Shown here one piece after another: positions 1 through 64,000 of a DNA stretch of 64,000 nucleotides. The number at the start of each line of letters is the position of its first letter. Within the stretch, counting starts at the first letter, position 1. The position numbers and the translations under genes are program-made. The notes below the pieces were generated by a model that did no database searches, was not told the DNA's origin, and was given only the letters and a program-made list of their open reading frames with translations. Source of the stretch: Spirochaeta africana DSM 8902 (lineage in GTDB: Bacteria; Spirochaetota; Spirochaetia; DSM-27196; DSM-8902); contig NC_017098.1 of the NCBI RefSeq assembly GCF_000242595.2, positions 930,001 to 994,000 on the forward strand. Reading direction: 5' to 3'.

Positions 1-1888
1 CAAAATCCCGACGCAGCCGTTGTTCATAGTTCTCCAAACGTTCACTGTATGTTTCTATCTGGCGGTCGGCACGTGAAATGCTGGAATCTATGGTGCTGGT
101 GCGGGTGGCGATGATCCCGCCGGTCTGAACGTACGGCCGCATCAGCCGGTCAACCTCAAAGGCTGCCCCGGAATTAATGGCCCCATCCCCGTCAGTATCC
201 CATCCGAACAGCTGCCGGACCGCAGTAAAGTCGTTTGCCAGCGCCTCATCAAGGGTGTTCTCGTTGATCTGCAGGTAGCCGCGCATACGGGATGGGTCGA
301 TCCCTCCGCCGCCGTCCTGTGCCGAGCTGGTCGAGATGCCGATCTGGGCCAGCAGGGAGATATGCTGTTCACGCTCGGTCTGAAAGGGCTGGCTGGTGGC
401 TGACTGCAGCGAGCGAACAATCCGGTTCACCGTACTGTCACCGCGCAGGCGACCCAGCCGCTCGAAGGCCGCCTCGCGTTCCTCGTCGGTAAAGTAGCCG
501 ATCTCGTCTACGATAGCCTCGTCACCCCGCGAGAGAATCAAGGCCTCGGTAAACAGCTGATTGTAATAGCCTACAAACTCGATGATCGCATCCTTGACCG
601 ATTCGCGATCCGGTCCTACTGCAACCTCGACCGGCTCGGTCGAGGCTCGACGTATATTCAGGGTAGTGCCGGGGATTATATCCTCGATGCGGTTGGAGCC
701 GCGGGTAAAGTCGATCCCGTCTACGTTGACGATAGAGTCGCGCGCGGTCGACAAGGCATTGCGTGGTGCAAAGTCACCGCGTGTTTCCGGATCGTAGACA
801 CGGACATTGCGCACCGACACATCCTTCAGGGTGTTGCGGTTGCGGATCTCGATAGCATCCAGTCCGGATTCCAGATAATCGCGCAGCGAGATATCGATGG
901 TTTCATACTCTCCGGTTTCCGGCGGGGCGGGGATCCTGACCTCGCGCTCACCGGCACGCAGAAACAGGATGTCGGGGTCCTCTACAACCGGCGGCGGTTC
1001 CGGGGGTTCCATATCCGGCAGATCCACTGCAAGCCCGCTGTCGCGGACTGTCACGTCCCTGAGGGTAACCGAGTCGCTGTCTGGCAGCCGCGGGCCCGAT
1101 GGTGTCTCGGGGACCTCCCGGGAATCCTCCGGTCGGCTGGTGACGCGAACCTCCAGCGAGACGCGCAGGTTCTCCTCTGCTGTTGGCGAAACCCGGATCT
1201 GCCGGCTGTCCTCGGCACCTACAGCCAGCTCGTCCCGTCCATCCGGCAGGGGGATAGCGCGGTCTACCGCCAGGCGTTCCTCGATAATCCCCAGGTCCAG
1301 TGCCAGCTGTCGGGCGTCCCCGTCAAATCCCAGCGCATTCTCTGCGCCCTCCTGGCGGGATTCAATCACCAGGCGTCGGGTAGAGGGGGTATCCTGTACC
1401 ACGCGTGCCCGTACGGCATCTCCCATGCGGCGGTTGATAGAGGTCACAAAGTTGTCCAGATTCCCCCCGCGAAAACGCAGCGAGTGCTCGCGGTCGCCCA
1501 CGGTAAAGGTGTAGGTCCCCTCCGGTACGGAGTAGTCGCCGGGAAGCGGATCGCTGGCAAAGCGGTCGGTTGCGGCGGTCTGTTTTACCACCACATCGGT
1601 ACGTTCCTCTTCGGCATGCCGGCTGGCAGTCGCGGTAAGGATCGATTCATTGCTGGACTGTGCAATCCGGCTGCGAAACGGGCTGTCGATACCGTAGAGA
1701 TTGCGGGCTGCCCCCTGCAGTGCCGAGATATTGCGGCTCATATCCTGCCATGAGCGCTTGACCTGCTCATGTTCCTCGATCTGGCGCTCCAGGCGGCGGA
1801 TTGGCGCGGCCTCAAGCTCAACCAGATCCTGGATCTGCTCCTGAGAAAAGTATCTGTTGTTTACGCCAGGAATGGTGATATCCGACAT
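1..1888 (-). CDS. fliD: flagellar filament cap protein FliD (hook-associated protein 2), C-terminal end cut by window edge
   Basis: FliD caps the growing flagellar filament and helps flagellin subunits fold into it; in spirochaetes this happens in the periplasm. Reading leftward from an ATG at 1886-1888 the protein begins MSDITIPGVNNRYFSQEQIQ, the typical spirochaete FliD start, and remains open for about 629 codons to the window edge. The last visible residues (ENYEQRLRRDF) resemble the usual FliD C-terminal end, so only a short tail should be missing. It lies 31 bases after flaG in a flaB-flaB-flaG-fliD order that supports the call. The reading frame has no stop inside the window. Confidence 0.9.
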   Translation of the reverse strand, partial: MSDITIPGVNNRYFSQEQIQDLVELEAAPIRRLERQIEEHEQVKRSWQDMSRNISALQGAARNLYGIDSPFRSRIAQSSNESILTATASRHAEEERTDVVVKQTAATDRFASDPLPGDYSVPEGTYTFTVGDREHSLRFRGGNLDNFVTSINRRMGDAVRARVVQDTPSTRRLVIESRQEGAENALGFDGDARQLALDLGIIEERLAVDRAIPLPDGRDELAVGAEDSRQIRVSPTAEENLRVSLEVRVTSRPEDSREVPETPSGPRLPDSDSVTLRDVTVRDSGLAVDLPDMEPPEPPPVVEDPDILFLRAGEREVRIPAPPETGEYETIDISLRDYLESGLDAIEIRNRNTLKDVSVRNVRVYDPETRGDFAPRNALSTARDSIVNVDGIDFTRGSNRIEDIIPGTTLNIRRASTEPVEVAVGPDRESVKDAIIEFVGYYNQLFTEALILSRGDEAIVDEIGYFTDEEREAAFERLGRLRGDSTVNRIVRSLQSATSQPFQTEREQHISLLAQIGISTSSAQDGGGGIDPSRMRGYLQINENTLDEALANDFTAVRQLFGWDTDGDGAINSGAAFEVDRLMRPYVQTGGIIATRTSTIDSSISRADRQIETYSERLENYEQRLRRDF

Positions 1889-1901
1889 CAGCAGTATCCC
1901 C

Positions 1902-1920
1902 GACCGCTGAAACAGCGGTC
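1902..1920 (-). promoter_or_regulatory. hairpin between flaG stop and fliD start
   Basis: A perfect 8-bp stem (GACCGCTG/CAGCGGTC) with a 3-base loop begins at the last base pair of the flaG stop codon and ends about 14 bases before the fliD ATG. There is no T-tract, so termination is unlikely. It could stabilise the upstream mRNA, mark a processing site or hinder ribosome entry on fliD. The structure is seen; the role is inference. Confidence 0.45.
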
Positions 1921-2273
1921 TATATTTCTTCGTCTATCAGAAGACCCACAGCCTCCCGGATACGCAGGCTGACGCGCTGCAGCTCTTCCGGAGGCAGTTC
2001 TTTGATTACTTTATCGGTTTCTGCATCGATGACCTTGATGATCACTCGATTCAGATCCTTGTTTACGGCGAATTTGAGTTTCCGATGGAGAAAGTTGGTA
2101 GCGGCTTCGAGTTCCCGCAGAACCGGCTCAATCTGCTCGCGTGAGGTGTGTACTGCCTGGGGATCCTCCGTACGCGGCATAGCCCGATCGCGGGCTGCGG
2201 TGGTGAGATTGTGTGTCGGATGCGAAAGCATATCGTTTCGCTGTTCCATTCGTGCATCTATATGGAAAGCCAT
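1920..2273 (-). CDS. flaG: FlaG family flagellar protein
   Basis: FlaG proteins are small cytoplasmic or filament-associated proteins encoded beside flagellin and fliD that influence filament length. The 117-residue product has a variable N-terminal half and a conserved C-terminal half (LNRVIIKVIDAETDKVIKEL then PPEELQRV), the FlaG signature. I place the start at the ATG at 2271-2273 because GGAGGAAGC lies just ahead of it. Longer starts run into the terminator hairpin and the flaB coding end. It sits between flaB and fliD, the usual place for flaG. Confidence 0.88.
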   Translation of the reverse strand: MAFHIDARMEQRNDMLSHPTHNLTTAARDRAMPRTEDPQAVHTSREQIEPVLRELEAATNFLHRKLKFAVNKDLNRVIIKVIDAETDKVIKELPPEELQRVSLRIREAVGLLIDEEI

Positions 2274-2289
2274 AGCTTCCTCCATATGC

Positions 2290-2325
2290 AAAAGAAGAGA
2301 AGGGGAGGCGCGACTCCCCCTCCTT
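2290..2325 (-). terminator. putative terminator or attenuator downstream of first flaB
   Basis: On the minus strand a GC-rich hairpin (arms GGGGAG/CTCCCC at 2302-2307 and 2314-2319) is followed by the pyrimidine-rich run TTCTCTTCTTTTG. It lies about 45 bases after the flaB stop and just before flaG. This would end or reduce transcription from the abundant flagellin message into flaG-fliD. Confidence 0.5.
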
Positions 2326-2367
2326 CGTTCCAAAAGATGACGTCCAGAAATCTCTTGGAAACAGGTT

Positions 2368-3222
2368 TTAGCCAAGCAGCTGCAGTACGCCCTGCGGCAT
2401 AACATTAGCCTGCGCAAGCATAGCCTGGTTTGACTGGGTCAGGATCTGGTTGCGTACAAAGCCGACCATTTCCTGTGCCATGTCGGTGTCGCGAATCAGC
2501 GATTCCGCTGCCGCGAGATTTTCCGAGGCGGTTGCAATGCCCTGCTGTGCCATCTGGAAGCGGTTCTGATACGCACCCAGGTCTGCACGCTGACGACTTA
2601 CTGCCTGCATAGCGGTGTCGATGGCGCCGATAGCGTTGTTCGCGCTTTCGGGGGTAGAAATCGAGATTACCCCGTTTTCTCCCTGTGCATCCATCAGTCC
2701 CAGTGCAGCCGCAGTCATGGTGCCGATGTAGACCCGTTCGTTCTGGTCCATGTTGGCACCGATATGGAACTGCATGACCTGTTCGGTCACCGAATCGGCG
2801 GCGAACGCGCCGGTCAGCATGTTCATACCGTTGAACTGCGCATGGCTGGCAATGCGATTGACCTCGTCAACCAACTGCGATACCTCGACCTGAATCTGCA
2901 TCCGGTCTTCGGCTGTGTAGATGCCGTTTGCCGACTGGACAGAGAGCTCCCGAATCCGGTGCAGGATGTCCTGCGTCTGATTCAGATAACCTTCGGTGGT
3001 TTGAATAAACGACACAGCGTTCTGTACGTTCCGCTCTGCCTGGTTCAAACCACGAATCTGGCCTCGCATCTTTTCAGATACTGCCAGCCCTGATGCGTCA
3101 TCGGCTGCCCGGTTGATTCTCATGCCCGAGCTCAGCTTTTCGATGTTCTGCTGTGTCTGTGTTCCGCGAAAGCTCAGCTCACGATTGGCAAACGCCGCAC
3201 TCGCGTTGTGGTTAATAATCAT
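2368..3222 (-). CDS. flaB: periplasmic flagellar core flagellin FlaB (copy 1)
   Basis: A core filament subunit of the spirochaete periplasmic flagellum, exported by the flagellar type III system and lacking a signal peptide. The 284-residue protein has the FlaB N-terminal D0/D1 segment ([18 protein letters not shown], then [20 protein letters not shown]) and the C-terminal D0 helix ending [17 protein letters not shown]. Length matches spirochaete FlaB. The start is fixed by AGGAGG just upstream. It is a paralogue of the neighbouring gene at 3457-4317, and the two probably co-assemble. A hairpin lies in its leader at 3246-3266. Confidence 0.97.
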
Positions 3223-3245
3223 ATAACCCTCCTTGTTGGTTCTTA

Positions 3246-3266
3246 TTGGGCCGGTCCATGGCCCAA
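3246..3266 (-). promoter_or_regulatory. leader hairpin ahead of flaB copy 1
   Basis: TTGGGCC and GGCCCAA pair as a perfect 7-bp stem with a 7-base loop about 20 bases ahead of the ribosome binding site of the downstream flaB. It may be a 5' UTR stability or translation control element, which would fit post-transcriptional control known for spirochaete flagellins. Function is inference. Confidence 0.35.
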
Positions 3267-3325
3267 CCTGTGTGCCGAAAGCTGCAGATATGCGTTAATC
3301 GCGCTCGCATACCGACAGTTTTACG

Positions 3326-3364
3326 GGGAAACCACCCTGATGAAGCTCATCAGGGGGTTTCTCC
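3326..3364 (-). terminator. long hairpin in flaB-flaB gap
   Basis: A long stem pairs ACCCTGATGA with TCATCAGGGG around a very short loop, extended by flanking AAACC/GGTTT pairs and the GGGGA and TCTCC ends. On the minus strand the following bases are GTAAAAC, so there is no strong U-tract. It lies about 95 bases after the stop of the second flaB and is best read as an intrinsic terminator-like or RNA-stabilising element between the two flagellin genes. Confidence 0.45.
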
Positions 3365-3405
3365 GCATTCGACACGAACCTGGAAGGTGTTTTTCAAAGA
3401 TCGAT

Positions 3406-3437
3406 GGTGTAATCCGGAGCACGCCCCGGATTACACC
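3406..3437 (-). terminator. 12-bp perfect hairpin after flaB copy 2
   Basis: GGTGTAATCCGG at 3406-3417 pairs perfectly with CCGGATTACACC at 3426-3437, loop 8 bases, about 20 bases after the flaB stop at 3457. The bases that follow on the minus strand (ATCGATCTTTGAAAAA) are not a clean T-tract. It could be a 3'-end stabiliser working with the second hairpin at 3326-3364. Confidence 0.45.
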
Positions 3438-3456
3438 CATACTATAGACTAATACC

Positions 3457-4317
3457 CTAACCCAAAAGTTGCAAGACTCCCTGAGTACGAACATTGGCCT
3501 GTGCGAGCATAGCCTGGCTGGACTGCATCAGGATCTGGTTCTTTACGAACTCAGCCGATTCAGAAGCCATGTCCGCATCGCGGATGCGGGACTCTGCTGC
3601 CTGCAGGTTTTCTGCACCAATGTCCAGACCCTGGGTAGCGAACTCAAGTCGATTCTGGTATGCGCCGAGGTCAGCACGCTGCTTGTTGATGGTCTGCAGG
3701 GCTGCGTCCAGTGTGCCGATTGCTGAGTTGGCGCTGTCCGGGGTCGACAGGCTGATTACATCCTGTCCGTCCTGGCTCAATACGCCAAGTGCCTGGGCGG
3801 TCATGGTTCCGATGTACACCCGCTCGCGCTGGTCCATGTTGGCCCCGATGTGGAAGTACATCGACGCGGTAACCACGTTGTTGCCCTCGTCTCGTGCAAA
3901 ACGACCGGTCAGCATGTTCATGCCGTTGAACTGGGCATGAGAGGCGATACGGTTAACCTCTGCAACCAGCTGGGATACCTCAACCTGGATCTGCATGCGA
4001 TCCTCGGCGGTGTAGATACCGTTGGCTGACTGCACAGCCAGCTCACGAATGCGCTGCATGATGTCCTGGGACTGCTGCAGGTAGCCTTCGGTGGTCTGGA
4101 TGAACGAGATACCGTTGGTAGCGTTGGTCGAGGCCTGGCGAAGACCGCGAATCTGTGATCGGAGTTTTTCCGATACTGCAAGACCCGAAGCGTCATCACC
4201 GGCGCGGTTGATCCGCAGCCCCGAGCTGAGCTTTTCCATGCTCTTGCTGACAGCACCATCATTCAGACCGAGCTGACGAGAGGCGAACTGGGCGCTCATG
4301 TTGTGATTAATAATCAT
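3457..4317 (-). CDS. flaB: periplasmic flagellar core flagellin FlaB (copy 2)
   Basis: Second FlaB core flagellin, 286 residues, with the same conserved ends as its neighbour ([19 protein letters not shown] at the start, [20 protein letters not shown] near the end, closing in GVLQLLG). The central variable loop differs, carrying [20 protein letters not shown]. The start at 4315-4317 is chosen over an in-frame upstream ATG because AAGGAGG precedes it at proper spacing and the family begins MIINHN. A sigma-28-like promoter lies at 4501-4528, giving a leader of roughly 180 bases. Confidence 0.97.
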
Positions 4318-4500
4318 TGTGATCCTCCTTGAATCATCTCTGCGGGCATCCTTGCCCGCACCAGTTCTGGTAAATGTGGCCACGTTTACCGTTCACTGAA
4401 CGTTTTTTCTAAAGCGGTAGACCGAATCCACCGATCATTAGAATAGGGAGGTCCAGGCAGTTTGCCGACGGCAAGATTCTGCAGGGCTTCCCTTTTTAAA

Positions 4501-4528
4501 GGATCGGCATGGTGCTGCTGAAACTTTA
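4501..4528 (-). promoter_or_regulatory. sigma-28 (FliA) type flagellar promoter driving flaB
   Basis: On the minus strand TAAAGTTT is followed after 12 bases by GCCGATCC. The enterobacterial FliA consensus is TAAAGTTT, 11 bases, GCCGATAA, so the -35 is perfect, the -10 matches 6 of 8, and the spacer is one base longer. It points at flaB copy 2 and lies just after the terminator of the TPR gene. A class-3 flagellar promoter fits flagellin. This region (4318-4628) contains no gene. Confidence 0.75.
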
Positions 4529-4547
4529 AGAAAAATTACGCTGATCG

Positions 4548-4574
4548 CAAAAAAAAGCAGCCGGGCGGCTGCTT
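4548..4574 (-). terminator. intrinsic terminator of the pilZ-TPR operon
   Basis: On the minus strand AGCAGCC pairs with GGCTGCT around GCCC and is followed by a run of eight or more T. It lies about 55 bases after the TPR gene stop and directly before the flaB promoter, insulating the two units. Confidence 0.85.
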
Positions 4575-4628
4575 GCGGTAAATGGGCTCTTCCTGCTGAC
4601 TGGCCGACAGCCGAAAAAGTAACTGAGG

Positions 4629-5747
4629 TTATTCGCTGCAGCCAAGCTGCTTCAGGTACTGCCAGGCGAGGGGGTCCTCAGGATCGTAGTCCAGCACCGT
4701 GCGAAAGAAGCCGCAGGCCTCGTCACGATTTTCCTGCTTCAGGCTCAGGATTCCCAGATTTGAAATGATCTTGGTGTTCTGTGGATCCAGCTGGAGTGCC
4801 TTCTCCAGTGCATTCCTGGCATCGGCGAAGCGTTCCAGCTCCATACAGCAGATTGCCAGCTCGTTAAAGCTGTCTGGCTGTTCGTTGTTCAGTTCGATGG
4901 CTTTCTCGAATGCCAGTGCCGCCTCGGGATAGGACTGCTGCCGGCGCAGCCCCCAACCCAGCAGGAACCAGGCGTTCCAGACCGCTGGATTCTGCTCCAG
5001 GAAGGCCTTGATAGCCTCTATCCCGCGATCTTCCTGACCCATCGAGATAAAATCATAGGCCTCTTTGAAGCGGGTGTCCTGCAGGTTCTGGGTTTCTATG
5101 TTCTGGACAAGCCGGGCGGCCTTGTCGATCAGCTGTTCGTCGGTACCCTCTGATACGTAGGTGTTCAGGTGATGCAGTGCCTGATCAAACGCATGCTGTT
5201 TGGCAAAGAAAAAACCGGCATTCAGGTGTGCCGCAACCGGCACCTCGTCCATGGAAAACAGCAGGTGGTAGTGTCGATATGCCTCCTCCAGATACTCCTG
5301 CTTGAGGTCGGCTTTCTCGACGTTGTCAAAGGCCTGCGCACGCTGCTCGCACACCAGTGCCAGATTCATCCGCGGGGTTGGCTGCTCCGGCTGCAGGCCG
5401 CACAGGGCGCGAAATATTTCCTCGGCAATAGCAAAATCGTGGTTGCGGGCCTTCAGTACCCCAGTCTCGCCAAGTTCATCCGGCAGATCGGGCTTGATTG
5501 CCAGAATGAAGTCGCGATAATAGCCGGCGTCATCGTGGTCGGGGTCATAGGCCAGTATCTTCAGCATTGCCGAGATAATCGATTCCCAACTCAGGTCCTG
5601 AACCGACCAGTCCTCGCTGCCGGGCGGGGTTTCGACCGGCAGTAATCGCCTGGGGTCAATGGTGAACCCCTCAACCTGGTGATTCCAGTCTTCAGGGATC
5701 GAGATGAAAATAATATGCTTCAGTGCTTCGTGTTCCAGTTGGCTCAT
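4629..5747 (-). CDS. tetratricopeptide repeat protein
   Basis: A 372-residue cytoplasmic protein with no signal peptide. The C-terminal half carries consecutive TPR motifs (for example AWFLLGWGLRRQQSYPEAAL, then DSFNELAICCMELERF, then ISNLGILSLKQENRDEA), which mediate protein-protein contacts. The N-terminal 80 residues are not recognised. Its ATG overlaps the pilZ stop by 4 bases, so the two are translationally coupled and probably act together. Position next to flagellin genes suggests a motility or c-di-GMP role, which is inference. Confidence 0.8.
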   Translation of the reverse strand: MSQLEHEALKHIIFISIPEDWNHQVEGFTIDPRRLLPVETPPGSEDWSVQDLSWESIISAMLKILAYDPDHDDAGYYRDFILAIKPDLPDELGETGVLKARNHDFAIAEEIFRALCGLQPEQPTPRMNLALVCEQRAQAFDNVEKADLKQEYLEEAYRHYHLLFSMDEVPVAAHLNAGFFFAKQHAFDQALHHLNTYVSEGTDEQLIDKAARLVQNIETQNLQDTRFKEAYDFISMGQEDRGIEAIKAFLEQNPAVWNAWFLLGWGLRRQQSYPEAALAFEKAIELNNEQPDSFNELAICCMELERFADARNALEKALQLDPQNTKIISNLGILSLKQENRDEACGFFRTVLDYDPEDPLAWQYLKQLGCSE

Positions 5748-6604
5748 GCCTGCTCCTCGCTGGGGTCCGGTTGTTTTGCGTTTGGTTGTTTTACGGGTTT
5801 ATGCTTGTTGCGCCCTTTGAAGTAGGCGTTAATCCGCATCTTGAGGCGCATGGGAATCTTTTCAGAATCGAACTGAACTGCGAATGCCGCCAGATCGTCC
5901 CGGCCCTGTACCGGCTCGAACCGGATGATGGTGCCGGGTATGTCCAGGGTTTCCTGGGGATCCCCGAAGGTCAGGCGCAGCTGAATCTGCTTGTTAACCA
6001 GAAACTTGGCTACACCAACCAGGATTATTTTGGAACCCCCGAAGGACAGATCCCGGATAATGCATTTTCGCGGCACCCCGTCTACGACCAGCAGCCCGCC
6101 TTTGGAGTTCAGGCCTAATCCTGCAATGCTCTCGGCGGTGATCACAATGCGCTCGTCGCGGCGGTGCTTGGCTGCACTGTTGGCCTCGAGAATGCGGCCG
6201 AGTATCTCGATCAGGTCATCCGGCGGGCGCTGGGTGAAATTCATATTGATAAAGTGCAGATTGCCCTTTGCACTCTGGTACGGGGTGAATCCCGCCACCT
6301 TGCAGGGTACGAAAAAACTGATCGGATCCCGCTTGTCCCGCTGCAGGAAGCTGAATCTCAGGCTGATGCCGCTTTTGCTTTGCTGCATGGCTTTCTTGAG
6401 CTGCGGGGTGATGTTTGCTATTATCTTGGCACCGGAGAGTGAAGAAGAGTAGATTATGCAGGGCCACTGGTATCCGAGCAGTTTCAGATATATCTGCTTG
6501 GTGTTCAGCAGCGAGGCTCGAATAACTTCCTTGGTGAAGGTAATATCTATGTCTTTGAAATCTTCGTAATAACGTGTTATCTGGGTACTGGTAGTAATCG
6601 ACAT
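5744..6604 (-). CDS. PilZ domain protein, putative c-di-GMP receptor
   Basis: PilZ domains bind cyclic di-GMP. The 286-residue protein has an N-terminal domain of about 140 residues (YcgR-N/PilZN-like by position, not firmly recognised) and a C-terminal PilZ domain with both binding motifs intact: RxxxR (RRDER, residues 148-152) and DxSxxG (DLSFGG, residues 185-190). The tail is basic and lysine-rich. It is the first gene of a two-gene unit with the TPR protein next to flaB. The window also encodes GGDEF proteins at 32.8 and 48 kb that could supply the ligand. A motility-control role is inferred. Confidence 0.85.
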   Translation of the reverse strand: MSITTSTQITRYYEDFKDIDITFTKEVIRASLLNTKQIYLKLLGYQWPCIIYSSSLSGAKIIANITPQLKKAMQQSKSGISLRFSFLQRDKRDPISFFVPCKVAGFTPYQSAKGNLHFINMNFTQRPPDDLIEILGRILEANSAAKHRRDERIVITAESIAGLGLNSKGGLLVVDGVPRKCIIRDLSFGGSKIILVGVAKFLVNKQIQLRLTFGDPQETLDIPGTIIRFEPVQGRDDLAAFAVQFDSEKIPMRLKMRINAYFKGRNKHKPVKQPNAKQPDPSEEQA

Positions 6605-6650
6605 AACGTATGGTCTTTCCTTTGGCCCATGATGAAAGGCAGCTTTTGTA

Positions 6651-7673
6651 ATGCATACACTCTACGGAATCGGTAATCCGCTCATGGACAGTATACACCA
6701 AGTCTCTGCAGGTGCAATCGAGGATCTCGGGTTTGAGCCGGGATCGATGAACCTGATCACCGCTGAGCAGCAGGGGGCGATCGCTGCGGTCGGTACACCG
6801 CTGCGTGTCACCGCTGGCGGGAGCTGCGCTAATACCCTGCGCGGAGCCGCTTGCCTGGCCAGCCGCTTCGGGGCTGATTTGCGCTGCATCTACAGTGGTG
6901 CTGTCGGCCATGATACACAGGGAGGGCAGTTTGAATCAATCCTGCATCGGAGCGGCGTAGAGTCCCATCTGCGAAAAAAGCCGGCTGCGGCTACCGGAAC
7001 CTCGACCATCCTGGTTTCTCCGGATGGCCAGCGCACCATGTTCACCCAGCTTGAGGCCTGCCGGTTGTTTCAGCCCGGGGATGTCGATCATACAGCGATT
7101 GCATCCGCCGATATCCTGTACTTTACCGGGTTTATGTGGGATACCCCGAATCAGGAAGAGGCGCTGCGGCAGGCAATGCAGACTGCACAGGCACATGATG
7201 TGCAGATAGTTATCGATATTGCGGACATATTCGTGGCTGACCGGTATCGCGACAAGCTTATGGAGGTGGTTCCGCAGTACGCGGCGTACGTTCTCTGCAA
7301 CGAACAGGAGCTTGCCAGCCTGCTCGGACAGCGCGATGTCGACCGCGGTACCCTGCTGCAGCTGGCACGGCAGATCCCGGTGAGCTGGCTGGTGAAGGTT
7401 GGATCAGAGGGGTGCTTTTTGGTGAATGCGGACGGTATCCGGCAGGTGCCGGGCGTACCCACCCGGGTGGTGGATACTACCGGAGCCGGTGATGCGTTTG
7501 CGGCAGGCTTTCTGTTCTACCGGCTTGCCGGTGCAGGCGAGATCGAGGCGCTGCAGGGGGCGAATGCCCTGGCATCGGCTATCGTAGCGATTGAGGGGTG
7601 CGTCTATGAGGATATCCCGGCAGCTACTGCCCGGTTGTTCCCGACCCCAGGCGCTGGTCAATCTGCTGAATAA
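6651..7673 (+). CDS. PfkB family carbohydrate/nucleoside kinase
   Basis: Ribokinase/adenosine-kinase fold enzyme, 340 residues. The N-terminal GIGNPLMD is typical of the adenosine-kinase-like branch, and the second PfkB signature DTTGAGDAFAAGF is present near residue 275 with its catalytic Asp. A glycine pair TAGGSCANT near residue 60 fits substrate binding. The exact substrate (adenosine, ribose or another sugar) cannot be read from the sequence. It is transcribed away from pilZ and its last 50 bases overlap the end of zapA on the other strand. Confidence 0.85.
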   Translation: MHTLYGIGNPLMDSIHQVSAGAIEDLGFEPGSMNLITAEQQGAIAAVGTPLRVTAGGSCANTLRGAACLASRFGADLRCIYSGAVGHDTQGGQFESILHRSGVESHLRKKPAAATGTSTILVSPDGQRTMFTQLEACRLFQPGDVDHTAIASADILYFTGFMWDTPNQEEALRQAMQTAQAHDVQIVIDIADIFVADRYRDKLMEVVPQYAAYVLCNEQELASLLGQRDVDRGTLLQLARQIPVSWLVKVGSEGCFLVNADGIRQVPGVPTRVVDTTGAGDAFAAGFLFYRLAGAGEIEALQGANALASAIVAIEGCVYEDIPAATARLFPTPGAGQSAE

Positions 7674-7917
7674 GCTCCTGGGTGATGGCAGAGATCCGAT
7701 GGTCGTCTCCACCCGGTGCTTCGCCCCGGCGAAGCTGGAAGAGCTCATCGGCAATCATGAGCGAGCTGATGATGGCGACCTTTAGCGGATCCTGGGTTTG
7801 CACCGAGCGGTGAGTTTCGTGCACCTTTTCCTCCACATAGCGCAAAAGATCCCGGACATAGTCGGGATCTTCGTCGGTATGAATCGAGAATGTGGTGCCT
7901 AAAAGGTCAACCTGCAC
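7624..7917 (-). CDS. zapA: cell division protein ZapA
   Basis: ZapA binds and bundles FtsZ at the division ring. The 97-residue product has the family layout: short beta region (VDLLGTTFSIHTDEDPDYV), then RDLLRYVEEKVHE and a C-terminal helical coil (KVAIISSLMIADELFQL). Length is usual. It is last in the infC-rpmI-rplT-coiled coil-zapA run. The convergent kinase gene at 6651-7673 overlaps its 3' end by 50 bases. Confidence 0.85.
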   Translation of the reverse strand: MQVDLLGTTFSIHTDEDPDYVRDLLRYVEEKVHETHRSVQTQDPLKVAIISSLMIADELFQLRRGEAPGGDDHRISAITQELIQQIDQRLGSGTTGQ

Positions 7918-7937
7918 TGCCTGTCTCCTGAAAATGT

Positions 7938-8363
7938 TTAGAAGATATCGAGTTCTGCTTCCGGGGCAGGGGAGTCGTCGGACTCCGCCTGGGCGTGCTG
8001 ATCATCCGGCTGGTCAACAGATCCGGTTTCATCGTGCTCGCCGGCCGTTTCACCGGCCTGATCATGTGCAGAGCTGTCGGTAACGATACCCTCTTCGATG
8101 CCGCCTGACTGAATCGGGGCGGTAACCTGAGATACAGCGTCCTCAAGCGAATCCAGATGCGAGAGGGCATGCATAATGCCCTCCTCGATCTGAGCATACT
8201 GCGAGCTGTGGGTGTCGAGCTGCTGCTGCAGCTGCTCGGCACGCTGCTCGGCGAGTTCAGCGCGTTCCATGAGCTGGGTATTTTCCTGCTGGAGGGCGTC
8301 TATCTTTTGTACTGCTGCCAGTACACGCTCCTGCAGTCGCTGAATCTGCTCAAGCTGGATCAT
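7938..8363 (-). CDS. small coiled-coil protein, possible ZapB-like division partner
   Basis: A 141-residue protein whose first 75 residues are a continuous Gln/Glu/Leu-rich coiled coil (IQRLQERVLAAVQKIDAL, then ELAEQRAEQLQQQLDTH). It is followed by an acidic, low-complexity tail ending PEAELDIF. It starts inside the rplT stop (4-base overlap) and lies 20 bases before zapA. Coiled-coil character and location beside zapA suggest a division role like ZapB, but there is no firm family match. Confidence 0.6.
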   Translation of the reverse strand: MIQLEQIQRLQERVLAAVQKIDALQQENTQLMERAELAEQRAEQLQQQLDTHSSQYAQIEEGIMHALSHLDSLEDAVSQVTAPIQSGGIEEGIVTDSSAHDQAGETAGEHDETGSVDQPDDQHAQAESDDSPAPEAELDIF

Positions 8364-8725
8364 GCCTTCTCACCGAGTCCTTTTTTGGCAACCGCTACCA
8401 GTTCCTGGAAGGCCTGTGGATCTTCAATTGCCAGGTTGGAGATAACCTTGCGATTGATGGACACCTCTGCCTTGTTCAGTCCGTTGATAAAGCGGGAGTA
8501 GCTCATGCCTTCGTTGCGGCAAGCGGCTGAGATGCGGGTAATCCAGAGTCGGCGGAAGTCCCGCTTGCGTACCTTGCGGTCGCGGTATGCATATGTCAGA
8601 CCCTTTGCTACTGCATCCTTCGCGGTGCGGTGCAGCTTGCTGCGGCGTCCCCAATATCCTTTTGCCTGCTTCAGTATGGCCTCGCGGCGATCCTTGCGCC
8701 GGGTGCCGTCAACTGCTCGTGCCAT
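8360..8725 (-). CDS. rplT: 50S ribosomal protein L20
   Basis: L20 binds 23S rRNA early in large-subunit assembly. The 121-residue sequence has the basic N-terminal extension (RKDRREAILKQAKGYWGRRS) and the globular C-terminal end (YSRFINGLNKAEVSINRKVI) typical of the family, and normal length. It follows rpmI in the standard infC-rpmI-rplT order, where L20 often represses its own operon in other bacteria. No leader structure for that was identified here. Confidence 0.98.
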   Translation of the reverse strand: MARAVDGTRRKDRREAILKQAKGYWGRRSKLHRTAKDAVAKGLTYAYRDRKVRKRDFRRLWITRISAACRNEGMSYSRFINGLNKAEVSINRKVISNLAIEDPQAFQELVAVAKKGLGEKA

Positions 8726-8774
8726 TCTATTCTCCTTGCAATTCCGGTTCTTGTACTAGTGCGGTGCGGCCTGC

Positions 8775-8972
8775 TTATGCGTACGGCATAAGCTGCTTGG
8801 CGCGCTTTACCTCTGCCGGACTCAGTGTGCCGGTCTTGCGCAGCTTTCGCTTGCGCTTGGTGGACTTCTTGGTCAGGATGTGACGCAGTCCCTGTTTTTT
8901 GTACTTGACCTTACCGTTCTTGGTAATGGTGTAACGCTTGGCGGCGCTTTTACGAGTCTTCATTTTTGGCAT
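8775..8972 (-). CDS. rpmI: 50S ribosomal protein L35
   Basis: A 65-residue, highly basic protein starting [20 protein letters not shown], diagnostic for L35. It lies between infC and rplT with short gaps, as in most bacteria. The start follows the sequence AGAAGGAAGGTAGCAC. Confidence 0.98.
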
Positions 8973-9004
8973 GTGCTACCTTCCTTCTATGTATCGTGTA
9001 CAGT

Positions 9005-9529
9005 TTATGCTTTCTTGGCAGGCTTGGGGCTGAGGATCATCGACATGAAGCGACCCTCCATCATCGGTTTGCGGTCTACCGCAAATCCGTCCTCAAGCAT
9101 GTCCAGAACCCTTTCCAGTACCATAACCCCGCGCTCGGTGTGAGCCAGCTCACGCCCCCGAAAACGGATAGTAACCTTGACCTTGTTTCCCTCGGCAAGG
9201 AATTGCTTGACGTGCTTCGTCTTGAACTGCAAATCGTGAGGTTCGATCTTCGGCTGCATCCGGATTTCCTTCAGCTGCGTCTGTTTCTGCTTGCGCTTGG
9301 CATCACGGTTTTTCTTGTCCATTTCGAACTTGTACTTGCCGTAATCCATAAGCTTGCATACCGGCGGGTTGGCATTGGGAGAGACCTCAACCAGGTCGAT
9401 CCCCTTTTCTTGCGCCATCGAAAGCGCTTCGGCTGTTGGCATAACCCCCAGCTGTTCGCCTTCCTCATCGATCAATCGCACTTCTCGAATACGAATCATT
9501 TCATTGATTCGTGTGTTTTTTGAAGCCAA
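9005..9529 (-). CDS. infC: translation initiation factor IF-3, TTG start
   Basis: IF-3 keeps ribosomal subunits apart and checks start-codon choice. The 174-residue protein contains the N domain ([20 protein letters not shown]) and C domain ([20 protein letters not shown]). The only start that keeps the conserved N-terminal segment is a TTG at 9527-9529, preceded by AAGGAGGAAGC. The next ATG would remove the RIN segment. A non-ATG start is a known device in E. coli infC, where IF-3 discriminates against its own unusual start, so autoregulation is plausible here. Confidence 0.96.
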
Positions 9530-9676
9530 GCTTCCTCCTTCCCTTCGTTTTTCAGGTTACCATTGTCACTATCAGCAGACTATAGCAAATGGATGGCTGT
9601 TCTGTCTACTGCATAGTGCTGCCGGATGCCGCTGTCGACGCTGGTGACTGCTGCCGACGCTGATGGCCGCCTGAGG

Positions 9677-10390
9677 ATGAAGCAACGTAATAAGATGATG
9701 GCCTGCCTGTCAAGAGTCATTGCACCGGGATTGGGATTATGGCATTATGCCGATATGTTGCTGTTCCGATTATTTGCCCCGCTGATATGGTTCTGGGTTG
9801 CCCGCAATACAGTTGCCGGGCGTCCTGTTGGTATGCGTCGCCCCTGGCTGATTCTCTGTGGTGCGATCGCCGCTGCTGTGCTGCATGCAGTGTTGCGCGG
9901 GGTGATCCCCTACGACTACAGTTATGGTGGTCTGGTGCTCTATCATGCCCTTGTCGACTGGATGCCGGTTCTTCTGCTGCCGGCAGTTCTGCTGGCATTG
10001 CTGCGCTGGCGACAGCCGGATTCAGACCTTTCACTGGCGACCGCTCTGTCGCTGCAGTGGGGGGTGCTGGTTGCGGTTACCTGGCTGTCCGCGTATCTGC
10101 ACCAGGGCGTATGGGAGCCGGTGCATCTGTTTGTGTACCCCCTGCTGGGAGTGGTCCTGAGTGTGCTGCCGCCGCTGCTGTTCAGTACCGGTTATCGACG
10201 CTGGAAGCTGCGGCACGCGGTCTGGCCGCTGCTGATTGCTGCTGCAGCTGCCGGTGCCGGAATCCAGATGCTGTTTCTGGTCCGGCGATGGGCCTGGGGC
10301 AGTTCCGCGCTTACCCTGCTGGCAGCTGCGATAGTCGCTGCCGTGGTCGCTCTGCCGGCCGGACATGAAGCTGATGCGGAAACCGCGTAG
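9677..10390 (+). CDS. multi-pass membrane protein of unknown function
   Basis: Hydrophobic throughout, with about seven predicted membrane segments (for example LLFRLFAPLIWFWVA, then PWLILCGAIAAAVLHAVL, then MPVLLLPAVLLALL). No catalytic motif recognised. The start is uncertain: in-frame ATGs lie at 9626, 9677 and 9695 and none has a well-spaced ribosome binding site. It overlaps the following lipoprotein gene by 26 bases, so the two are probably co-transcribed and translationally coupled. Confidence 0.55.
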   Translation: MKQRNKMMACLSRVIAPGLGLWHYADMLLFRLFAPLIWFWVARNTVAGRPVGMRRPWLILCGAIAAAVLHAVLRGVIPYDYSYGGLVLYHALVDWMPVLLLPAVLLALLRWRQPDSDLSLATALSLQWGVLVAVTWLSAYLHQGVWEPVHLFVYPLLGVVLSVLPPLLFSTGYRRWKLRHAVWPLLIAAAAAGAGIQMLFLVRRWAWGSSALTLLAAAIVAAVVALPAGHEADAETA

Positions 10391-11249
10391 GATTCGGCTG
10401 TCGATAGCTGCCGGCATCCTGCTGCTGTTGAGCGGCTGTGCTGACTCGCCCCTGCTGGTAGTGGATCCCCTGTTGCATCAGCTTGACCCGTCCGACAGCT
10501 ACCCGAGTGCGGATGTGGCGGTGGTGGATGGTGAGTTCCCCTGGGAGCAGGAGCTTGATCAGGTGGTGCGCGAGCAGAACCCTGTTCATGTAATTCTGAC
10601 TCCTCTGCTGGAGCAGGCCGGCCGTGTCGCTGCGACCGACTACCCGGAACGCCGGTTCTATCAGCTGTCCCTGGATTCAACCGGAGACAGCTTTCCTGCT
10701 GCCGACAACCTCCGGGTGGTGCCCGTGCTGCGTGATGCTGCATTCCATGAGCTGGGGGATGCTGTGCATCATTATATTACGGTCAATTCCGGACATGGTT
10801 CCCACGATGACACCGATGACGCTGACCAGCCTGTCCTGGCAACCATTTTGCTGTATACCGGCAACGAGGTTCGCCGGCACGAGGCGGAGATCCTGCTCGA
10901 CAGGCTGACAGATCTGCCAGAGGGCAGTTTCCGTCTGCGCCGTTACGAGGTGCTGCCAAGCCGCGGCGGGCTGCAGAACGAGATTGTCCAGGCCTCCCGC
11001 CACCCTGAACATGTAGTGGTTGCAATGCTGTCCCAGCGATCCGTCGATGCGGTTCAACTGGCTGGTGAGCATGCTGTCGGGATCGTATCAGAGCATCTGG
11101 GCGACCTGGAATCGGTGCCCGATCACGTCCTCGGTTCGATTGATATCGACATCCGGCAAGCGGTGGAGCAAACAGTACGTAATCTGCGCCGGGATTCCTG
11201 GCAGCAACTCCCGCAGGCCATACTGCAGCTGCGTGAATCCGGTCTGTAG
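10365..11249 (+). CDS. putative lipoprotein with a periplasmic-binding-protein-like fold
   Basis: 294 residues with a basic N-terminus, a hydrophobic stretch and lipobox LLSGC at about residues 21-25, so it is probably lipid-anchored facing the periplasm. The later part (VVVAMLSQRSVDAVQLAGEH, then a VLGSIDIDI-like stretch) resembles the last lobe of BMP/PnrA or LacI-type sugar/nucleoside binding proteins. No ABC transporter partner is adjacent. It overlaps the upstream membrane-protein gene by 26 bases. Ligand unknown; family assignment tentative. Confidence 0.6.
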   Translation: MKLMRKPRRIRLSIAAGILLLLSGCADSPLLVVDPLLHQLDPSDSYPSADVAVVDGEFPWEQELDQVVREQNPVHVILTPLLEQAGRVAATDYPERRFYQLSLDSTGDSFPAADNLRVVPVLRDAAFHELGDAVHHYITVNSGHGSHDDTDDADQPVLATILLYTGNEVRRHEAEILLDRLTDLPEGSFRLRRYEVLPSRGGLQNEIVQASRHPEHVVVAMLSQRSVDAVQLAGEHAVGIVSEHLGDLESVPDHVLGSIDIDIRQAVEQTVRNLRRDSWQQLPQAILQLRESGL

Positions 11250-11338
11250 GCCGGTGCGATACCCTGACCGGATTTCCCGGTTATGAAGCTGCCTTCTCTC
11301 GCCGACAGTTAGAATAGGGAGAAGTAGCGGTGTTCTGT

Positions 11339-11367
11339 TTGACAAAGGAAAAATGAAGCCCTATACT
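11339..11367 (+). promoter_or_regulatory. sigma-70 type promoter for flaA
   Basis: TTGACA at 11339-11344, a 17-base spacer, then TATACT at 11362-11367, a near-perfect housekeeping promoter about 45 bases ahead of the first flaA gene. Housekeeping control of the sheath protein and sigma-28 control of flaB matches what is known for other spirochaetes. Confidence 0.8.
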
Positions 11368-11409
11368 TCTTTTTGACCCTGGACGATGTTTTTGTAAAAG
11401 GAGAAGAGG

Positions 11410-12138
11410 ATGAAGCGAAGCGTTCTGCTTTCTTGCTGCCTGGTGGTCATGGGCCTGCTTCTGGTTGCCCCTGTGTCCGCGCGACGGATCGCTACGGTAA
11501 CAATAGAGGATTTTAATGACCCTGCCGAGAGCCAATGGGTGGTACAAGGAAGTAAATTTATTTCAGAGGGATATCCTCAGTTCGGTCACGTGAACTCCTG
11601 GCCAGACGGTCTGTATCGTCGCGAGCCGGAGGGCCAGACCCTGCGTTCACTGGGGGCACGGGCTCAGTTTGATCGTCTCGGGTACAACTACCTTGAGTTT
11701 ATCCCGGTTCAGGAAGGTGATGACGGCGATCTGGTTGCCCGCGGGATACCGATTCCCGGACGTGCCGAATCTCTGGATTTCTGGGTATGGGGATCCAATT
11801 ATGATTACTACATGGAGATTCAGCTCAGGGATCATCGGGGTATCGTACACACCCTGCCAGCTGGCAACATCAACTACATCGGCTGGAAGAACCTTCAGGT
11901 ACGCATCCCGACGCATATCCCGCAGGATGTGCGTTATTTGCCGCGACTGAGAGGGCTCGAACTGGTCAAGATCCTGATGTGGACACGCCCGACAGAGCGG
12001 GTCGATGGTTTCCAGATCTTTATCGACCATATTACTGTGCTGACCGATCTGCACGAGGATCCGTTCGATGGAGAGGATCTGGCCGAGCAGGAGCGTCTGC
12101 AGCAGCTGTGGGACGGTGCTGAAGGAAGGAATTTCTAG
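11410..12138 (+). CDS. flaA: FlaA family periplasmic flagellar sheath protein (copy 1)
   Basis: FlaA coats the FlaB core of spirochaete flagella and is exported by the Sec pathway. The 242-residue precursor has a signal peptide (residues 1-24, cut after VSA). The mature part begins in a FNDPAESQW strand and carries the conserved FlaA pattern LDFWVWGSNYDYYMEIQLRD, then IGWKNLQVRIPTHIPQ and FIDHITVLTDL. AAAGGAGAAG precedes the ATG. It lies in tandem with a second flaA and is driven by the promoter at 11339-11367. Confidence 0.9.
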   Translation: MKRSVLLSCCLVVMGLLLVAPVSARRIATVTIEDFNDPAESQWVVQGSKFISEGYPQFGHVNSWPDGLYRREPEGQTLRSLGARAQFDRLGYNYLEFIPVQEGDDGDLVARGIPIPGRAESLDFWVWGSNYDYYMEIQLRDHRGIVHTLPAGNINYIGWKNLQVRIPTHIPQDVRYLPRLRGLELVKILMWTRPTERVDGFQIFIDHITVLTDLHEDPFDGEDLAEQERLQQLWDGAEGRNF

Positions 12139-12153
12139 GTGGGAGTGAATACG

Positions 12154-12858
12154 ATGAAAAGATTAAGTATACAGCTGTTATTTCTGTTGGTCTCTGCAGC
12201 AGTATTTGCTCAGGTGCAGGCCGGTGAGATCACCCCGGAGGCATTAGGTTCCGACACCGCCCAGCAGCGACTGCAGGAGGTTCTGATATCCTCTTTTGAG
12301 GACCCGGGGATGTGGCGGGTTTCGATGCCGCTGGACCAGGGGATAATCAGTCACCGACGCTTTCCCGGCGGGCCGGCTGACAAGCGGCCGCTCGAGGGTG
12401 CCGAAGAAGCCGGCATAGAGGCCCAGGACGAGTATGTGCTGGGGGTAAAGGCCGAGTTCTTTCGACGCGGCAACACAACCCTCTCCATACTGGCGAATCG
12501 CCCGCTGGTTGTTCCCGGTATTGCCAAGACAATCAGCGTGTGGGTCGTTGGACGGAACTTTAACCATGAACTCAGTGTGGTTATCCAGGATCATTTCGGC
12601 AACCGTGCGGTTCTGCCCATGGGTAGGCTCAACTTCACCGGCTGGCGCGAGCTGTCGGTCGCTGTTCCAACCCACATTACCCAGCGCAGCATTCACTATA
12701 ATGATTTGATGGGGATCCAGATCCTCGGGTTTGTCGTGCGCCCGGCACTGGAAGAGACCTACGGCTCGTATTACATCTACTTTGATGATCTGCGGGTAGT
12801 TACCGACCTCTTTGCCGAGGAATCCCGGGATCCTGACGATATGGTTGATTCCTGGTGA
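12154..12858 (+). CDS. flaA: FlaA family periplasmic flagellar sheath protein (copy 2)
   Basis: A 234-residue Sec-exported FlaA paralogue: signal peptide MKRLSIQLLFLLVSAAVFAQ, mature domain with ISVWVVGRNFNHELSVVIQD, then FTGWRELSVAVPTHITQ and YYIYFDDLRVVTDLF, parallel to copy 1. The ATG at 12154 is preferred over an in-frame GTG at 12139 because GGGAG lies about 9 bases ahead. It starts 15 bases after copy 1 ends and is followed by a strong terminator, forming a two-gene flaA operon. Two FlaA proteins suggest a heteromeric sheath. Confidence 0.9.
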   Translation: MKRLSIQLLFLLVSAAVFAQVQAGEITPEALGSDTAQQRLQEVLISSFEDPGMWRVSMPLDQGIISHRRFPGGPADKRPLEGAEEAGIEAQDEYVLGVKAEFFRRGNTTLSILANRPLVVPGIAKTISVWVVGRNFNHELSVVIQDHFGNRAVLPMGRLNFTGWRELSVAVPTHITQRSIHYNDLMGIQILGFVVRPALEETYGSYYIYFDDLRVVTDLFAEESRDPDDMVDSW

Positions 12859-12872
12859 TCATCATGGATGGC

Positions 12873-12904
12873 AAAAAAACCCCGTATACACGGGGTTTTT
12901 TTGT
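12873..12904 (+). terminator. intrinsic terminator of the flaA operon
   Basis: AAAAAACCCCG and CGGGGTTTTTTT form a hairpin with loop TATACA followed by seven T. It lies about 20 bases after the second flaA stop. The A-run on the other side makes it potentially bidirectional. Confidence 0.9.
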
Positions 12905-12929
12905 TTGAGCCTGAACCAAGGATAGTCCT

Positions 12930-14099
12930 GTGGAACAGTTTTTACCGTTTCTTCGCGAGGTATACTTCTTTAAAGATCTGACCGAGGACGAGCTGAACGG
13001 CCTGTCCGGGGTGTGTCATGCCACCCAGTATCCCAAGGGTACCGTGGTGTTTACCGAGCAGGCACGGGCCGAAAAATTCTTCATTGTGATGTCGGGCCGT
13101 GTCGAGGTCTGGAAGGACTATTACGGGCCGGCACCGGATCTGCTTGGTGAGCATGGGGTAGGGCATCTCTTCGGGGAGATGGGACTGATAGATGATCTGC
13201 CGCGATCGGCTACAGTGATCGCGGCAGAGGATTCCAAGCTGCTGTATGTGACCCGTGAGGATTTTCTCGCGACTGCGGCCAGTAACATCAATTTTACCAA
13301 GGCAATCATTCGCTCGCTGTCTGCCATGATTCGTACCTCTAACGAGGCCTTTGTGAATGATTTGCGCCAGCGCAATCTTGAGCTGCAGCGGACCAACCAG
13401 GAGCTCAAGGCTGCCCAACAGGAGCTGCTGCGGCGGGAGCGGCTTTCCAACCTCGGTAAGTTCTCCTCTCTCATATTGCATGATATCCGTAATCCGATCA
13501 GCATTATCAAGGGCTATACCGAACTGATTCACATGAACGCAGATGATACTGACAAGGTGCGAAAGTACTGCGGCGTTCTGATGAATGAAACCCAGCGCCT
13601 GCACAGTATAACGAATGAAATGCTCGATTATTCCCGCGGCGACATCCGCCTTGACCTGTCGGTTGTCCAGCTCGATGAACTGTTGAGCTGGCTTCAGGAG
13701 CATATCGGCAAGGCTTTTTCGGATCAGGATAAACAGCTGGTTCTGGAGAACGAAGTCCAGCGGCCGGTTCTGCTGGATGTCGCACGAATGCAGCGCGTGT
13801 TTCTGAATGTGTCGGAAAATGCCCGAAAGGCACTGAACCCGGGCGGACGACTGAAGGTCCGTGCATACAGCACCGAGAAGAATATCTGCATCGAATTTGC
13901 CGATACCGGTGTTGGCATGGATGATGATACGATACATTCTATGTTCGAACCATTCTTTTCGAAATCTACAATGGGGGGGACCGGTCTGGGAATGGTGATC
14001 GTAAAAACCGTAGTCCAGGCACACGGTGGTACTATCGATGTGCGAAGCGAGATTGACCAGGGGACAACCATCCTCCTGACCCTGCCGCTGCTTGCTTAG
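12930..14099 (+). CDS. histidine kinase with N-terminal cyclic-nucleotide-binding domain
   Basis: 389 residues, no membrane segment. Residues 1-120 form a cNMP-binding (Crp-like) domain with the phosphate-binding cassette region GHLFGEMGLIDDLPRSATV. A coiled linker (about 140-170) leads to a HisKA box with the phospho-acceptor His near residue 184 (LILHDIRNPISI). A HATPase domain follows with N (NVSENARKAL), G1 (DTGVGMDD) and G2 (TGLGMVIV) boxes. No response regulator is adjacent, so its partner is unknown. A soluble kinase gated by cAMP or cGMP is a reasonable reading; ligand binding is inferred. Confidence 0.85.
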   Translation: MEQFLPFLREVYFFKDLTEDELNGLSGVCHATQYPKGTVVFTEQARAEKFFIVMSGRVEVWKDYYGPAPDLLGEHGVGHLFGEMGLIDDLPRSATVIAAEDSKLLYVTREDFLATAASNINFTKAIIRSLSAMIRTSNEAFVNDLRQRNLELQRTNQELKAAQQELLRRERLSNLGKFSSLILHDIRNPISIIKGYTELIHMNADDTDKVRKYCGVLMNETQRLHSITNEMLDYSRGDIRLDLSVVQLDELLSWLQEHIGKAFSDQDKQLVLENEVQRPVLLDVARMQRVFLNVSENARKALNPGGRLKVRAYSTEKNICIEFADTGVGMDDDTIHSMFEPFFSKSTMGGTGLGMVIVKTVVQAHGGTIDVRSEIDQGTTILLTLPLLA

Positions 14100-14110
14100 A
14101 GGAGAATTGT

Positions 14111-14770
14111 ATGAGATACCTGAGTTCATCTAAAACCCGGCTTCTGGTATGTATAGTTGCCGCCTTGCTGTTCGGGGTAACCACTGTTTCTGCCGAAGGA
14201 CACAACTATCGATTGCAGGTGGTGAATACCCTGCAGAGTGAGGTGGCCTATCTCTTTCTGTCGCCGGTCCAGTCTGACTACTGGGGTGTGGATGTGCTGG
14301 GGGGGACTACCGAGTTCAAATCGGTGATAACGTCCGAGACATCTGTGGAGTTCACCGCTGTCGGTCCGGATGATTTGTCCCTTGACATACTGGCCATTGA
14401 TGCCGCCGGCAGGATTTTCGAGCAGCGCAACGTGCAGGTCTCGGCGGATCGCATGGAGATACTGTCCATCCGTGCCGAACAGGAGTTCGACCAAGGCGTG
14501 GATACCAATGTGGCTTTACGCCCGCTGCGGGTCGAGAATCGTCTGGGTACCAGGCTGGATGCGTTTTTTACCGGTCCTGGCGACACCCGTGATTTCTCTG
14601 TGAATATGCTGCATACCGAGGCTGACTCCTGGGAAGCAAACCAGAGCTTTGTGTTCTGGTACTTTTATGGCTGGGATCAGCCACTCTTCTTCCGTGCGGA
14701 AAGCGCTGCCGGGAGCCGGGATGAGGTTATCCTGCTGGAGGACGACGAAGGGTTGCTGGTGTTGGAGTAG
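14111..14770 (+). CDS. secreted protein with two tandem homologous domains, function unknown
   Basis: 219 residues with a signal peptide (cut after VSA, about residue 28). The mature protein appears to hold two copies of one domain: LQVVNTLQSEVAYLFLSPV, then DYWGVDVLG, is echoed by LRVENRLGTRLDAFFTGPG, then DFSVNML. No catalytic residues are obvious. It starts 11 bases after the kinase gene with GAGGAG ahead of the ATG, so the two are probably one transcript and this could be a periplasmic partner or output. That link is inference. Confidence 0.6.
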   Translation: MRYLSSSKTRLLVCIVAALLFGVTTVSAEGHNYRLQVVNTLQSEVAYLFLSPVQSDYWGVDVLGGTTEFKSVITSETSVEFTAVGPDDLSLDILAIDAAGRIFEQRNVQVSADRMEILSIRAEQEFDQGVDTNVALRPLRVENRLGTRLDAFFTGPGDTRDFSVNMLHTEADSWEANQSFVFWYFYGWDQPLFFRAESAAGSRDEVILLEDDEGLLVLE

Positions 14771-14786
14771 GCCCGGATCAGCCGGC

Positions 14787-15557
14787 TCAGAGCGCAAACA
14801 GCTCAGTGGTGTTGCGATATACCTGATCAGCCAGCTCTGCCGTTTCTAGTCCGCGTAACCCGGCAGCACGTTGGTAGATATGACAGATTCTCCCCGGGTG
14901 ATTCGGGCGTCCGCGCTTTGGTTCCGGGGTAAGGTACGGGCTATCGGTTTCCAGCAGCAGACGATCCATGGGTATTCTGGCCAGGGTTTCCCGAATCTCC
15001 TGATTACGTTTAAAGGTCATGTTTCCGGCAAAAGAGATGTGCATACCCAGATCGAGAAATGCCGCGGCCTGCTCCCAGGATCCCTCGAAACAATGCATTA
15101 TCCCCCCTGCCCGTGGCGGATGCTGCAGCAGCAGCCGCAGCAGCGGCTCTGTTGCCTGCCGGTTGTGAATAATTACCGGTAAACCGGCCATGTTGGCAGC
15201 CTCGATCTGGGCGATGCAGAGAGCTGATTGCTCGTCTGTGGTGCCAAAGTCCCAGTGGAAGTCCATGCCAATCTCACCCACTGCCTTTACCCGGGAATGC
15301 GACAGGAGCGAGGCTATGGAGTCTGCTGCCTGATCCGGGCTGATGCTGCCGGTCTGACTGGGATGGAATCCGACGGTAAAGTGGACATTCTCAAGATCTC
15401 CCATTGCCTGCAGGCGCTCGGCAAAATCCAGGTGCCCGCGGATGCCAATGTCTATCCCGAGACGCAGATCACCCTCGCTGAACAATGTATGAATAAATGC
15501 GTGCGAAAGATCTTTTTTTCGCATCTCCTGATAATGAAAATGGGTGTCGGTGTACAT
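14787..15557 (-). CDS. tatD: TatD family metal-dependent hydrolase
   Basis: TatD proteins are TIM-barrel DNases acting on single-stranded or nicked DNA with divalent metals. Residues expected for metal binding are visible: TDTHFH near the start (His6, His8), VGEIGMDFHW, PVIIHNR, MHCFEGSW and LLLETDSPYLTPEP. Length (256 residues) is usual. The start at 15555-15557 is chosen because it begins directly with the first metal motif. The longer frame would run through tRNA-Leu and its promoter. Divergent from tRNA-Leu. Confidence 0.9.
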   Translation of the reverse strand: MYTDTHFHYQEMRKKDLSHAFIHTLFSEGDLRLGIDIGIRGHLDFAERLQAMGDLENVHFTVGFHPSQTGSISPDQAADSIASLLSHSRVKAVGEIGMDFHWDFGTTDEQSALCIAQIEAANMAGLPVIIHNRQATEPLLRLLLQHPPRAGGIMHCFEGSWEQAAAFLDLGMHISFAGNMTFKRNQEIRETLARIPMDRLLLETDSPYLTPEPKRGRPNHPGRICHIYQRAAGLRGLETAELADQVYRNTTELFAL

Positions 15558-15558
15558 A

Positions 15559-15587
15559 TTGACCCTGACTATACCATGCGATAGTAT
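15559..15587 (+). promoter_or_regulatory. promoter of tRNA-Leu
   Basis: TTGACC at 15559-15564, 17 bases, TAGTAT at 15582-15587, ending 10 bases before the tRNA. It abuts the tatD start codon on the other strand. Confidence 0.65.
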
Positions 15588-15597
15588 TGGCCACCAA

Positions 15598-15682
15598 GCC
15601 GGAGTGGTGGAATTGGTAGACACAGGGGACTTAAAATCCCTCGGCTATTGCAGCTGTGCCGGTTCAAGTCCGGTCTCCGGTA
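15598..15682 (+). tRNA. tRNA-Leu, anticodon TAA
   Basis: 85-nt tRNA with a long variable arm as expected for leucine. The acceptor arm is GCCGGAG/CTCCGGT (one G-T end pair) with discriminator A. The anticodon loop CTTAAAA gives TAA, and the T-arm contains GGTTCAAGTCC. CCA is not encoded. It reads UUA/UUG codons. A promoter precedes it and an intrinsic terminator follows. Confidence 0.95.
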
Positions 15683-15684
15683 AA

Positions 15685-15712
15685 GCGTCTCGCGCCCTGC
15701 GAGGCGTTTTTT
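15685..15712 (+). terminator. intrinsic terminator after tRNA-Leu
   Basis: GCGTCTCGC and GCGAGGCGT form a stem with one T-G pair around GCCCT, followed by TTTTTT. It begins three bases after the tRNA. Confidence 0.85.
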
Positions 15713-15767
15713 CTTGCATACTGTATTTTCATCTATTACCCTTGAATCAGGACAAAATGGGGGAAGT

Positions 15768-17927
15768 ATGCGATACCGAAAGACATTCTGGAAAGTTCTC
15801 TGGCTGAATCTGTTCACACCGCTGCTGATATTTATCACGGTGGCCCTGATACTGGCTTTTCTGAACTATCGCAGCTTCTACGCTCTGGAACAGGAAAAAC
15901 TTGAGCTGTCAGCCCGCGAGGCGGTCTCGGAGATGAATGCAGTGCTGGTACGACAGCAGCAGCTGCTGATGGATCTGAGCCGTCTGGCCCCGATTCGAGA
16001 ACTGCTGCAGCTGCCGCCGGTCACTACCGAGGATGAGTATTTCGGGCGGGAGGATGTTCAGATTGCCCGGATTCTGCTGCAGGGGCTGGCGCAGCAGGAA
16101 GGTGTCGATGTTCTGTACGTTGGCGCTGCTGCCTATTCCCAGCTTTTTCTGGATCGCTGGATCAGCCTGCCGCCGGATTACGATGCTCGCACCAGGCCCT
16201 GGTATACCGGCGCGGCGCGTCATGGAGGGTTCTTCCTGACCGACCCCTATGAAACCGCCGAGGAAGGGGTCGAGCAGCTTATCTACAGCGCCGCCTACCC
16301 GATCTTTCAGGATGGCGAGCTGCTTGGGGTGGCTGCCCTGGATACTACATTTGGGTTTATCTCGGAGCAGCTTGAGGAACTGTTGCGTGCATACGGGCTC
16401 GAGATAGCGGTGTACAGCCGGGAATCCGGGAATCTTATCTGGACCGGCGACGGCCCGACCTCGGTGCCGCTGCAGGAAAGCCTGGCAGATTACGGGTTCT
16501 CCGGAGAGGCGGCAGCAGAGCAAGCGGCTGCCATTCTGGATGATCAGCCGCACTACTTCGAAAGCAGGTATGGCTCCGCGCGCGGCGCCCGGTTGATTCA
16601 GGCCCTGCCGGCCGGTGCCGCCGAACAGTGGGGGCTGATGGTCAGTATTGATCAGAGTGGGGTGCAGCAGCGTGTTCTTGCCGGGGTTGTCGGGCCGACG
16701 TTTATCCTGGGACTGGTGTTTCTCGGGTTTCTGGTGCTGGCGTTTGTGCTCACCATTCGCAGTATCCTCCAGCCGTTGAACTCGGTTTCAACCAGCCTGC
16801 AGGAACTCAGTGAGGGTGACGGGGACCTGACGCGTAGCCTGACGGTTGCCACGCGGGATGATATCCGGCGTCTGGCAGATAATTTTAACACCTTTGTTTC
16901 CAAGATCCGCGGGGTCGTGACCTCCATCAAGGCCTCCGGCAGCGATGGCGAGCAGGTGTACCAGGAGGTTCATGTATCGGTAACCGAGACCTCGGCCGCC
17001 AGCAATCAGATAGCTGCCAATATCCGCTCGATCCAGCAGCAGATACAGAACCTTGATCACAATGTGCAGGGGTCAGCCTCGTCGGTAGAGGAGATAACCC
17101 ATAACATCGAGAGTACCGGTGAACAGATTACCAACCAGGCAGCCATGGTAGAACAGACATCTGCTGCCATCACCCAGATTATGTCCTCGCTGGAGAATGT
17201 AGCCTCGATAACTTCACGGAAGCTGGAGGTGGTTGAGCTGCTGATGGATACAGCCAACCGAGGGAAATCCCAGCTGGAAGAGACCAACCGTTCGTTTTTC
17301 GAAGGGGTGGTTGCCCGGATCGATGATATCCAGGCTACCGCTGCAGCTATCCAGGATATATCCTCGCAGACAAACCTGTTGAGCATGAATGCCGCAATCG
17401 AGGCGGCGCATGCCGGGGAATCGGGGAAAGGTTTTGCGGTTGTCGCCGAGGAGATCCGCAAACTTGCCGAGGATGCTGCCCAGAGCTCACGGGATATCTC
17501 GAGGGTTTTGCATGAGGTAACCGAGAGCGTAGCCGATACCAAGCTGCATCAGCAGCAAACCGTAGAGATCTTTGACCGGGTGTTGCAGGAGGTTGCCAGT
17601 ACGCGGGATGCCTTTAACGAGATTAACGCGACTGCGCGTGAGCTGAACGAGGGCGGCCGGCAGATCAACGATGCGGTCAGCTCCTTGAACGAGATTACTG
17701 CCCAGGTAACCGGCAGCTCTACCGAGATCGGCAATGGCGCGGCGGTGATGCTGCAGAACCAGCAGCACCTGCGTGAGATCTCGACCGAGGTAGCCAACGG
17801 TATCGCAGAGCTGTCGCAAGGTGCCCAGGAGATTGCCCATGCAATGGAGTCCATAAGCACCCAGAACGAACACTTGCGCGAAGCTATCGAACGCCTGAAC
17901 TCGGAGGCAGCCAGATTCAAGACCTGA
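15768..17927 (+). CDS. methyl-accepting chemotaxis protein with periplasmic Cache-type sensor
   Basis: 719-residue transmembrane chemoreceptor. TM1 lies near residues 10-32 (FTPLLIFITVALILAFLNY). A periplasmic sensor of about 275 residues resembles dCache (PPDYDARTRPWYTGAARHGG, then FFLTDPYE). TM2 lies at about 309-332, HAMP at about 330-385, then the cytoplasmic signalling domain with hairpin QTNLLSMNAAIEAAHAGESG at about 533. The start at 15768 is preferred over an upstream ATG because GGGGGAA precedes it and it starts just before TM1. It sits alone downstream of tRNA-Leu. Ligand unknown. Confidence 0.93.
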   Translation: MRYRKTFWKVLWLNLFTPLLIFITVALILAFLNYRSFYALEQEKLELSAREAVSEMNAVLVRQQQLLMDLSRLAPIRELLQLPPVTTEDEYFGREDVQIARILLQGLAQQEGVDVLYVGAAAYSQLFLDRWISLPPDYDARTRPWYTGAARHGGFFLTDPYETAEEGVEQLIYSAAYPIFQDGELLGVAALDTTFGFISEQLEELLRAYGLEIAVYSRESGNLIWTGDGPTSVPLQESLADYGFSGEAAAEQAAAILDDQPHYFESRYGSARGARLIQALPAGAAEQWGLMVSIDQSGVQQRVLAGVVGPTFILGLVFLGFLVLAFVLTIRSILQPLNSVSTSLQELSEGDGDLTRSLTVATRDDIRRLADNFNTFVSKIRGVVTSIKASGSDGEQVYQEVHVSVTETSAASNQIAANIRSIQQQIQNLDHNVQGSASSVEEITHNIESTGEQITNQAAMVEQTSAAITQIMSSLENVASITSRKLEVVELLMDTANRGKSQLEETNRSFFEGVVARIDDIQATAAAIQDISSQTNLLSMNAAIEAAHAGESGKGFAVVAEEIRKLAEDAAQSSRDISRVLHEVTESVADTKLHQQQTVEIFDRVLQEVASTRDAFNEINATARELNEGGRQINDAVSSLNEITAQVTGSSTEIGNGAAVMLQNQQHLREISTEVANGIAELSQGAQEIAHAMESISTQNEHLREAIERLNSEAARFKT

Positions 17928-17999
17928 ACCGGGCTCGAAACGCGGACAACCAACTCTTTTCTGTAGCGACGCTGCAGGAATTTCTGTATACTGCGCTCT

Positions 18000-20678
18000 A
18001 TGGAAAGACTCGAAGCCTTTCAGGAACATGTATCAATGAAATTCCAGCTGTACAACGGGCTGCTGCTCCACATGCCTTTTCCCGAGGTGCGGGAGTCCGG
18101 TATGCTGCTGCCACTGTTTTCCTCAGCCTGCAAGCAGGGGATGGAATCCGGCGAGCCGCCACAGCAGATCGTGCGCAGCTTTCTTGGCCATGCCACGGGT
18201 GCAGACAATTCAGCTCAGCCGGGGGCTGCAGCCGGGGATCTTGATGACAGCGACATCGATCCGCTGTTCAGCCTGCTGCGCCTGATCGAACGACAGGTCG
18301 TGCTGTTCGACAGCCTTGAGGACGCCGGTTTTACCCGTATTCATGACATGAAGGGACCAGGTACCCTCCAGGACCTGCTGAACCGTATCGAGCGTAAGGA
18401 TAAGACCCAGGCATACCGGGAGTTCCTGGATTCATATGCCGTGCGAGTGGTACTCACCGCGCACCCTACCCAGTTCTACACCGACGAGGTGCTCACTATC
18501 CTGACGGATCTCGCCGACAGTGTCGAACAGAACGAGTTGAGAAACGTGCATGACTATCTGCTGCAGCTGGCGCAGACGCGTTTCAAGAACCCCCAAAAAC
18601 CGACTCCCCTCGAGGAAGCACACAGCCTGATGTGGATTCTCGAGCATGTGATGTATCGGGTAATCCCCGAGATCCATGCCCGCATGGTAGACGCCCTGAA
18701 TGTGGATCATGCCAGGCGGCTGGAGTACCCGGGAAAGATTCTGCTGGGATTCTGGCCAGGCGGGGACCGCGACGGAAACCCGTATGTAACCGCCGATCTG
18801 ACCGAGCAGGTTGCCGAGCTGCTGCGCACTGCGATTCTGCGCCTGTATCTGCAGGATTTTCTGCAGATCCGGCGTCGGCTCACCTTTACCAGTGTAGTTG
18901 ATGATATGGAGCGCATCCAGCGTCGTCTGGAGGCTGCGGTACAAGGCTGCGGGGCATTTGTTGGCGAATACGAGGCATATGACACCCCGGAAGAACTTCG
19001 TGCCGATCTGCTGCAGGTCTACCAGGCGGTCATGCAGGAGAACGGCGGGCTGTTCAGCGACAGGGTTGCCGGCCTTATCTACAAGGTACAGTGTTTCGGG
19101 TTCCACTTTGCATCGCTGGATGTCCGGCAGGACAGCAGTATCCATGAACGGGTCTGGGGCCGACTGCTCCCGCTGCTGCAGGATGCCGGGGTAGCCGAGA
19201 CATCGGCACCGTATGCCGAACTGGCTGAACCCGACCGGGTAGCCGTTCTTGGACGCATCTGCGAGCAGCTGCAGGGTGTCGAGCCCGAGCGGCGCAAACA
19301 GTGGTGCCGCAGCTGGGCCGATGCCATTGAACAGGACGACGATCATGTAGCTGCTGATGTGCTGCGTTCGCTGGCGGCTATCCGGGTTATCCAGAACCGC
19401 AATGGCGAGCACGGCGCCCATCGCTACATCATCAGTAACACCCAGTCCGATTCGCATGTGCTGGAGGTATTGGCCCTGAGCCTGCTGTCCGGGATCGCGT
19501 CCGGGGAAATCCCGCTGGACGTAGTGCCGCTGTTCGAAACCATCGAGGATCTGCATAATGCCGATGCGGTTATGCGTCGTTTGTACGCGCATCCCCTGTA
19601 TCGGGAGCATCTGCGCAGTCGCGGAGACGACCAGACTATCATGCTCGGATTTTCGGATGGTACCAAGGATGGTGGCTATCTGACCGCCAACTGGGAGATA
19701 TATCGCGCCAAAGAGCGGCTGACCGATCTCGGCCGGCAGCAGAATATCCGGGTTGCGTTTTTTGATGGCCGCGGCGGTCCTCCGGCGCGCGGGGGCGGCA
19801 ATACCCACAAGTTTTACCGTTCCCTGGGGCGCGAGATTGATTCGTCGAGCATCCAGCTGACCATTCAGGGGCAGACCATTACCTCGATGTACGGCATGCC
19901 TGCAGCGGCATCCTACAATCTGGAGCAGATTGTTTCGGCCGGGATAGAGAATAATCTTTTTGTGACCGACTACATGCAGCTTTCAGACGAGGATCGATCA
20001 CTGCTGGATGAACTCAGCCGGCGTGCCCGCGCCGCCTACCGTCGACTGCGCGACAATCCGGTATTTGTGAAGTACCTGGAAAAAATGACCCCGCTTACCT
20101 ATTACGGTCGCACCAACATCGGCAGCCGCCCGGTCAAGCGCGGCGGCACATCGGAACTCAGCCTGAGCGACCTGCGGGCTATACCGTTTGTCGGCGGCTG
20201 GAGTCAAAGCAAGCTCAATGTCCCCGGGTACTACGGTTTTGGCACCGCTCTGCGCGAACTCGAGGCTGAGGGGCGACTGGATGAACTCCAGCGGTTGTGT
20301 GCCGGAAATCTGTTCTTTCGCACCATTATCGAAAACTCGATGCAGAGCCTGACCAAGGCGAACTTCCGCCTGACAGCGGCACACAGCCAGGATCCGGTTT
20401 TTGGCGATTTCTGGCGGGGGCTGAAGCAGGAGGCTGAACAGACGCGCAAGCTGCTGATCGCGATTACCGGGCAGGGTGATTTGCTGGATACCGATCCGGT
20501 TATCAGGGCCTCGATCGAGATGCGCGAAAGCATGATTCTGCCGAGCCTGGTTATCCAGCAGTTTGCGCTCAGTGAGATTCGTCAGCTGCCGGAGGATCAT
20601 CCGCTGCGGCCGCGGCTGGAGAAGCTGGTGGTCAAGTCGCTGGCAATCGGGGTGAATGCCAGCCGCAACTCGGTGTAA
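18000..20678 (+). CDS. ppc: phosphoenolpyruvate carboxylase
   Basis: Adds bicarbonate to PEP to give oxaloacetate, refilling C4 intermediates. 892 residues, normal length. Catalytic motifs visible: VVLTAHPTQF with the key His near residue 155, LGFWPGGDRDGNPYVT, and the glycine/arginine loop FFDGRGGPPARGGG near 590 (most PEPCs have FHGRGGSVGRGGG, so this loop diverges). The C-terminal end is NASRNSV rather than the common QNTG. A TATACT box lies 8 bases ahead of the ATG with no clear ribosome site, so the mRNA might be leaderless; the ATG at 18036 is an alternative start. It converges with malic enzyme. Confidence 0.93.
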   Translation: MERLEAFQEHVSMKFQLYNGLLLHMPFPEVRESGMLLPLFSSACKQGMESGEPPQQIVRSFLGHATGADNSAQPGAAAGDLDDSDIDPLFSLLRLIERQVVLFDSLEDAGFTRIHDMKGPGTLQDLLNRIERKDKTQAYREFLDSYAVRVVLTAHPTQFYTDEVLTILTDLADSVEQNELRNVHDYLLQLAQTRFKNPQKPTPLEEAHSLMWILEHVMYRVIPEIHARMVDALNVDHARRLEYPGKILLGFWPGGDRDGNPYVTADLTEQVAELLRTAILRLYLQDFLQIRRRLTFTSVVDDMERIQRRLEAAVQGCGAFVGEYEAYDTPEELRADLLQVYQAVMQENGGLFSDRVAGLIYKVQCFGFHFASLDVRQDSSIHERVWGRLLPLLQDAGVAETSAPYAELAEPDRVAVLGRICEQLQGVEPERRKQWCRSWADAIEQDDDHVAADVLRSLAAIRVIQNRNGEHGAHRYIISNTQSDSHVLEVLALSLLSGIASGEIPLDVVPLFETIEDLHNADAVMRRLYAHPLYREHLRSRGDDQTIMLGFSDGTKDGGYLTANWEIYRAKERLTDLGRQQNIRVAFFDGRGGPPARGGGNTHKFYRSLGREIDSSSIQLTIQGQTITSMYGMPAAASYNLEQIVSAGIENNLFVTDYMQLSDEDRSLLDELSRRARAAYRRLRDNPVFVKYLEKMTPLTYYGRTNIGSRPVKRGGTSELSLSDLRAIPFVGGWSQSKLNVPGYYGFGTALRELEAEGRLDELQRLCAGNLFFRTIIENSMQSLTKANFRLTAAHSQDPVFGDFWRGLKQEAEQTRKLLIAITGQGDLLDTDPVIRASIEMRESMILPSLVIQQFALSEIRQLPEDHPLRPRLEKLVVKSLAIGVNASRNSV

Positions 20679-20691
20679 GGCAGATGGTGCC

Positions 20692-20713
20692 GGCCCCCGC
20701 CCGGGTGGGGGTC
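20692..20713. terminator. GC-rich hairpin between convergent ppc and malic enzyme genes
   Basis: CCCCCG and the run TGGGGG form a short very stable stem around CCCGGG. There is no T-tract on either side. It lies in the 33-base gap of two convergent genes and could act as a weak bidirectional terminator. Confidence 0.4.
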
Positions 20714-21986
20714 AGCGCAGCTGTCGGGAGAGCTTGCGAAGCGAATCCCGATAGGCATCCCAGTCGTGCATCGGCACGCGGGCAATCCCTTCCTCGGTTG
20801 CCGCGCGAGCTACCGCAGTAGAAACCCACTCCATAACACGCGGGTCGAAGGGTTTGGGAACCAGGTACTCCGGGCCGTACCGGAATTCCTGCCCGTCGTA
20901 TGCGGCGGCCACCTCGGCTGGAACCGGCTCCCTGGCCAGTTCAGCCAGGGCATGGGCGGCGGCGAGTTTCATTCCCTCACTGATGGCCGAGGCCTGGACA
21001 TCCAGCGCACCGCGAAAGATGAAGGGAAACCCGAGCACATTGTTGATCTGGTTGGGGTAGTCGCTGCGCCCGGTGGCCATTACCACATCGCTGCGTGCAG
21101 CCTTTGCTGCCGGATAGGTGATCTCGGGATCGGGATTTGCCATGGCAAAGACTATCGGCGAGGCTGCCATGCTGTTCAGCATATCGGTGGTAAGTACCCC
21201 GGCCACCGATACCCCGACAAAAACATCCGCGTCCGTCAGTGCGTCCGCCAGGGTGCGGGCAGGTGTCTCCCTGGCGAATCGCTGCTTGATCGCATTCAAA
21301 TCCTCCCGCCCGGTGTGCAGGACCCCTTTGGAATCAAGCATCAGCAGGTTCCCGGATGTAATCCCGAGGGATAGCAGGATGTCGCTGCAGGCGACAGCCG
21401 CCGCACCGGCACCGTTTACCACTACCCGGGTTCCGGCAAAGCTGCGGCCGGTCAGCTGCAGGGCATTGATGATCCCTGCCGCAGTGATGATGGCGGTGCC
21501 GTGTTGATCGTCATGGAAGATCGGAATGCTGCAGCGGCGTTTCAGCTCCTGCTCGATGTAGAAGCACTCCGGTGCTTTAATGTCCTCAAGGTTGATCCCG
21601 CCAAAGGTCGGTTCCATCAGCTCCACGGTCCGGATAATCTCCTCGGGGTCGCTGGTGTTCAGCTCAATGTCGAAGACATCAACATCAGCAAATCGCTTGA
21701 AGAGAACCGCCTTGCCCTCCATCACCGGTTTGCTGGCAAGGGCTCCCTGGTTTCCGAGGCCAAGTACCGCACTGCCGTTGCTGACAACCCCCACCAGATT
21801 GGATCGGTTGGTGTACAGCGCCGCCTCCTGTGGATTGGCTGCGATAGCACGTACCGGCTCCGCAACCCCGGGGGTGTAGGCCAGGGACAGCTCGGCTGCG
21901 GTAGAGCATGGTTTGGTTACCTGAATGGCGGTTTTTCCCGGGCGTCCGGGACGTTGGTGATATTCCAGCGCGGGCGAGGGTTTCAT
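20712..21986 (-). CDS. NAD(P)-dependent malic enzyme
   Basis: Decarboxylates malate to pyruvate. The 424-residue length is that of the short bacterial form without a phosphotransacetylase domain. Motifs: [15 protein letters not shown], the divalent metal and substrate region [17 protein letters not shown] with [13 protein letters not shown], and the nucleotide fold [17 protein letters not shown]. Start supported by AAAGGAG. It faces ppc, so PEP carboxylation and malate decarboxylation lie side by side. It is last in a minus-strand run with ptsN, ribA, a helicase and an RNA methyltransferase. Confidence 0.95.
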
Positions 21987-22007
21987 CTGCGGCTCCTTTG
22001 GGTTTGG

Positions 22008-22457
22008 CTATTCGGTTTCGAAGGACTGTACAGCGGTGACGATTGCGGCGTGATCGCCACCAAGAAATATGTCGTCGATGCCGTCCTGCAGCAGGAAGCG
22101 TGACAGGCGGGCCATCAGGGACAGATAGGTGTGGGACTGATCACTGGGGATCAGGATACAGAAGACAGAGTGGACCGGCTCCCCTTCGAGGTACCCGGTT
22201 GGCTGGCGGAAAAGCCCGACCACGGCCTCTATCTCGGTAATGGCATCCAGCCGGGCATGGCTGAGTGCAAAACCCTTGCCAAGGTTTATCTCCTTGGAGC
22301 TGCTGTGTGATCTGATCTCTTCCAGGGCATGAAACTGCAGGCTGCTGGACGCCCGGGGCAGTGCTGATTTGATCATAATTTCCAGGGCTGGCAGATGTTC
22401 TGTTGTTTCCAGATCCAACAGGCGGTGCGGCGCAATCATCTGGGAAAGCGTAATCAT
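22008..22457 (-). CDS. PTS EIIA-type (fructose/nitrogen) phosphocarrier, PtsN-like
   Basis: 149 residues with the EIIA-2 fold: an N-terminal segment MITLSQMIAPHRLLDLE, the phospho-acceptor motif GFALSHARLDAI (His in place of the usual PHxR context), and a C-terminal end LLQDGIDDIFLGGDHAA. Spirochaetes often carry stand-alone EIIA proteins used for regulation rather than transport, and no EIIB/EIIC is adjacent. The start is placed at an ATG with CGGAG upstream; the longer frame adds a non-conserved 23-residue tail. It lies 21 bases before malic enzyme. Confidence 0.8.
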   Translation of the reverse strand: MITLSQMIAPHRLLDLETTEHLPALEIMIKSALPRASSSLQFHALEEIRSHSSSKEINLGKGFALSHARLDAITEIEAVVGLFRQPTGYLEGEPVHSVFCILIPSDQSHTYLSLMARLSRFLLQDGIDDIFLGGDHAAIVTAVQSFETE

Positions 22458-22538
22458 GGGCAAACTCCGATCCTGCGACAGGTTAGATGGAGCGGCCAGG
22501 ACTGTCAAGCATCGATGCCGTACCAACAGAGTGGTGGG

Positions 22539-23141
22539 TTAATACAGGTGTCCCATATGATCCCGTTTGGTCTCCAGATAGAACTCATTGTGCGGATTGG
22601 ACGGGATAACCAGCGGGATTCGCCGGGTTATCATGACCCCTTCCTCCTCGAGCTTGGTAATCTTGTCGGGGTTGTTGGTCAGCAGCGCGATGGAGCGTAT
22701 CTGCAACAGCTGGAGCATCTCGGCGGCCACCCAGTAGTCACGGGCCTCGGCCGGGAACCCGAGATGCAGATTTGCCTGGATGGTGTCCATGCCCTGGTCC
22801 TGCAGATGATAGGCCTTGATCTTGTTCAGGAGCCCGATGCCGCGGCCCTCCTGTTTCAGGTACAGCACGACACCACGTGCCTGCCCGGCCATGTATTCCA
22901 GCGAGGCCTCGAGTTGTTCCCGGCAGTCGCAGCGCAGTGATCCCCAGATATCACCGGTGTGGCATTCGGAGTGAACCCGAACCGGGCAATCCTCCGCCCC
23001 CTCGACCGATCCCTTTACCACCGCGGTGTGTTCCTTGTTGTTGCGGTGATCCATGAATCCGTACAGGGTAAAGTGGCCAAAGCGGGTCGGAAAATCGGCT
23101 GATGCGGTAAGTTCTATCTCTTTGTCGGTCCGTTCTGTCAT
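22539..23141 (-). CDS. ribA: GTP cyclohydrolase II (stand-alone RibA)
   Basis: Opens GTP in the first step of riboflavin synthesis. The 200-residue protein holds the zinc-binding cysteines in HSECHTGDIWGSLRCDCREQ, then GVVLYLKQEGRGIGLLNKIK and the C-terminal LLTNNPDKITKLEEEG. It lacks the RibB (DHBP synthase) domain found in many bacteria. The start at 23139-23141 is the first ATG before the conserved domain. Longer frames run into the helicase gene. No other riboflavin gene lies nearby. Confidence 0.93.
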   Translation of the reverse strand: MTERTDKEIELTASADFPTRFGHFTLYGFMDHRNNKEHTAVVKGSVEGAEDCPVRVHSECHTGDIWGSLRCDCREQLEASLEYMAGQARGVVLYLKQEGRGIGLLNKIKAYHLQDQGMDTIQANLHLGFPAEARDYWVAAEMLQLLQIRSIALLTNNPDKITKLEEEGVMITRRIPLVIPSNPHNEFYLETKRDHMGHLY

Positions 23142-23235
23142 TGGTATCAAAAACCTGCTTCTATCTGTGGGGTAGCTCAGCATACCGGGAGAGACGGCAC
23201 AGGTCAAACCCCCGAGGGTGCAGTGATACCCCTCC

Positions 23236-25230
23236 CTATACCCCGCCAAGCTTCTTGCGCAGCAGCTGAAAATAGTCGGTAGCCTCGGCGGCCTCGACAT
23301 CTGCGGCTGCCTCGGTTTCCTGCAGCAGATGCTGAGGCAGTTCTTCCAGGAAGGGGGAGGGAAGGCATTCCATCTCCTCACGCAGAACCTTTCGGCTTCG
23401 ACAGCTGGTCATAATCAGACGCTGTTTGGCTCGGGTAATCGCTACATAAAACAGGCGCCGCTCTTCCTCGATGTTTGCCGGATCATCCTCTATAGCTCGG
23501 GCATGGGGAATGATGTGCGACTCCACCCCGGCCAGGAATACCACCTCGTGCTCCAGTCCCTTGGCTGAGTGAATCGTCATCAGGTTCACCTTGCCCTCGT
23601 CGTCGTCCGGTTCGTCCTTGGTGGTAAGGCTGATGCGGTTCAGGTAGTTAAACAGGCTTGGATTCATGTTGTCGGGGTTCTTCTCGTAATCCTCGATGCT
23701 CTGGATGAAAATCTCGATGTTCCGCCATTTCCAGGTCGGGATCTTTTCATCCTTGGGATGTTCCTGGAGCAGATACTCCCAGTAATCGATAGCATCGGTG
23801 AGCTCTTTCAGGGTAGAGGCGATCTTGCGCGGGGACAGGATTTTCGGACGAAATGCCTCGATCAGCTGCAGAAAGCTGCGCAGATCGGTTTTGGCGCGTT
23901 CGCTGAAGGGTGAATCGGTGGCGTATACCGCCGCCTGGATCGCGGTGTGCAGACTCCAGTCGTGCATGTCAGCCAGTGACCGCAGCTGCTCCAGGGTGCG
24001 CGCCCCGATCCCGCGTCGGGGAACATTCAGGATCCGCAGCAGGCTCACATCGTCTTCCGGATTCGCCAGGATACGCATGTAGCAGATCATGTCCTTGATC
24101 TCCTTGCGCTGATAGAAGCTGGTTCCTCCGCTCATTTTGTAGGGAATATTCTCCATCAGGAATAATTCTTCGATGGCGCGGGACAGGGTGTTGGTGCGAA
24201 TTAGCACCCCGAACTCCCCGAACTTGATGCTGTCGCGCATGTGGATTCCCTTGATCTGTTCAGCGATAAACTGCGCCTCGTCGCGCTCATTGGCCGGGTA
24301 GGCAATCTCGATCTTGTTCATGCTCTTGGTGCCGGTCCACAGCTGTTTGCCCTTGCGGTTGGTGTTGTTGGCGATCAGGGTGTTGGCAGCCTCCAGAATG
24401 GTTTCGGTGCTGCGGTAGTTCTGCTCCAGCTTGACCTCTTTGAGCTCGGGGTAATCCCGTTCAAAACTGATGATATTCTCGTAGTTGGCACCGCGCCAGC
24501 TGTAGATTGACTGGTCATCGTCGCCGACTACACAGATATTGCGCGATCCATCGGCCAATAGCTTCATAAAGCGGTACTGCCCCATCGAGGTATCCTGGAA
24601 CTCATCCACCATGATATAGCGGTATCTCTCGGTGTACCGGTTAAGAATCTCCGGGTGGGTATCCAGGATGTGGATTGGCAGCATGATCAAGTCGTCAAAA
24701 TCTACGGCGTTGTACAGCTTCAGGTGTCGCTGATAGCTGGCATACAGACCCTGATAGTAGGAGGTGACCTCATCCCAATCACCACGCTTTGTCTTGATAC
24801 GGGAGAAAATCCCCAGGATGTTCTGCGGGTTTTCGTCTTCCATATCAAAGCGTATCTCGCGGGCAGATTCCTTCAGTAGCGATATCTGGTCTACGGTGTC
24901 GTAGATGGAGAAGTTGTCCTTGTAGCCAATCGAGCTGATGGTATCGCGCAGCACCTTTACCCCGAAGGCATGAAAGGTGGATACGGTCAGCTGCGGCAAC
25001 TTCTTGCCGGTGAGTTCGCGCACCCGCTCGGCCATCTCCCGGGCCGCCTTGTTGGTAAATGTCAGTGCCAGAATCTGACTCTGGGGGATGCCCATCTCCA
25101 GCATATGAGCAATACGGAAGGTTATTACCCGGGTCTTGCCGGAGCCGGCCCCGGCAATGATCAGCAGCGGTCCATCGATGGTGCTGGCCGCGATATATTG
25201 TTTCTGGTTGAGTTCAGCTTTGAGATTCAT
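23236..25230 (-). CDS. UvrD/Rep/PcrA family ATP-dependent DNA helicase
   Basis: Superfamily 1A 3'-5' helicase of 664 residues. The order of motifs is complete: Walker A AGAGSGKT (residues 26-33), Ia LTFTNKAAREM, motif II VDEFQD, III GDDDQSIYSWRGA, IV QNYRSTETIL, V VNLMTIHSAKGLEHEVVFL, VI RRLFYVAITRAKQRL. It probably removes proteins from DNA or acts in repair. The C-terminal tail is short compared with UvrD and may lack the Tudor-like RNAP-binding end. It lies 20 bases after the RNA methyltransferase gene and is likely co-transcribed with it. Confidence 0.93.
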   Translation of the reverse strand: MNLKAELNQKQYIAASTIDGPLLIIAGAGSGKTRVITFRIAHMLEMGIPQSQILALTFTNKAAREMAERVRELTGKKLPQLTVSTFHAFGVKVLRDTISSIGYKDNFSIYDTVDQISLLKESAREIRFDMEDENPQNILGIFSRIKTKRGDWDEVTSYYQGLYASYQRHLKLYNAVDFDDLIMLPIHILDTHPEILNRYTERYRYIMVDEFQDTSMGQYRFMKLLADGSRNICVVGDDDQSIYSWRGANYENIISFERDYPELKEVKLEQNYRSTETILEAANTLIANNTNRKGKQLWTGTKSMNKIEIAYPANERDEAQFIAEQIKGIHMRDSIKFGEFGVLIRTNTLSRAIEELFLMENIPYKMSGGTSFYQRKEIKDMICYMRILANPEDDVSLLRILNVPRRGIGARTLEQLRSLADMHDWSLHTAIQAAVYATDSPFSERAKTDLRSFLQLIEAFRPKILSPRKIASTLKELTDAIDYWEYLLQEHPKDEKIPTWKWRNIEIFIQSIEDYEKNPDNMNPSLFNYLNRISLTTKDEPDDDEGKVNLMTIHSAKGLEHEVVFLAGVESHIIPHARAIEDDPANIEEERRLFYVAITRAKQRLIMTSCRSRKVLREEMECLPSPFLEELPQHLLQETEAAADVEAAEATDYFQLLRKKLGGV

Positions 25231-25250
25231 GGGGTCACCTTTATAATCTG

Positions 25251-26114
25251 CTAGGCAGTTTTTCGCAATACGGCCGCGTACAATGGTCCTGCCCCGCTGC
25301 AGGCGTCCGGCAGTACCTGCCAGCCGTATACGGTTGCTTCTGCACCCGGGATCCAGGTGGTGTCCGATCGGGGTGCTGCTGCAACCGGATGTACAGAGAA
25401 TGCTCCCGGGCGCCGCTTGAGTGCCCGGGCGATGACATCATCGTTCTCCCCCTGGTTTACCGAGCAGGTGCTGTAGAGGATGAACCCGCCGGGGGCGGTC
25501 GCATCCAGTGCGGCCAGCAGGATGGTATAGGCCTGCTGTGCCAGCCGTTTGGCTCGTGATGGGCTCCACTTGGCCAGATGCTCTGGAGACTGTACCACAT
25601 GCGCCTCGGAGGAGCAGGGGACATCGGCAATCACCAGCCCGTAGCGATCGCGCTGATGCAGTCCCCAGCGAGTGGCATCATGACCGGTTACCCGTATTGC
25701 TGCCCTGAGCTCCGCTGGCAGATACTGTTCCAGTACCTGATGCAGCCTTCGCCGACGCTGAGAGCTGCGGTCGTTGGCGGTGTGCTCAAAGTGAACCCCG
25801 GCTGCCGCCAGGCGCTGCAGCAGCACCAGTGTTTTACCGCCGGGCGCCGCACACAGATCGAGAACCTGCAGCGCGTCGTCTGTCATCGCAGATCCAGCGG
25901 GTGCCGCGAATCCCGGCAGCGGCAGCAGGCTGGCGGCCCATACCGATGCCGGATCCAGATAATATACATCCCGCAGCCCTTCCTTCAGGGCAAAATGATT
26001 GGTTGGTGCGGTGAATGCTGCCCGCAGAACCGGCCAGCGGTCACCCCATTGCCGGGAGTAGAACTCGTCAAAGCCGGGGCGATCTGTCGACGGGCGGCGT
26101 CGTTTCTGTTTCAT
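25251..26114 (-). CDS. NOL1/NOP2/Sun-type RNA cytosine-5 methyltransferase
   Basis: 287 residues. The SAM-binding motif LDLCAAPGGKTLVLLQRL is followed by motif IV DVPCSSE (Cys near 163) and motif VI YSTCSVNQGEND (catalytic Cys near 214), the two-cysteine arrangement of RNA m5C methyltransferases such as RsmB and RsmF. It lacks the long N-terminal NusB-like domain of RsmB. Substrate (rRNA or tRNA) cannot be told. Divergent from the phosphohexomutase gene. Confidence 0.88.
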   Translation of the reverse strand: MKQKRRRPSTDRPGFDEFYSRQWGDRWPVLRAAFTAPTNHFALKEGLRDVYYLDPASVWAASLLPLPGFAAPAGSAMTDDALQVLDLCAAPGGKTLVLLQRLAAAGVHFEHTANDRSSQRRRRLHQVLEQYLPAELRAAIRVTGHDATRWGLHQRDRYGLVIADVPCSSEAHVVQSPEHLAKWSPSRAKRLAQQAYTILLAALDATAPGGFILYSTCSVNQGENDDVIARALKRRPGAFSVHPVAAAPRSDTTWIPGAEATVYGWQVLPDACSGAGPLYAAVLRKTA

Positions 26115-26186
26115 ATAAAATTAGTGGTAGCAGAAATGGTGGGAAAATGATAGGCTTGCGCCCAAGCAAACCATTCGGAGGGAACC

Positions 26187-27962
26187 GTGGACACGCAGAC
26201 AATACGCGCACGAGCAGAGGAATATATCGCCCAGGAAGACAACGCAGCTTTTCGCGAAGAGGTACAGCAGCTGGTGAATGACGGCAATATGGAAGAGCTG
26301 TCGGATCGCTTCTACACCGACCTTGAGTTTGGAACCGGCGGTCTGCGCGGGGTAATCGGCGGCGGCTTTAATCGCATGAATACCCTGGTGCTGCGACGCG
26401 CCACCGAAGGCCTGGCCCGGTATGTGGATGCCAACGCCGGTGTAGCCGCGCCCAAGGCGGTTATCGGCCATGATAATCGACGCTGCAGCAAGGAGTTTGC
26501 CCTGGATGCAGCCCTGGTGTTTGCCGCACACGGCATCAAGACCTACCTTTTCGAGGATCTGCGACCTACCCCGCAGGTTTCGTTTGCGGTTCGAGAGCTT
26601 GGCTGTACCGTAGGTATTATGATTACCGCCAGCCATAACCCGCCGGAGTATAACGGCTACAAGGTGTACTGGGATGATGGGGCACAGGTGGTCGCGCCCC
26701 ACGACGCCGGAATTATTGCCGAGGTAAAGCAGGTCAGCGGTTCGGTGCCGGCCATGTCCAGGGAGGACGCCCTTTCGAAGGGACTGGTCGAGTATCTTGG
26801 ACAGGATTTTGATCGGAAATTCTTTCGTATGGCGTTGGACAATGTAGTATCTCCGCAGCTGTTTGCACAGCATGGCCAGGATCTGAAGATTGTCTACACC
26901 CCGCTGCATGGCACCGGTGCGTATCCGGTAGAGGCCGTCCTGAACGAGCTGCAGGTACCGGTGACTACCGTGCCGGAACAGCGCGATCCCGACACCGAGT
27001 TCTCCACCGTTGCCTCGCCCAACCCGGAAGAGGCAGCCGCACTGGACATGGCTGTTGCACTGGCCAAACAGCAGAACGCTGATATCGTTATGGGAACCGA
27101 TCCGGACGCAGACCGGCTGGGTATAGCCGTTCCCGATGGTGATGACTGGGTACTCCTGAACGGTAACCAGCTGGGAACCCTGCTGGTCGACTACATTTTT
27201 TCTGCACACAAGGCAGCCTGCAGCCTGCCGGAGAAGCCGGTATTTGCCAACACTGTAGTAACTACCGAGCTGCAGAACCGGATTGCGGAATCTTACGGCG
27301 CCACGACCTATCGTACCCTTACCGGATTCAAGCATATTGCTGGCGTTATCAGGAATCTGGAACTCAATCCTGGCACCGGCACCTTTCTGATGGGTGATGA
27401 GGAAAGCTACGGGTTTATGTTTGGCACCAAGGTTCGCGACAAGGATGCTATTTCTGCGGTACTGCTTACCGCCGAGATGACCCTGCATCATCGGGTACAG
27501 GGCAAGACGGTTATGGATCGCCTGCGAGAGATCTATCGTGAGTTTGGCTGGTATCGGGAGATCCTTGTCTCGAAGTACTTCAAGGGACAGTCCGGACTGG
27601 GGATCATGCAGGGGCTGATGGAAACCCTGCGCAACAATCCGCCGGCTGCAGTCGGGGATGCCCGGGTAGTCAAGGTAGCCGATTACCTGAGCGGTGAAAC
27701 CATCGACCCGGCAGCGGGAACCCGCACCAGGGATATCGATCTGCCCAGTTCCAATGTGCTGCAGTTCTTTGGCGAGGACGGCACCGTGGTCAGCGCCCGA
27801 CCTTCCGGCACCGAGCCCAAGATCAAGTTCTATGCATCGGTCCATACCGCTCCGGGAGTCGAGGACGCGAAGGCCGAACAGCAGCTGAATGCCGTAATCG
27901 AGAAACTGCAGGCAACCATTCATGGATGGATTGCTGCAGCCGAAGAAGCACACGCGGAGTAG
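26187..27962 (+). CDS. alpha-D-phosphohexomutase (phosphoglucomutase/phosphomannomutase)
   Basis: 591 residues, the length of the PgcA/PGM2-like branch. The active serine lies in ITASHNPPEYNGYKVYW near residue 149. The metal loop is GTDPDADRLGIAV, the sugar loop GDEESYGFM, and the phosphate loop RPSGTEPKIKFY. It interconverts hexose 1- and 6-phosphates for glycolysis, polysaccharide or cell-wall precursors. AGGG sits before the GTG/ATG region and the start retains the family N-terminus. It is followed after 3 bases by a DnaQ-like exonuclease gene. Confidence 0.93.
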   Translation: MDTQTIRARAEEYIAQEDNAAFREEVQQLVNDGNMEELSDRFYTDLEFGTGGLRGVIGGGFNRMNTLVLRRATEGLARYVDANAGVAAPKAVIGHDNRRCSKEFALDAALVFAAHGIKTYLFEDLRPTPQVSFAVRELGCTVGIMITASHNPPEYNGYKVYWDDGAQVVAPHDAGIIAEVKQVSGSVPAMSREDALSKGLVEYLGQDFDRKFFRMALDNVVSPQLFAQHGQDLKIVYTPLHGTGAYPVEAVLNELQVPVTTVPEQRDPDTEFSTVASPNPEEAAALDMAVALAKQQNADIVMGTDPDADRLGIAVPDGDDWVLLNGNQLGTLLVDYIFSAHKAACSLPEKPVFANTVVTTELQNRIAESYGATTYRTLTGFKHIAGVIRNLELNPGTGTFLMGDEESYGFMFGTKVRDKDAISAVLLTAEMTLHHRVQGKTVMDRLREIYREFGWYREILVSKYFKGQSGLGIMQGLMETLRNNPPAAVGDARVVKVADYLSGETIDPAAGTRTRDIDLPSSNVLQFFGEDGTVVSARPSGTEPKIKFYASVHTAPGVEDAKAEQQLNAVIEKLQATIHGWIAAAEEAHAE

Positions 27963-27965
27963 CGT

Positions 27966-28532
27966 ATGGATCCCAACACCTCTCTGGCAGAGATAACCCT
28001 GACCGCATTCGATTTTGAGACAACCGGGCTGCATGCCGGTATCGACAAGATTGTTGAGTTTGGCGCGGTCCAGTTTCGAGATGGACAGCAGGTCGGCAGC
28101 TTCGAGGCTCTCTGCAATCCCGGAATCCCCATTCATCCTGATGCGGCCCGCGTCAGCGGTATCACCGATGAAATGGTTGCCGGGGAGCCTTCGGTGCAGG
28201 AGGTCCTGCAGCAGTTTATCGGGTTTGTCGGCGACAGTGTGCTGATAGCCCACAACGCCCAGTTTGATCTGGGCTTCCTGCGGGCAGCCCTGCTGGAGTT
28301 CGGGCTGCCAGACATGAAAAATCAGGTGATCGATACCCAGAAGCTTGCCCAGAAGGCCTTTCCCGGGCAGAAGAGCTACTCTCTGCAGAACCTGGTGGCG
28401 TTCCTGGGTATTCCGCCGAACACCGCCCACCGTGCCAAAGATGATGCCTATATGTGTATGCGCCTGTTCACCGCTGCCGCCGACGCGCTCAGCTTTATGG
28501 GAGACATTACCATCGGTGAGGTGCTGGGGTAG
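27966..28532 (+). CDS. DnaQ-family 3'-5' exonuclease (DEDDh)
   Basis: 188 residues holding the three exonuclease motifs: AFDFETTGLHAG (residues 14-25), IAHNAQFDLGFL near 98, and AHRAKDDAYMCM near 158, with the His of the DEDDh subgroup. It could be a proofreading subunit (epsilon) or a stand-alone exonuclease. Epsilon proteins usually carry a longer C-terminal alpha-binding tail, which is short here. It starts 3 bases after the mutase stop and is probably cotranscribed. Confidence 0.9.
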   Translation: MDPNTSLAEITLTAFDFETTGLHAGIDKIVEFGAVQFRDGQQVGSFEALCNPGIPIHPDAARVSGITDEMVAGEPSVQEVLQQFIGFVGDSVLIAHNAQFDLGFLRAALLEFGLPDMKNQVIDTQKLAQKAFPGQKSYSLQNLVAFLGIPPNTAHRAKDDAYMCMRLFTAAADALSFMGDITIGEVLG

Positions 28533-28622
28533 GGCAGAAACCGTTTCCGGGGACGCCGCCGCGGTTGCCTCAGGGAAGGCAGCAGCGATTGCACCAGAGC
28601 CGCTGCCGAAGCGGGACCGGAG

Positions 28623-30698
28623 CTACTGCCGCAGCTGTTTTGCAATAGTCAGCGCGATAAACAGTTCCAGCGATTTTTTGTCGCGGATGCTTTCAAAAAC
28701 ATCCTTCTTGGCCAGATTACGTGCCATCTCCTGTACCCGTTCCAGCGTGGGGGTGCCGCGTTTGCGCAGCATGCGTCGGGCGTGATCTCTGGCCAGGTTC
28801 TCAACATCGATTGTCAGGTTTTTCCGGTGTTTGCGGTCGATAATGGTGTTCCAGCGTTCCAGCGCCGCCTGGCGGGCGTCTTCCGGATTATCGTATCCGC
28901 TGCTCAGACTCTGCAGCACTTCCTTGGCAGATGTTCGTATGCGCTCACGCTGCTGCGAGGAGGTCTCGGTTGTGCCGCCGCTGTCGGCGCTGCTGGTAGC
29001 GGCCGTATCGGTTTTCTGTGCCGCCGGGCGTGGCTTGCTCGGGCGTGGTGCTTTCCCGGCCTCGGCTGTACGGTCCCGTTCCTGGGCAAACTGCCGGGCG
29101 GTCTGGCGATTTTTTTCGCGCAGTTTGTGCCGCTCTGCCTCTTCCTCGCGATCAATGCCAATGAACAGCTTCTGGAGCATGCGAATCAGGCCGGCAAGCA
29201 CGGGAATGGTTTTCCAGACCGGCAGCAGCAGTTTGGCGTCCGAATAGAGGTTGGTCCTGTCCAGCTGAAAGAAACTGGACAGCGGTTTCAGCGTCAGTTT
29301 CTTGGTGTCCAGGATTTTTCGTAACTCGGCCTTGATCTGCTCGCTGAGCGGTACCTCGCGAGAAGCAAAATAGAGCAGAGAAAAGTCGAGCATCGCACTG
29401 AGCGACGGGTCAATGCGCGCCACCCGCTCCTGGATCGATGCCTCGAATGCATCCTGATTCTGCATCTCGACCAGGCGCACTCCCAGATTGAGTGCGCGGC
29501 TCCATTCCTTGATCAGATCCTGGTTCAGCCGCTCGCGCACCTTGCGGGCATGCTGGAAAAATGCCGGGAACAGCAGATCTTTGCGGACATACTCGCGACT
29601 TTCACCGCTGGTCAGACGCACCAGCGGCGGTATCTTTTCGTTTTCCCGGGGGACTTCGGCACGTTCGATATAGGAAATAATGTCCTGATGACTGAGTTTT
29701 TTGGTGAGTGGCACCCCGTTTTTATCGGTGAACTCGAAGATCTTGTTGGTGGTAAACAGAAAAGGCTCGGAGCGGAGGTGGGTTTCGAGCTGCTTCAGCG
29801 CCTGCTCACGGTCGTTCTCCCGCTGCAGCAGTGATTTGCGATGCGCCAGCAGCATACCCAGCAGGATTGAGGCCTGGATATAGTTCTGCTCGTTAATGGT
29901 CTTTTCTTTTTTCTCGGTATATTCCTTGGTGATCGTGGTGGTAATCTGAATCCAGAAATAATAGGAGAACTCGTTCGGCTTCCATATGTCCTCGAGGACG
30001 GTCTCCGGACGACTCAGGATTGCGGTAAAGGTATCCTCGACCAGTTTCTCCCGATGGCGGAAAACTGCCAGCATTTTCTGCCGCATATACGACTGATTGC
30101 GCTCATTGCGCAGGTAGAAGCGGATTTTCTGCAGGCAGATGAGAATCAGATCGCGGGACAGAAAGGCATAGGGAAGCAGCAGCGGTTCGATGTCAGCCGA
30201 AAAAATCAGCCGGATCAGGCGGTTGTCATGATCACGCGGACCATCCTGTTGCTCCTGCTCCCGTTTGACCTCTTCCATAAAGTCTACCAGCTGATCCTGC
30301 GCATTGACCGGGTGGATCAGATTCTCCGGTACATCCAGCGCAAGGCTGGTGACGGTTGGAAAGGGGATCTCCGGTTCGCGACGGATCTCATGCAGGCGCC
30401 GGGTAATCCTGCGGATAAAATAGCCGCAAAAGAAAACCCGGATAATTGCGCTGCCCTCCCGGGTAAGGACAACCTCACCAGCCTGTTCGGCCTCGAGTAA
30501 ACGCTTGACCACCTGAGCCGGGATATTGCGCAGGTTTGGCGAGGGAAAGCGGTTGGGAGTATGGCGAATGAAGCTGATAACCGACTGAACCAGCGTAGAT
30601 GTCATCATGACTGGATCGTTGTGCTTCTCGCTGCGCTCATACATGATGTCCAGAATGTCGTCCATATATAGCGTGGGGCTGGTACCCTCTGATTGCAT
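28623..30698 (-). CDS. large cytoplasmic protein of unknown function, probably spirochaete-specific
   Basis: 691 residues, mostly helical and charged, with no signal peptide or membrane helix. I recognise no domain. A disordered low-complexity linker (about 560-600: KAPRPSKPRPAAQKTD, then SADSGGTTETSSQQ) separates a long N-terminal helical body from a basic C-terminal helical part (RKHRKNLTIDVENLARDHAR). It stands alone on the minus strand between two plus-strand groups. AGGAGGG-like spacing before the start is not clear; the region ahead reads GAGAGAGGAACACT, which can serve. Confidence 0.65.
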   Translation of the reverse strand: MQSEGTSPTLYMDDILDIMYERSEKHNDPVMMTSTLVQSVISFIRHTPNRFPSPNLRNIPAQVVKRLLEAEQAGEVVLTREGSAIIRVFFCGYFIRRITRRLHEIRREPEIPFPTVTSLALDVPENLIHPVNAQDQLVDFMEEVKREQEQQDGPRDHDNRLIRLIFSADIEPLLLPYAFLSRDLILICLQKIRFYLRNERNQSYMRQKMLAVFRHREKLVEDTFTAILSRPETVLEDIWKPNEFSYYFWIQITTTITKEYTEKKEKTINEQNYIQASILLGMLLAHRKSLLQRENDREQALKQLETHLRSEPFLFTTNKIFEFTDKNGVPLTKKLSHQDIISYIERAEVPRENEKIPPLVRLTSGESREYVRKDLLFPAFFQHARKVRERLNQDLIKEWSRALNLGVRLVEMQNQDAFEASIQERVARIDPSLSAMLDFSLLYFASREVPLSEQIKAELRKILDTKKLTLKPLSSFFQLDRTNLYSDAKLLLPVWKTIPVLAGLIRMLQKLFIGIDREEEAERHKLREKNRQTARQFAQERDRTAEAGKAPRPSKPRPAAQKTDTAATSSADSGGTTETSSQQRERIRTSAKEVLQSLSSGYDNPEDARQAALERWNTIIDRKHRKNLTIDVENLARDHARRMLRKRGTPTLERVQEMARNLAKKDVFESIRDKKSLELFIALTIAKQLRQ

Positions 30699-30761
30699 AG
30701 TGTTCCTCTCTCCCGTAAAGTAAGGATAGCCTACAAATCCGGTGTGCGCAACCGATCCTGT

Positions 30762-30790
30762 TTGACAACCCTATACCCACAGCGTACAAT
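30762..30790 (+). promoter_or_regulatory. sigma-70 promoter, very short leader
   Basis: TTGACA at 30762-30767, 17 bases, TACAAT at 30785-30790, a near-consensus promoter. The predicted start of transcription falls about 3 bases before the lipoprotein ATG at 30800, so the mRNA would be leaderless or nearly so. Confidence 0.7.
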
Positions 30791-30799
30791 GAATCCAGA

Positions 30800-31339
30800 A
30801 TGAAAACGGTAAAAATTCTGAGCCCGGCTATGCTTATTATTACTCTCCTGCTGCTTGGTTGCGCTACCGAACCTGTGGAGTCGGAGTTGGAGCCGGAGCC
30901 GGCAGACCTGCCAACGGCAGTCGATGAACCAGCAGTGGAACCATCGGCCAACGGGGATTTTGAGGTAACCGAGGAACTCTACGAGCAGACATTCGAAGAG
31001 GTTGAGAGGGTTATTTCCCGACTGAACGAGATAATCAGTGTCGGTGACTATGAAGCATGGCTTGAGTATCTGACACCGGAGTATATCGAGGCCATTACCG
31101 CTCCCGAAAACCTTGCCGAGCTGAATGCCTCCCCGCTGCTGCAGCGAAACAACATCATAGTAGAGGATCTGCAGGACTATTTTGAGTATGTAGTAGTGCC
31201 CAGTCGGGCCAACCTGAGACTTGATGATCTTGAGTTTATCGATGATAATACAGTACAGGCGATCATGATAGTTCGTGATCGTCGTGCTATACTGTATCTG
31301 CTGCGCCGGTTGAACGGTGACTGGCGGATCAGTGTATAG
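30800..31339 (+). CDS. small lipoprotein of unknown function
   Basis: 179 residues, with a hydrophobic signal and lipobox LLLGC (Cys at about 22) followed by an acidic Pro/Glu-rich linker (SELEPEPADLP). The rest is a globular region with no recognised motif, containing ERVISRLNEIISVGDYEAW and ending LRRLNGDWRISV, reminiscent of small lumazine-binding/NTF2-like folds. It follows a strong promoter and precedes a HEAT-like secreted protein by 33 bases. Confidence 0.65.
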   Translation: MKTVKILSPAMLIITLLLLGCATEPVESELEPEPADLPTAVDEPAVEPSANGDFEVTEELYEQTFEEVERVISRLNEIISVGDYEAWLEYLTPEYIEAITAPENLAELNASPLLQRNNIIVEDLQDYFEYVVVPSRANLRLDDLEFIDDNTVQAIMIVRDRRAILYLLRRLNGDWRISV

Positions 31340-31372
31340 ATATGCAGTGAAAATGTAAGGAGATGCCTGAGT

Positions 31373-32098
31373 ATGAGCGCACGAAACGTTGGTAAGTATT
31401 TCGCAGCAGCGATACTGATACTGGGAGGGGCGGCTGTACTGTACGGTCAGCAAAATGGCGGCATGGCAACGATCGAGGAGCTCTACCTGAGCCAGGACAT
31501 CGATCTCCAGGTTGCGCGCAGCCAGGCACTCGGCGAGAATCGCGAGATGAAGCTGCTGGCCCTGCAGACCCTTCGCAGCATGATCGATGAAGGCATGGCC
31601 GACACCGCCGGCCCCGAGATTACCGCCATCCTGAATGTGCTGGCCACCGAGGGGACCTCCCGGCAGGTGCGCACCGGGAACAACACTGTAATCAATAACT
31701 TTCCTGACATCCGTCGCCAGGCAGTCGAACTGCTGTGGCAGGTGGGCGGCAATGGGGCCGAGGAGGCCATGAAGGGCGTGTTGCGCGACGATCCCGAGCC
31801 AATGGTGCTGGCCGAGGCAGTATACGGGCTGGGAATGATGGAAATATCAAACCCTGAAGAGGTTGCCGAGCATCTGGTGTACCTGCTGCGACGCTGGAAC
31901 GCCATGCCAGCACCCGACAACAACCTGGCCTTCTCGACCCTGTTGACGGTAGAGCGGCTTGCACAGCAGCACCCCGAGATTGCATCCAACCCGGAATTGA
32001 TCAATACCCTGTTAGGGATTGCGTCCGGCAACTACATCCGTGAGGTTCGCTTGAAGTCGATTGACGTGATCTCCGGGCTGCGTCACCGCGGCCGATAA
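31373..32098 (+). CDS. secreted HEAT-repeat-like protein
   Basis: 241 residues with a signal peptide (MSARNVGKYFAAAILILGG, cut near residue 26). The mature part is a run of helical repeats (MKLLALQTLRSMIDEG, then IRRQAVELLWQVGGNGAEEA, then MVLAEAVYGLGMMEISNPEE) like HEAT/armadillo scaffolds. It is likely periplasmic and involved in protein contacts. Start supported by AAGGAG about 13 bases upstream. Confidence 0.7.
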   Translation: MSARNVGKYFAAAILILGGAAVLYGQQNGGMATIEELYLSQDIDLQVARSQALGENREMKLLALQTLRSMIDEGMADTAGPEITAILNVLATEGTSRQVRTGNNTVINNFPDIRRQAVELLWQVGGNGAEEAMKGVLRDDPEPMVLAEAVYGLGMMEISNPEEVAEHLVYLLRRWNAMPAPDNNLAFSTLLTVERLAQQHPEIASNPELINTLLGIASGNYIREVRLKSIDVISGLRHRGR

Positions 32099-32110
32099 CC
32101 CCGGGGTCGA

Positions 32111-32860
32111 GTGCAGCCAGCTTTGATGAAACAGCAGCCCGGTAACGACATTACATCGCAGGATATCGATTCCCCGAGGAAGCAAGCACACCGGCTTGCT
32201 TCTTTTTTTCGCTATGCGCTTATCTGTATCAAGATCACAGCCATCGCCGTGGTGCTGTTCGTGGTATATGCCAACCTCGAGATCAGTCGGCAGGCCGAAG
32301 GCAAGCTGTTTGCCTCGGTACAGGAGGTGCCGCCACACACTGTGGGGATTGTTCTGGGTACAAGCTGGGCGTCACGATCAGGCACCCAGAACCGCTTTTT
32401 CGCCTATCGTATCCAGGCAACCGCGGCGTTGTACCGGGCGGGCAAGATTGATTATGTTCTGGCCAGTGGTGATAACCAGTTTCTGTCGTACAACGAACCA
32501 CGGCGCATGCGCCAGGAGCTGATCGATCTGGGGGTAGCCCCACAGCACATCTATCTGGATTATGCCGGCTTCTCCACTCTGGACTCCATGTATCGTGCCA
32601 GAAATGTATTTCAGCTGGACTCGGTACTGGTAATCAGTCAGGATTTCCAGAATGAGCGGGCGGTATTCCTTGGCGAGGCCGCCGGGCTTGATGTGCTCGG
32701 CTTTAATGCACGATCAGTCGATGGGTACGGTGGGGTGATGGTACGCGTGCGTGAATATTTTGCGCGAGCCAAGGCGTATCTCGATGTCCATATACTGCGG
32801 ACCCAGCCCCGGTTTCTCGGCGATCCGCTGACAATTCCTGGAACCCTATACAGCCAGTGA
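32111..32860 (+). CDS. SanA/YdcF (DUF218) family membrane-anchored protein
   Basis: 249 residues with one N-terminal membrane segment (about 35-55: ALICIKITAIAVVLFVVYA) and a DUF218 domain: IVLGTSWASRSG, then YVLASGDNQFLSYNEPRRMR, IYLDYAGFSTLDSMYRAR, VISQDFQNERAVFLGEAAG. E. coli SanA contributes to envelope barrier function, but its activity is not established. The last 15 bases overlap the 3' end of the GGDEF gene on the other strand. Confidence 0.85.
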   Translation: MQPALMKQQPGNDITSQDIDSPRKQAHRLASFFRYALICIKITAIAVVLFVVYANLEISRQAEGKLFASVQEVPPHTVGIVLGTSWASRSGTQNRFFAYRIQATAALYRAGKIDYVLASGDNQFLSYNEPRRMRQELIDLGVAPQHIYLDYAGFSTLDSMYRARNVFQLDSVLVISQDFQNERAVFLGEAAGLDVLGFNARSVDGYGGVMVRVREYFARAKAYLDVHILRTQPRFLGDPLTIPGTLYSQ

Positions 32861-33901
32861 TACCTGGTTGCGTCCGCTTCGTTTGGACATATACAAGGCC
32901 TTGTCGGCACGCTCAACCAGCATTTTGGTAGTTGTGTCGCGATCCTGGGACAGGTAGGCAACCCCAAGACTCAATGTGGTCTTGATGGTGGTGCCCTCAT
33001 GCGGCAGCTCGATTGCTTCGGTGTTTCGACGGATTCTCTCGGCAATGCAGCGGGCTGTTTCCGGGTCGGTATCGGGCAGCATAATAACAAACTCCTCGCC
33101 ACCATAGCGGGCGGCAATATCGGTCTGCCGAATACTGTTCAGGATAGTGTTGGCAACCGCCTTCAGCATCTGGTCGCCGCACAGATGGCCATAGGTGTCA
33201 TTCAGTGGTTTGAACTTGTCGATGTCACACATAATCAGGGATAACGGCTGATTGTGCACGGTTGCTTCTGCCTTGGCCTCCAGCAGTGCCGACTGAAAAT
33301 AGTGGCGGAGCTTCAGTCTGGTCATCATGTCGGTCGTAGTTATCTCGTAAAGAAAGGCGTTGTGCACCGCTATGCCAGCCAGTATGGCAATGTTCAGCAG
33401 GTATTCCCGTTCGGCAGTGCTGAACTCCTGACTGCCAATCCTGTCGGCAAGCACGATGATTCCGTTTACCACAGTTTTGGCACGCAGCGGGATGATAAGG
33501 GTAGGCCGCATATCCTGAAAGCCGGGGATATCGCTCAGGTCGCCGACAGCCTCGGTGATCTCCTCGTAGGTGTAGCTGCCAAAATTGGCTGTCAGGTAGG
33601 CAATCAGAGGGTGATTTCCCGGAATGGTGTAGTTCAGTTCCTGATCAAGCTCGAATCCGATATGACTGCGATGCAGCGTCAGGTCCGGTTCGTAGATATC
33701 GCGACGGGTGAACAGGCCTGCCTTCATCACCTGCATCTGCCCCATACAGGTGTACAGGATGGACTCGATCAGGGCGTGAAAATCCAGTGTAGAGTTCAAG
33801 CTCTTACTGATTTCGATCAGCTGCTTCAGATCGAAGATCTGCTTCTCGTACTCGGCTATCTGAGATTCAAGTTTTTCGTGCTCAACAGCCTGATTATCCA
33901 T
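32846..33901 (-). CDS. GAF-GGDEF protein, probable diguanylate cyclase
   Basis: 351 residues. A short coiled coil (1-30) leads into a GAF domain (about 35-170, with LIIPLRAKTVVNGIIVLADR) and a GGDEF domain whose active site reads GGEEF near residues 266-270 inside RYGGEEFVIMLPDTDP. GGEEF is a catalytically competent form. An I-site RxxD is not obvious. The product would be c-di-GMP, for which the PilZ protein at 5.7-6.6 kb is a candidate receptor. The start is the ATG at 33899-33901 with AAGGAG upstream; the longer frame is antisense to the neighbouring MCP. Confidence 0.88.
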   Translation of the reverse strand: MDNQAVEHEKLESQIAEYEKQIFDLKQLIEISKSLNSTLDFHALIESILYTCMGQMQVMKAGLFTRRDIYEPDLTLHRSHIGFELDQELNYTIPGNHPLIAYLTANFGSYTYEEITEAVGDLSDIPGFQDMRPTLIIPLRAKTVVNGIIVLADRIGSQEFSTAEREYLLNIAILAGIAVHNAFLYEITTTDMMTRLKLRHYFQSALLEAKAEATVHNQPLSLIMCDIDKFKPLNDTYGHLCGDQMLKAVANTILNSIRQTDIAARYGGEEFVIMLPDTDPETARCIAERIRRNTEAIELPHEGTTIKTTLSLGVAYLSQDRDTTTKMLVERADKALYMSKRSGRNQVSLAV

Positions 33902-33991
33902 GCAGGTATTACGCTCCTTAATCTGACTATCGGAAACTTTTCCGCTGTCCTTGACGCCATCATGATTGGCGCCGATACTGAAACCAGTATT

Positions 33992-35428
33992 ATGACCATT
34001 CAAAGAAAACTGCAGATCACCACACTGCTGTGTGCACTGCTGATACTGGCAGCTGCGGCGGCAAGTACATACTCCATCTATTCTGTACGCAAACAGCAGG
34101 GGATGCAAGAAATTCCTGCAAATACCCGTATGATACCCGCACTGGGTGCGCTCCTGGCAGTATCGCTCGGTCTGCTGCAGCACCGGGTACTGCGCCGTAC
34201 CTGGCAGGCTGCCAGGGACTTTCGGGTTGAGCCGGAAGCTGCCGGCAGCGATGTCCAGACACGACTGATACCGGAGGCAGCCGCCGCATATGCCTTGGCA
34301 GATGGCTGTCGGGGTCGGATTATCCACGCCATGCAGGCGGGTGCCGAAGCCGCTGCTGCGCTTCCCCGAAACAGGATATCCCGCCTGTCTGTTTCCGCTG
34401 CTGGAGGCGATTACGAGCATGCTGACAACCCCGGTATGGATTACGACTCCGGTGCAGAGCTGGCCATGGCAGTCGCAGCGGGGAACACACAGTCATCTGT
34501 GCAGGGAGTGGGGGAGATCGATGCACGGATGCACGCCTTGCCCGGCGAGATCCATGCCCAGACCCAGGCTGCAGCTGATGCGATCGCCGCGATTGCCCGG
34601 GCCGCTGCCGAGCTGAAACAGCGAATGAAGCTGCAGAGTGACGAACTGCAAACCGCAGATCACAACCAGGCCGGCATGCTGGACGCTGTCCGGCAGGCGG
34701 TGCAGACAAGTCACCATATCGATCATCGCCTGCACGAGGTGCAGCGGCTGCTGCAAAACGGCAATGCAGCGGTGGTGTACACGGTAGAGGAGATGCGCAG
34801 TGTCGAGCGCGATATTCGCGGCATACTGGATGTAATCCCGATCATCAACACCCTCGCAGAGCGAACCTCGCTACTGTCTATGAATGCGGCCATCGAGAGC
34901 GCCCATGCCGCCGATCACGGACTCGGGTTTGCGGTGGTTGCCGAGGAGATCGGCAAGCTTGCCGCAGAGTCCAGTCGCAATGCCGGCACCATCTCTGCGT
35001 CGCTGCACCGTACGGTAGAGCGGGTGCAGCAGGCACTGCAGGCCAGTGAGCACAGTTCCGAACTGTTTGATGGCCTGCGCAGTACCGTGGACGAGTTTAC
35101 CGCAGCCACCGCCGAGATTACCACCAGCCTGTCTGAGTTGTCCGCCGGCATGCACGAGATTCACCGTGCTGTCCAGGCAATCGTCGAAGCAACGCTTATT
35201 GTCGAACGCCTGACCGCGACCATGCAGGACGCTGGCGATGCAACCGGCACCACACTGACTGGCGGCAAAACCATGATGGAGGGCGTACAAAGCATGCTGG
35301 ATCAACTTGGCAGTACCGCCACTGCAACATCCGGTTATCATCGAATCCTGGCAGATGCACAGGAGGCAAGCAGTCGCAGCGCTGACGAGTTGCTGCGGCT
35401 GCTGCAATTCGAACCGGAAAACGGTTGA
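33992..35428 (+). CDS. methyl-accepting chemotaxis-like protein with minimal periplasmic part
   Basis: About 478 residues. Two membrane helices lie close together near the N-terminus (LCALLILAAAAASTY and MIPALGALLAVSLGLLQH) with only about 20 residues between, so there is no real periplasmic sensor and no HAMP domain. A long coil region leads to the MCP hairpin AERTSLLSMNAAIESAHAAD, then GFAVVAEEIGKLAAESSRNA. The signal is probably sensed in the membrane or cytoplasm. The start is uncertain: ATG at 33962 or 33992, neither with a good ribosome site. The frame extends far upstream only as antisense to the GGDEF gene. Divergent from it by 60-90 bases. Confidence 0.8.
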   Translation: MTIQRKLQITTLLCALLILAAAAASTYSIYSVRKQQGMQEIPANTRMIPALGALLAVSLGLLQHRVLRRTWQAARDFRVEPEAAGSDVQTRLIPEAAAAYALADGCRGRIIHAMQAGAEAAAALPRNRISRLSVSAAGGDYEHADNPGMDYDSGAELAMAVAAGNTQSSVQGVGEIDARMHALPGEIHAQTQAAADAIAAIARAAAELKQRMKLQSDELQTADHNQAGMLDAVRQAVQTSHHIDHRLHEVQRLLQNGNAAVVYTVEEMRSVERDIRGILDVIPIINTLAERTSLLSMNAAIESAHAADHGLGFAVVAEEIGKLAAESSRNAGTISASLHRTVERVQQALQASEHSSELFDGLRSTVDEFTAATAEITTSLSELSAGMHEIHRAVQAIVEATLIVERLTATMQDAGDATGTTLTGGKTMMEGVQSMLDQLGSTATATSGYHRILADAQEASSRSADELLRLLQFEPENG

Positions 35429-35453
35429 CAGTACAGTCTGCCTCTGGTATTAC
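35425..35453 (+). promoter_or_regulatory. promoter of tRNA-Gly
   Basis: TTGACA at 35425-35430, 17 bases, TATTAC at 35448-35453. The -35 box overlaps the MCP stop codon. The predicted start lies a few bases before the tRNA. Confidence 0.7.
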
Positions 35454-35464
35454 TATGCCCACGC

Positions 35465-35536
35465 GCGTCCGTCGTATAATGGTTATTACCCCAGCCTTCC
35501 AAGCTGGTGATGTCGGTTCGATTCCGATCGGACGCT
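35465..35536 (+). tRNA. tRNA-Gly, anticodon TCC
   Basis: 72-nt cloverleaf. The acceptor arm is GCGTCCG/CGGACGC with discriminator T, the anticodon loop CTTCCAA gives TCC between CAGC/GCTG arms, and the T-arm contains GGTTCGATTCC. CCA is not encoded. Promoter ahead and terminator directly behind. Confidence 0.95.
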
Positions 35537-35538
35537 GA

Positions 35539-35570
35539 AAGCCTGGAGCATCTGCTCCAGGCTTTTTTTG
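35539..35570 (+). terminator. intrinsic terminator after tRNA-Gly
   Basis: AGCCTGGAGCA and TGCTCCAGGCT form a perfect 11-bp stem around TC, followed by seven T. Confidence 0.95.
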
Positions 35571-35681
35571 TCTGCAGCGGTGGTGAGTGCTGGCGTTTGC
35601 AGACCCTGGTATTTTCTACTACGCTAGAGAAAAGCCTGCGTGTGGACTGCGTGTCCGGCAGGGTGCGGGCAGGAAAAGCAC

Positions 35682-36046
35682 ATGGCTAAGAATGATTCCC
35701 GGCTTCTGCAGAGTCCTATCATCGGGTACGCCCGGCATCAGATATTATGTGATGATACAGGCCTGCCGAGCGACTACAGATTCCTTGAGGTGAACACTAC
35801 CTTTGAGCACATCACCGGTCTGAAAGCCGACGAGATACTGGGGAACACGGTTCGCCAGGTCCTGCCCGGGATTGAGCGGTCTGCCTTTAACTGGATAGAG
35901 CGCTATGGAAAGATTGCGCTGCAGGGCGGTGAAGAGGAGTTCGAGCAATACAGCGAGATGCTAAAACGCTGGTCCGGGTACATGTCTATTCACCCGATCC
36001 GCAGGAGTTTGTCACCCTGTTTATCGATATAACCTCTACCAAGTAA
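35682..36046 (+). pseudogene. 5' fragment of a broken PAS histidine kinase gene (first PAS domain)
   Basis: From an ATG at 35682 with AGGAAA ahead, the frame gives a PAS domain (YRFLEVNTTFEHITGLKADE). At about 35973 the frame breaks. Continuing in the next frame restores a typical PAS end (RVHVYSPDPQEF, then VTLFIDITSTK) and then meets TAA at 36044-36046. Immediately after the stop, the same frame continues SADELEAFFSVNLDLLCIAD, the start of the next PAS domain. So there are two lesions here, a frameshift and a nonsense codon, in what was one gene extending to 39675. Confidence 0.8.
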
Positions 36047-36076
36047 TCCGCCGATGAGCTGGAAGCATTCTTCTCG

Positions 36077-37189
36077 GTGAATCTGGATCTGCTGTGTATC
36101 GCCGATACCAGCGGCAGATTTCTGAAGACAAACCAGGCCTGGAGCGAGGTTCTCGGCTATTCCAGCCAACAGCTGGAACAGCAGATATTTCTTGATTTTG
36201 TACATCCCGAGGATCTGCCAGCTACCCGGGAAGCATTGCGACAACTGGAGGCCGGGCAGGAGGTGCTGAATTTTACCAACCGGTACCGCAGCGCCGATGG
36301 GGGCTATCGCTACATTGAGTGGCGCTCGCGTCCACATGGTACCCGTATATATGCTGCAGCCCGTGATATCACCAGGCATGTAGAGCGTGATTGGGATGCC
36401 AGTGATCGTTGGAAATTCCAGCATACCGCTGCCGGTGTTGCCGCCGATTTCGCTGCTGTGCAAACCCCCGAGGCGCTTGAAGCCGCGTTCTCATTGGCCC
36501 TGCAGCAAGTGGGTGAATCGGTAGCCGTGGATGCCTGTTACGTGCTTAAATCCAGCAGTCCCGGCATCTTTACCGAAACCCAAAGCTGGCATCGGGATGG
36601 TTCTACCAAGCGTCACCCGGCACCGCTTACCGGTACGGCAGGTGAGTTGTCCTGGCTTTTAGACCGGTTAGGCAGTACTGGAATCGTACAGATTTCTGAT
36701 CTCGAACAACTTCCGCCGGCAGCATCGGGTGAGTATCGCTGGTGGCAGTCACGTGGCGTACGATCGAGTCTGATCCTGCCATTACGCACGCCAGAGTCCG
36801 GTCTGTTCGGAATGCTGATGTTCGAGCACAGTCGCGTCAGTCAGACCTGGAGCGAGGAGCAGCTATCCATGCTGCAGATGCTTGCCGGGATCATGAGTGC
36901 TACCTGCGACCGACTGGCAGCCCGTACCCAACTGCAGCAGAGTGAACAGCGGATCCAGACCATCCTGAACAGTATGGACGACCTGGTATTCGTGCTTGAC
37001 GATAATCTGGTATTCCGGAAGATCCATATATCATCAGCTGCCCAGCTGGTCATGGCGCCAGAAGACTTTCTGGATCAGCCCTTTGCCGGCATAGATTTTC
37101 CCGGCCTGCCCGCTCAACCCTGCTGCAGGCGCTGCGACAATGCCTGGAATCGGGGCAGAGTGTCTCGGCCGGGTATGAACTCGTTCTGA
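36077..37189 (+). pseudogene. middle fragment of the broken hybrid kinase: PAS and GAF domains
   Basis: A 370-codon open frame starting at MNLDLLCIADTSGRFLKTNQ, inside a PAS domain, so the ATG is internal rather than a natural start. It includes a PAS with PAC motif (WRSRPHGTRIYAAARDIT), then a GAF-like domain (VDACYVLKSSSPGIFTETQS, then SLILPLRTPESGLFGMLMF), then the beginning of a third PAS. Near 37110 the frame shifts: the downstream frame reads LLQALRQCLESGQSVSAGYE and joins the 37258 segment. The end of this frame, after PGLPAQPCCRR, is nonsense. Confidence 0.75.
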
Positions 37190-37257
37190 ATCAGCAAACC
37201 CACTGGTTTGATGCGCGGATCTCCTCACTGGGGAATCATCTCTCCAACCCCGAGGGG

Positions 37258-39675
37258 GTGGTGGTTGTTATCCGCGATATTTCCGCACGGGTCCACAAGG
37301 AACAGGAGCTGGATTATCAGCAAAATCTTCTGAAGTCTCTGTATGAGTTGTCACCAATCGGTATCGCATTGAATGATTTTGACACCGGTGCATTTCTGGA
37401 TGTGAATCAGACCTTGCTGGAGCCTACCGGATACAGCAAGGCCGAGTTCCTGGATCTGAGTTACTGGGATGTGCCCCCCCCGGAGTATCAGCCTGCAGAG
37501 GAAAATGCGATTAAAAGTATGCAAGCGACCGGGAGCTATGGCCCGTTTCAGAAGGAATACATTCGCAAGGACGGTAGTCGCTACCCGGTAGAGCTGCGCG
37601 GGATATTTGTTGAAGATATGCGGGGTAATCGCCTGATCTGGTCGTATATCCAGGATATCAGTGAGCAAAAGCGTGCCGAACAGGCACTGAAGGAAGAGCG
37701 CGAGCGTCTGGCCAATATTATTCGCGGCACGAACGTCGGGACCTGGGAATGGAATGTGCAAACCGGCGAGACAGTCTTTAACGAACGTTGGGCGGAGATG
37801 GTTGGCTATAGTCTGGCCGATCTGGCACCGGTTTCGATCAATACCTGGCTGCAGTTTGTGCACCCCGATGACCTGGCGGTAAGCAATCAGCGGCTGGAAC
37901 AGCATTTTACGGGCGAGATTGCGTATTATGAGTTCGAGGGACGCATGCGTCACCGTAACGGCAACTGGATATGGGTACTGGATCGCGGCAGGGTTGCGTC
38001 CTGGACCGAGGATGGGAAACCCCTGATGGTGCTGGGCACGCACCAGGATATTACCGAACGTAAACAGGCAGAGGCAGAGATGCTCAGGGCCAAGGAGACT
38101 GCCGAGGCAGCAAGTCAGGCCAAATCGGAGTTTCTTGCCAACATGAGCCATGAGATTCGCACCCCGCTGAATGCAATCATCGGCTTCAGCGATCTGCTGC
38201 GCACAACAGAGCTCAATGCCACCCAACAGCAGTACCTTGACAACGTAGTCCAGTCGGGCACCTCGCTGCTGGAAATAATCAGCGATATCCTGGATTTTTC
38301 CAAGATAGAGGCCGGCATGCTGGAACTCGAGGTGATTCCGGTGAACCTGCATGAGCTTTTGCAGAACTGTGTGAACACTATCAGCTACGCAGCCAGAAAC
38401 AAGGGACTGCCGGTGGAGCTTGCCATCGCACCGGAGGTGCCGGTTCACGTTCTGACCGATCCGGTCCGGCTCAAGCAGATCCTGATAAACCTGCTGAGCA
38501 ATGCGGTTAAATTTACCGAGACCGGGGAGGTCGAGCTGAGCGCAGCGCCAACTGCAGGGGGGCGTATCAGATTTGCGGTGCGCGATACCGGTATCGGTAT
38601 ATCCTCCGAGCAGCAGAAAAAACTCTTTCATGCCTTTTCCCAGGCGGACAGTTCCACCACGCGAAAGTTTGGCGGGACCGGGCTTGGATTGATTATCTCT
38701 GATATGATAGCCCGAAAGCTTGACAGCAAGATCAAGCTGGACAGCACCCCGGGACAGGGGACGGTGTTCTATCTGGACCTGGAACTGGAGGCGGATCCGA
38801 ATCCCCCTGTATCCTCATCTGCCGATACAACAGCGGAACAGCCCGAAGCTGACAACACCGATCTGGAGGAACTTGCACCCGTGCCAACCCATAGTGTTTC
38901 ACCGCCTGATGAAACCAGAGCAATCTCTGCGTTCACCACTGACCATGCAACAGCTGGTAGAAGGATGCGGATTCTTATTGCTGAGGATGCCTCCATGAAT
39001 ATGCTGCTGATCACCACCTTGCTGCGGCAGATGAATCCCGAATATGAGATCATCGAGGCATACAACGGGCAGCAGGCCCTGGAGCTTGCCACCAGTCGCC
39101 CGGTGGATCTCATTTTTATGGACGTACAGATGCCGGTGCTGGATGGCGTACAGGCAACCACGGCAATACGAGAGCACGAAAAACAGTCCGGTCAGCGAGT
39201 ACCGATTGTTGCGCTCACAGCAGGGGCACTGAAAGAAGAACAGGAACGCTGCCTGCAGGCCGGTATGGATGACTTTCTGACCAAGCCGCTGGATAAATCC
39301 CGACTGAAAACCATGCTGGATACCTATGGTGTCACGCATCAGTCTGTGCAGCCGTATCGTAAGGACAGATTTCTCGAACGCTGTGGGGGGGATGAGGATT
39401 TTGCCAGAACCATGCTTGATCACTTTATGGCTGATCTCCCGAATAAACTGGAGGAACTCAAGCAGAGCATCGGCGCCGGAGACCTGGCTGAAGCCGGACG
39501 TCAGGCTCATCGCATCGGCGGTGTGGCAGCCAATATGGAGATGCCCCTGCTGGCAGCTGCTGCCGGCAGGCTGGAACGGCAGGCAGCTGGCAGGGAAGGG
39601 GATGTCCTGTCTGCATTCGATGAGGTGCAGCAGGAATGGCATGCCATCAGGCTGCTGCTGGGGGACTCTCTCTGA
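37258..39675 (+). CDS. hybrid sensor histidine kinase, 3' part of a broken gene: PAS-PAS-HisKA-HATPase-REC-Hpt
   Basis: An 805-codon intact frame. It begins within a PAS C-terminal strand (VVVIRDISARVHKEQELDY), so the first codon is not a natural start. It contains two further PAS domains, HisKA with His near residue 298 (NMSHEIRTPLNAIIGF), and HATPase with DTGIGISSEQQKKLF and FGGTGLGLIIS. A receiver domain follows (LIFMDVQMPVLDGVQATTAI, phospho-acceptor Asp), then a C-terminal Hpt domain (QAHRIGGVAANM with candidate His). All phosphorelay residues are preserved, so if translation starts internally a soluble BarA-like relay could still be made. The full gene ran from 35682. Confidence 0.8.
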   Translation: MVVVIRDISARVHKEQELDYQQNLLKSLYELSPIGIALNDFDTGAFLDVNQTLLEPTGYSKAEFLDLSYWDVPPPEYQPAEENAIKSMQATGSYGPFQKEYIRKDGSRYPVELRGIFVEDMRGNRLIWSYIQDISEQKRAEQALKEERERLANIIRGTNVGTWEWNVQTGETVFNERWAEMVGYSLADLAPVSINTWLQFVHPDDLAVSNQRLEQHFTGEIAYYEFEGRMRHRNGNWIWVLDRGRVASWTEDGKPLMVLGTHQDITERKQAEAEMLRAKETAEAASQAKSEFLANMSHEIRTPLNAIIGFSDLLRTTELNATQQQYLDNVVQSGTSLLEIISDILDFSKIEAGMLELEVIPVNLHELLQNCVNTISYAARNKGLPVELAIAPEVPVHVLTDPVRLKQILINLLSNAVKFTETGEVELSAAPTAGGRIRFAVRDTGIGISSEQQKKLFHAFSQADSSTTRKFGGTGLGLIISDMIARKLDSKIKLDSTPGQGTVFYLDLELEADPNPPVSSSADTTAEQPEADNTDLEELAPVPTHSVSPPDETRAISAFTTDHATAGRRMRILIAEDASMNMLLITTLLRQMNPEYEIIEAYNGQQALELATSRPVDLIFMDVQMPVLDGVQATTAIREHEKQSGQRVPIVALTAGALKEEQERCLQAGMDDFLTKPLDKSRLKTMLDTYGVTHQSVQPYRKDRFLERCGGDEDFARTMLDHFMADLPNKLEELKQSIGAGDLAEAGRQAHRIGGVAANMEMPLLAAAAGRLERQAAGREGDVLSAFDEVQQEWHAIRLLLGDSL

Positions 39676-39684
39676 CGTCACTAA

Positions 39685-39716
39685 GAAAAAAAACGGACGG
39701 CCCGTAAGCCGCCCGT
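39685..39716 (-). terminator. intrinsic terminator of the repeat lipoprotein gene
   Basis: On the minus strand ACGGGCGGC pairs with GCCGTCCGT (one G-T) and is followed by eight T. It lies about 50 bases after the lipoprotein stop. Confidence 0.85.
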
Positions 39717-39762
39717 GCATAGTCTGCCGCATGTGCAGGAAGATCAGGACTCCCTGGCCGTT

Positions 39763-40476
39763 TTAAAACCTGCGTACCGCGCGTGCACGCTGCAGGGTTG
39801 CTGCATTCAGGTTACGGTTCTCGCCCGTAGAGAAATCAAAGGCACGTGCTCGGTTGGTACCATCCTGGCCACCAAATTGCTCGCCGCTCCAGTAGGCTGC
39901 ATCCAGCAGCAATACCGCTGCTGACGGTTCCGCGACATGCAGATTCTCGTAGATCAGCAGAAGCTCTACAAGCGTTGGCAGCCGCCAGTCTGACGCTTCT
40001 CCTGCAGTGTAAGCCGTGGCCTGGGTTTTCGCATTTTCCCAGGTTACCAGCCCATCTATATCGCCAGGCGCCACCTCAAGGTACGTCCATGTTTCGCTGT
40101 TAGAGGTGTCGACCGCAGCAATAATTCCGCCAGCAGGCCCGGTGTCGCCAATCCAGTATTCCCACTGGGTGGGGTCCGGCTCTTCAGTCTCCGGCTCTTC
40201 AGTCTCCGGCTCTTCAGTCTCAGGCTCTTCAGTCTCAGGCTCTTCAGTCTCAGGCTCTTCAGTCTCAGGCTCTTCAGTCTCAGGCTCTTCAGTCTCAGGC
40301 TCTTCAGTCTCAGGCTCTTCAGTCTCAGGCTCTTCAGTCTCAGGCTCTTCCCCGGCTGGGGTGGTTGTTTCCTCGGAAATATCCTCGGAGCTTGCTGAGC
40401 TTCCCATTGGATTGCTGCAGCCGGCAATCCACAGTGCCAGAATGATAATCACCAAAATACTCCATATGCGTCGCAT
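39763..40476 (-). CDS. lipoprotein with acidic (EEPET)n repeat and DUF1566-like domain
   Basis: 237 residues. Signal and lipobox WIAGC (Cys at about 20), then an unusual spacer of 11 complete EEPET repeats and a partial twelfth (about residues 43-100), then a globular domain with IGDTGPAGGIIAAV, SDWRLPTLVELLLIYENL and AYWSGEQFGG, ending NAATLQRARAVRRF. That is the DUF1566/Lcl-type pattern seen in surface proteins. It is probably an outer-membrane surface lipoprotein on an acidic stalk. Repeat number could change by slippage in 15-bp steps without changing frame. Confidence 0.8.
   Translation of the reverse strand: MRRIWSILVIIILALWIAGCSNPMGSSASSEDISEETTTPAGEEPETEEPETEEPETEEPETEEPETEEPETEEPETEEPETEEPETEEPETEEPETEEPDPTQWEYWIGDTGPAGGIIAAVDTSNSETWTYLEVAPGDIDGLVTWENAKTQATAYTAGEASDWRLPTLVELLLIYENLHVAEPSAAVLLLDAAYWSGEQFGGQDGTNRARAFDFSTGENRNLNAATLQRARAVRRF
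40176..40352 (-). repeat. 15-bp tandem repeat inside the lipoprotein gene
   Basis: The plus-strand unit GGCTCTTCAGTCTCA recurs with an exact 15-base period; GGCTCTTC is found at 40178 and every 15 bases to 40343 (12 occurrences). Two sequence variants exist: TCTCC in the first copies and TCTCA in the rest, so the A variant has expanded more recently. Encodes EEPET. Confidence 0.95.
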
Positions 40477-40604
40477 GATGCGCTCCTTTCAGCCGGATTC
40501 ATCGGCTGGACGTCCGGAAAAGCGGACAAATATACTAAGCAATAACTGTGCCAAGAGGAATAAAGAATAAAGTTATACTATATAAGCAAATAGTTATCGG
40601 GGCG

Positions 40605-40655
40605 CAGGCCGGGCTATGCATTTTGCATAGTTACCGGCCTGTGCTATGCAAAATG
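40605..40655. promoter_or_regulatory. nested and mutually exclusive inverted repeats
   Basis: An outer pair CAGGCCGG (40605-40612) and CCGGCCTG (40634-40641) encloses an inner perfect hairpin CTATGCA-TTT-TGCATAG (40614-40630). Directly downstream, CTATGCAAAATG (40644-40655) can pair perfectly over 12 bp with CATTTTGCATAG (40619-40630), competing with both. It lies about 40-90 bases ahead of the gene at 40692. It could be an RNA switch or a multi-site operator. Nothing else is seen between 40477 and 40691 apart from AT-rich promoter-like sequence. Confidence 0.5.
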
Positions 40656-40691
40656 ATGGACAAAATCGGTAAAAATGTTACGATTGTCGGC

Positions 40692-41237
40692 ATGAGATAC
40701 ATCATTACAGTTATTCTTTTTTGCAGTGCGCTTAGCGCCTTTTCCTACGATATGTGGCAATACAAGAGCCCGGATACACCTGTTCAGCTCTCGTATCCGG
40801 CCTACTGGACGATTGCAGAGTCTGCCGATGAACTGTACATCTCCAACAGTGCGCGGTATCTGAACGCTGACCAGGTAGCTTCGCCGGGAGCTGTGTCTTT
40901 GTATCTGCTGCATGGTCCTGCAGATGCGGTAGAGGCGGAGTTCGATACCGATGATGGTCTCCGCGGTGTGCAGATGGCTATTTTTCAGGAGGCTTTTACC
41001 AGCAGAACCCTGGATGCCTACCGCTATTTCGAGTTCAATACCCGGGAGAAGGAATTCGCCAATGCCGCAGGACTAATCACGCCGTACTACCATAACGAGA
41101 ATGATGTTGTTATCGCATCACTCCGGTTTCCGGAGCACTATGTTGTTATGGTGGGGGTAACCCGCCCCGGCGAGATCCCTCAGCATATCGATACTATCCT
41201 GGCAATTCTGGATTCGGTGCAGGTATCCGGCAATTAA
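40692..41237 (+). CDS. secreted protein of unknown function
   Basis: 181 residues from the ATG at 40692, giving a clean signal peptide (MRYIITVILFCSALSAFS) followed by YDMWQYKSPDTPVQLSYPAY. An upstream in-frame ATG at 40548 would put the inverted-repeat region inside the gene and bury the signal, so it is less likely. The mature part resembles small periplasmic proteins of the PsbP/DUF1795 kind (QLSYPAYWTI ... YHNENDVVIASLRFPEHY) only loosely. It sits 24 bases ahead of a hydrolase gene. Confidence 0.6.
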   Translation: MRYIITVILFCSALSAFSYDMWQYKSPDTPVQLSYPAYWTIAESADELYISNSARYLNADQVASPGAVSLYLLHGPADAVEAEFDTDDGLRGVQMAIFQEAFTSRTLDAYRYFEFNTREKEFANAAGLITPYYHNENDVVIASLRFPEHYVVMVGVTRPGEIPQHIDTILAILDSVQVSGN

Positions 41238-41260
41238 AAACACGAACAAAGGAAATGGAT

Positions 41261-42232
41261 ATGAAGAAGCCAGTAAAATGGTTCTTGATCGGGCTTCCGG
41301 TACTGGTAGTCCTGGGGATAGGTGGCATCATCCTGAGCAGCTATGCCAGCCATCGCAGTCTGGTAGCGCAGGAGAAAGGCGAGTATCCGGCCCCCGGCAC
41401 CCTGGTGCAGATTAATGGCGGCGAACTCCACGTCTATGCCGCCGGTGAGGCGCCTGCAGACACGACAACAGCGACCGAAGCTGCTACCCTGGTATTTCTC
41501 TCCGGTCTGGGAACCGTGGCCCCGGTATATGACTTTCAACCGCTGTATCGTCGTCTGACAGATGATTATCGGATCGCCGTTGTTGAGCGCGCCGGTTATG
41601 GGTATAGCGAGGTTACCGACAGCCCGCGGGATCTGGAAACGGTGCTCCATGAAACCCGCAGTGCTCTGCAGCAGGCCGGGGAGGCCCCGCCGTATGTACT
41701 GCTGCCGCACTCACTGGCAGGTCTGGAAGCCCTGTATTGGGCTGCTGAGTACCCGCATGAGATTGACAGCATCATCGGCCTTGATCCGCTGATCCCGGAG
41801 TACCATGAGTACGAAACGCGACCGCCAGGCTTTCCTGCCCCGATTATTTTTCTGGCGCGTACTGGTCTTATGCGAAACCAGCCGGATGTCTTTCAGGAGA
41901 ACTTTGCAGCCGCACCACTGCTAAGCCCGGCAGACGCGGCTGCCGCCGAAGCGATCTTCCATCGTCGCCTGTTCAGTCGCCCCATGCAGGCTGAGGCCGA
42001 CATGATTCCCGCGAACGTGGGTACGCTGCTGGAGCAACCCGAACCCACAGCAGGGGTTCCTTTCCATGCCTTTATATCCAGCCGCAACGAGAACGAACAC
42101 TGGGCGCAGCTTATCGCCGAGCGTTCACAGCGATCCGGGGGACAGCACTTTCTGCTGGATGCCGATCACTATATTCACCTCGACGCCCTGGACAAGGTCG
42201 CCGAGGAAATCCTCGCCCTGCTCGATGGGTGA
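41261..42232 (+). CDS. alpha/beta hydrolase with N-terminal membrane anchor
   Basis: 323 residues. N-terminal basic residues and one membrane helix (WFLIGLPVLVVLGIGGIIL) anchor an alpha/beta-hydrolase domain facing outward. The nucleophile elbow is PHSLAGLEA with Ser near residue 151, a variant of GxSxG. The oxyanion region is VFLSGLGTVAPV, the strand VVERAGYGYSE, and a likely catalytic His lies in DADHYIHLDAL near 302. The start at 41261 is preferred over ATG 41255 because of ribosome-site spacing (AAAGGA). Substrate unknown. Confidence 0.8.
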   Translation: MKKPVKWFLIGLPVLVVLGIGGIILSSYASHRSLVAQEKGEYPAPGTLVQINGGELHVYAAGEAPADTTTATEAATLVFLSGLGTVAPVYDFQPLYRRLTDDYRIAVVERAGYGYSEVTDSPRDLETVLHETRSALQQAGEAPPYVLLPHSLAGLEALYWAAEYPHEIDSIIGLDPLIPEYHEYETRPPGFPAPIIFLARTGLMRNQPDVFQENFAAAPLLSPADAAAAEAIFHRRLFSRPMQAEADMIPANVGTLLEQPEPTAGVPFHAFISSRNENEHWAQLIAERSQRSGGQHFLLDADHYIHLDALDKVAEEILALLDG

Positions 42233-42257
42233 TTTTCCGGTCGCCGCTGCTGCGAGG

Positions 42258-42361
42258 TGTGTGACCGGGGGCGCCTGCCGGGCAGCAGGACAGAGCAGGC
42301 CGGGTGCACCCACCAGTGGCCGGAGACACCCGTCAGTGACCGGGGGGCCACCAGTGGCCGG
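42258..42361. repeat. short imperfect direct repeats between convergent genes
   Basis: CCACCAGTGGCCGG occurs exactly at 42310-42323 and 42348-42361, with a diverged copy CCGTCAGTGACCGG at 42330-42343 and a weaker one near 42258-42270. Period is about 18-20 bases and each unit is partly palindromic around CCAGTGG/CAGTGAC. It lies between the hydrolase and membrane-protein 3' ends. Function unknown. Confidence 0.6.
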
Positions 42362-42388
42362 GGGTACCTGCCAGGTGTTCGCCAGGCG

Positions 42389-43324
42389 TTATATTGTTCG
42401 CCGCCGTTCCCACAGCCACAGCAGCACACTGAACACCAGCATCTGCACAAAGATTTCTGGCAGTCCGAACCACAGGAACTCGAAGAAGCCGCCGCCTTCT
42501 GCCAGATGGGTTGCTATCAGCGGGAAATATCCGCCAGTCGCGATACCGGTCAGGCCGAGGATTGCCAGGAATATGAGTGCCCACCCGTAGCGGGCGGTTC
42601 TGGCATGTCCGACCAATGGGGCCATCCAGACAGCAAGGAGCAGCCCGCGCGGCAGCTGCGTCGGGATGGCCAGGCCGATGATCATATCATCCAGGGAGCG
42701 GTACATGGCGAAAAATCGCAGCTCGGCAAAGGCGGCGGTGTAGTCCTGCAGGTTAAAGAACACCAGGCCGGCACCGGTATAGGTAACAATATGCAGCAGC
42801 ATAAACATCAGTATTCCACGTATATCTGGCTGAAGATTTTTCGGTGGATCCGGTTCGTCGATGGGCTGGGGAACACCTGCTTTCCGGGAGATCCAGACCA
42901 ATCCTGCCGCAAGCAGCAGTGAGTGAACCAGGGTAAGTACCAGAATAACGGCATGCTCCGGTATGGTGGTGAGGGTGTAGATATACCCCTCGATTGAACC
43001 GGGCAGCGGTTCGACCGAACCGATCATACTGATACCCCACAGCGCCCAGAACAGCAGTTGTTTGCTGCGCGGATTGCTCAGCAGACTGGGCAGGAATGGC
43101 AGCAGCACCAGAGCGAGAACTACCCCGCGTATCAGCTGGCCTGCCATATGCCCGAGGCCGAGCAAGCCGGCAGGCAGCCAGTACATCTCGAAAAAGCGTA
43201 CTGCCTCGCTTGAGGGCAGGGCTCGCAGCAGCGGTGCTGCCAGCAGGGCCAGGGTGGCATATATCAGCGTGTGCAGCAGTGCAGACAAGCTGACCCAGCG
43301 AATAGACCAGGAAACCGTTTTCAT
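42389..43324 (-). CDS. multi-pass membrane protein with internal duplication
   Basis: 311 residues with about eight hydrophobic segments in two similar halves. SLSALLHTLIYATLALLAAP, then VRFFEMYWLPAGLLGLG and LIRGVVLALVLLPFL, matches LMFMLLHIVTYTGAGLVFF, then LRFFAMYRSLDDMIIGLA and LPRGLLLAVWMAPLV. This inverted or parallel two-half layout is typical of small transporters or efflux proteins. No family recognised. Its start overlaps the upstream tetR stop by 4 bases, so it is very likely the target of that regulator. Confidence 0.75.
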   Translation of the reverse strand: MKTVSWSIRWVSLSALLHTLIYATLALLAAPLLRALPSSEAVRFFEMYWLPAGLLGLGHMAGQLIRGVVLALVLLPFLPSLLSNPRSKQLLFWALWGISMIGSVEPLPGSIEGYIYTLTTIPEHAVILVLTLVHSLLLAAGLVWISRKAGVPQPIDEPDPPKNLQPDIRGILMFMLLHIVTYTGAGLVFFNLQDYTAAFAELRFFAMYRSLDDMIIGLAIPTQLPRGLLLAVWMAPLVGHARTARYGWALIFLAILGLTGIATGGYFPLIATHLAEGGGFFEFLWFGLPEIFVQMLVFSVLLWLWERRRTI

Positions 43325-43881
43325 GGGGACACCTCCTGTGTATAAAACGCCTGCCCGGCAGACTGCAGCCGGCGCAGTATTTCTGTGTCATCCATTGCCA
43401 GACTGCTGCTGTTCAGCAGCATGGCGAGACCATGGGCATAGATCCACGCATTCAGGATTATGCTGTCCTGTACAGCCTCCGGCATGTGCAGCAGCTCCTG
43501 CCCGGCCGCGCTGTCAGGGGAGAAATCTGCAAGAAATCGCGTGCGGTAATCGTTTGCCGGCGGGAGAGCCCCGCAGCCGAAGAGAAAGCGAAACAGGTTC
43601 TGCTCATCCCGTGCAAATCGTACGTAGCCAAAGGCGGCATCGAGCAGGGGATCCCCGGTGGCCTGTTTTGACTGTTCGGCCAGTAGCAGCCCTCGGACAT
43701 GGATCTGCAGCTGGTCTTCCAGTGCGCGCAGGGATTTCATGCGCGAGTATATCGGCATAGTGGAGGATCCAAGCTCGCCTGCAATGGCGCGGGCAGTCAG
43801 CTGTTCATGCCCTTTGATGCGGATTACCTGTATGGCAGCTTCGAGTATTTCCTGGTGTGGATAGACGTTGGGTTGGTTCAT
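43321..43881 (-). CDS. TetR family transcriptional regulator
   Basis: 186 residues. N-terminal helix-turn-helix (ILEAAIQVIRIKGHEQLTAR, then IAGELGSSTMPIYSRMKSLR) followed by a TetR-like ligand-binding helical domain. The start at 43879-43881 follows AGGAGG. It is translationally coupled to the downstream membrane protein, the common repressor-efflux arrangement. Candidate operators lie at 43911-43943, about 30 bases upstream of the start. Confidence 0.85.
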   Translation of the reverse strand: MNQPNVYPHQEILEAAIQVIRIKGHEQLTARAIAGELGSSTMPIYSRMKSLRALEDQLQIHVRGLLLAEQSKQATGDPLLDAAFGYVRFARDEQNLFRFLFGCGALPPANDYRTRFLADFSPDSAAGQELLHMPEAVQDSIILNAWIYAHGLAMLLNSSSLAMDDTEILRRLQSAGQAFYTQEVSP

Positions 43882-43910
43882 GCTGATCCTCCTGGAGCGT
43901 AATTCAAATA

Positions 43911-43943
43911 ATAACACATGTTTTATAGTATAACAAATGTTTT
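43911..43943. promoter_or_regulatory. candidate TetR operator: paired direct repeats
   Basis: ATAACACATGTTTT at 43911-43924 and ATAACAAATGTTTT at 43930-43943 differ at one base and are 19 bases apart centre to centre. Each is partly palindromic (AACA/TGTT). They lie in the AT-rich gap between tetR and the amino acid ABC operon, so they could control tetR, the transporter, or both. Binding is inference. Confidence 0.5.
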
Positions 43944-44043
43944 TCCGGGTGCAGATGAGCAATCCCTCCCGGATTCTGCTTGATCATCCAGCCGGGATAT
44001 ACGAAATTACAGTGCAACACACTGTACCCCACAGGAGAATGCA

Positions 44044-44907
44044 ATGAAAAACCTGCCCGATCTACGAGCGCCCATATTACGGTATTTATCAGCCAGCCTG
44101 CTGCTTGCTCTCGCCCTGAGCCTTCTGACCCCGATGTTTGCTTCTGCTGCCGGCCAGCCGGAATCGGACGTGCTGAAGGTGGGCATGGACCTGCGCTATC
44201 CGCCATTCGAGACCCGCGATCAGCAGGGCAACCCCGAAGGCATCAGTGTGGATCTGGCCACGGCCTTTGGAGAATACATCGGGCAGCCGGTACGGATTGT
44301 CGACACCAACTTTGCCTCGCTGATTCCGGCACTGAATGCTGGTGATATCGATGTGATCATCGCCTCGATGAGCCGCACCCCCGAGCGGGCGAGGGCCGTC
44401 GAGTTTTCCGACACCTACCTTTATTTCAAGATTATCAGCCTGGTGAATCGCGATTTCGCCGAGACCCACGGCATAACCGAGGACTCTACCACCGACGATC
44501 TGACATCACTAGAGGCAACCCGCTTTACCGGCATTACCGGCCAGGTTTCGGCCTCCATCCCGCAGTCGCTCGGTTTCGATGTAGAGGTGGCCACCAACCT
44601 CGAGTCAGCGGTGCTGAATGTCGTCCAGGGATCTGCCGACGTCCTGATGATGAGCGCCTTTCCGGTGACCCGCGGCCACATGGCCAACCCCGAGGACACC
44701 ATCGTGGTCTGGGACCCCTTCGAGTCCAGCCCCATCGCCATGGGCTTCCGCCAGGACAGCCTCGAGCTGAAGGAGCAGGCCAATGCCTTCATTGCCGGCC
44801 TGGCCGAACCCGGCGGAGTCTACGATCAGCTGGCCGAAAAATGGGATGACACTATCCGCGAGCGACTCGGGCGCTACGGGCTCGAGTTCTTCCTGACCGC
44901 CGACTGA
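44044..44907 (+). CDS. polar amino acid ABC transporter, periplasmic substrate-binding protein
   Basis: 287 residues with a signal peptide (cut near ASAAG, residue 36) and an SBP_bac_3 domain: VLKVGMDLRYPPFETRDQQG, then GISVDLATAFGEYIGQPV, ALNAGDIDVIIASMSRTPER, YFKIISLVNRDF. The acidic and arginine ligand contacts of amino acid binders are preserved (SRTPER). It captures amino acids for the permease and ATPase that follow. AGGAG precedes the ATG. First gene of a three-gene operon. Confidence 0.92.
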   Translation: MKNLPDLRAPILRYLSASLLLALALSLLTPMFASAAGQPESDVLKVGMDLRYPPFETRDQQGNPEGISVDLATAFGEYIGQPVRIVDTNFASLIPALNAGDIDVIIASMSRTPERARAVEFSDTYLYFKIISLVNRDFAETHGITEDSTTDDLTSLEATRFTGITGQVSASIPQSLGFDVEVATNLESAVLNVVQGSADVLMMSAFPVTRGHMANPEDTIVVWDPFESSPIAMGFRQDSLELKEQANAFIAGLAEPGGVYDQLAEKWDDTIRERLGRYGLEFFLTAD

Positions 44908-44917
44908 CGGGAGCTGT

Positions 44918-45682
44918 ATGCACATGCCCGATACACCCGCCACACGCCGTAATCTGCATAACAGCGGGGCCTACATCCTCGCTGTTGCCACCTTTGTCGC
45001 CTTCGCCATCTTTGTGGTGCTGCGCCAGCGCCAGGCCTTCGATATCGCCGCGCTGCTGCCATATCGCCAGGACATCATGCGCGGCTTTATGCGGACTATC
45101 CGGGTGTCGCTGGTATCGCTGGTGGGCAGCATGAGCCTGGGGTTTGTGCTGTACCTGTTTACCCGCTCCCGGGTGCGTTACTTCCGGGCGTTTACCGACG
45201 TCTTTACCGAGATCATCTACGGAACCCCGCTGCTGGTTATGATCATGATCATGGCCTTTGTGATTGGCCCGGCGTTCGGCTCTACCAATCGCGCCATGAT
45301 GGGCTTCCTCGGGCTGACCCTCTACATCTCGCCTTACATGACCAACATCTATAAATCCGCGATCGCCAGTATCGACCCCGAACAGTACATGGCCATGGAC
45401 CTGTTCGGTTTCAGCGTGTATCAGCGCTACCGCTACATCATTATCCCGCAGATTGTGCGAATCCTGATGCCGCCGCTTATGAACAATTTCTCGCTGATAA
45501 TAAAGGGGAGTGCCCTGCTGAGCGTGCTCTCGTATCGCGAGCTGTTTTACGAGGTACAGCTGATGACCAACAACAATTTCCGCTTTGTGGAGGGATTCAT
45601 CCTGATGTGGCTGCTGTACCTTACCCTGACCATCCCCCTGTCCCAGATAACCAAGTGGATCGATCGGCGGTGGGGCATATGA
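44918..45682 (+). CDS. polar amino acid ABC transporter, permease
   Basis: 254 residues of the HisM/GlnP family. The membrane segments include TIRVSLVSLVGSMSLGFVLY and LLVMIMIMAFVIGPAF. The EAA loop that contacts the ATPase is AIASIDPEQYMAMDLFGFSV (consensus EAA---G---------I-LP) and ends in YIIIPQIVRILMPPLM. Only one permease gene is present, so the channel is presumably a homodimer. It starts 10 bases after the binding-protein gene and overlaps the ATPase by 4 bases. Confidence 0.92.
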   Translation: MHMPDTPATRRNLHNSGAYILAVATFVAFAIFVVLRQRQAFDIAALLPYRQDIMRGFMRTIRVSLVSLVGSMSLGFVLYLFTRSRVRYFRAFTDVFTEIIYGTPLLVMIMIMAFVIGPAFGSTNRAMMGFLGLTLYISPYMTNIYKSAIASIDPEQYMAMDLFGFSVYQRYRYIIIPQIVRILMPPLMNNFSLIIKGSALLSVLSYRELFYEVQLMTNNNFRFVEGFILMWLLYLTLTIPLSQITKWIDRRWGI

Positions 45683-46383
45683 AGATCGAACTCAAGGACC
45701 TGAGCCATCACTACGATATCCCGGTGCTGCATCAGCTCAACCTCATCGTGCAGCAGTACAAATCGATCGCCATTATCGGGGTCTCCGGCAGCGGCAAATC
45801 AACCCTGCTGCGCATCCTCTCCGGACTCGAAGCGGCTACCAGCGGCACAGCACAGGTGAACGGACACGACGTCGCCGCCCCGGCGTATCGCGCATCGGTC
45901 GGGTTCGTGTTCCAGAACCACAACCTCTTTCCCCACCTCTCCCTGCTGCGCAACATCACCCTTGTCCTGGAGAAAACCCGCGGCTACACCCGTCAGCAGG
46001 CTCACGAACGCGCCACCCGCTACCTGGACCTGCTGCACCTGGGCAACCAGGCCCACAAGCTCCCCCGCAATGTATCCGGCGGCCAGGCCCAGCGCGCCTC
46101 GATCGCCCGCGCCCTCTCGATCGAACCCGAAGTAATCTTTCTGGACGAACCCACTTCGTCGCTGGACCCTGTGCTTACCTACGAAGTCCTCGCTGCCATA
46201 AAAGAACTGCGTGAACTCGGCATGGAGTTTGTTCTGGTATCGCATGTGATGAGCTTTGTTCACGACTTTGCCGACTACGTCATCTACATGGAGGACGGCA
46301 GCATCGCCGAGCACGGTCCTCCGACCATCCTCGATGCCCCTGCCACCCGCGCCCTGCAGGACTTTATGGCCAAGGTGCCCTGA
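45679..46383 (+). CDS. polar amino acid ABC transporter, ATP-binding protein
   Basis: 234 residues. Walker A GVSGSGKST at about 34-42, Q-loop FVFQNHNLFPHLSLLRN, signature NVSGGQAQRASIARALS, Walker B VIFLDEPTSSLDP, H-loop LVSHVMSF. The start overlaps the permease stop (ATGA). It powers uptake by the HisM-like permease. In-frame upstream codons belong to the permease in another frame and are rejected. Confidence 0.95.
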   Translation: MKIELKDLSHHYDIPVLHQLNLIVQQYKSIAIIGVSGSGKSTLLRILSGLEAATSGTAQVNGHDVAAPAYRASVGFVFQNHNLFPHLSLLRNITLVLEKTRGYTRQQAHERATRYLDLLHLGNQAHKLPRNVSGGQAQRASIARALSIEPEVIFLDEPTSSLDPVLTYEVLAAIKELRELGMEFVLVSHVMSFVHDFADYVIYMEDGSIAEHGPPTILDAPATRALQDFMAKVP

Positions 46384-46453
46384 ACCCTGGTCTCCACGGC
46401 CCCGGGGAGAAATTTCCCGGCCCCGGGTAATGATCGCCGCCGCGGCCCCGAAA

Positions 46454-47878
46454 TCAGATCTGCAGCGGCTCGATCTCCTTGAGGGTGTTATCATGCATCA
46501 GTCGCAGGCGATGCTCAGCCAGGCTGCAGATTACGGCCACCGGATCTGCCTGGGCCAGCCGTATAGACTGCAGCCGCTCTCGATCTATGCGTACCGACAG
46601 CAGGTAGCAATCAGCCGGTGTGCCGGTAGCGGGGTCAACCCGCTGCGTGTAGGCCGATACCAGAACCTCCCTGACCGCAGGGCTGAGGCAAAACGCGTGT
46701 GCCGCCAGATACAGCGACAGCCCGGTGGTCATATCACGGTAGATCCGACGCCGTTTGGCCGTCGGCAGATCCTTGATGCTCAGTTTTCCACTGGCCAGTA
46801 TGCGTGCTGTTTTGGCTGGCAACTGCGACATATCCGGCAGGTCGATATCAAGCCCGATACAACCCTGTGTCTGAATGTACGTAAAATCCACTGCACAGTC
46901 TCCCGGCAGGGGCAGCGACTCCAGCAGGGACTCCAGGTCTTCCTCGATAACATCCTGGTCGCCCCGCAGCTCTGCCTCAAGCCGCTGGGAACGCTGCTGG
47001 TATTCGCGGGCAAACCGGGCGTTCAGCCGCTGCGCCTTGTCGCGTTCAGCCGCCTCGTGTGCAGCCTTTGCCAACGTATACTCCTGATGTTGCCGTGCCA
47101 GTTCCGCCGACAGCCGTGCATCTACCCATTCCTGTCGCCGCCGCTGGATTACCCAGGGTGCCAGCACTTGCAGGATTCCCCCGACAGCCCGCCGGGCTGC
47201 CGCCTCCAGATCCGGCAGAACCGCGGCTGCTGTTGGTGCTTCATCCTGGAACGGACGGGGAGTGTACTGCTGCTGCCGCAGTGAACGCCGCTGCGCCAGC
47301 CAGTGCTCTCGCCCGGGAATCGCCGGGGCCACGGTATTGAACCCGCGCCAGGCTGCCAGCTCCTGTTCATGCTCCACCACGGTGTTGCGATACAGTTCCT
47401 GCACCGTTGCCTGCACCCCTGCATCCCGTCGCAGACCGCGCAGCAGCGAGGGATCGCGAACGGGTTCGCCCGACTCATCGGCATACACCGGGCGCCCACG
47501 CTCATCAAGATGAATCTTCAGGGTGAGTGATCCGTCGTGTGTATCACGGCTGCCGGCAGCGCTCCTGCCAGAGCCGGTTCTGCCAGAGCCGCCTGCACCT
47601 GGGCCCGCGCCGCCCGGGCTGGTACGGTCGGCCCGGCCGGCGCGGCCACCCCGTCCGCCCCGGTCGGCACGGCTGGTCTGGCCGGCGCGGGCGGTCTGGC
47701 CAGCGCCAAGCTTGTGGCGGTCATACAGGCCGGTGCCGGGGATGCCGGTGTTCAGGTAGGCCCCCTGCCGCCCGGCATTCACCGAGAGCCCCGGAATCCC
47801 GCCGGTCACACTCAACCCGCTTTTACTCAGGTTCAGGCGCAATCCTTTTCCCAAAGAAATCCGTTTTCGGTAACGCAT
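46454..47878 (-). CDS. DUF4236 domain protein with low-complexity linker
   Basis: 474 residues. The N-terminus is a DUF4236 domain (MRYRKRISLGKGLRLNLSKS, then GLSVTGGIPGLSVNAGRQGA and NTGIPGTGLY), a beta-rich module common in bacteria with no known function. A Gly/Arg/Ala/Thr-rich linker (about 55-115) follows, then a charged helical C-terminal region containing a long coiled coil (ELARQHQEYTLAKAAHEAAE). No catalytic motif found. The start at 47876-47878 begins exactly with the domain and has GGGGG upstream. It stands alone and converges with the ABC operon. Confidence 0.75.
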   Translation of the reverse strand: MRYRKRISLGKGLRLNLSKSGLSVTGGIPGLSVNAGRQGAYLNTGIPGTGLYDRHKLGAGQTARAGQTSRADRGGRGGRAGRADRTSPGGAGPGAGGSGRTGSGRSAAGSRDTHDGSLTLKIHLDERGRPVYADESGEPVRDPSLLRGLRRDAGVQATVQELYRNTVVEHEQELAAWRGFNTVAPAIPGREHWLAQRRSLRQQQYTPRPFQDEAPTAAAVLPDLEAAARRAVGGILQVLAPWVIQRRRQEWVDARLSAELARQHQEYTLAKAAHEAAERDKAQRLNARFAREYQQRSQRLEAELRGDQDVIEEDLESLLESLPLPGDCAVDFTYIQTQGCIGLDIDLPDMSQLPAKTARILASGKLSIKDLPTAKRRRIYRDMTTGLSLYLAAHAFCLSPAVREVLVSAYTQRVDPATGTPADCYLLSVRIDRERLQSIRLAQADPVAVICSLAEHRLRLMHDNTLKEIEPLQI

Positions 47879-48053
47879 ATTTGCCCCCGTCTGCAGTGTA
47901 GTAACTTGCACCTGTTTAGCGCAAACGATCAGCATACCGGCGGACCGGTGACAAAAACTGTCGCTGCCCTGTGACGACCAGGATGCCAGAACTATCACTT
48001 CAGCTGCAGGGTTAGCAGAGTGTCAGATAATGGGTAATCAGTATCGCCCACTA

Positions 48054-50921
48054 TTAAACCGGCTGCACACAGTTTTTGGTACGTTTGGCATGGTATAGAG
48101 CCCGGTCGACAGCCTGAAAGAACTCCTCCATATCCTGGTAGTGATTGGCATACTGACCGGCGCCCACCGAGACCGTGAGCGGGACAGCCTCGGCTGCAAA
48201 CGCCGCCGCAATTGCATGGCGGATACGCTCGGCCGCCTGAACGGCTTGGGTGAGCTCCGCATCCGGAATCAGCACGATAAACTCATCCCCTCCGTACCGG
48301 ATCACGATATCATATGCACGGACAGTATCCAGCAGCGTCCGGGCTGTTTTCTTGATCACCCGGTTGCCCTCCAGGTGACCAAGCTGATCATTCACCTGTT
48401 TAAAGTTGTCCGCATCCAGAACCAGCATACAGAAGGGAATATTCCTGCGGGCAAACAGGGCCAGCAACTCTGTCGACTTCTGCTGGAACACCCGGATATT
48501 ATACAGCCCGGTCAGGCTGTCGATCTGATTGACGTTTTCCATGTGGGTGACATACTCAATGTTGTCCATTTTAAGATGCAGCAGATCGATAATGCTCTGC
48601 AGGATATGCGTGTCCTCCTCGGTGTACACCCAGTTGTCATCGGCACTGTTGCCCACAACCAGAAAGCCCCGGGAGTCGTCATCCCCACCGATGGGTACCA
48701 GCAGGACAGACTGCGAATCGCAAAAATTCGGCTGGTAGTCATGGCTGCGACCAATGCGAATGCCGCGGTCATGCGTGCCCAAAAGCTGTGTGCCTAAAGT
48801 CAGAAATCCATCCAGGAGCTCCTGTTTTGTATCCGGTGCGAGGCTGGCCTCGGCTATAACCGGGCTATACGAAAAGTCTTCCACCACAAACAGAAAGATA
48901 AAGCGGGCTGAAAAGTTTTCCAGCAGGATAGTTCTCAGGAAATCGCAGATTACCGACAGGCTGTTCTCATTGATAATCATCTTCCCGAAATCATGTACGA
49001 CCCGGTAATACAGCAGCTGGTGGCTTTTGTCCGACGCATCTTTTTTTATCCCTACATAGGCAAAGAGTAAATCAAAGGGAACAGCTTCCCGGTATTTTGC
49101 TATATCCAGCGGCGGCGGTGTCTCGTATGCATCGAGAAAACAGCGGATATCATATTTCTCCGCCAGGCTCCCGGCAGCGGCGTGCCACCGGTGCTCACCG
49201 GTCGCAGAATAGAGATCCATGTAGAAATACACAACATAGATCTGCAGATAGGCCGAGTCATCGAGCTGTTCGGCAACAAGATCCATCACCCCGGATATCC
49301 GCTCCGGACTGAAGTCACGGTCGATCAGCACCTCGAGACGCCGCTGATGAAAAACATTAATAAAGTGTTCGTTTACGCGCCGGTGCTGCCGGAACAGCTG
49401 CAGATAGTCGCGGGCCGCCTGCATATCACCCAGACGAATCGAGACATGCGTCAGGAACACAATCGATTGAATCAGATTCCAGCGCCGGATCAGTCGCCGC
49501 GAAGTAAAGTGGGCTGCCAGCTGATGGGACATCTCGGCGTAGGAGAGTGCGGCGGACAGATTATTGGTAGCCAGCAGCACCTCGAACATGTTATTCAGGG
49601 TAACGGTAATCTCGGCAATATTTTCGTCAGCGAATGCATCAACCAGCAATCTGAACGCCCGGGTATACTGCGCCAGGCTCTCCTGCCAGCGCCCATGAGA
49701 AAAATGCAGGAACCCGATGCTATTGTGTATTCTGGCCCGCTCGACTGGCAAGACCCCACTCACCTCGTGACTGGCCGCCGCGTCGAGATACTCCAGTGCC
49801 TCGTCCGATCGCTTCTGCATCTGCAGCACCACCCCGGCATTTCTCAGGCACAGGAAGACCTCTAACGGGTATCCCTGCTCACGAGCCAGTTCCAGGGCAC
49901 GCAGCCCGTAGGCCAGTGCCGTTTCCCCCTGTGACAACGAGGAATAATAGTAGGACACCGACCGGGTTATAGCCGGCAGGAACCACCGAAGGCCGACAGC
50001 CTCGGCCTGCTCGATCGCACGATCAAAGATTGTCCCGGCATCCTCGCTGAACAGCTCGCGGTCCATAGACAGCACCACCGCCAGCTTGTAGTAGAAATAG
50101 GTGCTGAAGGCAGTCGGCTGTAAATCCGGCGCAGCTGCCAGAATATCCCACGCCTTTCTGAAGAAGACATTTGCCATATCCAGCTGATTGGTATCGCTAT
50201 AGTGCGCACCGATGATGGTATAGCTGCTGAACAGCACTGGCGCATTCTCCTGCACAACCGGCAGCAGCAGGTGTACCGCGGTGTCGACAGCCCGTGCCAT
50301 GAACTCGCTGCCGTACATAATCCCCAGCACTATCGGTATGCAGTCGTCTGAAAGCCGTCTGGCGGTAAACTCCCCAAGTATCGCCGGTTCCAGACCGGCA
50401 GCCGTACCCATGCGCAGATACCCACCCAGCTGAGACGTGGAAAAATCCGTGAGGCCTGGGGATGCGCCCGAATCCGGCACCAGATCCAGCTGCAACCGAC
50501 ACCCGGCCTGCTGCACGCCCCGTCTGACAAGTGCGGTCAGATGCTCGAAGGTATGCGGTAAATACTGCGGATGGAAAATACGGATTACTACGCTGTCTGC
50601 GGCATCGACCCCACCGTCGACATTTGCCCCACCGTCGGCAGCACGGCGCCTGTCCAGCAAAAACCTTGCCAGGAACGCCACCACATCCGAAAAACACTCG
50701 CGATACTGCTCATAAAACAGGGTGCGCAGCGCCTTGTCAGTACTTGGGTCTCTGCGCACCGCCAACCGGATCAGCGGGCGAAGATACGCCGGAGCCGACC
50801 GTACCTCCCGCATGAATTCCCGCCTGGCAGCAGGGTTCTGCAACTCTGTAGCCAGAATCGAGCTATACGGAAAGAACACATCGCGCACATGCGATTCCAG
50901 ACAGGTTACCTCAATGTGCAT
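48054..50921 (-). CDS. large GGDEF protein with TPR-like and GAF-like regions, putative diguanylate cyclase
   Basis: About 955 residues, soluble. An N-terminal region of about 250 residues is unrecognised. A long helical TPR-like section (for example YTIIGAHYSDTNQLDMANVF, then ETALAYGLRALELAREQGYP and NAGVVLQMQKRSDEALEYL) occupies the middle. A GAF-like domain (about 690-800, VLLVPIGGDDDSRGFLVVGN) precedes a C-terminal GGDEF domain with intact GGDEF near 876 in RYGGDEFIVLIPDAE. The layout resembles signalling ATPase-like MalT helical scaffolds without the ATPase. The start is uncertain between ATG at 50921 and 50939; the former has GGGAAAG ahead. Confidence 0.8.
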   Translation of the reverse strand: MHIEVTCLESHVRDVFFPYSSILATELQNPAARREFMREVRSAPAYLRPLIRLAVRRDPSTDKALRTLFYEQYRECFSDVVAFLARFLLDRRRAADGGANVDGGVDAADSVVIRIFHPQYLPHTFEHLTALVRRGVQQAGCRLQLDLVPDSGASPGLTDFSTSQLGGYLRMGTAAGLEPAILGEFTARRLSDDCIPIVLGIMYGSEFMARAVDTAVHLLLPVVQENAPVLFSSYTIIGAHYSDTNQLDMANVFFRKAWDILAAAPDLQPTAFSTYFYYKLAVVLSMDRELFSEDAGTIFDRAIEQAEAVGLRWFLPAITRSVSYYYSSLSQGETALAYGLRALELAREQGYPLEVFLCLRNAGVVLQMQKRSDEALEYLDAAASHEVSGVLPVERARIHNSIGFLHFSHGRWQESLAQYTRAFRLLVDAFADENIAEITVTLNNMFEVLLATNNLSAALSYAEMSHQLAAHFTSRRLIRRWNLIQSIVFLTHVSIRLGDMQAARDYLQLFRQHRRVNEHFINVFHQRRLEVLIDRDFSPERISGVMDLVAEQLDDSAYLQIYVVYFYMDLYSATGEHRWHAAAGSLAEKYDIRCFLDAYETPPPLDIAKYREAVPFDLLFAYVGIKKDASDKSHQLLYYRVVHDFGKMIINENSLSVICDFLRTILLENFSARFIFLFVVEDFSYSPVIAEASLAPDTKQELLDGFLTLGTQLLGTHDRGIRIGRSHDYQPNFCDSQSVLLVPIGGDDDSRGFLVVGNSADDNWVYTEEDTHILQSIIDLLHLKMDNIEYVTHMENVNQIDSLTGLYNIRVFQQKSTELLALFARRNIPFCMLVLDADNFKQVNDQLGHLEGNRVIKKTARTLLDTVRAYDIVIRYGGDEFIVLIPDAELTQAVQAAERIRHAIAAAFAAEAVPLTVSVGAGQYANHYQDMEEFFQAVDRALYHAKRTKNCVQPV

Positions 50922-51003
50922 AGACTTTCCCGGACTCATGTATCTTACACTGTAGTATACTTTAGCGGGTTTTTCCTGTCTGTGCCGGGCCGGCATCACA
51001 TGC

Positions 51004-51888
51004 CTATTGCCTGACCACCGGGATCCACACCTCGCAGTAGTAGTCCGGTGCACTCATATCACCCGGGCTATATACCTCAAGCTCCGGCGCATCAGCATGA
51101 TTATACCCGGAGGCTGGAAACCATTCTCCGTAGATGCGCTTCCAGACCTCCTGGATCGCCGAGGGCATTGGCCCCCGGGAGCTGAATATTGCCCAGGTTG
51201 CCTCTGGAATCGCCACGCGGCGACACCCCTCCGACAGCTGTGGGGGCTCACCGCCCGGTGGGGACTCAATCGCGATCATGTAGCTGAAACTCCCATCGGC
51301 CTCGTTGTAGTCATTCAGGCACACCCCCATAACCCCGAGCGGGGAATCCGGAGAGGCAGCATCGGCTAATTTCTCGATATCTCCCTGTTGTTGGGCACGC
51401 TGCCAGAATGCAGGGATCTCGATAAAGTTTTTCCCACCCTCGGCAGCCGTAGTGATGCTCGGTCCGATGATGCTGAATGCTGGTCGTGGTTCCAGTCTGA
51501 ATTCCATTGCGGTATCTCCTTTCAGTACGATAGAAAAAGATATCCTGGGCCAGGTGCGCAAACGTACGCCATGCATTCTCGCCTCTGACGGGGTGGTGTC
51601 GAATTCTCGTTTGAATGCACGAGCGAACGCATCGGGAGAGTCGTACCCGTACCGTGCTGCCAGGCTGGCTATGCTCCCGCCCTCCAGTGAGAGCTGCAGA
51701 GCAGCCATGCTTAACCGACGGCGGCGAATATACTCACCCAGGGTGGTCCCGGTGACTACACTGAACATCCGCAGAAAATGAAATGTCGAGCAGTTGGCCT
51801 CGGCCGCGGCGCAGCTGTACGAGATCTCCTGTTCCAGGTTCTGTTCGATGTAGTCAATTGCAGATTCCATCCGTTGCTGCCAGTTCAT
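51004..51888 (-). CDS. AraC family regulator with GyrI-like effector domain
   Basis: 294 residues. The N-terminal AraC domain has two helix-turn-helix units (EISYSCAAAEANCSTFHFLR, then IASLAARYGYDSPDAFARAF and the KREFDTTPSEAR signature). A C-terminal GyrI-like ligand-binding domain follows (FRLEPRPAFSIIGPSI ... CEVWIPV). This is the Rob/BmrR-type layout that senses small hydrophobic compounds. Start supported by AAGGAGAAG. No obvious target lies beside it. Confidence 0.9.
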   Translation of the reverse strand: MNWQQRMESAIDYIEQNLEQEISYSCAAAEANCSTFHFLRMFSVVTGTTLGEYIRRRRLSMAALQLSLEGGSIASLAARYGYDSPDAFARAFKREFDTTPSEARMHGVRLRTWPRISFSIVLKGDTAMEFRLEPRPAFSIIGPSITTAAEGGKNFIEIPAFWQRAQQQGDIEKLADAASPDSPLGVMGVCLNDYNEADGSFSYMIAIESPPGGEPPQLSEGCRRVAIPEATWAIFSSRGPMPSAIQEVWKRIYGEWFPASGYNHADAPELEVYSPGDMSAPDYYCEVWIPVVRQ

Positions 51889-52042
51889 ATCTTCTCCTTG
51901 GTATACCCCAGCGTAGCATGCCCTGGTCATCTCTGCCCGACATCTTTTGCGGAGAAGTGCAGGATTGTGAGAGAAACCTTTCGCGGCTGCACAGTGTACC
52001 GATTCTTATCCGGGCGTGCCCCCGGCAAACTACGGCAAAACC

Positions 52043-52501
52043 TCAATCAACCTCAATCGTCTTCCACACAATCGGCTTGATCGGCTTCCCGTCGGCAATC
52101 GGGCAGTAGCCATTAAAGGTATACTCGGCCATGCCGGCAATAAAAACCGGATCGGTCAGCGGGTAGCCATCCACACTGCACAAAAGCATATCCAGCTGAC
52201 ACAACGGACATAACCCCGTCGTGGACCCGTCCCGCTCCCGCATGAGCGCAGGCGGATTCTCCCGCGGATCAAAGCGATAGCCGCAGTACATGCAGAAACA
52301 GCACTCGCTCTGCGCAATACGCTGTCCATTGCGCAGACTCGTGCGCCCAGCCTGGTGCAGATACTCCTCGCCAAAACGCTCCAGCGCCAGCGGATACAGC
52401 GCTCGGGTATCGATCGGCCAGCCATCCGGATACAACTCAACCTCCAGGCCCGGCCCGTCCTGCCGGTTGTCGTCCCGCTGGTTTTTGTCGTCTGTGCTCA
52501 T
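52043..52501 (-). CDS. small zinc-ribbon protein of unknown function
   Basis: 152 residues. The centre holds CCFCMYCGYRFDPRE and then GLCPLCQLDMLLC, two CxxC knuckles likely to bind one zinc. Around them are WPIDTRALYPLALERFGEEY and, near the end, AEYTFNGYCPIADGKPI. No catalytic residues recognised. AGGAGG precedes the ATG at 52499-52501. It borders the repeat-rich island on its left side. Confidence 0.65.
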   Translation of the reverse strand: MSTDDKNQRDDNRQDGPGLEVELYPDGWPIDTRALYPLALERFGEEYLHQAGRTSLRNGQRIAQSECCFCMYCGYRFDPRENPPALMRERDGSTTGLCPLCQLDMLLCSVDGYPLTDPVFIAGMAEYTFNGYCPIADGKPIKPIVWKTIEVD

Positions 52502-52600
52502 AGAAAACCTCCTGTTCAGTAACACCAAAACCCCTGAACAGAATGCCCATAGCACCCACAGTGGGCGTACCCACGATGCATATCATAGCACTACCATACC

Positions 52601-52628
52601 GCCACCCCTGCGACAAAACGTGTCGCAG
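52601..52628. repeat. GCGACA/TGTCGC hairpin motif, copy 1
   Basis: CCACCCCTGCGACA, loop AAACG, then TGTCGCAG; perfect 8-bp stem CTGCGACA/TGTCGCAG. The C-rich lead-in and stem recur at 55385-55410 and, reverse-complemented, at 60781-60806. Always within about 60 bases of a copy of the large dispersed repeat. Confidence 0.7.
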
Positions 52629-52659
52629 GCCACCGATCATGCAGATTTTTTTGAAAGAG

Positions 52660-52770
52660 GTGTGACGCGCCCGCCCACGGGGCGGGCGATCCTCGTGGTG
52701 CGCCCAGCTCGCGCCGCGCCCAGCCACGTCGTCTGTGAAGATTCGCCAGCCGCGGCACCGGGGAGGAAGT
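52660..52770 (+). repeat. dispersed structured repeat, copy A
   Basis: Starts with the hairpin CGCCCGCC/GGCGGGCG (loop CACG), then GATCCTCGTGGTG, then the shared core CAGCTCGCGCCGCGCCCAGC, a GTCGTCTGTGA element and GCGGCACCGGG. It aligns with copies B, D and E over most of its length. The 52502-53006 gap holds this repeat, the hairpin motif, an inverted-repeat element and a promoter, but no gene. Confidence 0.85.
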
Positions 52771-52798
52771 GCAGGGGAGGGGAAGCAGTGTGGCAGCT

Positions 52799-52948
52799 GA
52801 GTGGTAGCAAAACGACACCCGACATGCGGGTAACTGCGTACTGCCGGTAAAGTTACCGATCGGGTTATCCCGCTAAAGGCAGTGCGCAGTGTAATTCATT
52901 TTCAGAAAGGCACTTAGATGGAATTCAGGTGTCGTTTTGCTACCACTC
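52799..52948. mobile_element. 150-bp element with perfect 21-bp terminal inverted repeats (MITE-like)
   Basis: The left end at 52799-52819 (GAGTGGTAGCAAAACGACAC...) is the exact reverse complement of the right end at 52928-52948 (...GTCGTTTTGCTACCACTC). Inside, ACTGCGTACTGCC and GGCAGTGCGCAGT form a further 13-bp inverted repeat with one mismatch, so the whole unit can fold back on itself. No open frame and no clear target-site duplication. It lies directly upstream of the glutaredoxin promoter. Confidence 0.75.
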
Positions 52949-52957
52949 GAAACAAGC

Positions 52958-52986
52958 TTGACTTACAGACGCCGTATATATAAAAT
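52958..52986 (+). promoter_or_regulatory. promoter of glutaredoxin gene
   Basis: TTGACT at 52958-52963, 17 bases, TAAAAT at 52981-52986, followed by AGGAGG and the ATG. The -35 box begins 10 bases after the right end of the inverted-repeat element. Confidence 0.6.
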
Positions 52987-53006
52987 ACTATATACAGGAG
53001 GATGCC

Positions 53007-53234
53007 ATGGCAGTCAAACTATACACCACCCCCACATGCGGGTTTTGCACCCAGATCAAACGATACCTGCGCGAGAAACGCGTGCCCTTTACCGAGTACG
53101 ACGTTTCCCGTGATCTGCGCCGCGCCGACGAAATGATGAAAAAATCCGGCCAGGCCGGCGTGCCGGTCATCGACATCAACGGCAAGGTCCTGGTTGGCTT
53201 CGACAAGGACAAACTCGAACGCAGCCTCCGGTAG
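53007..53234 (+). CDS. glutaredoxin-like protein (NrdH/YruB type)
   Basis: 75-residue thioredoxin-fold redox protein. Active site TCGFC (CxxC) at residues 10-14, cis-Pro in AGVPVIDINGKVLVGFDKDK. The short length and GFD near the end match stand-alone glutaredoxins that pass electrons to ribonucleotide reductase or reduce disulfides. AGGAGGATGCC precedes the ATG. It converges with the truncated AddB-like gene, their ends 25 bases apart. Confidence 0.92.
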   Translation: MAVKLYTTPTCGFCTQIKRYLREKRVPFTEYDVSRDLRRADEMMKKSGQAGVPVIDINGKVLVGFDKDKLERSLR

Positions 53235-53259
53235 CAGCTCCAAGCCGTACTCAGCTCGA

Positions 53260-55356
53260 TCAGCGGAAAAGTGAATCGAACGGCGTTCCCCGCCTGCTGG
53301 CCGAAACATGCAGCCCGTGGGTTTTTCGAGCGGCCACCGCCGCCACCAGATCGATGCCGAACTCCAGCCGCGCAGCGGCCTCCAGCGGCGCCGCCGAATC
53401 ACTCGTACACTGTTGGCCCGCCTCTATCGACCCCGCATCACGCGCATCCTGCTGGGCAGTCTCCACCGCCGCCGCATCATTCGCGCGCTCAGGGCCGACC
53501 GCCAGATCCCGGATAGCCGGGCTGCCCAGTTCCTCCAGGGCATCGGCTGGCTGGAGAGGCTGTCCGGCATCATCCAGCCGCGACAGCAGCACCGTCAGCG
53601 ACTCGCGAGCCAGCCCCGGCAGCGCCTGCATCCGCTGCCGCCAGCGCCGCTGCGGCGATTCCGGCTGCACCAGCTCAAGCCCGGTTGCCGCCGCCAGTAC
53701 CTTGCTGTCGCGGATATCAAACACCCCGGCATCCGGCAACGCGGCCTCCCAGCTGCCCTGATTCATGCCCAGCACCAGCAGCCGGCTCACCGGCTGCAGC
53801 AGCTGCTCGCTGCTGTCTATCAGCAGCACCCCCCGGGCGTGGTCGGCCTCCTCCCGGCTGTACTGCAGCTCCCCGGCAGACCACTGCCGCAGCGCCGCCT
53901 GCCGCTGCCCGGCCGGGGACAGCTCGCGGTGCAGGTCGCACATCCGCTCCAGCTCGCGGCACAGCTCCTGGTAGCGAGCAGCTGTAAAACCCTGCTGCGG
54001 GCGCGTGCGCAGCAGCGAGCCCAGTTCACCCAGCTGCTCTAACCAGGTCGTCATCGGCAGGTCATCGGCCAGCTGCCGGATCGCCTGGAGCACCGCTGCA
54101 GTCCGGGCATGATCCTGATCATCCTCGGCAGGCTTTTGCTGTAGAAATGCATCCAGCTGTTGCCCGCCAAAGGCCAGCTGATCGGCAAACCGCTCGGCCA
54201 GGTACTGCCCGCGGCGCAGCGACCACGGCATCAGCGGGTTGGTCAGCAGACTGCGATAGCGCATCGGCTCGGCAGTCGAATCCAGCACTAGCTCGATCAG
54301 CGCACTCTGCCAGTCATAGATCCGCTGCACCGGGTGGATCCCCCGCACCGGGATACCGGCAGTCTGCAGGGCATCGATCAGCAGCCGCGCGCTCCGGTCG
54401 CGGTCCGGCAGCAGCACTGCCAGATCCTCCGGCTGGCTGCCGGCATCCAGCGCCTGCTGCACCAGCCCCGCAGCTGTCTGCGCCTCGTGCAAACGGTCGC
54501 GACAGCGGTAACAGCGCACCGTCGCGCCTTCATCCCCCGCGCCTGCCCCGACATCACCAGCCACTCCGGCTCCATCAGCCACCAAAGCACCCGGCTCCCA
54601 TACCCCCGGAATCCGGAACCGATCACCCACACGAACCCCTGCACAGCCATCCAGCCGCTGCAGCGCATCCTGCAGCCACACCGGCAGATCCTCGCCAGGG
54701 CACCCCGGCAGGATCTCCAGCTCGTCGATCGGCACCAGTCCCTTCGACAGCTCCTGCAGTACTTCCGTGAACGCCTGCTGCGGCTGCGGCCTCAGGTGCC
54801 CCATAGCCGTATGCAGCTGCTGCAGATCCCGATAGTAGCGCTGCCAGCGAACTCCATTGTGCGCGTTTCCTGTTTCGGCGGCCGCCGCACCCATCGCCGC
54901 CGCACCCATCGGCGCCGCACCCATCGGCGACGCGGCGTCAGGCGACGCATTCATCGCTGCCGCATGCATCGGCGAAGCGACATCCGACGCAACATCTGAC
55001 TGCGGCACGGCATCCGACGCGAAACCAGATGCGGCACAATCTGCCAGTGCCGGCAGCTGCTGCCCCAATGGCACGGCATCCAGAAGCCACCGCAGTCCGG
55101 CATCCAGCCGCTGCAGTACCGCCGCCTGATCAACCAGCAGACTGTCGTACCAGAATGCCTGGGGCAGCGAAAACGCCTCCTCCTCCAACCGCTGCTGCCA
55201 GTCCGCCGCCGCCGGCGTGCACAGCAGCAGCTCCTCAAGCACCCCGGCCAGTCCGGTCGCCGTCCCCACCCGAATCCCCACGCTCCTACTCACCCCCAGC
55301 ATCCGCCGCAGCTGCCGGGCTACCACACGAGAACTCATCAGAACAAATCGCTGCAT
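53260..55356 (-). CDS. AddB/RexB-like recombination protein, apparently missing its C-terminal nuclease domain
   Basis: 698 residues. The region VSRLLVLGMNQGSWEAALPD, then FDIRDSKVLAAATGLELVQP and SLTVLLSRLDDAGQPLQPA, matches the second helicase-like domain of AddB/RexB proteins that help repair double-strand breaks. A Walker A motif is not seen. The usual continuation after an HVSASR-like strand is a PD-(D/E)XK nuclease with Fe-S cysteines, but here the frame ends in RRGTPFDSLFR after that strand. An Ala/Met/Pro-rich insert (about 125-165) is encoded by repetitive DNA at 54880-55010. The start follows GGAGG; no addA is nearby. Confidence 0.6.
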   Translation of the reverse strand: MQRFVLMSSRVVARQLRRMLGVSRSVGIRVGTATGLAGVLEELLLCTPAAADWQQRLEEEAFSLPQAFWYDSLLVDQAAVLQRLDAGLRWLLDAVPLGQQLPALADCAASGFASDAVPQSDVASDVASPMHAAAMNASPDAASPMGAAPMGAAAMGAAAAETGNAHNGVRWQRYYRDLQQLHTAMGHLRPQPQQAFTEVLQELSKGLVPIDELEILPGCPGEDLPVWLQDALQRLDGCAGVRVGDRFRIPGVWEPGALVADGAGVAGDVGAGAGDEGATVRCYRCRDRLHEAQTAAGLVQQALDAGSQPEDLAVLLPDRDRSARLLIDALQTAGIPVRGIHPVQRIYDWQSALIELVLDSTAEPMRYRSLLTNPLMPWSLRRGQYLAERFADQLAFGGQQLDAFLQQKPAEDDQDHARTAAVLQAIRQLADDLPMTTWLEQLGELGSLLRTRPQQGFTAARYQELCRELERMCDLHRELSPAGQRQAALRQWSAGELQYSREEADHARGVLLIDSSEQLLQPVSRLLVLGMNQGSWEAALPDAGVFDIRDSKVLAAATGLELVQPESPQRRWRQRMQALPGLARESLTVLLSRLDDAGQPLQPADALEELGSPAIRDLAVGPERANDAAAVETAQQDARDAGSIEAGQQCTSDSAAPLEAAARLEFGIDLVAAVAARKTHGLHVSASRRGTPFDSLFR

Positions 55357-55384
55357 ACCGCCTCCATCCCGCCAAGTATAGCAC

Positions 55385-55410
55385 ACCCCCCGCGACAGAA
55401 AGTGTCGCTG
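55385..55410. repeat. GCGACA/TGTCGC hairpin motif, copy 2
   Basis: CACCCCCCGCGACA, loop GAAAG, TGTCGC. Same orientation and same C-rich lead-in as copy 1. It lies about 30 bases upstream of the AddB-like start codon and 58 bases before repeat copy B. Confidence 0.7.
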
Positions 55411-55467
55411 GCTGCAGCGGAACAATTCGCCGTCTGTCAATTGCCGCATACAGCGCTGTTGTAAAGA

Positions 55468-55600
55468 TGATGGGTGTCGCGCCCACCCAGCAGGCGGGCG
55501 ATCCTTGTGGTGCTCCCAGCTCGCGCCGTGCCCAGCCAAGTCGACAGCGACGACTCACTGGACGCGGCACCGGGCAGAAAGTACCGGGAAAAGATTGGCA
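55468..55600 (+). repeat. dispersed structured repeat, copy B
   Basis: Contains CGCCCACC/GGCGGGCG (one mismatch in the stem), GATCCTTGTGGTG, the core CAGCTCGCGCCGTGCCCAGC, then a replaced small hairpin (AAGTCGACAGCGACGACT) and GACGCGGCACCGGGCAG, AAAGTACCGGGAAAAG. A further stretch to about 55630 (TTGGCATGTG, then TGGTGGTG) is shared with copy E. It fills the gap between mazF and the AddB-like gene. Confidence 0.85.
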
Positions 55601-55650
55601 TGTGAAACACGTGCTTTTGCTGTGGTGGTGACAGAAGCAGAGAAGTTGCT

Positions 55651-55980
55651 CTACAGTTCCAGCCAATGTGCTATACATTCACGCACAGCTGCAAAATCAT
55701 CAGATGAGATCTCACCAATTCGCTTAAGAACCATATTTGTTTGGATAAGCACTATACCGCGTTTAATCGAGCTAGGCACATTCAGTTTGGCAAATTCCCA
55801 GTCAAGCATAAACTCATCAGTCTCCAGGTCACCTATTCTGCTGGTAATCGGTACAGCAAAGAAGGTCTGATGGCGGCCAGCTTGATTGCTAACGATAACT
55901 GCCGGTCGTACTTTGTAGGCTACTTGATCAGAATATGGATACCGAATGAGTATAACATCACCCTTAGAGTAATTCGCCAT
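55651..55980 (-). CDS. MazF/PemK-type toxin endoribonuclease
   Basis: 109 residues. The fold-defining N-terminus is KGDVILIRYPYSDQVAYKVR, then PAVIVSNQ, with the conserved Arg-Pro-Ala strand. Later VPITSRIG and IKRGIVLIQTNMVLKRIG carry the expected positions of MazF/PemK. Such toxins cleave mRNA and are held by the upstream antitoxin. The start at 55978-55980 overlaps the antitoxin gene by 17 bases, a standard toxin-antitoxin layout. The N-terminal 10 residues of the longer frame are not conserved. Confidence 0.88.
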   Translation of the reverse strand: MANYSKGDVILIRYPYSDQVAYKVRPAVIVSNQAGRHQTFFAVPITSRIGDLETDEFMLDWEFAKLNVPSSIKRGIVLIQTNMVLKRIGEISSDDFAAVRECIAHWLEL

Positions 55981-56164
55981 ATATATCGTCTTCTGTGTTA
56001 TCCCACACATGTGCCAGCGAAGCTTCGCTTACACCATTCCAGAAGTCGCCATCGGCTTTCCCCTCTGTCGATGTATACTTGTGAAGCAGGAATTCTGCAA
56101 AATCAAGCAATTCATGCTGGGCTTCTGCAGGCAGCTTTCTGACCAGCTCCTGAATATCTGCCAT
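55964..56164 (-). CDS. antitoxin (DUF2281-like) of the MazF-type module
   Basis: 66 residues. The N-terminal MADIQELVRKLPAEAQHELL, then DFAEFLLHKY, is the DUF2281-type helical start often found paired with PemK or PIN toxins. A C-terminal segment (WNGVSEASLAHVWDNTEDDI) is the likely toxin-binding tail. It is first in the operon with GAAGGAGGAGGGAACGCT ahead of the ATG and overlaps the toxin by 17 bases. The DNA-binding function of classic MazE is not evident. Confidence 0.8.
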   Translation of the reverse strand: MADIQELVRKLPAEAQHELLDFAEFLLHKYTSTEGKADGDFWNGVSEASLAHVWDNTEDDIYGELL

Positions 56165-56249
56165 AGCGTTCCCTCCTCCTTCTCTATAAGTATGTGTTTA
56201 GAAAAACGTTTTGTCTACTCATGTCCGCACACAAACACTCCCATAGGCA

Positions 56250-56330
56250 CTGATCTCGCGCCGTGCCAGCCAAGGCGCCTGCGAGGACTCGCTGGACCCG
56301 GCACCGGGGCGAACCAGCCGGGGAAATCCT
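56250..56330 (+). repeat. dispersed structured repeat, short diverged copy C
   Basis: Only the second half is kept: CTCGCGCCGTGCCAGCCAAG, then GCCTGCGAGGACTCGCTGGA and CCGGCACCGGGGCG. The leading 8-bp hairpin is missing. It lies in the gap 56165-56427 between the antitoxin and the Rpn-like gene; nothing else is seen in that gap. Confidence 0.65.
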
Positions 56331-56427
56331 GCCGGCCAGAAAAATGCCCGCTCTTTTCAAATTTCTTACCCGTTAGTCATGTAAAACCATCGCTCTGCCA
56401 GTAATACCTTATAGGAGGCCTGTCTGT

Positions 56428-57168
56428 ATGAGCATGGAGCACCACCCCCACGACGTGTTTTTTCGAAGCTTTTTCTCACACCCCGATACCATGCAGGCCC
56501 TGCTGCAGCTCTTGCGCTACAAGCAGATGGTCTGGCAGAAAGACGATGGTCCGCTTACACCCATCTTGCCGATACTGTTCTACCATGGCCCCGACGGCCG
56601 CATTTCCGAACGCTTTTCCCAGCTCTTTCACCCCGAAACACCGGAGCACCTGCGCCCGCAACAGGTTGAGTTCCAGGCAATCCTCTACAACCTCAGCAGT
56701 GTCCACAAAGATCGCCTGACTGCCGAAAAGAATCTTGAATTCCAGGCGGCTCTACTCAGCCTGAAGTATGCCCGCGATAACATGGATCTTATGATAGATG
56801 AACTGTATCGCCTGGCCCGGACAGGTGGAACAGTGTTTCTGTCCAGTAAACGCTTTGCGCTGGTCAAACTGTACCTGCTGCATGCCAGCAGCTTGACCTA
56901 TGATGAAATAGAGCAGAAAATACACACAAGGATCACCGACCCGGTGATCCGGGAGGATATTATGCCCAGCACCGCCCAGATGTTAAAACAGGAAGGTCGG
57001 CAGGAAGGCCGACAGGAAGGCCGCTTAGAAACCGTTCACGAAACAGTTGTTCGAATGCTCGCGGAAGATATCGCCCTGGATGTCATCGCCCGGGTCACCG
57101 GTATGACCATTGAGCAGATAGAGGCAATCCGCCAGCAAAACGATCAAACCGACCAGAACCAATCCTGA
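56428..57168 (+). CDS. Rpn/YhgA-family protein with catalytic core deleted
   Basis: Rpn proteins are recombination-promoting PD-(D/E)XK nucleases related to transposases. The 246-residue product begins HHPHDVFFRSFFSHPDTMQA, the family start, and then jumps straight to LLQLLRYKQMVWQKDDGPLT, then PILPILFYHGPDG, which normally lies some 70-80 residues further on. The intervening segment with the PD and ExK nuclease residues is absent. The C-terminal helical part with QEGRQEGRQEGRLE repeats is kept. A deletion in frame is the simplest reading, leaving a probably inactive or regulatory protein. AGGAGG supports the start. Confidence 0.75.
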   Translation: MSMEHHPHDVFFRSFFSHPDTMQALLQLLRYKQMVWQKDDGPLTPILPILFYHGPDGRISERFSQLFHPETPEHLRPQQVEFQAILYNLSSVHKDRLTAEKNLEFQAALLSLKYARDNMDLMIDELYRLARTGGTVFLSSKRFALVKLYLLHASSLTYDEIEQKIHTRITDPVIREDIMPSTAQMLKQEGRQEGRQEGRLETVHETVVRMLAEDIALDVIARVTGMTIEQIEAIRQQNDQTDQNQS

Positions 57169-57400
57169 TCTGGCCGTCTCTGACTGCTGGTTCGCGTCAG
57201 ACTCCCCTGATTGAAACCCCTTACAGGCTGGTGGTACTGATCAGCCTGGATCAGTCGCTGTTTTCGACGAGCTGCCCGCTCTTTAATCTTTTCCAGCTCG
57301 AAGGCATCAATCCGGATATTCATCTTTTTTTCTGGAAAACGCCGCAGCATTGACTGGGCAGACTCACCGAAGCACGCCGTCCCGTCTGCAGCGATGCAGA
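57144..57400 (-). pseudogene. remnant of a CopG-type (COG5304-like) antitoxin gene
   Basis: The minus-strand frame contains ESAQSMLRRFPEKKMNIRID, then AFELEKIKERAARR, closely resembling the ribbon-helix-helix antitoxins that read ...LRKDKRINIRIS...DLEAIQ.RA.... The expected continuation (a GxPYQTLI-like strand and HKY) is lost; the frame becomes KQRLIQADQYHQPV and runs on. So the family looks recognisable but the end is scrambled. It overlaps the Rpn-like gene end by 25 bases. No intact toxin partner is adjacent. Confidence 0.45.
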
Positions 57401-57528
57401 TGTTCCTCAAAGAAAATGTTCCAGCCACGTATTGCAAGGCCCATGCCGTTGCCTATACCAGCAATGCCCTGCGCCTGGCCTGGATCAAGGCAATCCGGCC
57501 GGATCTGTGGGAGGATTTTGTGGGGTAG
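57400..57528 (+). other. short open frame, possible C-terminal gene remnant
   Basis: 42 codons starting MFLKENVPATYCKAHAVAYT and ending RPDLWEDFVG before a stop. The sequence looks protein-like (balanced composition, hydrophobic pattern) but has no start signal and no recognised family. It overlaps the antitoxin remnant only at its first base. It may be the 3' end of a lost gene. Confidence 0.25.
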
Positions 57529-57583
57529 GGGAGCGAGGCGTAGTTTGACATGCATAAAAAATTATGCAACACTATAAACAGTA

Positions 57584-57853
57584 ATGAATTTTGAATTCGA
57601 CCCGATTAAGTCAGACTCGAATGAGCGCAAACATGGCCTTAATTTTGTCGATGCTCAGAAGTTATAGTTGGATCCTGATCTTCTGATTTTGCCATCAAAA
57701 TACCCTGAGGAACCAAGGTTTCTGGCGATTGGAAGCATTGGTACCAGTTGCTGGACAGGCATTTTCACTGAACGTGGCGATGCTGTCCGGATTATTAGCG
57801 TTCGAAGATCCAGAGTTGAGGAGGTAAGGCTCTATGAAAACAACAAATCATAA
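57584..57853 (+). pseudogene. BrnT-type toxin gene with in-frame TAG
   Basis: Reading from ATG 57584: MNFEFDPIKSDSNERKHGLN, then FVDAQKL, then TAG at 57665-57667, then LDPDLLILPSKYPEEPRFLA and WTGIFTERGDAVRIISVRRS. This is BrnT (RelE-like ribonuclease) from end to end: FDPxK...N..KHG, then DPD, then RF..IG, W...FTERGD..RIIS.RR. One nonsense codon splits it at residue 28. A TTG directly after the stop could restart, but would lose the first strand. It overlaps the antitoxin-like gene by 20 bases. Confidence 0.85.
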
Positions 57854-58100
57854 TAATCTTGAACAGCGGTTCGAGGATGATCAACCGGTTATAGACTACT
57901 TCGATACGCAAATGGTCTTATCAATTAATCGCCTTGCAGATCTTGCCGGTATCTTGAATCTGTCAGCAATTGCACGGGAAGCAGGAATAAACATCCAGAC
58001 CCTGCAAGCAAAAATCCGACGACGAACGCCACTCACCGGGACGGAAACCAAAGCAATACTTCAGGTGTTGCGGAAACATCATCTGGCAACGGTTGCATAA
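57834..58100 (+). CDS. chimeric antitoxin: BrnA-like N-terminus joined to a different helix-turn-helix
   Basis: 88 residues. The N-terminal LEQRFEDDQPVIDYFDT (about 9-25) matches the toxin-binding start of BrnA antitoxins, which follow brnT. The usual ribbon-helix-helix (KRVNVDFPxWM...) is absent. Instead LSAIAREAGINIQTLQAKIR, then RTPLTGTETKAILQVLRKH (43-82), looks like a lambda-repressor-type HTH. It follows AGGAGG and overlaps the broken toxin gene by 20 bases. With its toxin inactivated it may persist as a stand-alone DNA-binding protein. Confidence 0.65.
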   Translation: MKTTNHNNLEQRFEDDQPVIDYFDTQMVLSINRLADLAGILNLSAIAREAGINIQTLQAKIRRRTPLTGTETKAILQVLRKHHLATVA

Positions 58101-58160
58101 CACAGCACATCTGCTACCTCGCGCTAACCCCGGCCGAGGACGAAGATTGAAGATTCAGGA

Positions 58161-58300
58161 TGAGGGATGCAGCGCCCGCCCTCCAGGCGGGCGATCCTCG
58201 CGGTGTCCTCAGCTCGCGCCGCGCCCAGCCCAGTCGTCTGTGACGATTCGCCGGACGCGGCACCGGGCAGAAAGTACCGGGAAAAGATAGCCGGTGCGCC
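58161..58300 (+). repeat. dispersed structured repeat, copy D
   Basis: Perfect hairpin CGCCCGCC/GGCGGGCG (loop CTCCA), GATCCTCGCGGTG, core CAGCTCGCGCCGCGCCCAGC, small hairpin TCGTC-TGT-GACGA, then GCCGGACGCGGCACCGGGCA and AAAGTACCGGGAAAAG. It lies between the antitoxin-like gene and the helicase. In the 58101-58544 gap it is followed by a short possible gene remnant. Confidence 0.88.
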
Positions 58301-58336
58301 GCTGGAAAATACCTGCCAGTGCAATTTTTAGTCAGG

Positions 58337-58495
58337 ATGAGCTTGCCCTGGTTCCAAAGATCGGGGGCCATCTTACAGGAGTGGAATGAAAGTATTTTTC
58401 GGGGTATCCTCGAGAGTGACAAGCAGAAGATGAACGCAGCACTGACAGAAATTGCCGCTAATATTTGCACAGACACCATCCTCCGGTCGCATTGA
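58337..58495 (+). other. short open frame of 52 codons, possible gene remnant
   Basis: Starts MSLPWFQRSGAILQEWNESI and continues RGILESDKQKMNAALTEIAA to a stop. The helical pattern resembles the C-terminal helix of MarR-type regulators, but no DNA-binding part is present and no family can be claimed. TCAGG lies just before the ATG. It could be a small protein or the tail of a deleted gene. Confidence 0.3.
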
Positions 58496-58544
58496 CTTCG
58501 TCTGCGCTTTACCGTAAACTTCCGTGATATTAACGAGAGGATAT

Positions 58545-60308
58545 TTGATCACATTTAACGACCTTGGGCTCATCCCGGATCTACTCGACGCTATCAGCGC
58601 GCGCGGATTCGAGATCCCGACTCCTATACAGGCTGAAATGATCCCGTTTCTTCTGAATGAGGACCGGGACGTAACCGGACTGGCGCAGACTGGTACCGGA
58701 AAAACAGCAGCATTCGGCCTGCCGATCCTTCAGAAGCTCGATCTCGAGACTCGCTCCACACAGGCACTTATCCTTGCCCCGACTCGTGAACTCGGGATGC
58801 AGGTATCGCGCGAGATCGCAGACTACGGCCGGAACCTGAAGGGACTGCGCACCGCGACGGTGTATGGGGGAGCCCCCTTCGGCCCCCAGATCCGGGATCT
58901 GCGTGCGGGCGCACACATTGTCACCGCAACCCCCGGCCGTCTGAAAGATCTACTGGATAAGGGTATTGCCGACCTCTCGAAGCTCCGGTTTTTGATACTG
59001 GACGAAGCCGACCAGATGCTCGACATGGGATTCAAGGATGAACTCGATGCGATTCTTGAGGCGGCAAACCCGCAGCGGCAGACATTGCTTTTTTCCGCGA
59101 CCATGCCACGCGAGGTGGCGCGCATTGCCTCGAGTTATATGCAGAACCCCCACGAGATTGTCTCCGGCGACCGGAATCGGGGTAGCAGCAATGTGTCGCA
59201 CTACTTCTACCGGGTGCATGCGAGCGACAAGTATGCCGCGCTCCGCAGGCTTATCGACGTACAGACCAGCATGTATGGCATCATATTCTGCCGCACCCGC
59301 GAGGCGGTAAAGGAAATAACCAACCGGCTATCGCGCGACGGGTACGCAGCTGATGCACTGCACGGAGAGCTCTCGCAGATACAGAGAGACTCGGTAATGC
59401 GGCGGTTTCGGGAGGGTAATCCGGCTCTGCTTGTCGCTACCGACGTGGCTGCACGCGGGCTTGATGTTGATGATCTCAGTCATGTTGTACATTACGATTT
59501 GCCCGATGAAATCGCTGCCTATACGCATAGAAGCGGACGAACCGGCCGCGCCGGCAAGACCGGCTCATCGCACGCGCTGGTACACCTTCGGGAGGGGCAT
59601 AAGATTGGCCGGATTGAACAGGTGCTCGGACGCAAGATAGCTCTGGGCAAGATTCCCAGTGGCAAGGACATCTGTGATAGCCGCCTGCTGGAGCTTCTCG
59701 GCCGGGTGACTTCCATCGAGGTGAATGAGGAAGCAATCGCCCCGTACCTGCAATCAGTACGAGACTCGCTCGAAGGATTCGACCGTGAGGAACTGCTGCA
59801 GCGCTTCATATCGGTAGAGTTTAACCGGTTTCTGGCTGAATACGGCGATGCCCCCGATCTGAATCCTGCACCGCCCCCAACCAGAACCCGGCGCAGTGGA
59901 CTGCGTGACTCCAGTGAGAAGCGGTTTCAGGGAAAAGGGCTTCCCACTGCCCCCATGGTATGTCTGCAGATAAATCTTGGACGGCGCGAAGGTGTGCTGC
60001 CCCCGCAGCTTATCGGGATTATTAATAAATCTACACAGTCTCACGACATACGTCTTGGTCGCATTCACATAGACACAGAATTCAGCGAGATTCAGGTAGA
60101 TGCGGCTATGGCTGAACGAGTCGAAAAAGCGGTTGCCGGGAGCAACTACCGAGGAAAAACCATTCGTGTGAAGCGGGTCGAGGGCAAGAGCAGCCGCGGT
60201 TCGAGGCCGGGAAAACCAGGGAAATCGGGAAAGCGTGGCTCCAAAGCACGTGGTAACTCAGGCCCGAAAAAGAACCGGGCAAAAAAGCAGGGGAGTGACA
60301 CCCCCTGA
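58545..60308 (+). CDS. DEAD-box RNA helicase with DbpA/CsdA-type RNA-binding domain, TTG start
   Basis: 587 residues. Q motif FEIPTPIQAEMIPFLL, Walker A AQTGTGKT (about 47-54), PTRELGMQV, TPGRLKDLL, DEAD in LILDEADQMLDMG, SAT, then ARGLDVDDLSHVVHYD and HRSGRTGRAGKTG. A C-terminal DbpA-like RNA-binding fold (about 470-545, VCLQINLGRREGVLPPQLIG) and a basic Gly/Lys/Arg tail follow. It unwinds RNA in ribosome assembly or cold response. A TTG at 58545 preceded by GAGAGG gives the usual MITFNDLGL start; a GTG at 58524 is less well placed. It seems intact amid decayed neighbours. Confidence 0.93.
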   Translation: MITFNDLGLIPDLLDAISARGFEIPTPIQAEMIPFLLNEDRDVTGLAQTGTGKTAAFGLPILQKLDLETRSTQALILAPTRELGMQVSREIADYGRNLKGLRTATVYGGAPFGPQIRDLRAGAHIVTATPGRLKDLLDKGIADLSKLRFLILDEADQMLDMGFKDELDAILEAANPQRQTLLFSATMPREVARIASSYMQNPHEIVSGDRNRGSSNVSHYFYRVHASDKYAALRRLIDVQTSMYGIIFCRTREAVKEITNRLSRDGYAADALHGELSQIQRDSVMRRFREGNPALLVATDVAARGLDVDDLSHVVHYDLPDEIAAYTHRSGRTGRAGKTGSSHALVHLREGHKIGRIEQVLGRKIALGKIPSGKDICDSRLLELLGRVTSIEVNEEAIAPYLQSVRDSLEGFDREELLQRFISVEFNRFLAEYGDAPDLNPAPPPTRTRRSGLRDSSEKRFQGKGLPTAPMVCLQINLGRREGVLPPQLIGIINKSTQSHDIRLGRIHIDTEFSEIQVDAAMAERVEKAVAGSNYRGKTIRVKRVEGKSSRGSRPGKPGKSGKRGSKARGNSGPKKNRAKKQGSDTP

Positions 60309-60340
60309 AGGATACAAATTGCTCAGGAGATAGCATCCAT

Positions 60341-60387
60341 GAGGATAGTATGCCCAGCACCGCCTAGATGTTAAAACAGGAAGTCCG
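60341..60387 (+). pseudogene. short fragment of an Rpn-family gene
   Basis: These bases match 56956-57000 of the Rpn-like gene closely (GAGGATA.TATGCCCAGCA, then CAGATGTTAAAACAGGAAG with few differences). In the matching frame the peptide is EDSMPSTA, stop, MLKQE. The fragment is therefore a decayed piece of a second copy with a TAG in it. The rest of that copy is gone. Confidence 0.75.
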
Positions 60388-60400
60388 TGAGGAAACCGCT

Positions 60401-60614
60401 TTACGTATCCTCTCTGAACTCACGCAGTGCCGTTGCCCGGTAATTGGCATCGCCCGAATCACGCCTTCCCCCTGAAATGCTCCAGCTACCCCGATGCGGA
60501 TTGATCCGCCGTTTGCCAAGCGCCACATACCGCACCCCCTTCGGCGAGCGCTAGCTCAGCAGCAATCCTGCCCCGCAGTAGGGCTGCAGTTTGAATCTGA
60601 ATTTCATACCTCAC
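60401..60614 (-). pseudogene. NUDIX hydrolase gene remnant with frameshift and truncation
   Basis: The minus strand encodes VRYVALGKRRINPHRGSWSI, then SGGRRDSGDANYRATALREF and REDT followed by TAA. This is the front half of a NUDIX box (W.I.GG..D.GD....A..RE..ED), cut just where the catalytic EExG should finish. Upstream, a coherent AALLRGRIAAELALAEG lies in the neighbouring frame, joined through a run of five G (60535-60539), so a one-base insertion there broke the gene. A GTG at 60612-60614 with CAGGA ahead was probably the start. Confidence 0.55.
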
Positions 60615-60649
60615 TCCTGGAAGCTAGTGTAGCACTTTTTTATGATGAG

Positions 60650-60775
60650 AGGTGGGGCGTCCGCCCTGCAGGCGGGCGATCCTCGTGGTGTTCCCAGCTC
60701 GCGCCGCGCCCAGCCAAGTCGTCTGTGACGATTCGCCGGACGCGGCACCGGGCAGAACTACCGGGAAAATATTGG
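60650..60775 (+). repeat. dispersed structured repeat, copy E
   Basis: Hairpin CGTCCGCC/GGCGGGCG (one G-T pair, loop CTGCA counted loosely), GATCCTCGTGGTG, core CAGCTCGCGCCGCGCCCAGC, CAAGTCGTCTGTGACGATTC, GCCGGACGCGGCACCGGGCA, then ACTACCGGGAAAATATTGGC. Nearly identical to copy D in the core. It lies in the gap 60309-60820 with the Rpn and NUDIX remnants and a hairpin motif; that gap has no intact gene. Confidence 0.88.
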
Positions 60776-60780
60776 CAGGT

Positions 60781-60806
60781 GCGACATGTTTTGTCGCGGG
60801 GGTGGT
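60781..60806. repeat. GCGACA/TGTCGC hairpin motif, copy 3 (reverse orientation)
   Basis: GCGACA, loop TGTTT, TGTCGC, then GGGGGTGGTGG; the reverse complement of the form at 52601 and 55385. It begins 5 bases after repeat copy E and ends 15 bases before the next gene, whose start region it may influence. Confidence 0.7.
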
Positions 60807-60820
60807 GGTAGAATCGGAGC

Positions 60821-61207
60821 ATGGATGTAATCGACCAGGCCATACAGACAATTAACGGTCAGCTGCCGCTGTTCTGGAATGTGGTGTTTGGCTGTCCGGA
60901 GGCGGCACGGCGTATGCTGTATCAGCAACCGGACGATCACAACCTGGATGAGCTGGAGCGGTGTATTCACCATTATCCGGTTATCGCGCGCCATGCTGGC
61001 TGGCAGAACCGGGAACCATTGCACCTGGCGCTTAGCTTGAGTTTATACCGCAGTACACAGCCAAAGCAGTTCTGGCTTGGTGAGCAGGACTGTGTGCGGG
61101 CAGCCTTGCTGTTCCTGGACTACATCGCAACCCCGGCATACGGCGAGACGGTGGCTGCTATGTGCGGACGGATTGCGCTTGAGGGTGACTACACTTGTGA
61201 TACATAA
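60821..61207 (+). CDS. small protein of unknown function
   Basis: 128 residues, no signal peptide, no recognised family. The sequence is protein-like with Trp and Cys spread (LFWNVVFGCPEAARRML, then RHAGWQNREPLHLALSLSLY). GGAG lies only one base before the ATG, so the start or expression level is uncertain. It follows repeat copy E and the hairpin motif and precedes a strongly AT-rich stretch. Confidence 0.5.
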   Translation: MDVIDQAIQTINGQLPLFWNVVFGCPEAARRMLYQQPDDHNLDELERCIHHYPVIARHAGWQNREPLHLALSLSLYRSTQPKQFWLGEQDCVRAALLFLDYIATPAYGETVAAMCGRIALEGDYTCDT

Positions 61208-61300
61208 AATTGGGAAATAGTTGATTTTTGAAAAACATCATGTATACTAAAAGCAAGTATTAACAAAAATATATTTATATTTAGAAACAAAGGAGATAAT

Positions 61301-62350
61301 ATGGCTAATGTGTGGGCGCTAAAAGCTCCAGATCAAAGTTCTAAAGGTAAGTTTGTTACAGATTCAGTTAAGAGTGGTGTTTCAAGATTTGGATGGAGCT
61401 ATATTGATAACGCTGACTTACGAAACTTGAGTCAGAAAGACTGGAATGCGATGACCGATTCAGAAGCTCACATCTATTCCAATTCAGCTTTCTTAATGGA
61501 TATTGAGCCAGGAGACTGGATCGTTCATGTAAACCTCCCTAATTGGGGAGAATGTATGGCTGCACGAGTATCTGCAAAGTATTACTTTGATCCTGAGAAG
61601 AATGAGCTTGGTAAGGAGTATTCTCAAGGAGGTGATTTTCGCCATTGTATACCTATTGATACTTCATCGCTGGTGATTTTTAATCGGAATAATAAAAATG
61701 TGCTCCCGCAAATTAGCAGACGATTGAAGTTACAAGGGAGGTACTGGAGAATTTACGCGGTAAAAGACTTTATCAAATCAATTGATAATCTAAGAGAAGG
61801 CAAAGCAGATAAAGAAGAAATTTCTGATGTGGGAATCTATTACCTTAAAGATGATTTAGAAAAAAGCTTTGCGTCTATAACAAAAGCCATCCATAAAAAT
61901 CACCCCGGGAAAAAACTGGAAGAGTTGATTGCTCAGATATTTGAAAATATGGACGGGGTTATTAACGTAAAACGAAACGGATCAGGATGGAAGTCAGATC
62001 ATGGTGCTGATCTGATTGTCGATTATTCAACTGGCCTGCCTTTAACCGGCTTGCAAAAAACTGAGAAGCTTGTTGTTCAAATTAAGTCATACACAGGTAG
62101 CCATGTTGACGTCTCCGCAGTTCATCAGATAAAACAGGCAATTAAACGATTCGGTGCTGATGCTGCTTTAATAGTATCAACTGCAGAACCGACTGATTCT
62201 ATTCGTATAGAAATAGAAAATGCTATAGAAGAAATTAAGAGTGCTAATGAAGAGAGCGAGAAGATAATCCCAATTGAACTGATAGCTGGCAATGATGTCG
62301 CCAAACTATTGTTGAGGTATGGTCAAAACCTATTATTTGAATCCCAATAG
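61301..62350 (+). CDS. Mrr-like restriction endonuclease, AT-rich and likely acquired
   Basis: 349 residues. The C-terminal half is an Mrr-type PD-(D/E)XK nuclease: KKLEELIAQIFENMDGVINV (from about 204), SDHGADLIVDYSTG (catalytic Asp near 238) and KLVVQIKSYTGSHVDVSA (QxK near 263). The N-terminal half (about 1-150, IEPGDWIVHVNLPNWGECMA) may read modified DNA or sense a ligand; it is not recognised. The gene is markedly AT-rich compared with its neighbours, a sign of transfer. AAGGAG supports the start. It may cut foreign DNA. Confidence 0.75.
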   Translation: MANVWALKAPDQSSKGKFVTDSVKSGVSRFGWSYIDNADLRNLSQKDWNAMTDSEAHIYSNSAFLMDIEPGDWIVHVNLPNWGECMAARVSAKYYFDPEKNELGKEYSQGGDFRHCIPIDTSSLVIFNRNNKNVLPQISRRLKLQGRYWRIYAVKDFIKSIDNLREGKADKEEISDVGIYYLKDDLEKSFASITKAIHKNHPGKKLEELIAQIFENMDGVINVKRNGSGWKSDHGADLIVDYSTGLPLTGLQKTEKLVVQIKSYTGSHVDVSAVHQIKQAIKRFGADAALIVSTAEPTDSIRIEIENAIEEIKSANEESEKIIPIELIAGNDVAKLLLRYGQNLLFESQ

Positions 62351-62469
62351 TTTCGGGTTTCTGTAGCGCTCTGTCATAATGTAGCCATGTTATTGCAGTG
62401 AGTCGGTGTAATATCGTATCCGCTTGCAACCTCTCCACCCTGTGCTACAATTACCCCCGAGGAGCCCCC

Positions 62470-62874
62470 ATGACCGCAGCACAACTCCTGCAGCGCATCA
62501 TCGATTTTCGCGACCAGCGCGACTGGCAGCAGTTTCACACCAAAGAAAACCTTGCCAAGTCGGTGTCCATCGAGGCCGGTGAACTGCTGGAGCTGTTTCA
62601 ATGGGGCGAGGATCCGCCGGATGACAAGCTTTCCGACGAGATTGCCGATGTGCTTATCTATTGCTTTCTGCTGGCTCACGAGATCGGGCAGGATCCGCTG
62701 GAACTGATGCAGCACAAACTGGCGCGCAATGAACAGCGCTTTCCGGTGGATCGGGTCAGGGGGAATAACGGCAAGGCCACGCGGGTAGAGCCGGGCGCGC
62801 CACAAGATCCGGCCCCCGCTTACAAGGCACAACAAACACAACAGTCAGAACAGCCACAAAAGGGTAATTCATGA
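62470..62874 (+). CDS. MazG-like nucleotide pyrophosphohydrolase
   Basis: 134 residues. All-alpha NTP pyrophosphatase with HTKENLAKSVSIEAGELLEL, then FQWGEDPPDDKLSDEIADVL carrying the metal-binding E..E...E..D pattern (ExxE, then DEIAD). It resembles the dCTPase/RS21-C6 branch that hydrolyses dNTPs. The start at 62470 follows CGAGGAG. Its last 4 bases overlap the GIY-YIG/DUF2075 gene, so the pair is one translational unit and probably one system. Confidence 0.88.
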   Translation: MTAAQLLQRIIDFRDQRDWQQFHTKENLAKSVSIEAGELLELFQWGEDPPDDKLSDEIADVLIYCFLLAHEIGQDPLELMQHKLARNEQRFPVDRVRGNNGKATRVEPGAPQDPAPAYKAQQTQQSEQPQKGNS

Positions 62875-64000
62875 GCACGAACAGGGTTGTCAGCTACGAT
62901 TTCTCCCAGGCGACCCTGCAGCAGCTCAAGAACGACCGGCAGTACCGCAACTGGCCGGTTATCTACATCCTGGAAAACCGCCGGCAGGCCTACATTGGCG
63001 AGACCACCAGCGCCCTGCAGCGCATCCGTAATCACCTGGCCAACCGCGAGCGGCGGATCTTCAACAAGCTGTATCTCATTAAAGACGAGATGTTCAACAA
63101 GTCGGCCACCCTGGATCTGGAATCATCGCTTATCGAGTACATCTCCGGCGATGGTACCTATACCCTGCAGAACAGTAACCGGGGCCTGCGCAATCACAAC
63201 TACTATAACCGGCAGTACTACGAACAGCTGTTCCGCGAGATCTGGGATGAACTCAGGCGCCACGATATTGTAAAACACAGCATTCGCGACATACAGAACA
63301 GCGATCTGTTCAAGTACTCCCCCTACAAGGCCCTGACCGATGACCAGGCCGAAATCGTGGCCGAGCTGGAAGGCATCATTACCTCTAACCGTAAATCCTT
63401 GAGCATCATCCGGGGAGAGCCGGGTTCGGGCAAAACGATCCTGGCAATCTATCTGGTAAAGTATCTGCTCTCTGGCGATGCCACGGCGGGCTTGAAGATC
63501 GGTATTGTGCTGCCGCAGACCTCGCTGCGCGCGACGGTGGGGCAGATCTTCAGGAATATCTCGGGCCTCAAGAAGAACATGGTGCTCGGTCCCAATGATG
63601 TGGTAAAAGAGGATCAGCAGTTTGACCTGTTGATTGTAGATGAGGCTCACCGCCTGAACCGCCGGCAGAACCTGGCCAGCTACTCTGCCTTCGACTCCGC
63701 AGCCCGCAAGCTGGGCCTGGACCCGGCCGCCACCGATCAGCTGGACTGGATTCTGCAGAAATCACGTCACACGGTGCTGCTGTATGATGGCAAACAGAGC
63801 GTCAAACCCTCGGATGTTGCTGCCAGCCGCTTTACCTCGCTCAGCCCAGAGCCCCGGCAGTTTGTGCTGCAGTCGCAGATGCGGGTACTGGCAGGTGATC
63901 GCTACACCGGCTACATCGATGCCATCCTGCGTCAGCGCAATCCGCAAACCCAGACCTTTCCGGGCTACGATCTGCGCCTGTACACTCGCCTGCAGCCAAT
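62871..64000 (+). CDS. GIY-YIG nuclease fused to a DUF2075 helicase-like ATPase, cut by window edge
   Basis: At least 376 residues, still open at the window end. An N-terminal GIY-YIG domain (PVIYILENRRQAYIGETTSA, then LQRIRNHL) is joined to a DUF2075 superfamily-1-like ATPase with Walker A IRGEPGSGKTILA near 180, motif II LLIVDEAHRLN, and VLLYDGKQSV. Such proteins appear next to MazG-type enzymes in phage-defence neighbourhoods, to my knowledge without a settled mechanism. It overlaps mazG by 4 bases (ATGA). Nuclease plus helicase plus nucleotide hydrolase suggests a defence unit; this is inference. Confidence 0.85.
   Translation, partial: MSTNRVVSYDFSQATLQQLKNDRQYRNWPVIYILENRRQAYIGETTSALQRIRNHLANRERRIFNKLYLIKDEMFNKSATLDLESSLIEYISGDGTYTLQNSNRGLRNHNYYNRQYYEQLFREIWDELRRHDIVKHSIRDIQNSDLFKYSPYKALTDDQAEIVAELEGIITSNRKSLSIIRGEPGSGKTILAIYLVKYLLSGDATAGLKIGIVLPQTSLRATVGQIFRNISGLKKNMVLGPNDVVKEDQQFDLLIVDEAHRLNRRQNLASYSAFDSAARKLGLDPAATDQLDWILQKSRHTVLLYDGKQSVKPSDVAASRFTSLSPEPRQFVLQSQMRVLAGDRYTGYIDAILRQRNPQTQTFPGYDLRLYTRLQP

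Follow-up and report, generated by a model that had tools for sequence, protein, structure and literature searches.

A palindromic motif and a sigma-54 promoter element upstream of a predicted lipoprotein gene of Spirochaeta africana, and their recurrence behind a regulator gene across its order

Inverted repeats between two divergent genes

The window (the whole stretch of DNA that was analysed, 64,000 nucleotides of the Spirochaeta africana DSM 8902 genome) contains a cluster of inverted repeats between two divergent genes. The leftward gene (39763-40476, minus strand), which we propose as the target of the element described here, is predicted to encode a 237-aa lipoprotein with a lipobox-like AGC identified by eye, EEPET repeats, and an Lcl_C-like C-terminal domain whose match to Lcl_C (1.5e-7, 32.1 bits) is under the cut-off of 34.9. 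The EEPET repeats are encoded by 15-bp repeats at approximately 40185-40350 of the minus strand, and this tract is a candidate site of length variation. A PAS/GAF/histidine kinase/receiver/Hpt protein (35640-39675), encoded convergently to the lipoprotein gene, is apparently split into three reading frames (35640-36032, 36077-37189 and 37258-39675); these may be a sensor that is broken or translated in separate parts, or a phosphodonor. The rightward gene (40653-41237, plus strand, from the list of open reading frames) encodes a secreted-like protein that starts at 40653 or 40692, and a search from 40692 assigned it to no Pfam family.

The first-pass annotation described an inner arm able to pair either within a nested CTATGCA hairpin or, over 12 perfect base pairs, with sequence just downstream, and we recovered all of these arms. 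An inverted-repeat search placed the CTATGCA/TGCATAG arms at 40614-40620/40624-40630, and the CATTTTGCATAG/CTATGCAAAATG arms, which are 12 nt long and 100% complementary, at 40619-40630/40644-40655. A further outer pair, GCGCAGGCCGG/CCGGCCTGTGC (40602-40612/40634-40644; 11 nt, 91% complementary), begins three bases before the stretch annotated earlier (40605-40655). These outer GC-rich arms flank the CTATGCA palindrome and form a 43-nt hairpin (40602-40644) in the inverted-repeat search and the predicted fold. The folding analysis covered both strands; as RNA, the region 40595-40665 has a folding energy of -35.3 kcal/mol (z -5.1), which none of 200 shuffled sequences equalled. Perfect 12-bp inverted repeats with loops of 3-20 nt occur at five places (seven rows) in the window, and 12 Markov resamples of the window yielded one such repeat in total. 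Based on the shuffled and resampled sequences, the repeat feature is well above chance; long inverted repeats per se occur several times in the window, and the feature is not unique in that respect. A repeated or mobile element was rejected, since a BLAST search of 40540-40720 against the S. africana genome (E ≤ 0.001) returned only the self-match, with no second copy.

A palindromic motif upstream of a sigma-54 element

We counted the palindrome and the sigma-54 consensus across the 3,285,855-base, single-contig genome. The pattern TATGCA-N(1-6)-TGCATA occurs at three places, one in the window and two directly behind one gene for a sigma-54 enhancer-binding protein (EBP); the reversed-pattern control occurs nowhere. 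The perfect sigma-54 element TGGCAC-N5-TTGCW occurs five times, with one occurrence of the reversed control. Two of the five elements adjoin the motif loci, and each has the motif on its upstream side: one at 40553-40538 on the minus strand of the window, and the other behind the EBP gene, at 4250 on the plus strand of its locus (L009). The other three were read by eye: two fall within apparently coding sequence, and one precedes an apparent sigma-70-family gene; this last element (G000:C1:2177057-2177072, L025) has no accompanying motif. The element at 40553-40538 is the only perfect match in the 64-kb window, where three more have one mismatch.

We designate the palindrome CTATGCATTTTGCATAG at 40614-40630 as a predicted upstream activating sequence (UAS), a full EBP site that is identified by the genome pattern count, by a matrix score and by an unseeded word count. 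A putative, degenerate distal half-site on the minus strand, CATTTTGCATAG (40644-40660), was identified by direct reading and by the inverted-repeat search; it lies 30 bp from the first site and matches 12 of 17 bases, scoring only 0.18 bits with a matrix built from relatives. The -24/-12 element, TGGCACAGTTATTGCT (40538-40553, minus strand), was found by pattern scan. From the usual -24/-12 spacing, transcription is predicted to start at 40527 on the minus strand, counted 26 bases from the element's first base; the centre of the UAS would then lie ~95 bp upstream of the start. Relative to the ATG of the lipoprotein gene, the first base of the element is 77 bases away and the motif is at -152. 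The GC-rich outer arms (40602-40644) are absent from the motif that is shared with other loci, CTATGCA-N3-TGCATAG.

The matrix, for which 64 sites past the EBP gene of other genomes were used, gave its best score in the window to 40614-40630, at 25.7 bits, with the next place scoring 16.1 bits. Two lower-scoring places, 8775 (~16 bits) and 7174 (~15 bits), neither with a sigma-54 element of at most one mismatch nearby, were set aside. We judge that a sigma-54 EBP very probably binds at CTATGCA-N3-TGCATAG.

The regulator gene and a putative small RNA across the order

The EBP gene behind which the motif recurs (G000:C1:1328686-1330101; L009 2687-4105) encodes a 472-aa regulator with a receiver domain, a Sigma54_activat domain (AAA+ with GAFTGA) and an HTH_8 domain (Fis-type HTH). 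A pair of motifs, 28 bp apart, starts right after its stop codon. Matches to the EBP at E ≤ 1e-90 were found in 40 of the 46 genomes of the order, including that of S. africana. We analysed 36 loci of relatives, each with a flank of 300 bases or more. This set excludes the six genomes without a match at this threshold, the S. africana locus itself (L041), second, weaker matches (L101, L103 and L104), one fetched piece without the EBP gene (L076), one locus identical to L097 (L078), and three with a flank of less than 300 bases (L055, L099 and L102).

An exact ATGCA-N3-TGCAT lies within 250 bases past the EBP stop codon in 25 of the 36 relatives, compared to a mean of 0.04 in resampled sequences. 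With at most one mismatch allowed, 30 of the 36 have the motif there (resampled mean 0.67), and a sigma-54 element with at most one mismatch is found in exactly those 30 (resampled mean 0.36). The remaining six (L059, L060, L093, L095, L096 and L098) have neither motif nor promoter. Built from the 64 sites in relatives, the matrix gives the sequence CTATGCA-N3-TGCATAG; its core is partly a product of construction, as the sites were gathered with at most one mismatch to ATGCA-N3-TGCAT, a sequence taken from the S. africana genome. Because the sites had been collected with a seed, we repeated the analysis with an unseeded count of gapped 4+4 words. Over the 180 bases that directly follow the EBP gene, the commonest word was ATGC-N5-GCAT, present in 30 of 36 loci, with top words in resampled sequences reaching 4-5 loci. 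Among the top words in bases 100-330 was GGCA-N6-TTGC, present in 18 of 36 loci (resampled tops 5-6). Two features of an EBP-dependent sigma-54 promoter with a UAS are present, namely a perfect -24/-12 element in the window and an upstream site that is conserved with the EBP gene in these 30 of 36 relatives.

We consider it highly likely, on the sequence evidence, that the repeats in the window are a UAS through which the EBP and sigma-54 polymerase would activate the leftward lipoprotein gene (39763-40476). The motif and the promoter element occur as a pair; this pairing is conserved across the order, and a homologous lipoprotein gene has it as well. We infer from the proximity of the motif to its gene that this EBP is the binder. 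The response-regulator EBP, once phosphorylated, would bind CTATGCA-N3-TGCATAG and contact sigma-54 polymerase at the -24/-12 element ~60 bp away via DNA looping, and sigma-54-dependent transcription would then begin leftward into the lipoprotein gene. The same EBP would act on the tandem sites behind its own gene, and a short RNA would be produced.

The same enhancer might also control the rightward operon, for example if the bound EBP repressed transcription over the overlapping plus-strand leader. The UAS lies directly before the alternative start codons of the rightward gene, at 40653 and 40692, but the plus strand near the rightward secreted protein/hydrolase lacks a sigma-54 element with at most one mismatch, and we regard such dual control as unlikely, if the most plausible of the rival readings. 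The rightward secreted-like protein is probably a neighbour rather than a sigma-54 target, and the element appears to serve the strand opposite to the rightward operon. A perfect palindrome is also a generic form of operator, and a weak TetR_C_33 match below its curated cut-off lies nearby; it is nevertheless improbable that the site belongs to another DNA-binding protein, such as a repressor of the divergent gene or genes (for example, the TetR-like product of 43321-43962), since the motif is found behind the EBP gene in most relatives and always together with a sigma-54 site. An earlier suggestion that the CTATGCA/TGCATAG arms may be operator sites was correct in kind, as they look like an EBP enhancer; on the present reading, this enhancer would belong to the leftward lipoprotein gene and not to the rightward operon.

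Least probable of all is that competing hairpins in the leader of the rightward operon (secreted protein and hydrolase) act as an RNA switch or attenuator, the main reading of the first-pass annotation: the arms can indeed pair in two mutually exclusive ways, and the nested hairpin greatly exceeds shuffled sequences in stability, but the alternatives are not balanced, with the best fold containing the 12-bp helix at -24.5 kcal/mol versus -35.3 kcal/mol overall, and a probability of ~6e-8 for the helix (values for the equilibrium fold). This gap of 10.8 kcal/mol is far from the comparable stability expected of two exclusive folds in a riboswitch or attenuator and, together with the recurrence of the motif at many loci of the order, upstream of sigma-54 promoters that belong to other genes, it leaves the RNA-switch reading unsupported. 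Moreover, Rfam matches in this region of the window were all far below gathering scores, and no orthologous leaders of the rightward gene were found, as relatives of its product were absent from 40 related genomes and from a further search.

The UAS and sigma-54 element behind the EBP gene precede a putative small RNA. In the S. africana genome, this RNA would extend from the predicted sigma-54 start over L009 4276-4440 (G000:C1 about 1330275-1330440), and it contains a C-rich stretch, TTCCTCCCTCCC, followed by a terminator-like hairpin. We compared 31 loci, comprising the S. africana locus and the 30 relatives that passed the sigma-54 test. In a crude scan (recounted), a hairpin with four or more T after it was found at 19 of the 31 loci, a T run without a hairpin at two, and neither at 10. 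The word GTAAAAA occurs 66 times on the sense strand and once on the antisense strand in the 220 bases past the predicted start, compared to a mean of 4.5 and a maximum of 12 in resampled sequences; at least one copy is present in 28 of 31 loci, and at least two in 17 of 31. Successive copies of the relaxed word GTAA[AGT]A are spaced 11-13 nt apart in 45 of 59 cases, and the base two before its G is A in 62 of 64. The array is poor in S. africana itself, since its copy has one exact GTAAAAA.

Rfam searches of nine of the 30 loci L041-L070 assigned the putative RNA to no family at gathering score, the sole match being a tRNA, and the flank of the S. africana EBP gene gave one weak match below gathering score. 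Hfq was detected in none of 41 genomes of the set and in five of 14 control genomes. The Hfq of Borrelia is divergent, and an Hfq of this kind might escape detection. The simplest reading is that the GUAAAAA-repeat RNA would be a decoy for some RNA-binding protein, by analogy with the A-rich stretches of CrcZ that titrate Hfq.

Further targets and comparison with known systems

We searched the 46 genomes of the order with a combined pattern (motif, 45-105 bases, TGGCAY-N6-TGC), and found 21 hits in 18 genomes, with none for the control. By hand tally, 13 of the 21 are EBP loci, one (L076) is an RNA-CheY locus whose fetched piece shows no EBP gene alongside, and seven are elsewhere. One of these seven (L073) stops at a contig end; among the matches listed, the other six precede exported-looking proteins. 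Lipoproteins, a label that refers here to lipobox-like sequences judged by eye, follow motif and promoter in the window, at L077, at L090, and at L085 and L086, which share a genus (the scan for Ig-like domains covered only the L086 protein, as L159). At L088, an Ig-domain protein starts ~270 bases from the promoter. The L077 lipoprotein, which has acidic EADDDTT repeats and an Lcl_C-like domain, is from another family and is homologous to the lipoprotein of the window (BLASTP 1e-14). Its motif and promoter are at -179 and -71 of the ATG, compared to -152 and -77 for the window. Against generality, these are the only two of 30 loci encoding an Lcl_C-like domain that have motif and promoter, in a survey whose crude choice of starts may have misplaced some upstream regions. 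One more place (L171, in G009) came from a second, stricter pattern.

A pattern scan of all genomes returned 62 stretches, 13 of them spirochaete-titled and 49 from many phyla; by a rough estimate, ~30 of the 49 could be due to chance. Among the spirochaete-titled stretches, the motif layout precedes a lipoprotein with a Laminin_G_3 domain at L166, and the downstream gene was not readable at L123, L133, L140 and L148. In other Spirochaetales (L110, L131 and L163), the motif and sigma-54 layout precedes HD_5-domain proteins. Pseudomonas-related genomes also have matches to ATGCA-N3-TGCAT with a sigma-54 element (L105, L125, L130, L149, L156, L157, L161 and L165), which could be due to chance or to another EBP.

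The predicted system resembles LuxO-Qrr of Vibrio in combining a response-regulator EBP with sigma-54. LuxO is reported to use one or two palindromic sites at around -89 to -120 of the start, and the qrr1 small RNA gene to adjoin that of the EBP (PMC11443567, PMC10328515, PMC10162802); the range of -89 to -120 is that given for V. fluvialis (PMC11443567). The LuxO site, TTGCA-W3-TGCAA in these reports, differs from the spirochaete ATGCA-N3-TGCAT by one base per half (PMC11443567, PMC10328515, PMC10162802). The S. africana genome has no exact LuxO box, and 15 places match it with one mismatch. Unlike LuxO, the spirochaete EBP scores 286.4 bits against the NCBIfam LuxO equivalog, below its cut-off of 800; it scores higher, 324, with the NtrC model (cut-off 558.6). 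Unlike Qrr, the putative spirochaete RNA has GUAAAAA repeats and, at the loci searched, reached the gathering score of no Rfam family, and it occurs in genomes where Hfq was not detected (0/41). The spirochaete system, unlike LuxO-Qrr, also has predicted surface lipoprotein targets.

In Pseudomonas, crcZ sits just behind cbrB. The CbrB-CrcZ system resembles the predicted one: phosphorylated CbrB is reported to activate, at an RpoN-dependent promoter, an RNA whose repeated A-rich stretches titrate Hfq (PMC4063720). By contrast, the CbrB subsites are described as non-palindromic, with GTAACA-like words (PMC6296734), whereas the spirochaete site is palindromic, and the spirochaete repeat is GUAAAAA with a spacing of ~12 nt, again without detectable Hfq in the 41 genomes. 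The predicted system would work like both LuxO-Qrr and CbrB-CrcZ, and we file it as neither. More tentatively, at somewhat less than even confidence, we suggest an Hfq-independent counterpart of these systems in free-living spirochaetes, in which one EBP would control lipoprotein genes through enhancers and also a sigma-54-dependent GUAAAAA decoy RNA.

The Rrp2-RpoN-RpoS pathway of Borrelia likewise has a spirochaete EBP and ends in lipoprotein expression. Rrp2 is reported to activate rpoS independently of an enhancer, in a study that observed no binding (PMC1976401), in contrast to the conserved enhancer and apparently direct lipoprotein targets of the system described here. A comparative study ties sigma-54 to the cell exterior, including lipoproteins (PMC3162934). 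A literature search by title, with subscription journals mostly outside its scope, found no paper on the CTATGCA-N3-TGCATAG motif or the GUAAAAA RNA.

What had been taken for an RNA switch would thus become an entry point to an order-wide regulon, with a candidate regulator, a binding code, a lipoprotein target and a repeat-bearing small RNA. As Rrp2 reportedly acts without an enhancer at rpoS (PMC1976401), an enhancer code that is conserved in other members of the phylum offers a testable contrast, and the GUAAAAA array predicts the existence of a sequence-specific RNA-binding protein.

Follow-up and report, generated by a model that had tools for sequence, protein, structure and literature searches.

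The 150-bp fold-back at positions 52799-52948 of the window, i.e., the whole 64,000-nucleotide stretch of Spirochaeta africana DSM 8902 that was analyzed, is very probably a non-coding type II MITE which, judged from its sequence, owes its past or present movement to an enzyme supplied in trans, the transposase of a resident IS1-related insertion sequence (IS). The element is of an ordinary MITE kind and its family is not described in the sources searched; no paper on such an element in Spirochaeta was found in the literature. Understood in this way, the conspicuous fold-back next to a glutaredoxin promoter would be explained as a passenger of the resident IS, and therefore a regulatory RNA need not be assumed there; most likely, the window copy has no function of its own. 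The finding adds a MITE/IS pair, and the IS1-related transposase group concerned is widespread in the order and without a Pfam model.

Structure and surroundings of the element

The element and its neighbors in the window are as follows.

52043-52501, minus strand: upstream neighbor gene, divergent, 152 aa, without Pfam match
52799-52948, no strand assigned: MITE copy, 150 bp, one of five in the genome
52799-52819, plus strand: left terminal inverted repeat (TIR) GAGTGGTAGCAAAACGACACC, composed of an outer GAGT, a 5-bp variable spacer, and the 12-bp inner core CAAAACGACACC
52833-52890, no strand assigned: inner imperfect inverted repeat ACTGCGTACTGCC ... GGCAGTGCGCAGT plus loop
52928-52948, minus strand: right TIR, identical to the left TIR when read on the opposite strand
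52958-52986, plus strand: sigma-70-like promoter TTGACT-17-TAAAAT serving the glutaredoxin gene; not part of the MITE
53007-53234, plus strand: glutaredoxin gene, downstream neighbor (PF00462, E 3e-19)

The structure described in an earlier note on this DNA was reproduced throughout: the TIRs are perfect and pair at 21/21 positions in inverted orientation, a second inverted repeat of 13 bp (ACTGCGTACTGCC/GGCAGTGCGCAGT) carries one mismatch, a single G-T position, and there is no coding capacity, since 52799-52948 holds no gene of its own and is only crossed by short spurious frames. Sister copies show two flanking bases, and if these are counted as part of the element, the span in the window becomes 52797-52950. 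The MITE is intergenic between two divergent genes and adjoins the glutaredoxin promoter, as had been noted, with the -35 box starting 10 bases past its end. The accompanying proposal that the insertion brought expression is not supported, because no part of the promoter falls within the element, which thus did not bring it.

Copies, target duplications, and the partner IS

A search of the genome (one contig, 3,285,855 bp) gave four more copies with matching ends, far above chance. The five copies are full-length matches of 149-150 bp and all are intergenic, the four besides the window copy being:

1586011-1586160: MITE copy, 93% identity to the window copy, between convergent genes
549766-549915: MITE copy, 90% identity to the window copy, between convergent genes
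2727630-2727779: MITE copy, 88% identity to the window copy, between tandem genes
524195-524343: MITE copy, 75% identity to the window copy, between divergent genes

All five have TIRs that are perfect over 21-24 bp, and in all five the inner repeat is largely retained. Among the four close copies (88-100% identity to the window copy), 42/42 TIR positions are identical and 26/108 interior positions vary (Fisher p = 0.00015), with 10-19 interior differences per pair, i.e., interiors 9-18% apart. The ends are conserved relative to the interior, and because they are invariant while the interiors vary, perfect ends are no clock of recent insertion. Recent movement, which had been read from the perfect ends, is not supported by the window copy itself, which differs from its nearest sister at 11/108 interior positions and has no visible target duplication.

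Target duplications were sought by comparing flanks at fixed offsets, with a 9-bp direct repeat beginning 3 bp outside AGT/ACT. They were found at MITE 2727630 (GATGCCTTC/GATGCCTTC, 9/9), MITE 549766 (CATGGTGCC/CATGTTGCC, 8/9), and MITE 524195 (AAAAGGGCG/AAAAGGCCG, 8/9), as well as at IS 473759 (GACTGCTTG/GATTGCTTG, 8/9) and IS 2472858 (AACATTTTC/GACATTTTA, 7/9). Across all 17 elements, agreeing positions make up 52% at this offset, versus a maximum of 40% at any offset in 300 re-paired sets. No duplication is detectable at the window copy (2/9), at MITE 1586011 (4/9), or at most IS copies; for the former two, decay or adjacent deletion is assumed. Flank swapping by recombination was considered as a cause of the missing duplications and no element pair was convincing; insertion into palindromic targets, which the inverted flanks at 2731585 and 549766 brought to mind, is not general. 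Since MITE and IS copies carry 9-bp duplications at the same offset, they are probably mobilized by a common machinery.

The core GAGTnnTnnCAAAACGACACC is common to the MITE ends and to ten ISs of ~1,289 bp: AGTnnnnnCAAAACGACACC, when a few mismatches are allowed, occurs as inverted pairs that span 1,287 bp (AGT to ACT) at ten places. Seven of these ISs, once aligned, are 93-98% identical, and every one of the ten has an uninterrupted transposase frame with 97-100% identity to the 383-aa query. Thus, a transposase with matching terminal repeats, which the earlier note had proposed to look for, was identified in ten resident ISs that share the end core, and together with the copy number and the duplications at sister copies this upholds the view of a mobile element. 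The resident transposase has no match in Pfam or PHROGs, and its search against plasmids gave none either. In NCBIfam, it has only a weak ISL3 N-terminal match and does not reach the IS1 model NF033558, which is matched by 14/18 family members (best E 1.9e-7). Its AlphaFold model (mean pLDDT 84.9) has an RNase H-like DDE fold, with VIA-align Z scores of about 11 against retroviral integrase cores and 10.6 against the ISCth4 transposase, and the candidate catalytic acids D133 and D224 are invariant in 18 homologues. Together with the family matches, the modeled structure indicates a DDE transposase of the IS1-related type. The partner IS resembles the IS1 family in its zinc-ribbon N-terminus and DDE transposase, in the target duplication of 8-9 bp, and in the weak matches of family members to the IS1 model, and differs from it in its single 383-aa frame without a Pfam match; the label IS1-related suits it better than formal placement in IS1. 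Related genomes commonly hold homologues with 28-39% identity, but these have different TIRs. The IS1-related transposase group was observed in 39/61 related genomes (e.g., L066, L068, and L080), and none of the members scanned against Pfam gave a transposase match.

Two further observations concern the resident ISs. In the copy at 473759-475045 (L097), position 10 of the TIR is T on both arms, where every other copy has C. A second IS1-related group of ~1.34 kb, with the TIR ACTGACGCCAATTTT and a 412-codon open frame, is found near 1904097, 2116369, 1348110, and 134681, with copies that are 98-99% identical.

Origin, mobilization, and alternative readings

Local alignment of the MITE interior with the partner IS and with the second IS group scored no better than shuffles; the interior being unrelated to the IS, the element is assigned to type II. 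In the proposed mechanism, the outer GAGT of the TIR would be recognized for cutting, the 5-bp spacer would be free to vary, and the inner CAAAACGACACC would be the binding site for the zinc-ribbon/HTH region at the N-terminus of the transposase; integration duplicates ~9 bp of target, as seen in sister copies. The ends were very probably recruited around unrelated DNA rather than left by internal deletion of an IS. The MITE spacer GGTAG has no exact match among present IS ends, and therefore the exact IS that moved the MITE may be gone.

It is highly improbable that the element is instead a REP- or SPRITE-like dispersed hairpin with a regulatory or terminator role, maintained because of the fold of its RNA or DNA and resembling IS ends only secondarily. 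The strand folds as RNA at -73.6 kcal/mol versus -38.5 +/- 3.5 in shuffles (z = -10), as such a hairpin should, and this stability is also the natural result of long arms; in the consensus fold outside the TIRs, no pair has changed on both sides. Two copies lie ~16-35 bp past the stops of convergent genes, in favor of this reading, but copies also occupy divergent and tandem intergenic regions, and the terminator-like signal inside the element is one weak match. Rfam gave a single match, far under its gathering score. The end motif also occurs unpaired, as a hairpin; against this stand the ten ISs with an identical TIR core and the target duplications at a fixed offset. The single-copy form of the regulatory reading, which the earlier note had held out, falls with the five copies.

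A further point for the hairpin is that MITE 524195 departs from the other copies at three arm positions, each of which has changed on both arms. Such matching changes would be produced alike by hairpin selection, transposase selection, or hairpin-templated repair, and the argument is weak, as no more than two MITE lineages are clearly separate. That hairpin-templated repair keeps the MITE arms identical to each other seems unlikely on present evidence; the idea comes from the arms being perfect even in the changed 524195, whereas the widely separated arms of the IS are mismatched in all ten copies (1-5 mismatches, mostly in the same spacer).

Almost no credence can be given to a type I MITE, formed from the 1.29-kb IS by internal deletion: the end core and target-duplication length are common to both, and a ~90-bp fold-back near 1254861 resembles a degenerate form derived from the right end of the IS, but on neither strand does the MITE interior align with the IS better than shuffled sequence does, and its TIR spacer is unlike every IS end.

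At 150 bp and without a transposase gene, the element falls within the size of bacterial MITEs (about 50-600 bp) and has their TIRs, dispersed copies, target duplication (3/5 copies), and TIRs shared with an autonomous IS. MITEAba12 of Acinetobacter is likewise non-coding (113 bp), with 9-bp target duplications and TIRs matching a resident IS, and its IS similarity is confined to the TIRs, which was discussed as a mark of type II MITEs (PMC6382973); these traits, length aside, recur among the MITE copies described here. The two differ in presumed parent (ISAba12 versus an IS1-related element), in range, and in observed movement: MITEAba12 occurs across many species and its movement was observed (PMC6382973), and the present MITE is so far confined to a single known genome. 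Other bacterial MITEs, Correia elements among them, are also short, intergenic, TIR-bearing, and placed beside gene promoters (PMC10969869), as is the window MITE; Correia elements have outward promoters of their own, whereas here the neighboring promoter is outside.

Distribution and related motifs

Across the phylum, 392 further genomes gave no match to the MITE; they include none from its own genus or family. The exact TIR pattern is absent from 45 other genomes of the same order. The pattern AGTNGTNRCAAAACGACACCYG gave no match in genome contigs, a set that may not include the own genome. In viral contigs, AGTNNTNNCAAAACGACACC occurs in two stretches, probably by chance, as neither has a transposase or a partner end that convinces. 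Within the genome, the 12-bp core has seven unpaired copies (542023, 701996, 720855, 1048008, 1064934, 1192806, and 2686910) versus ~0.34 expected by chance; most look intergenic, all seven keep GT at the outer end, and those at 542023 and 720855 each fold into a short hairpin, as does the motif at 470033. These are either remnants or an independent motif. Two small elements, at 2451692-2451863 (172 bp) and 1059699-1059869 (171 bp), have the same ends as the MITE around interiors that are unrelated to the MITE, the IS, or each other.
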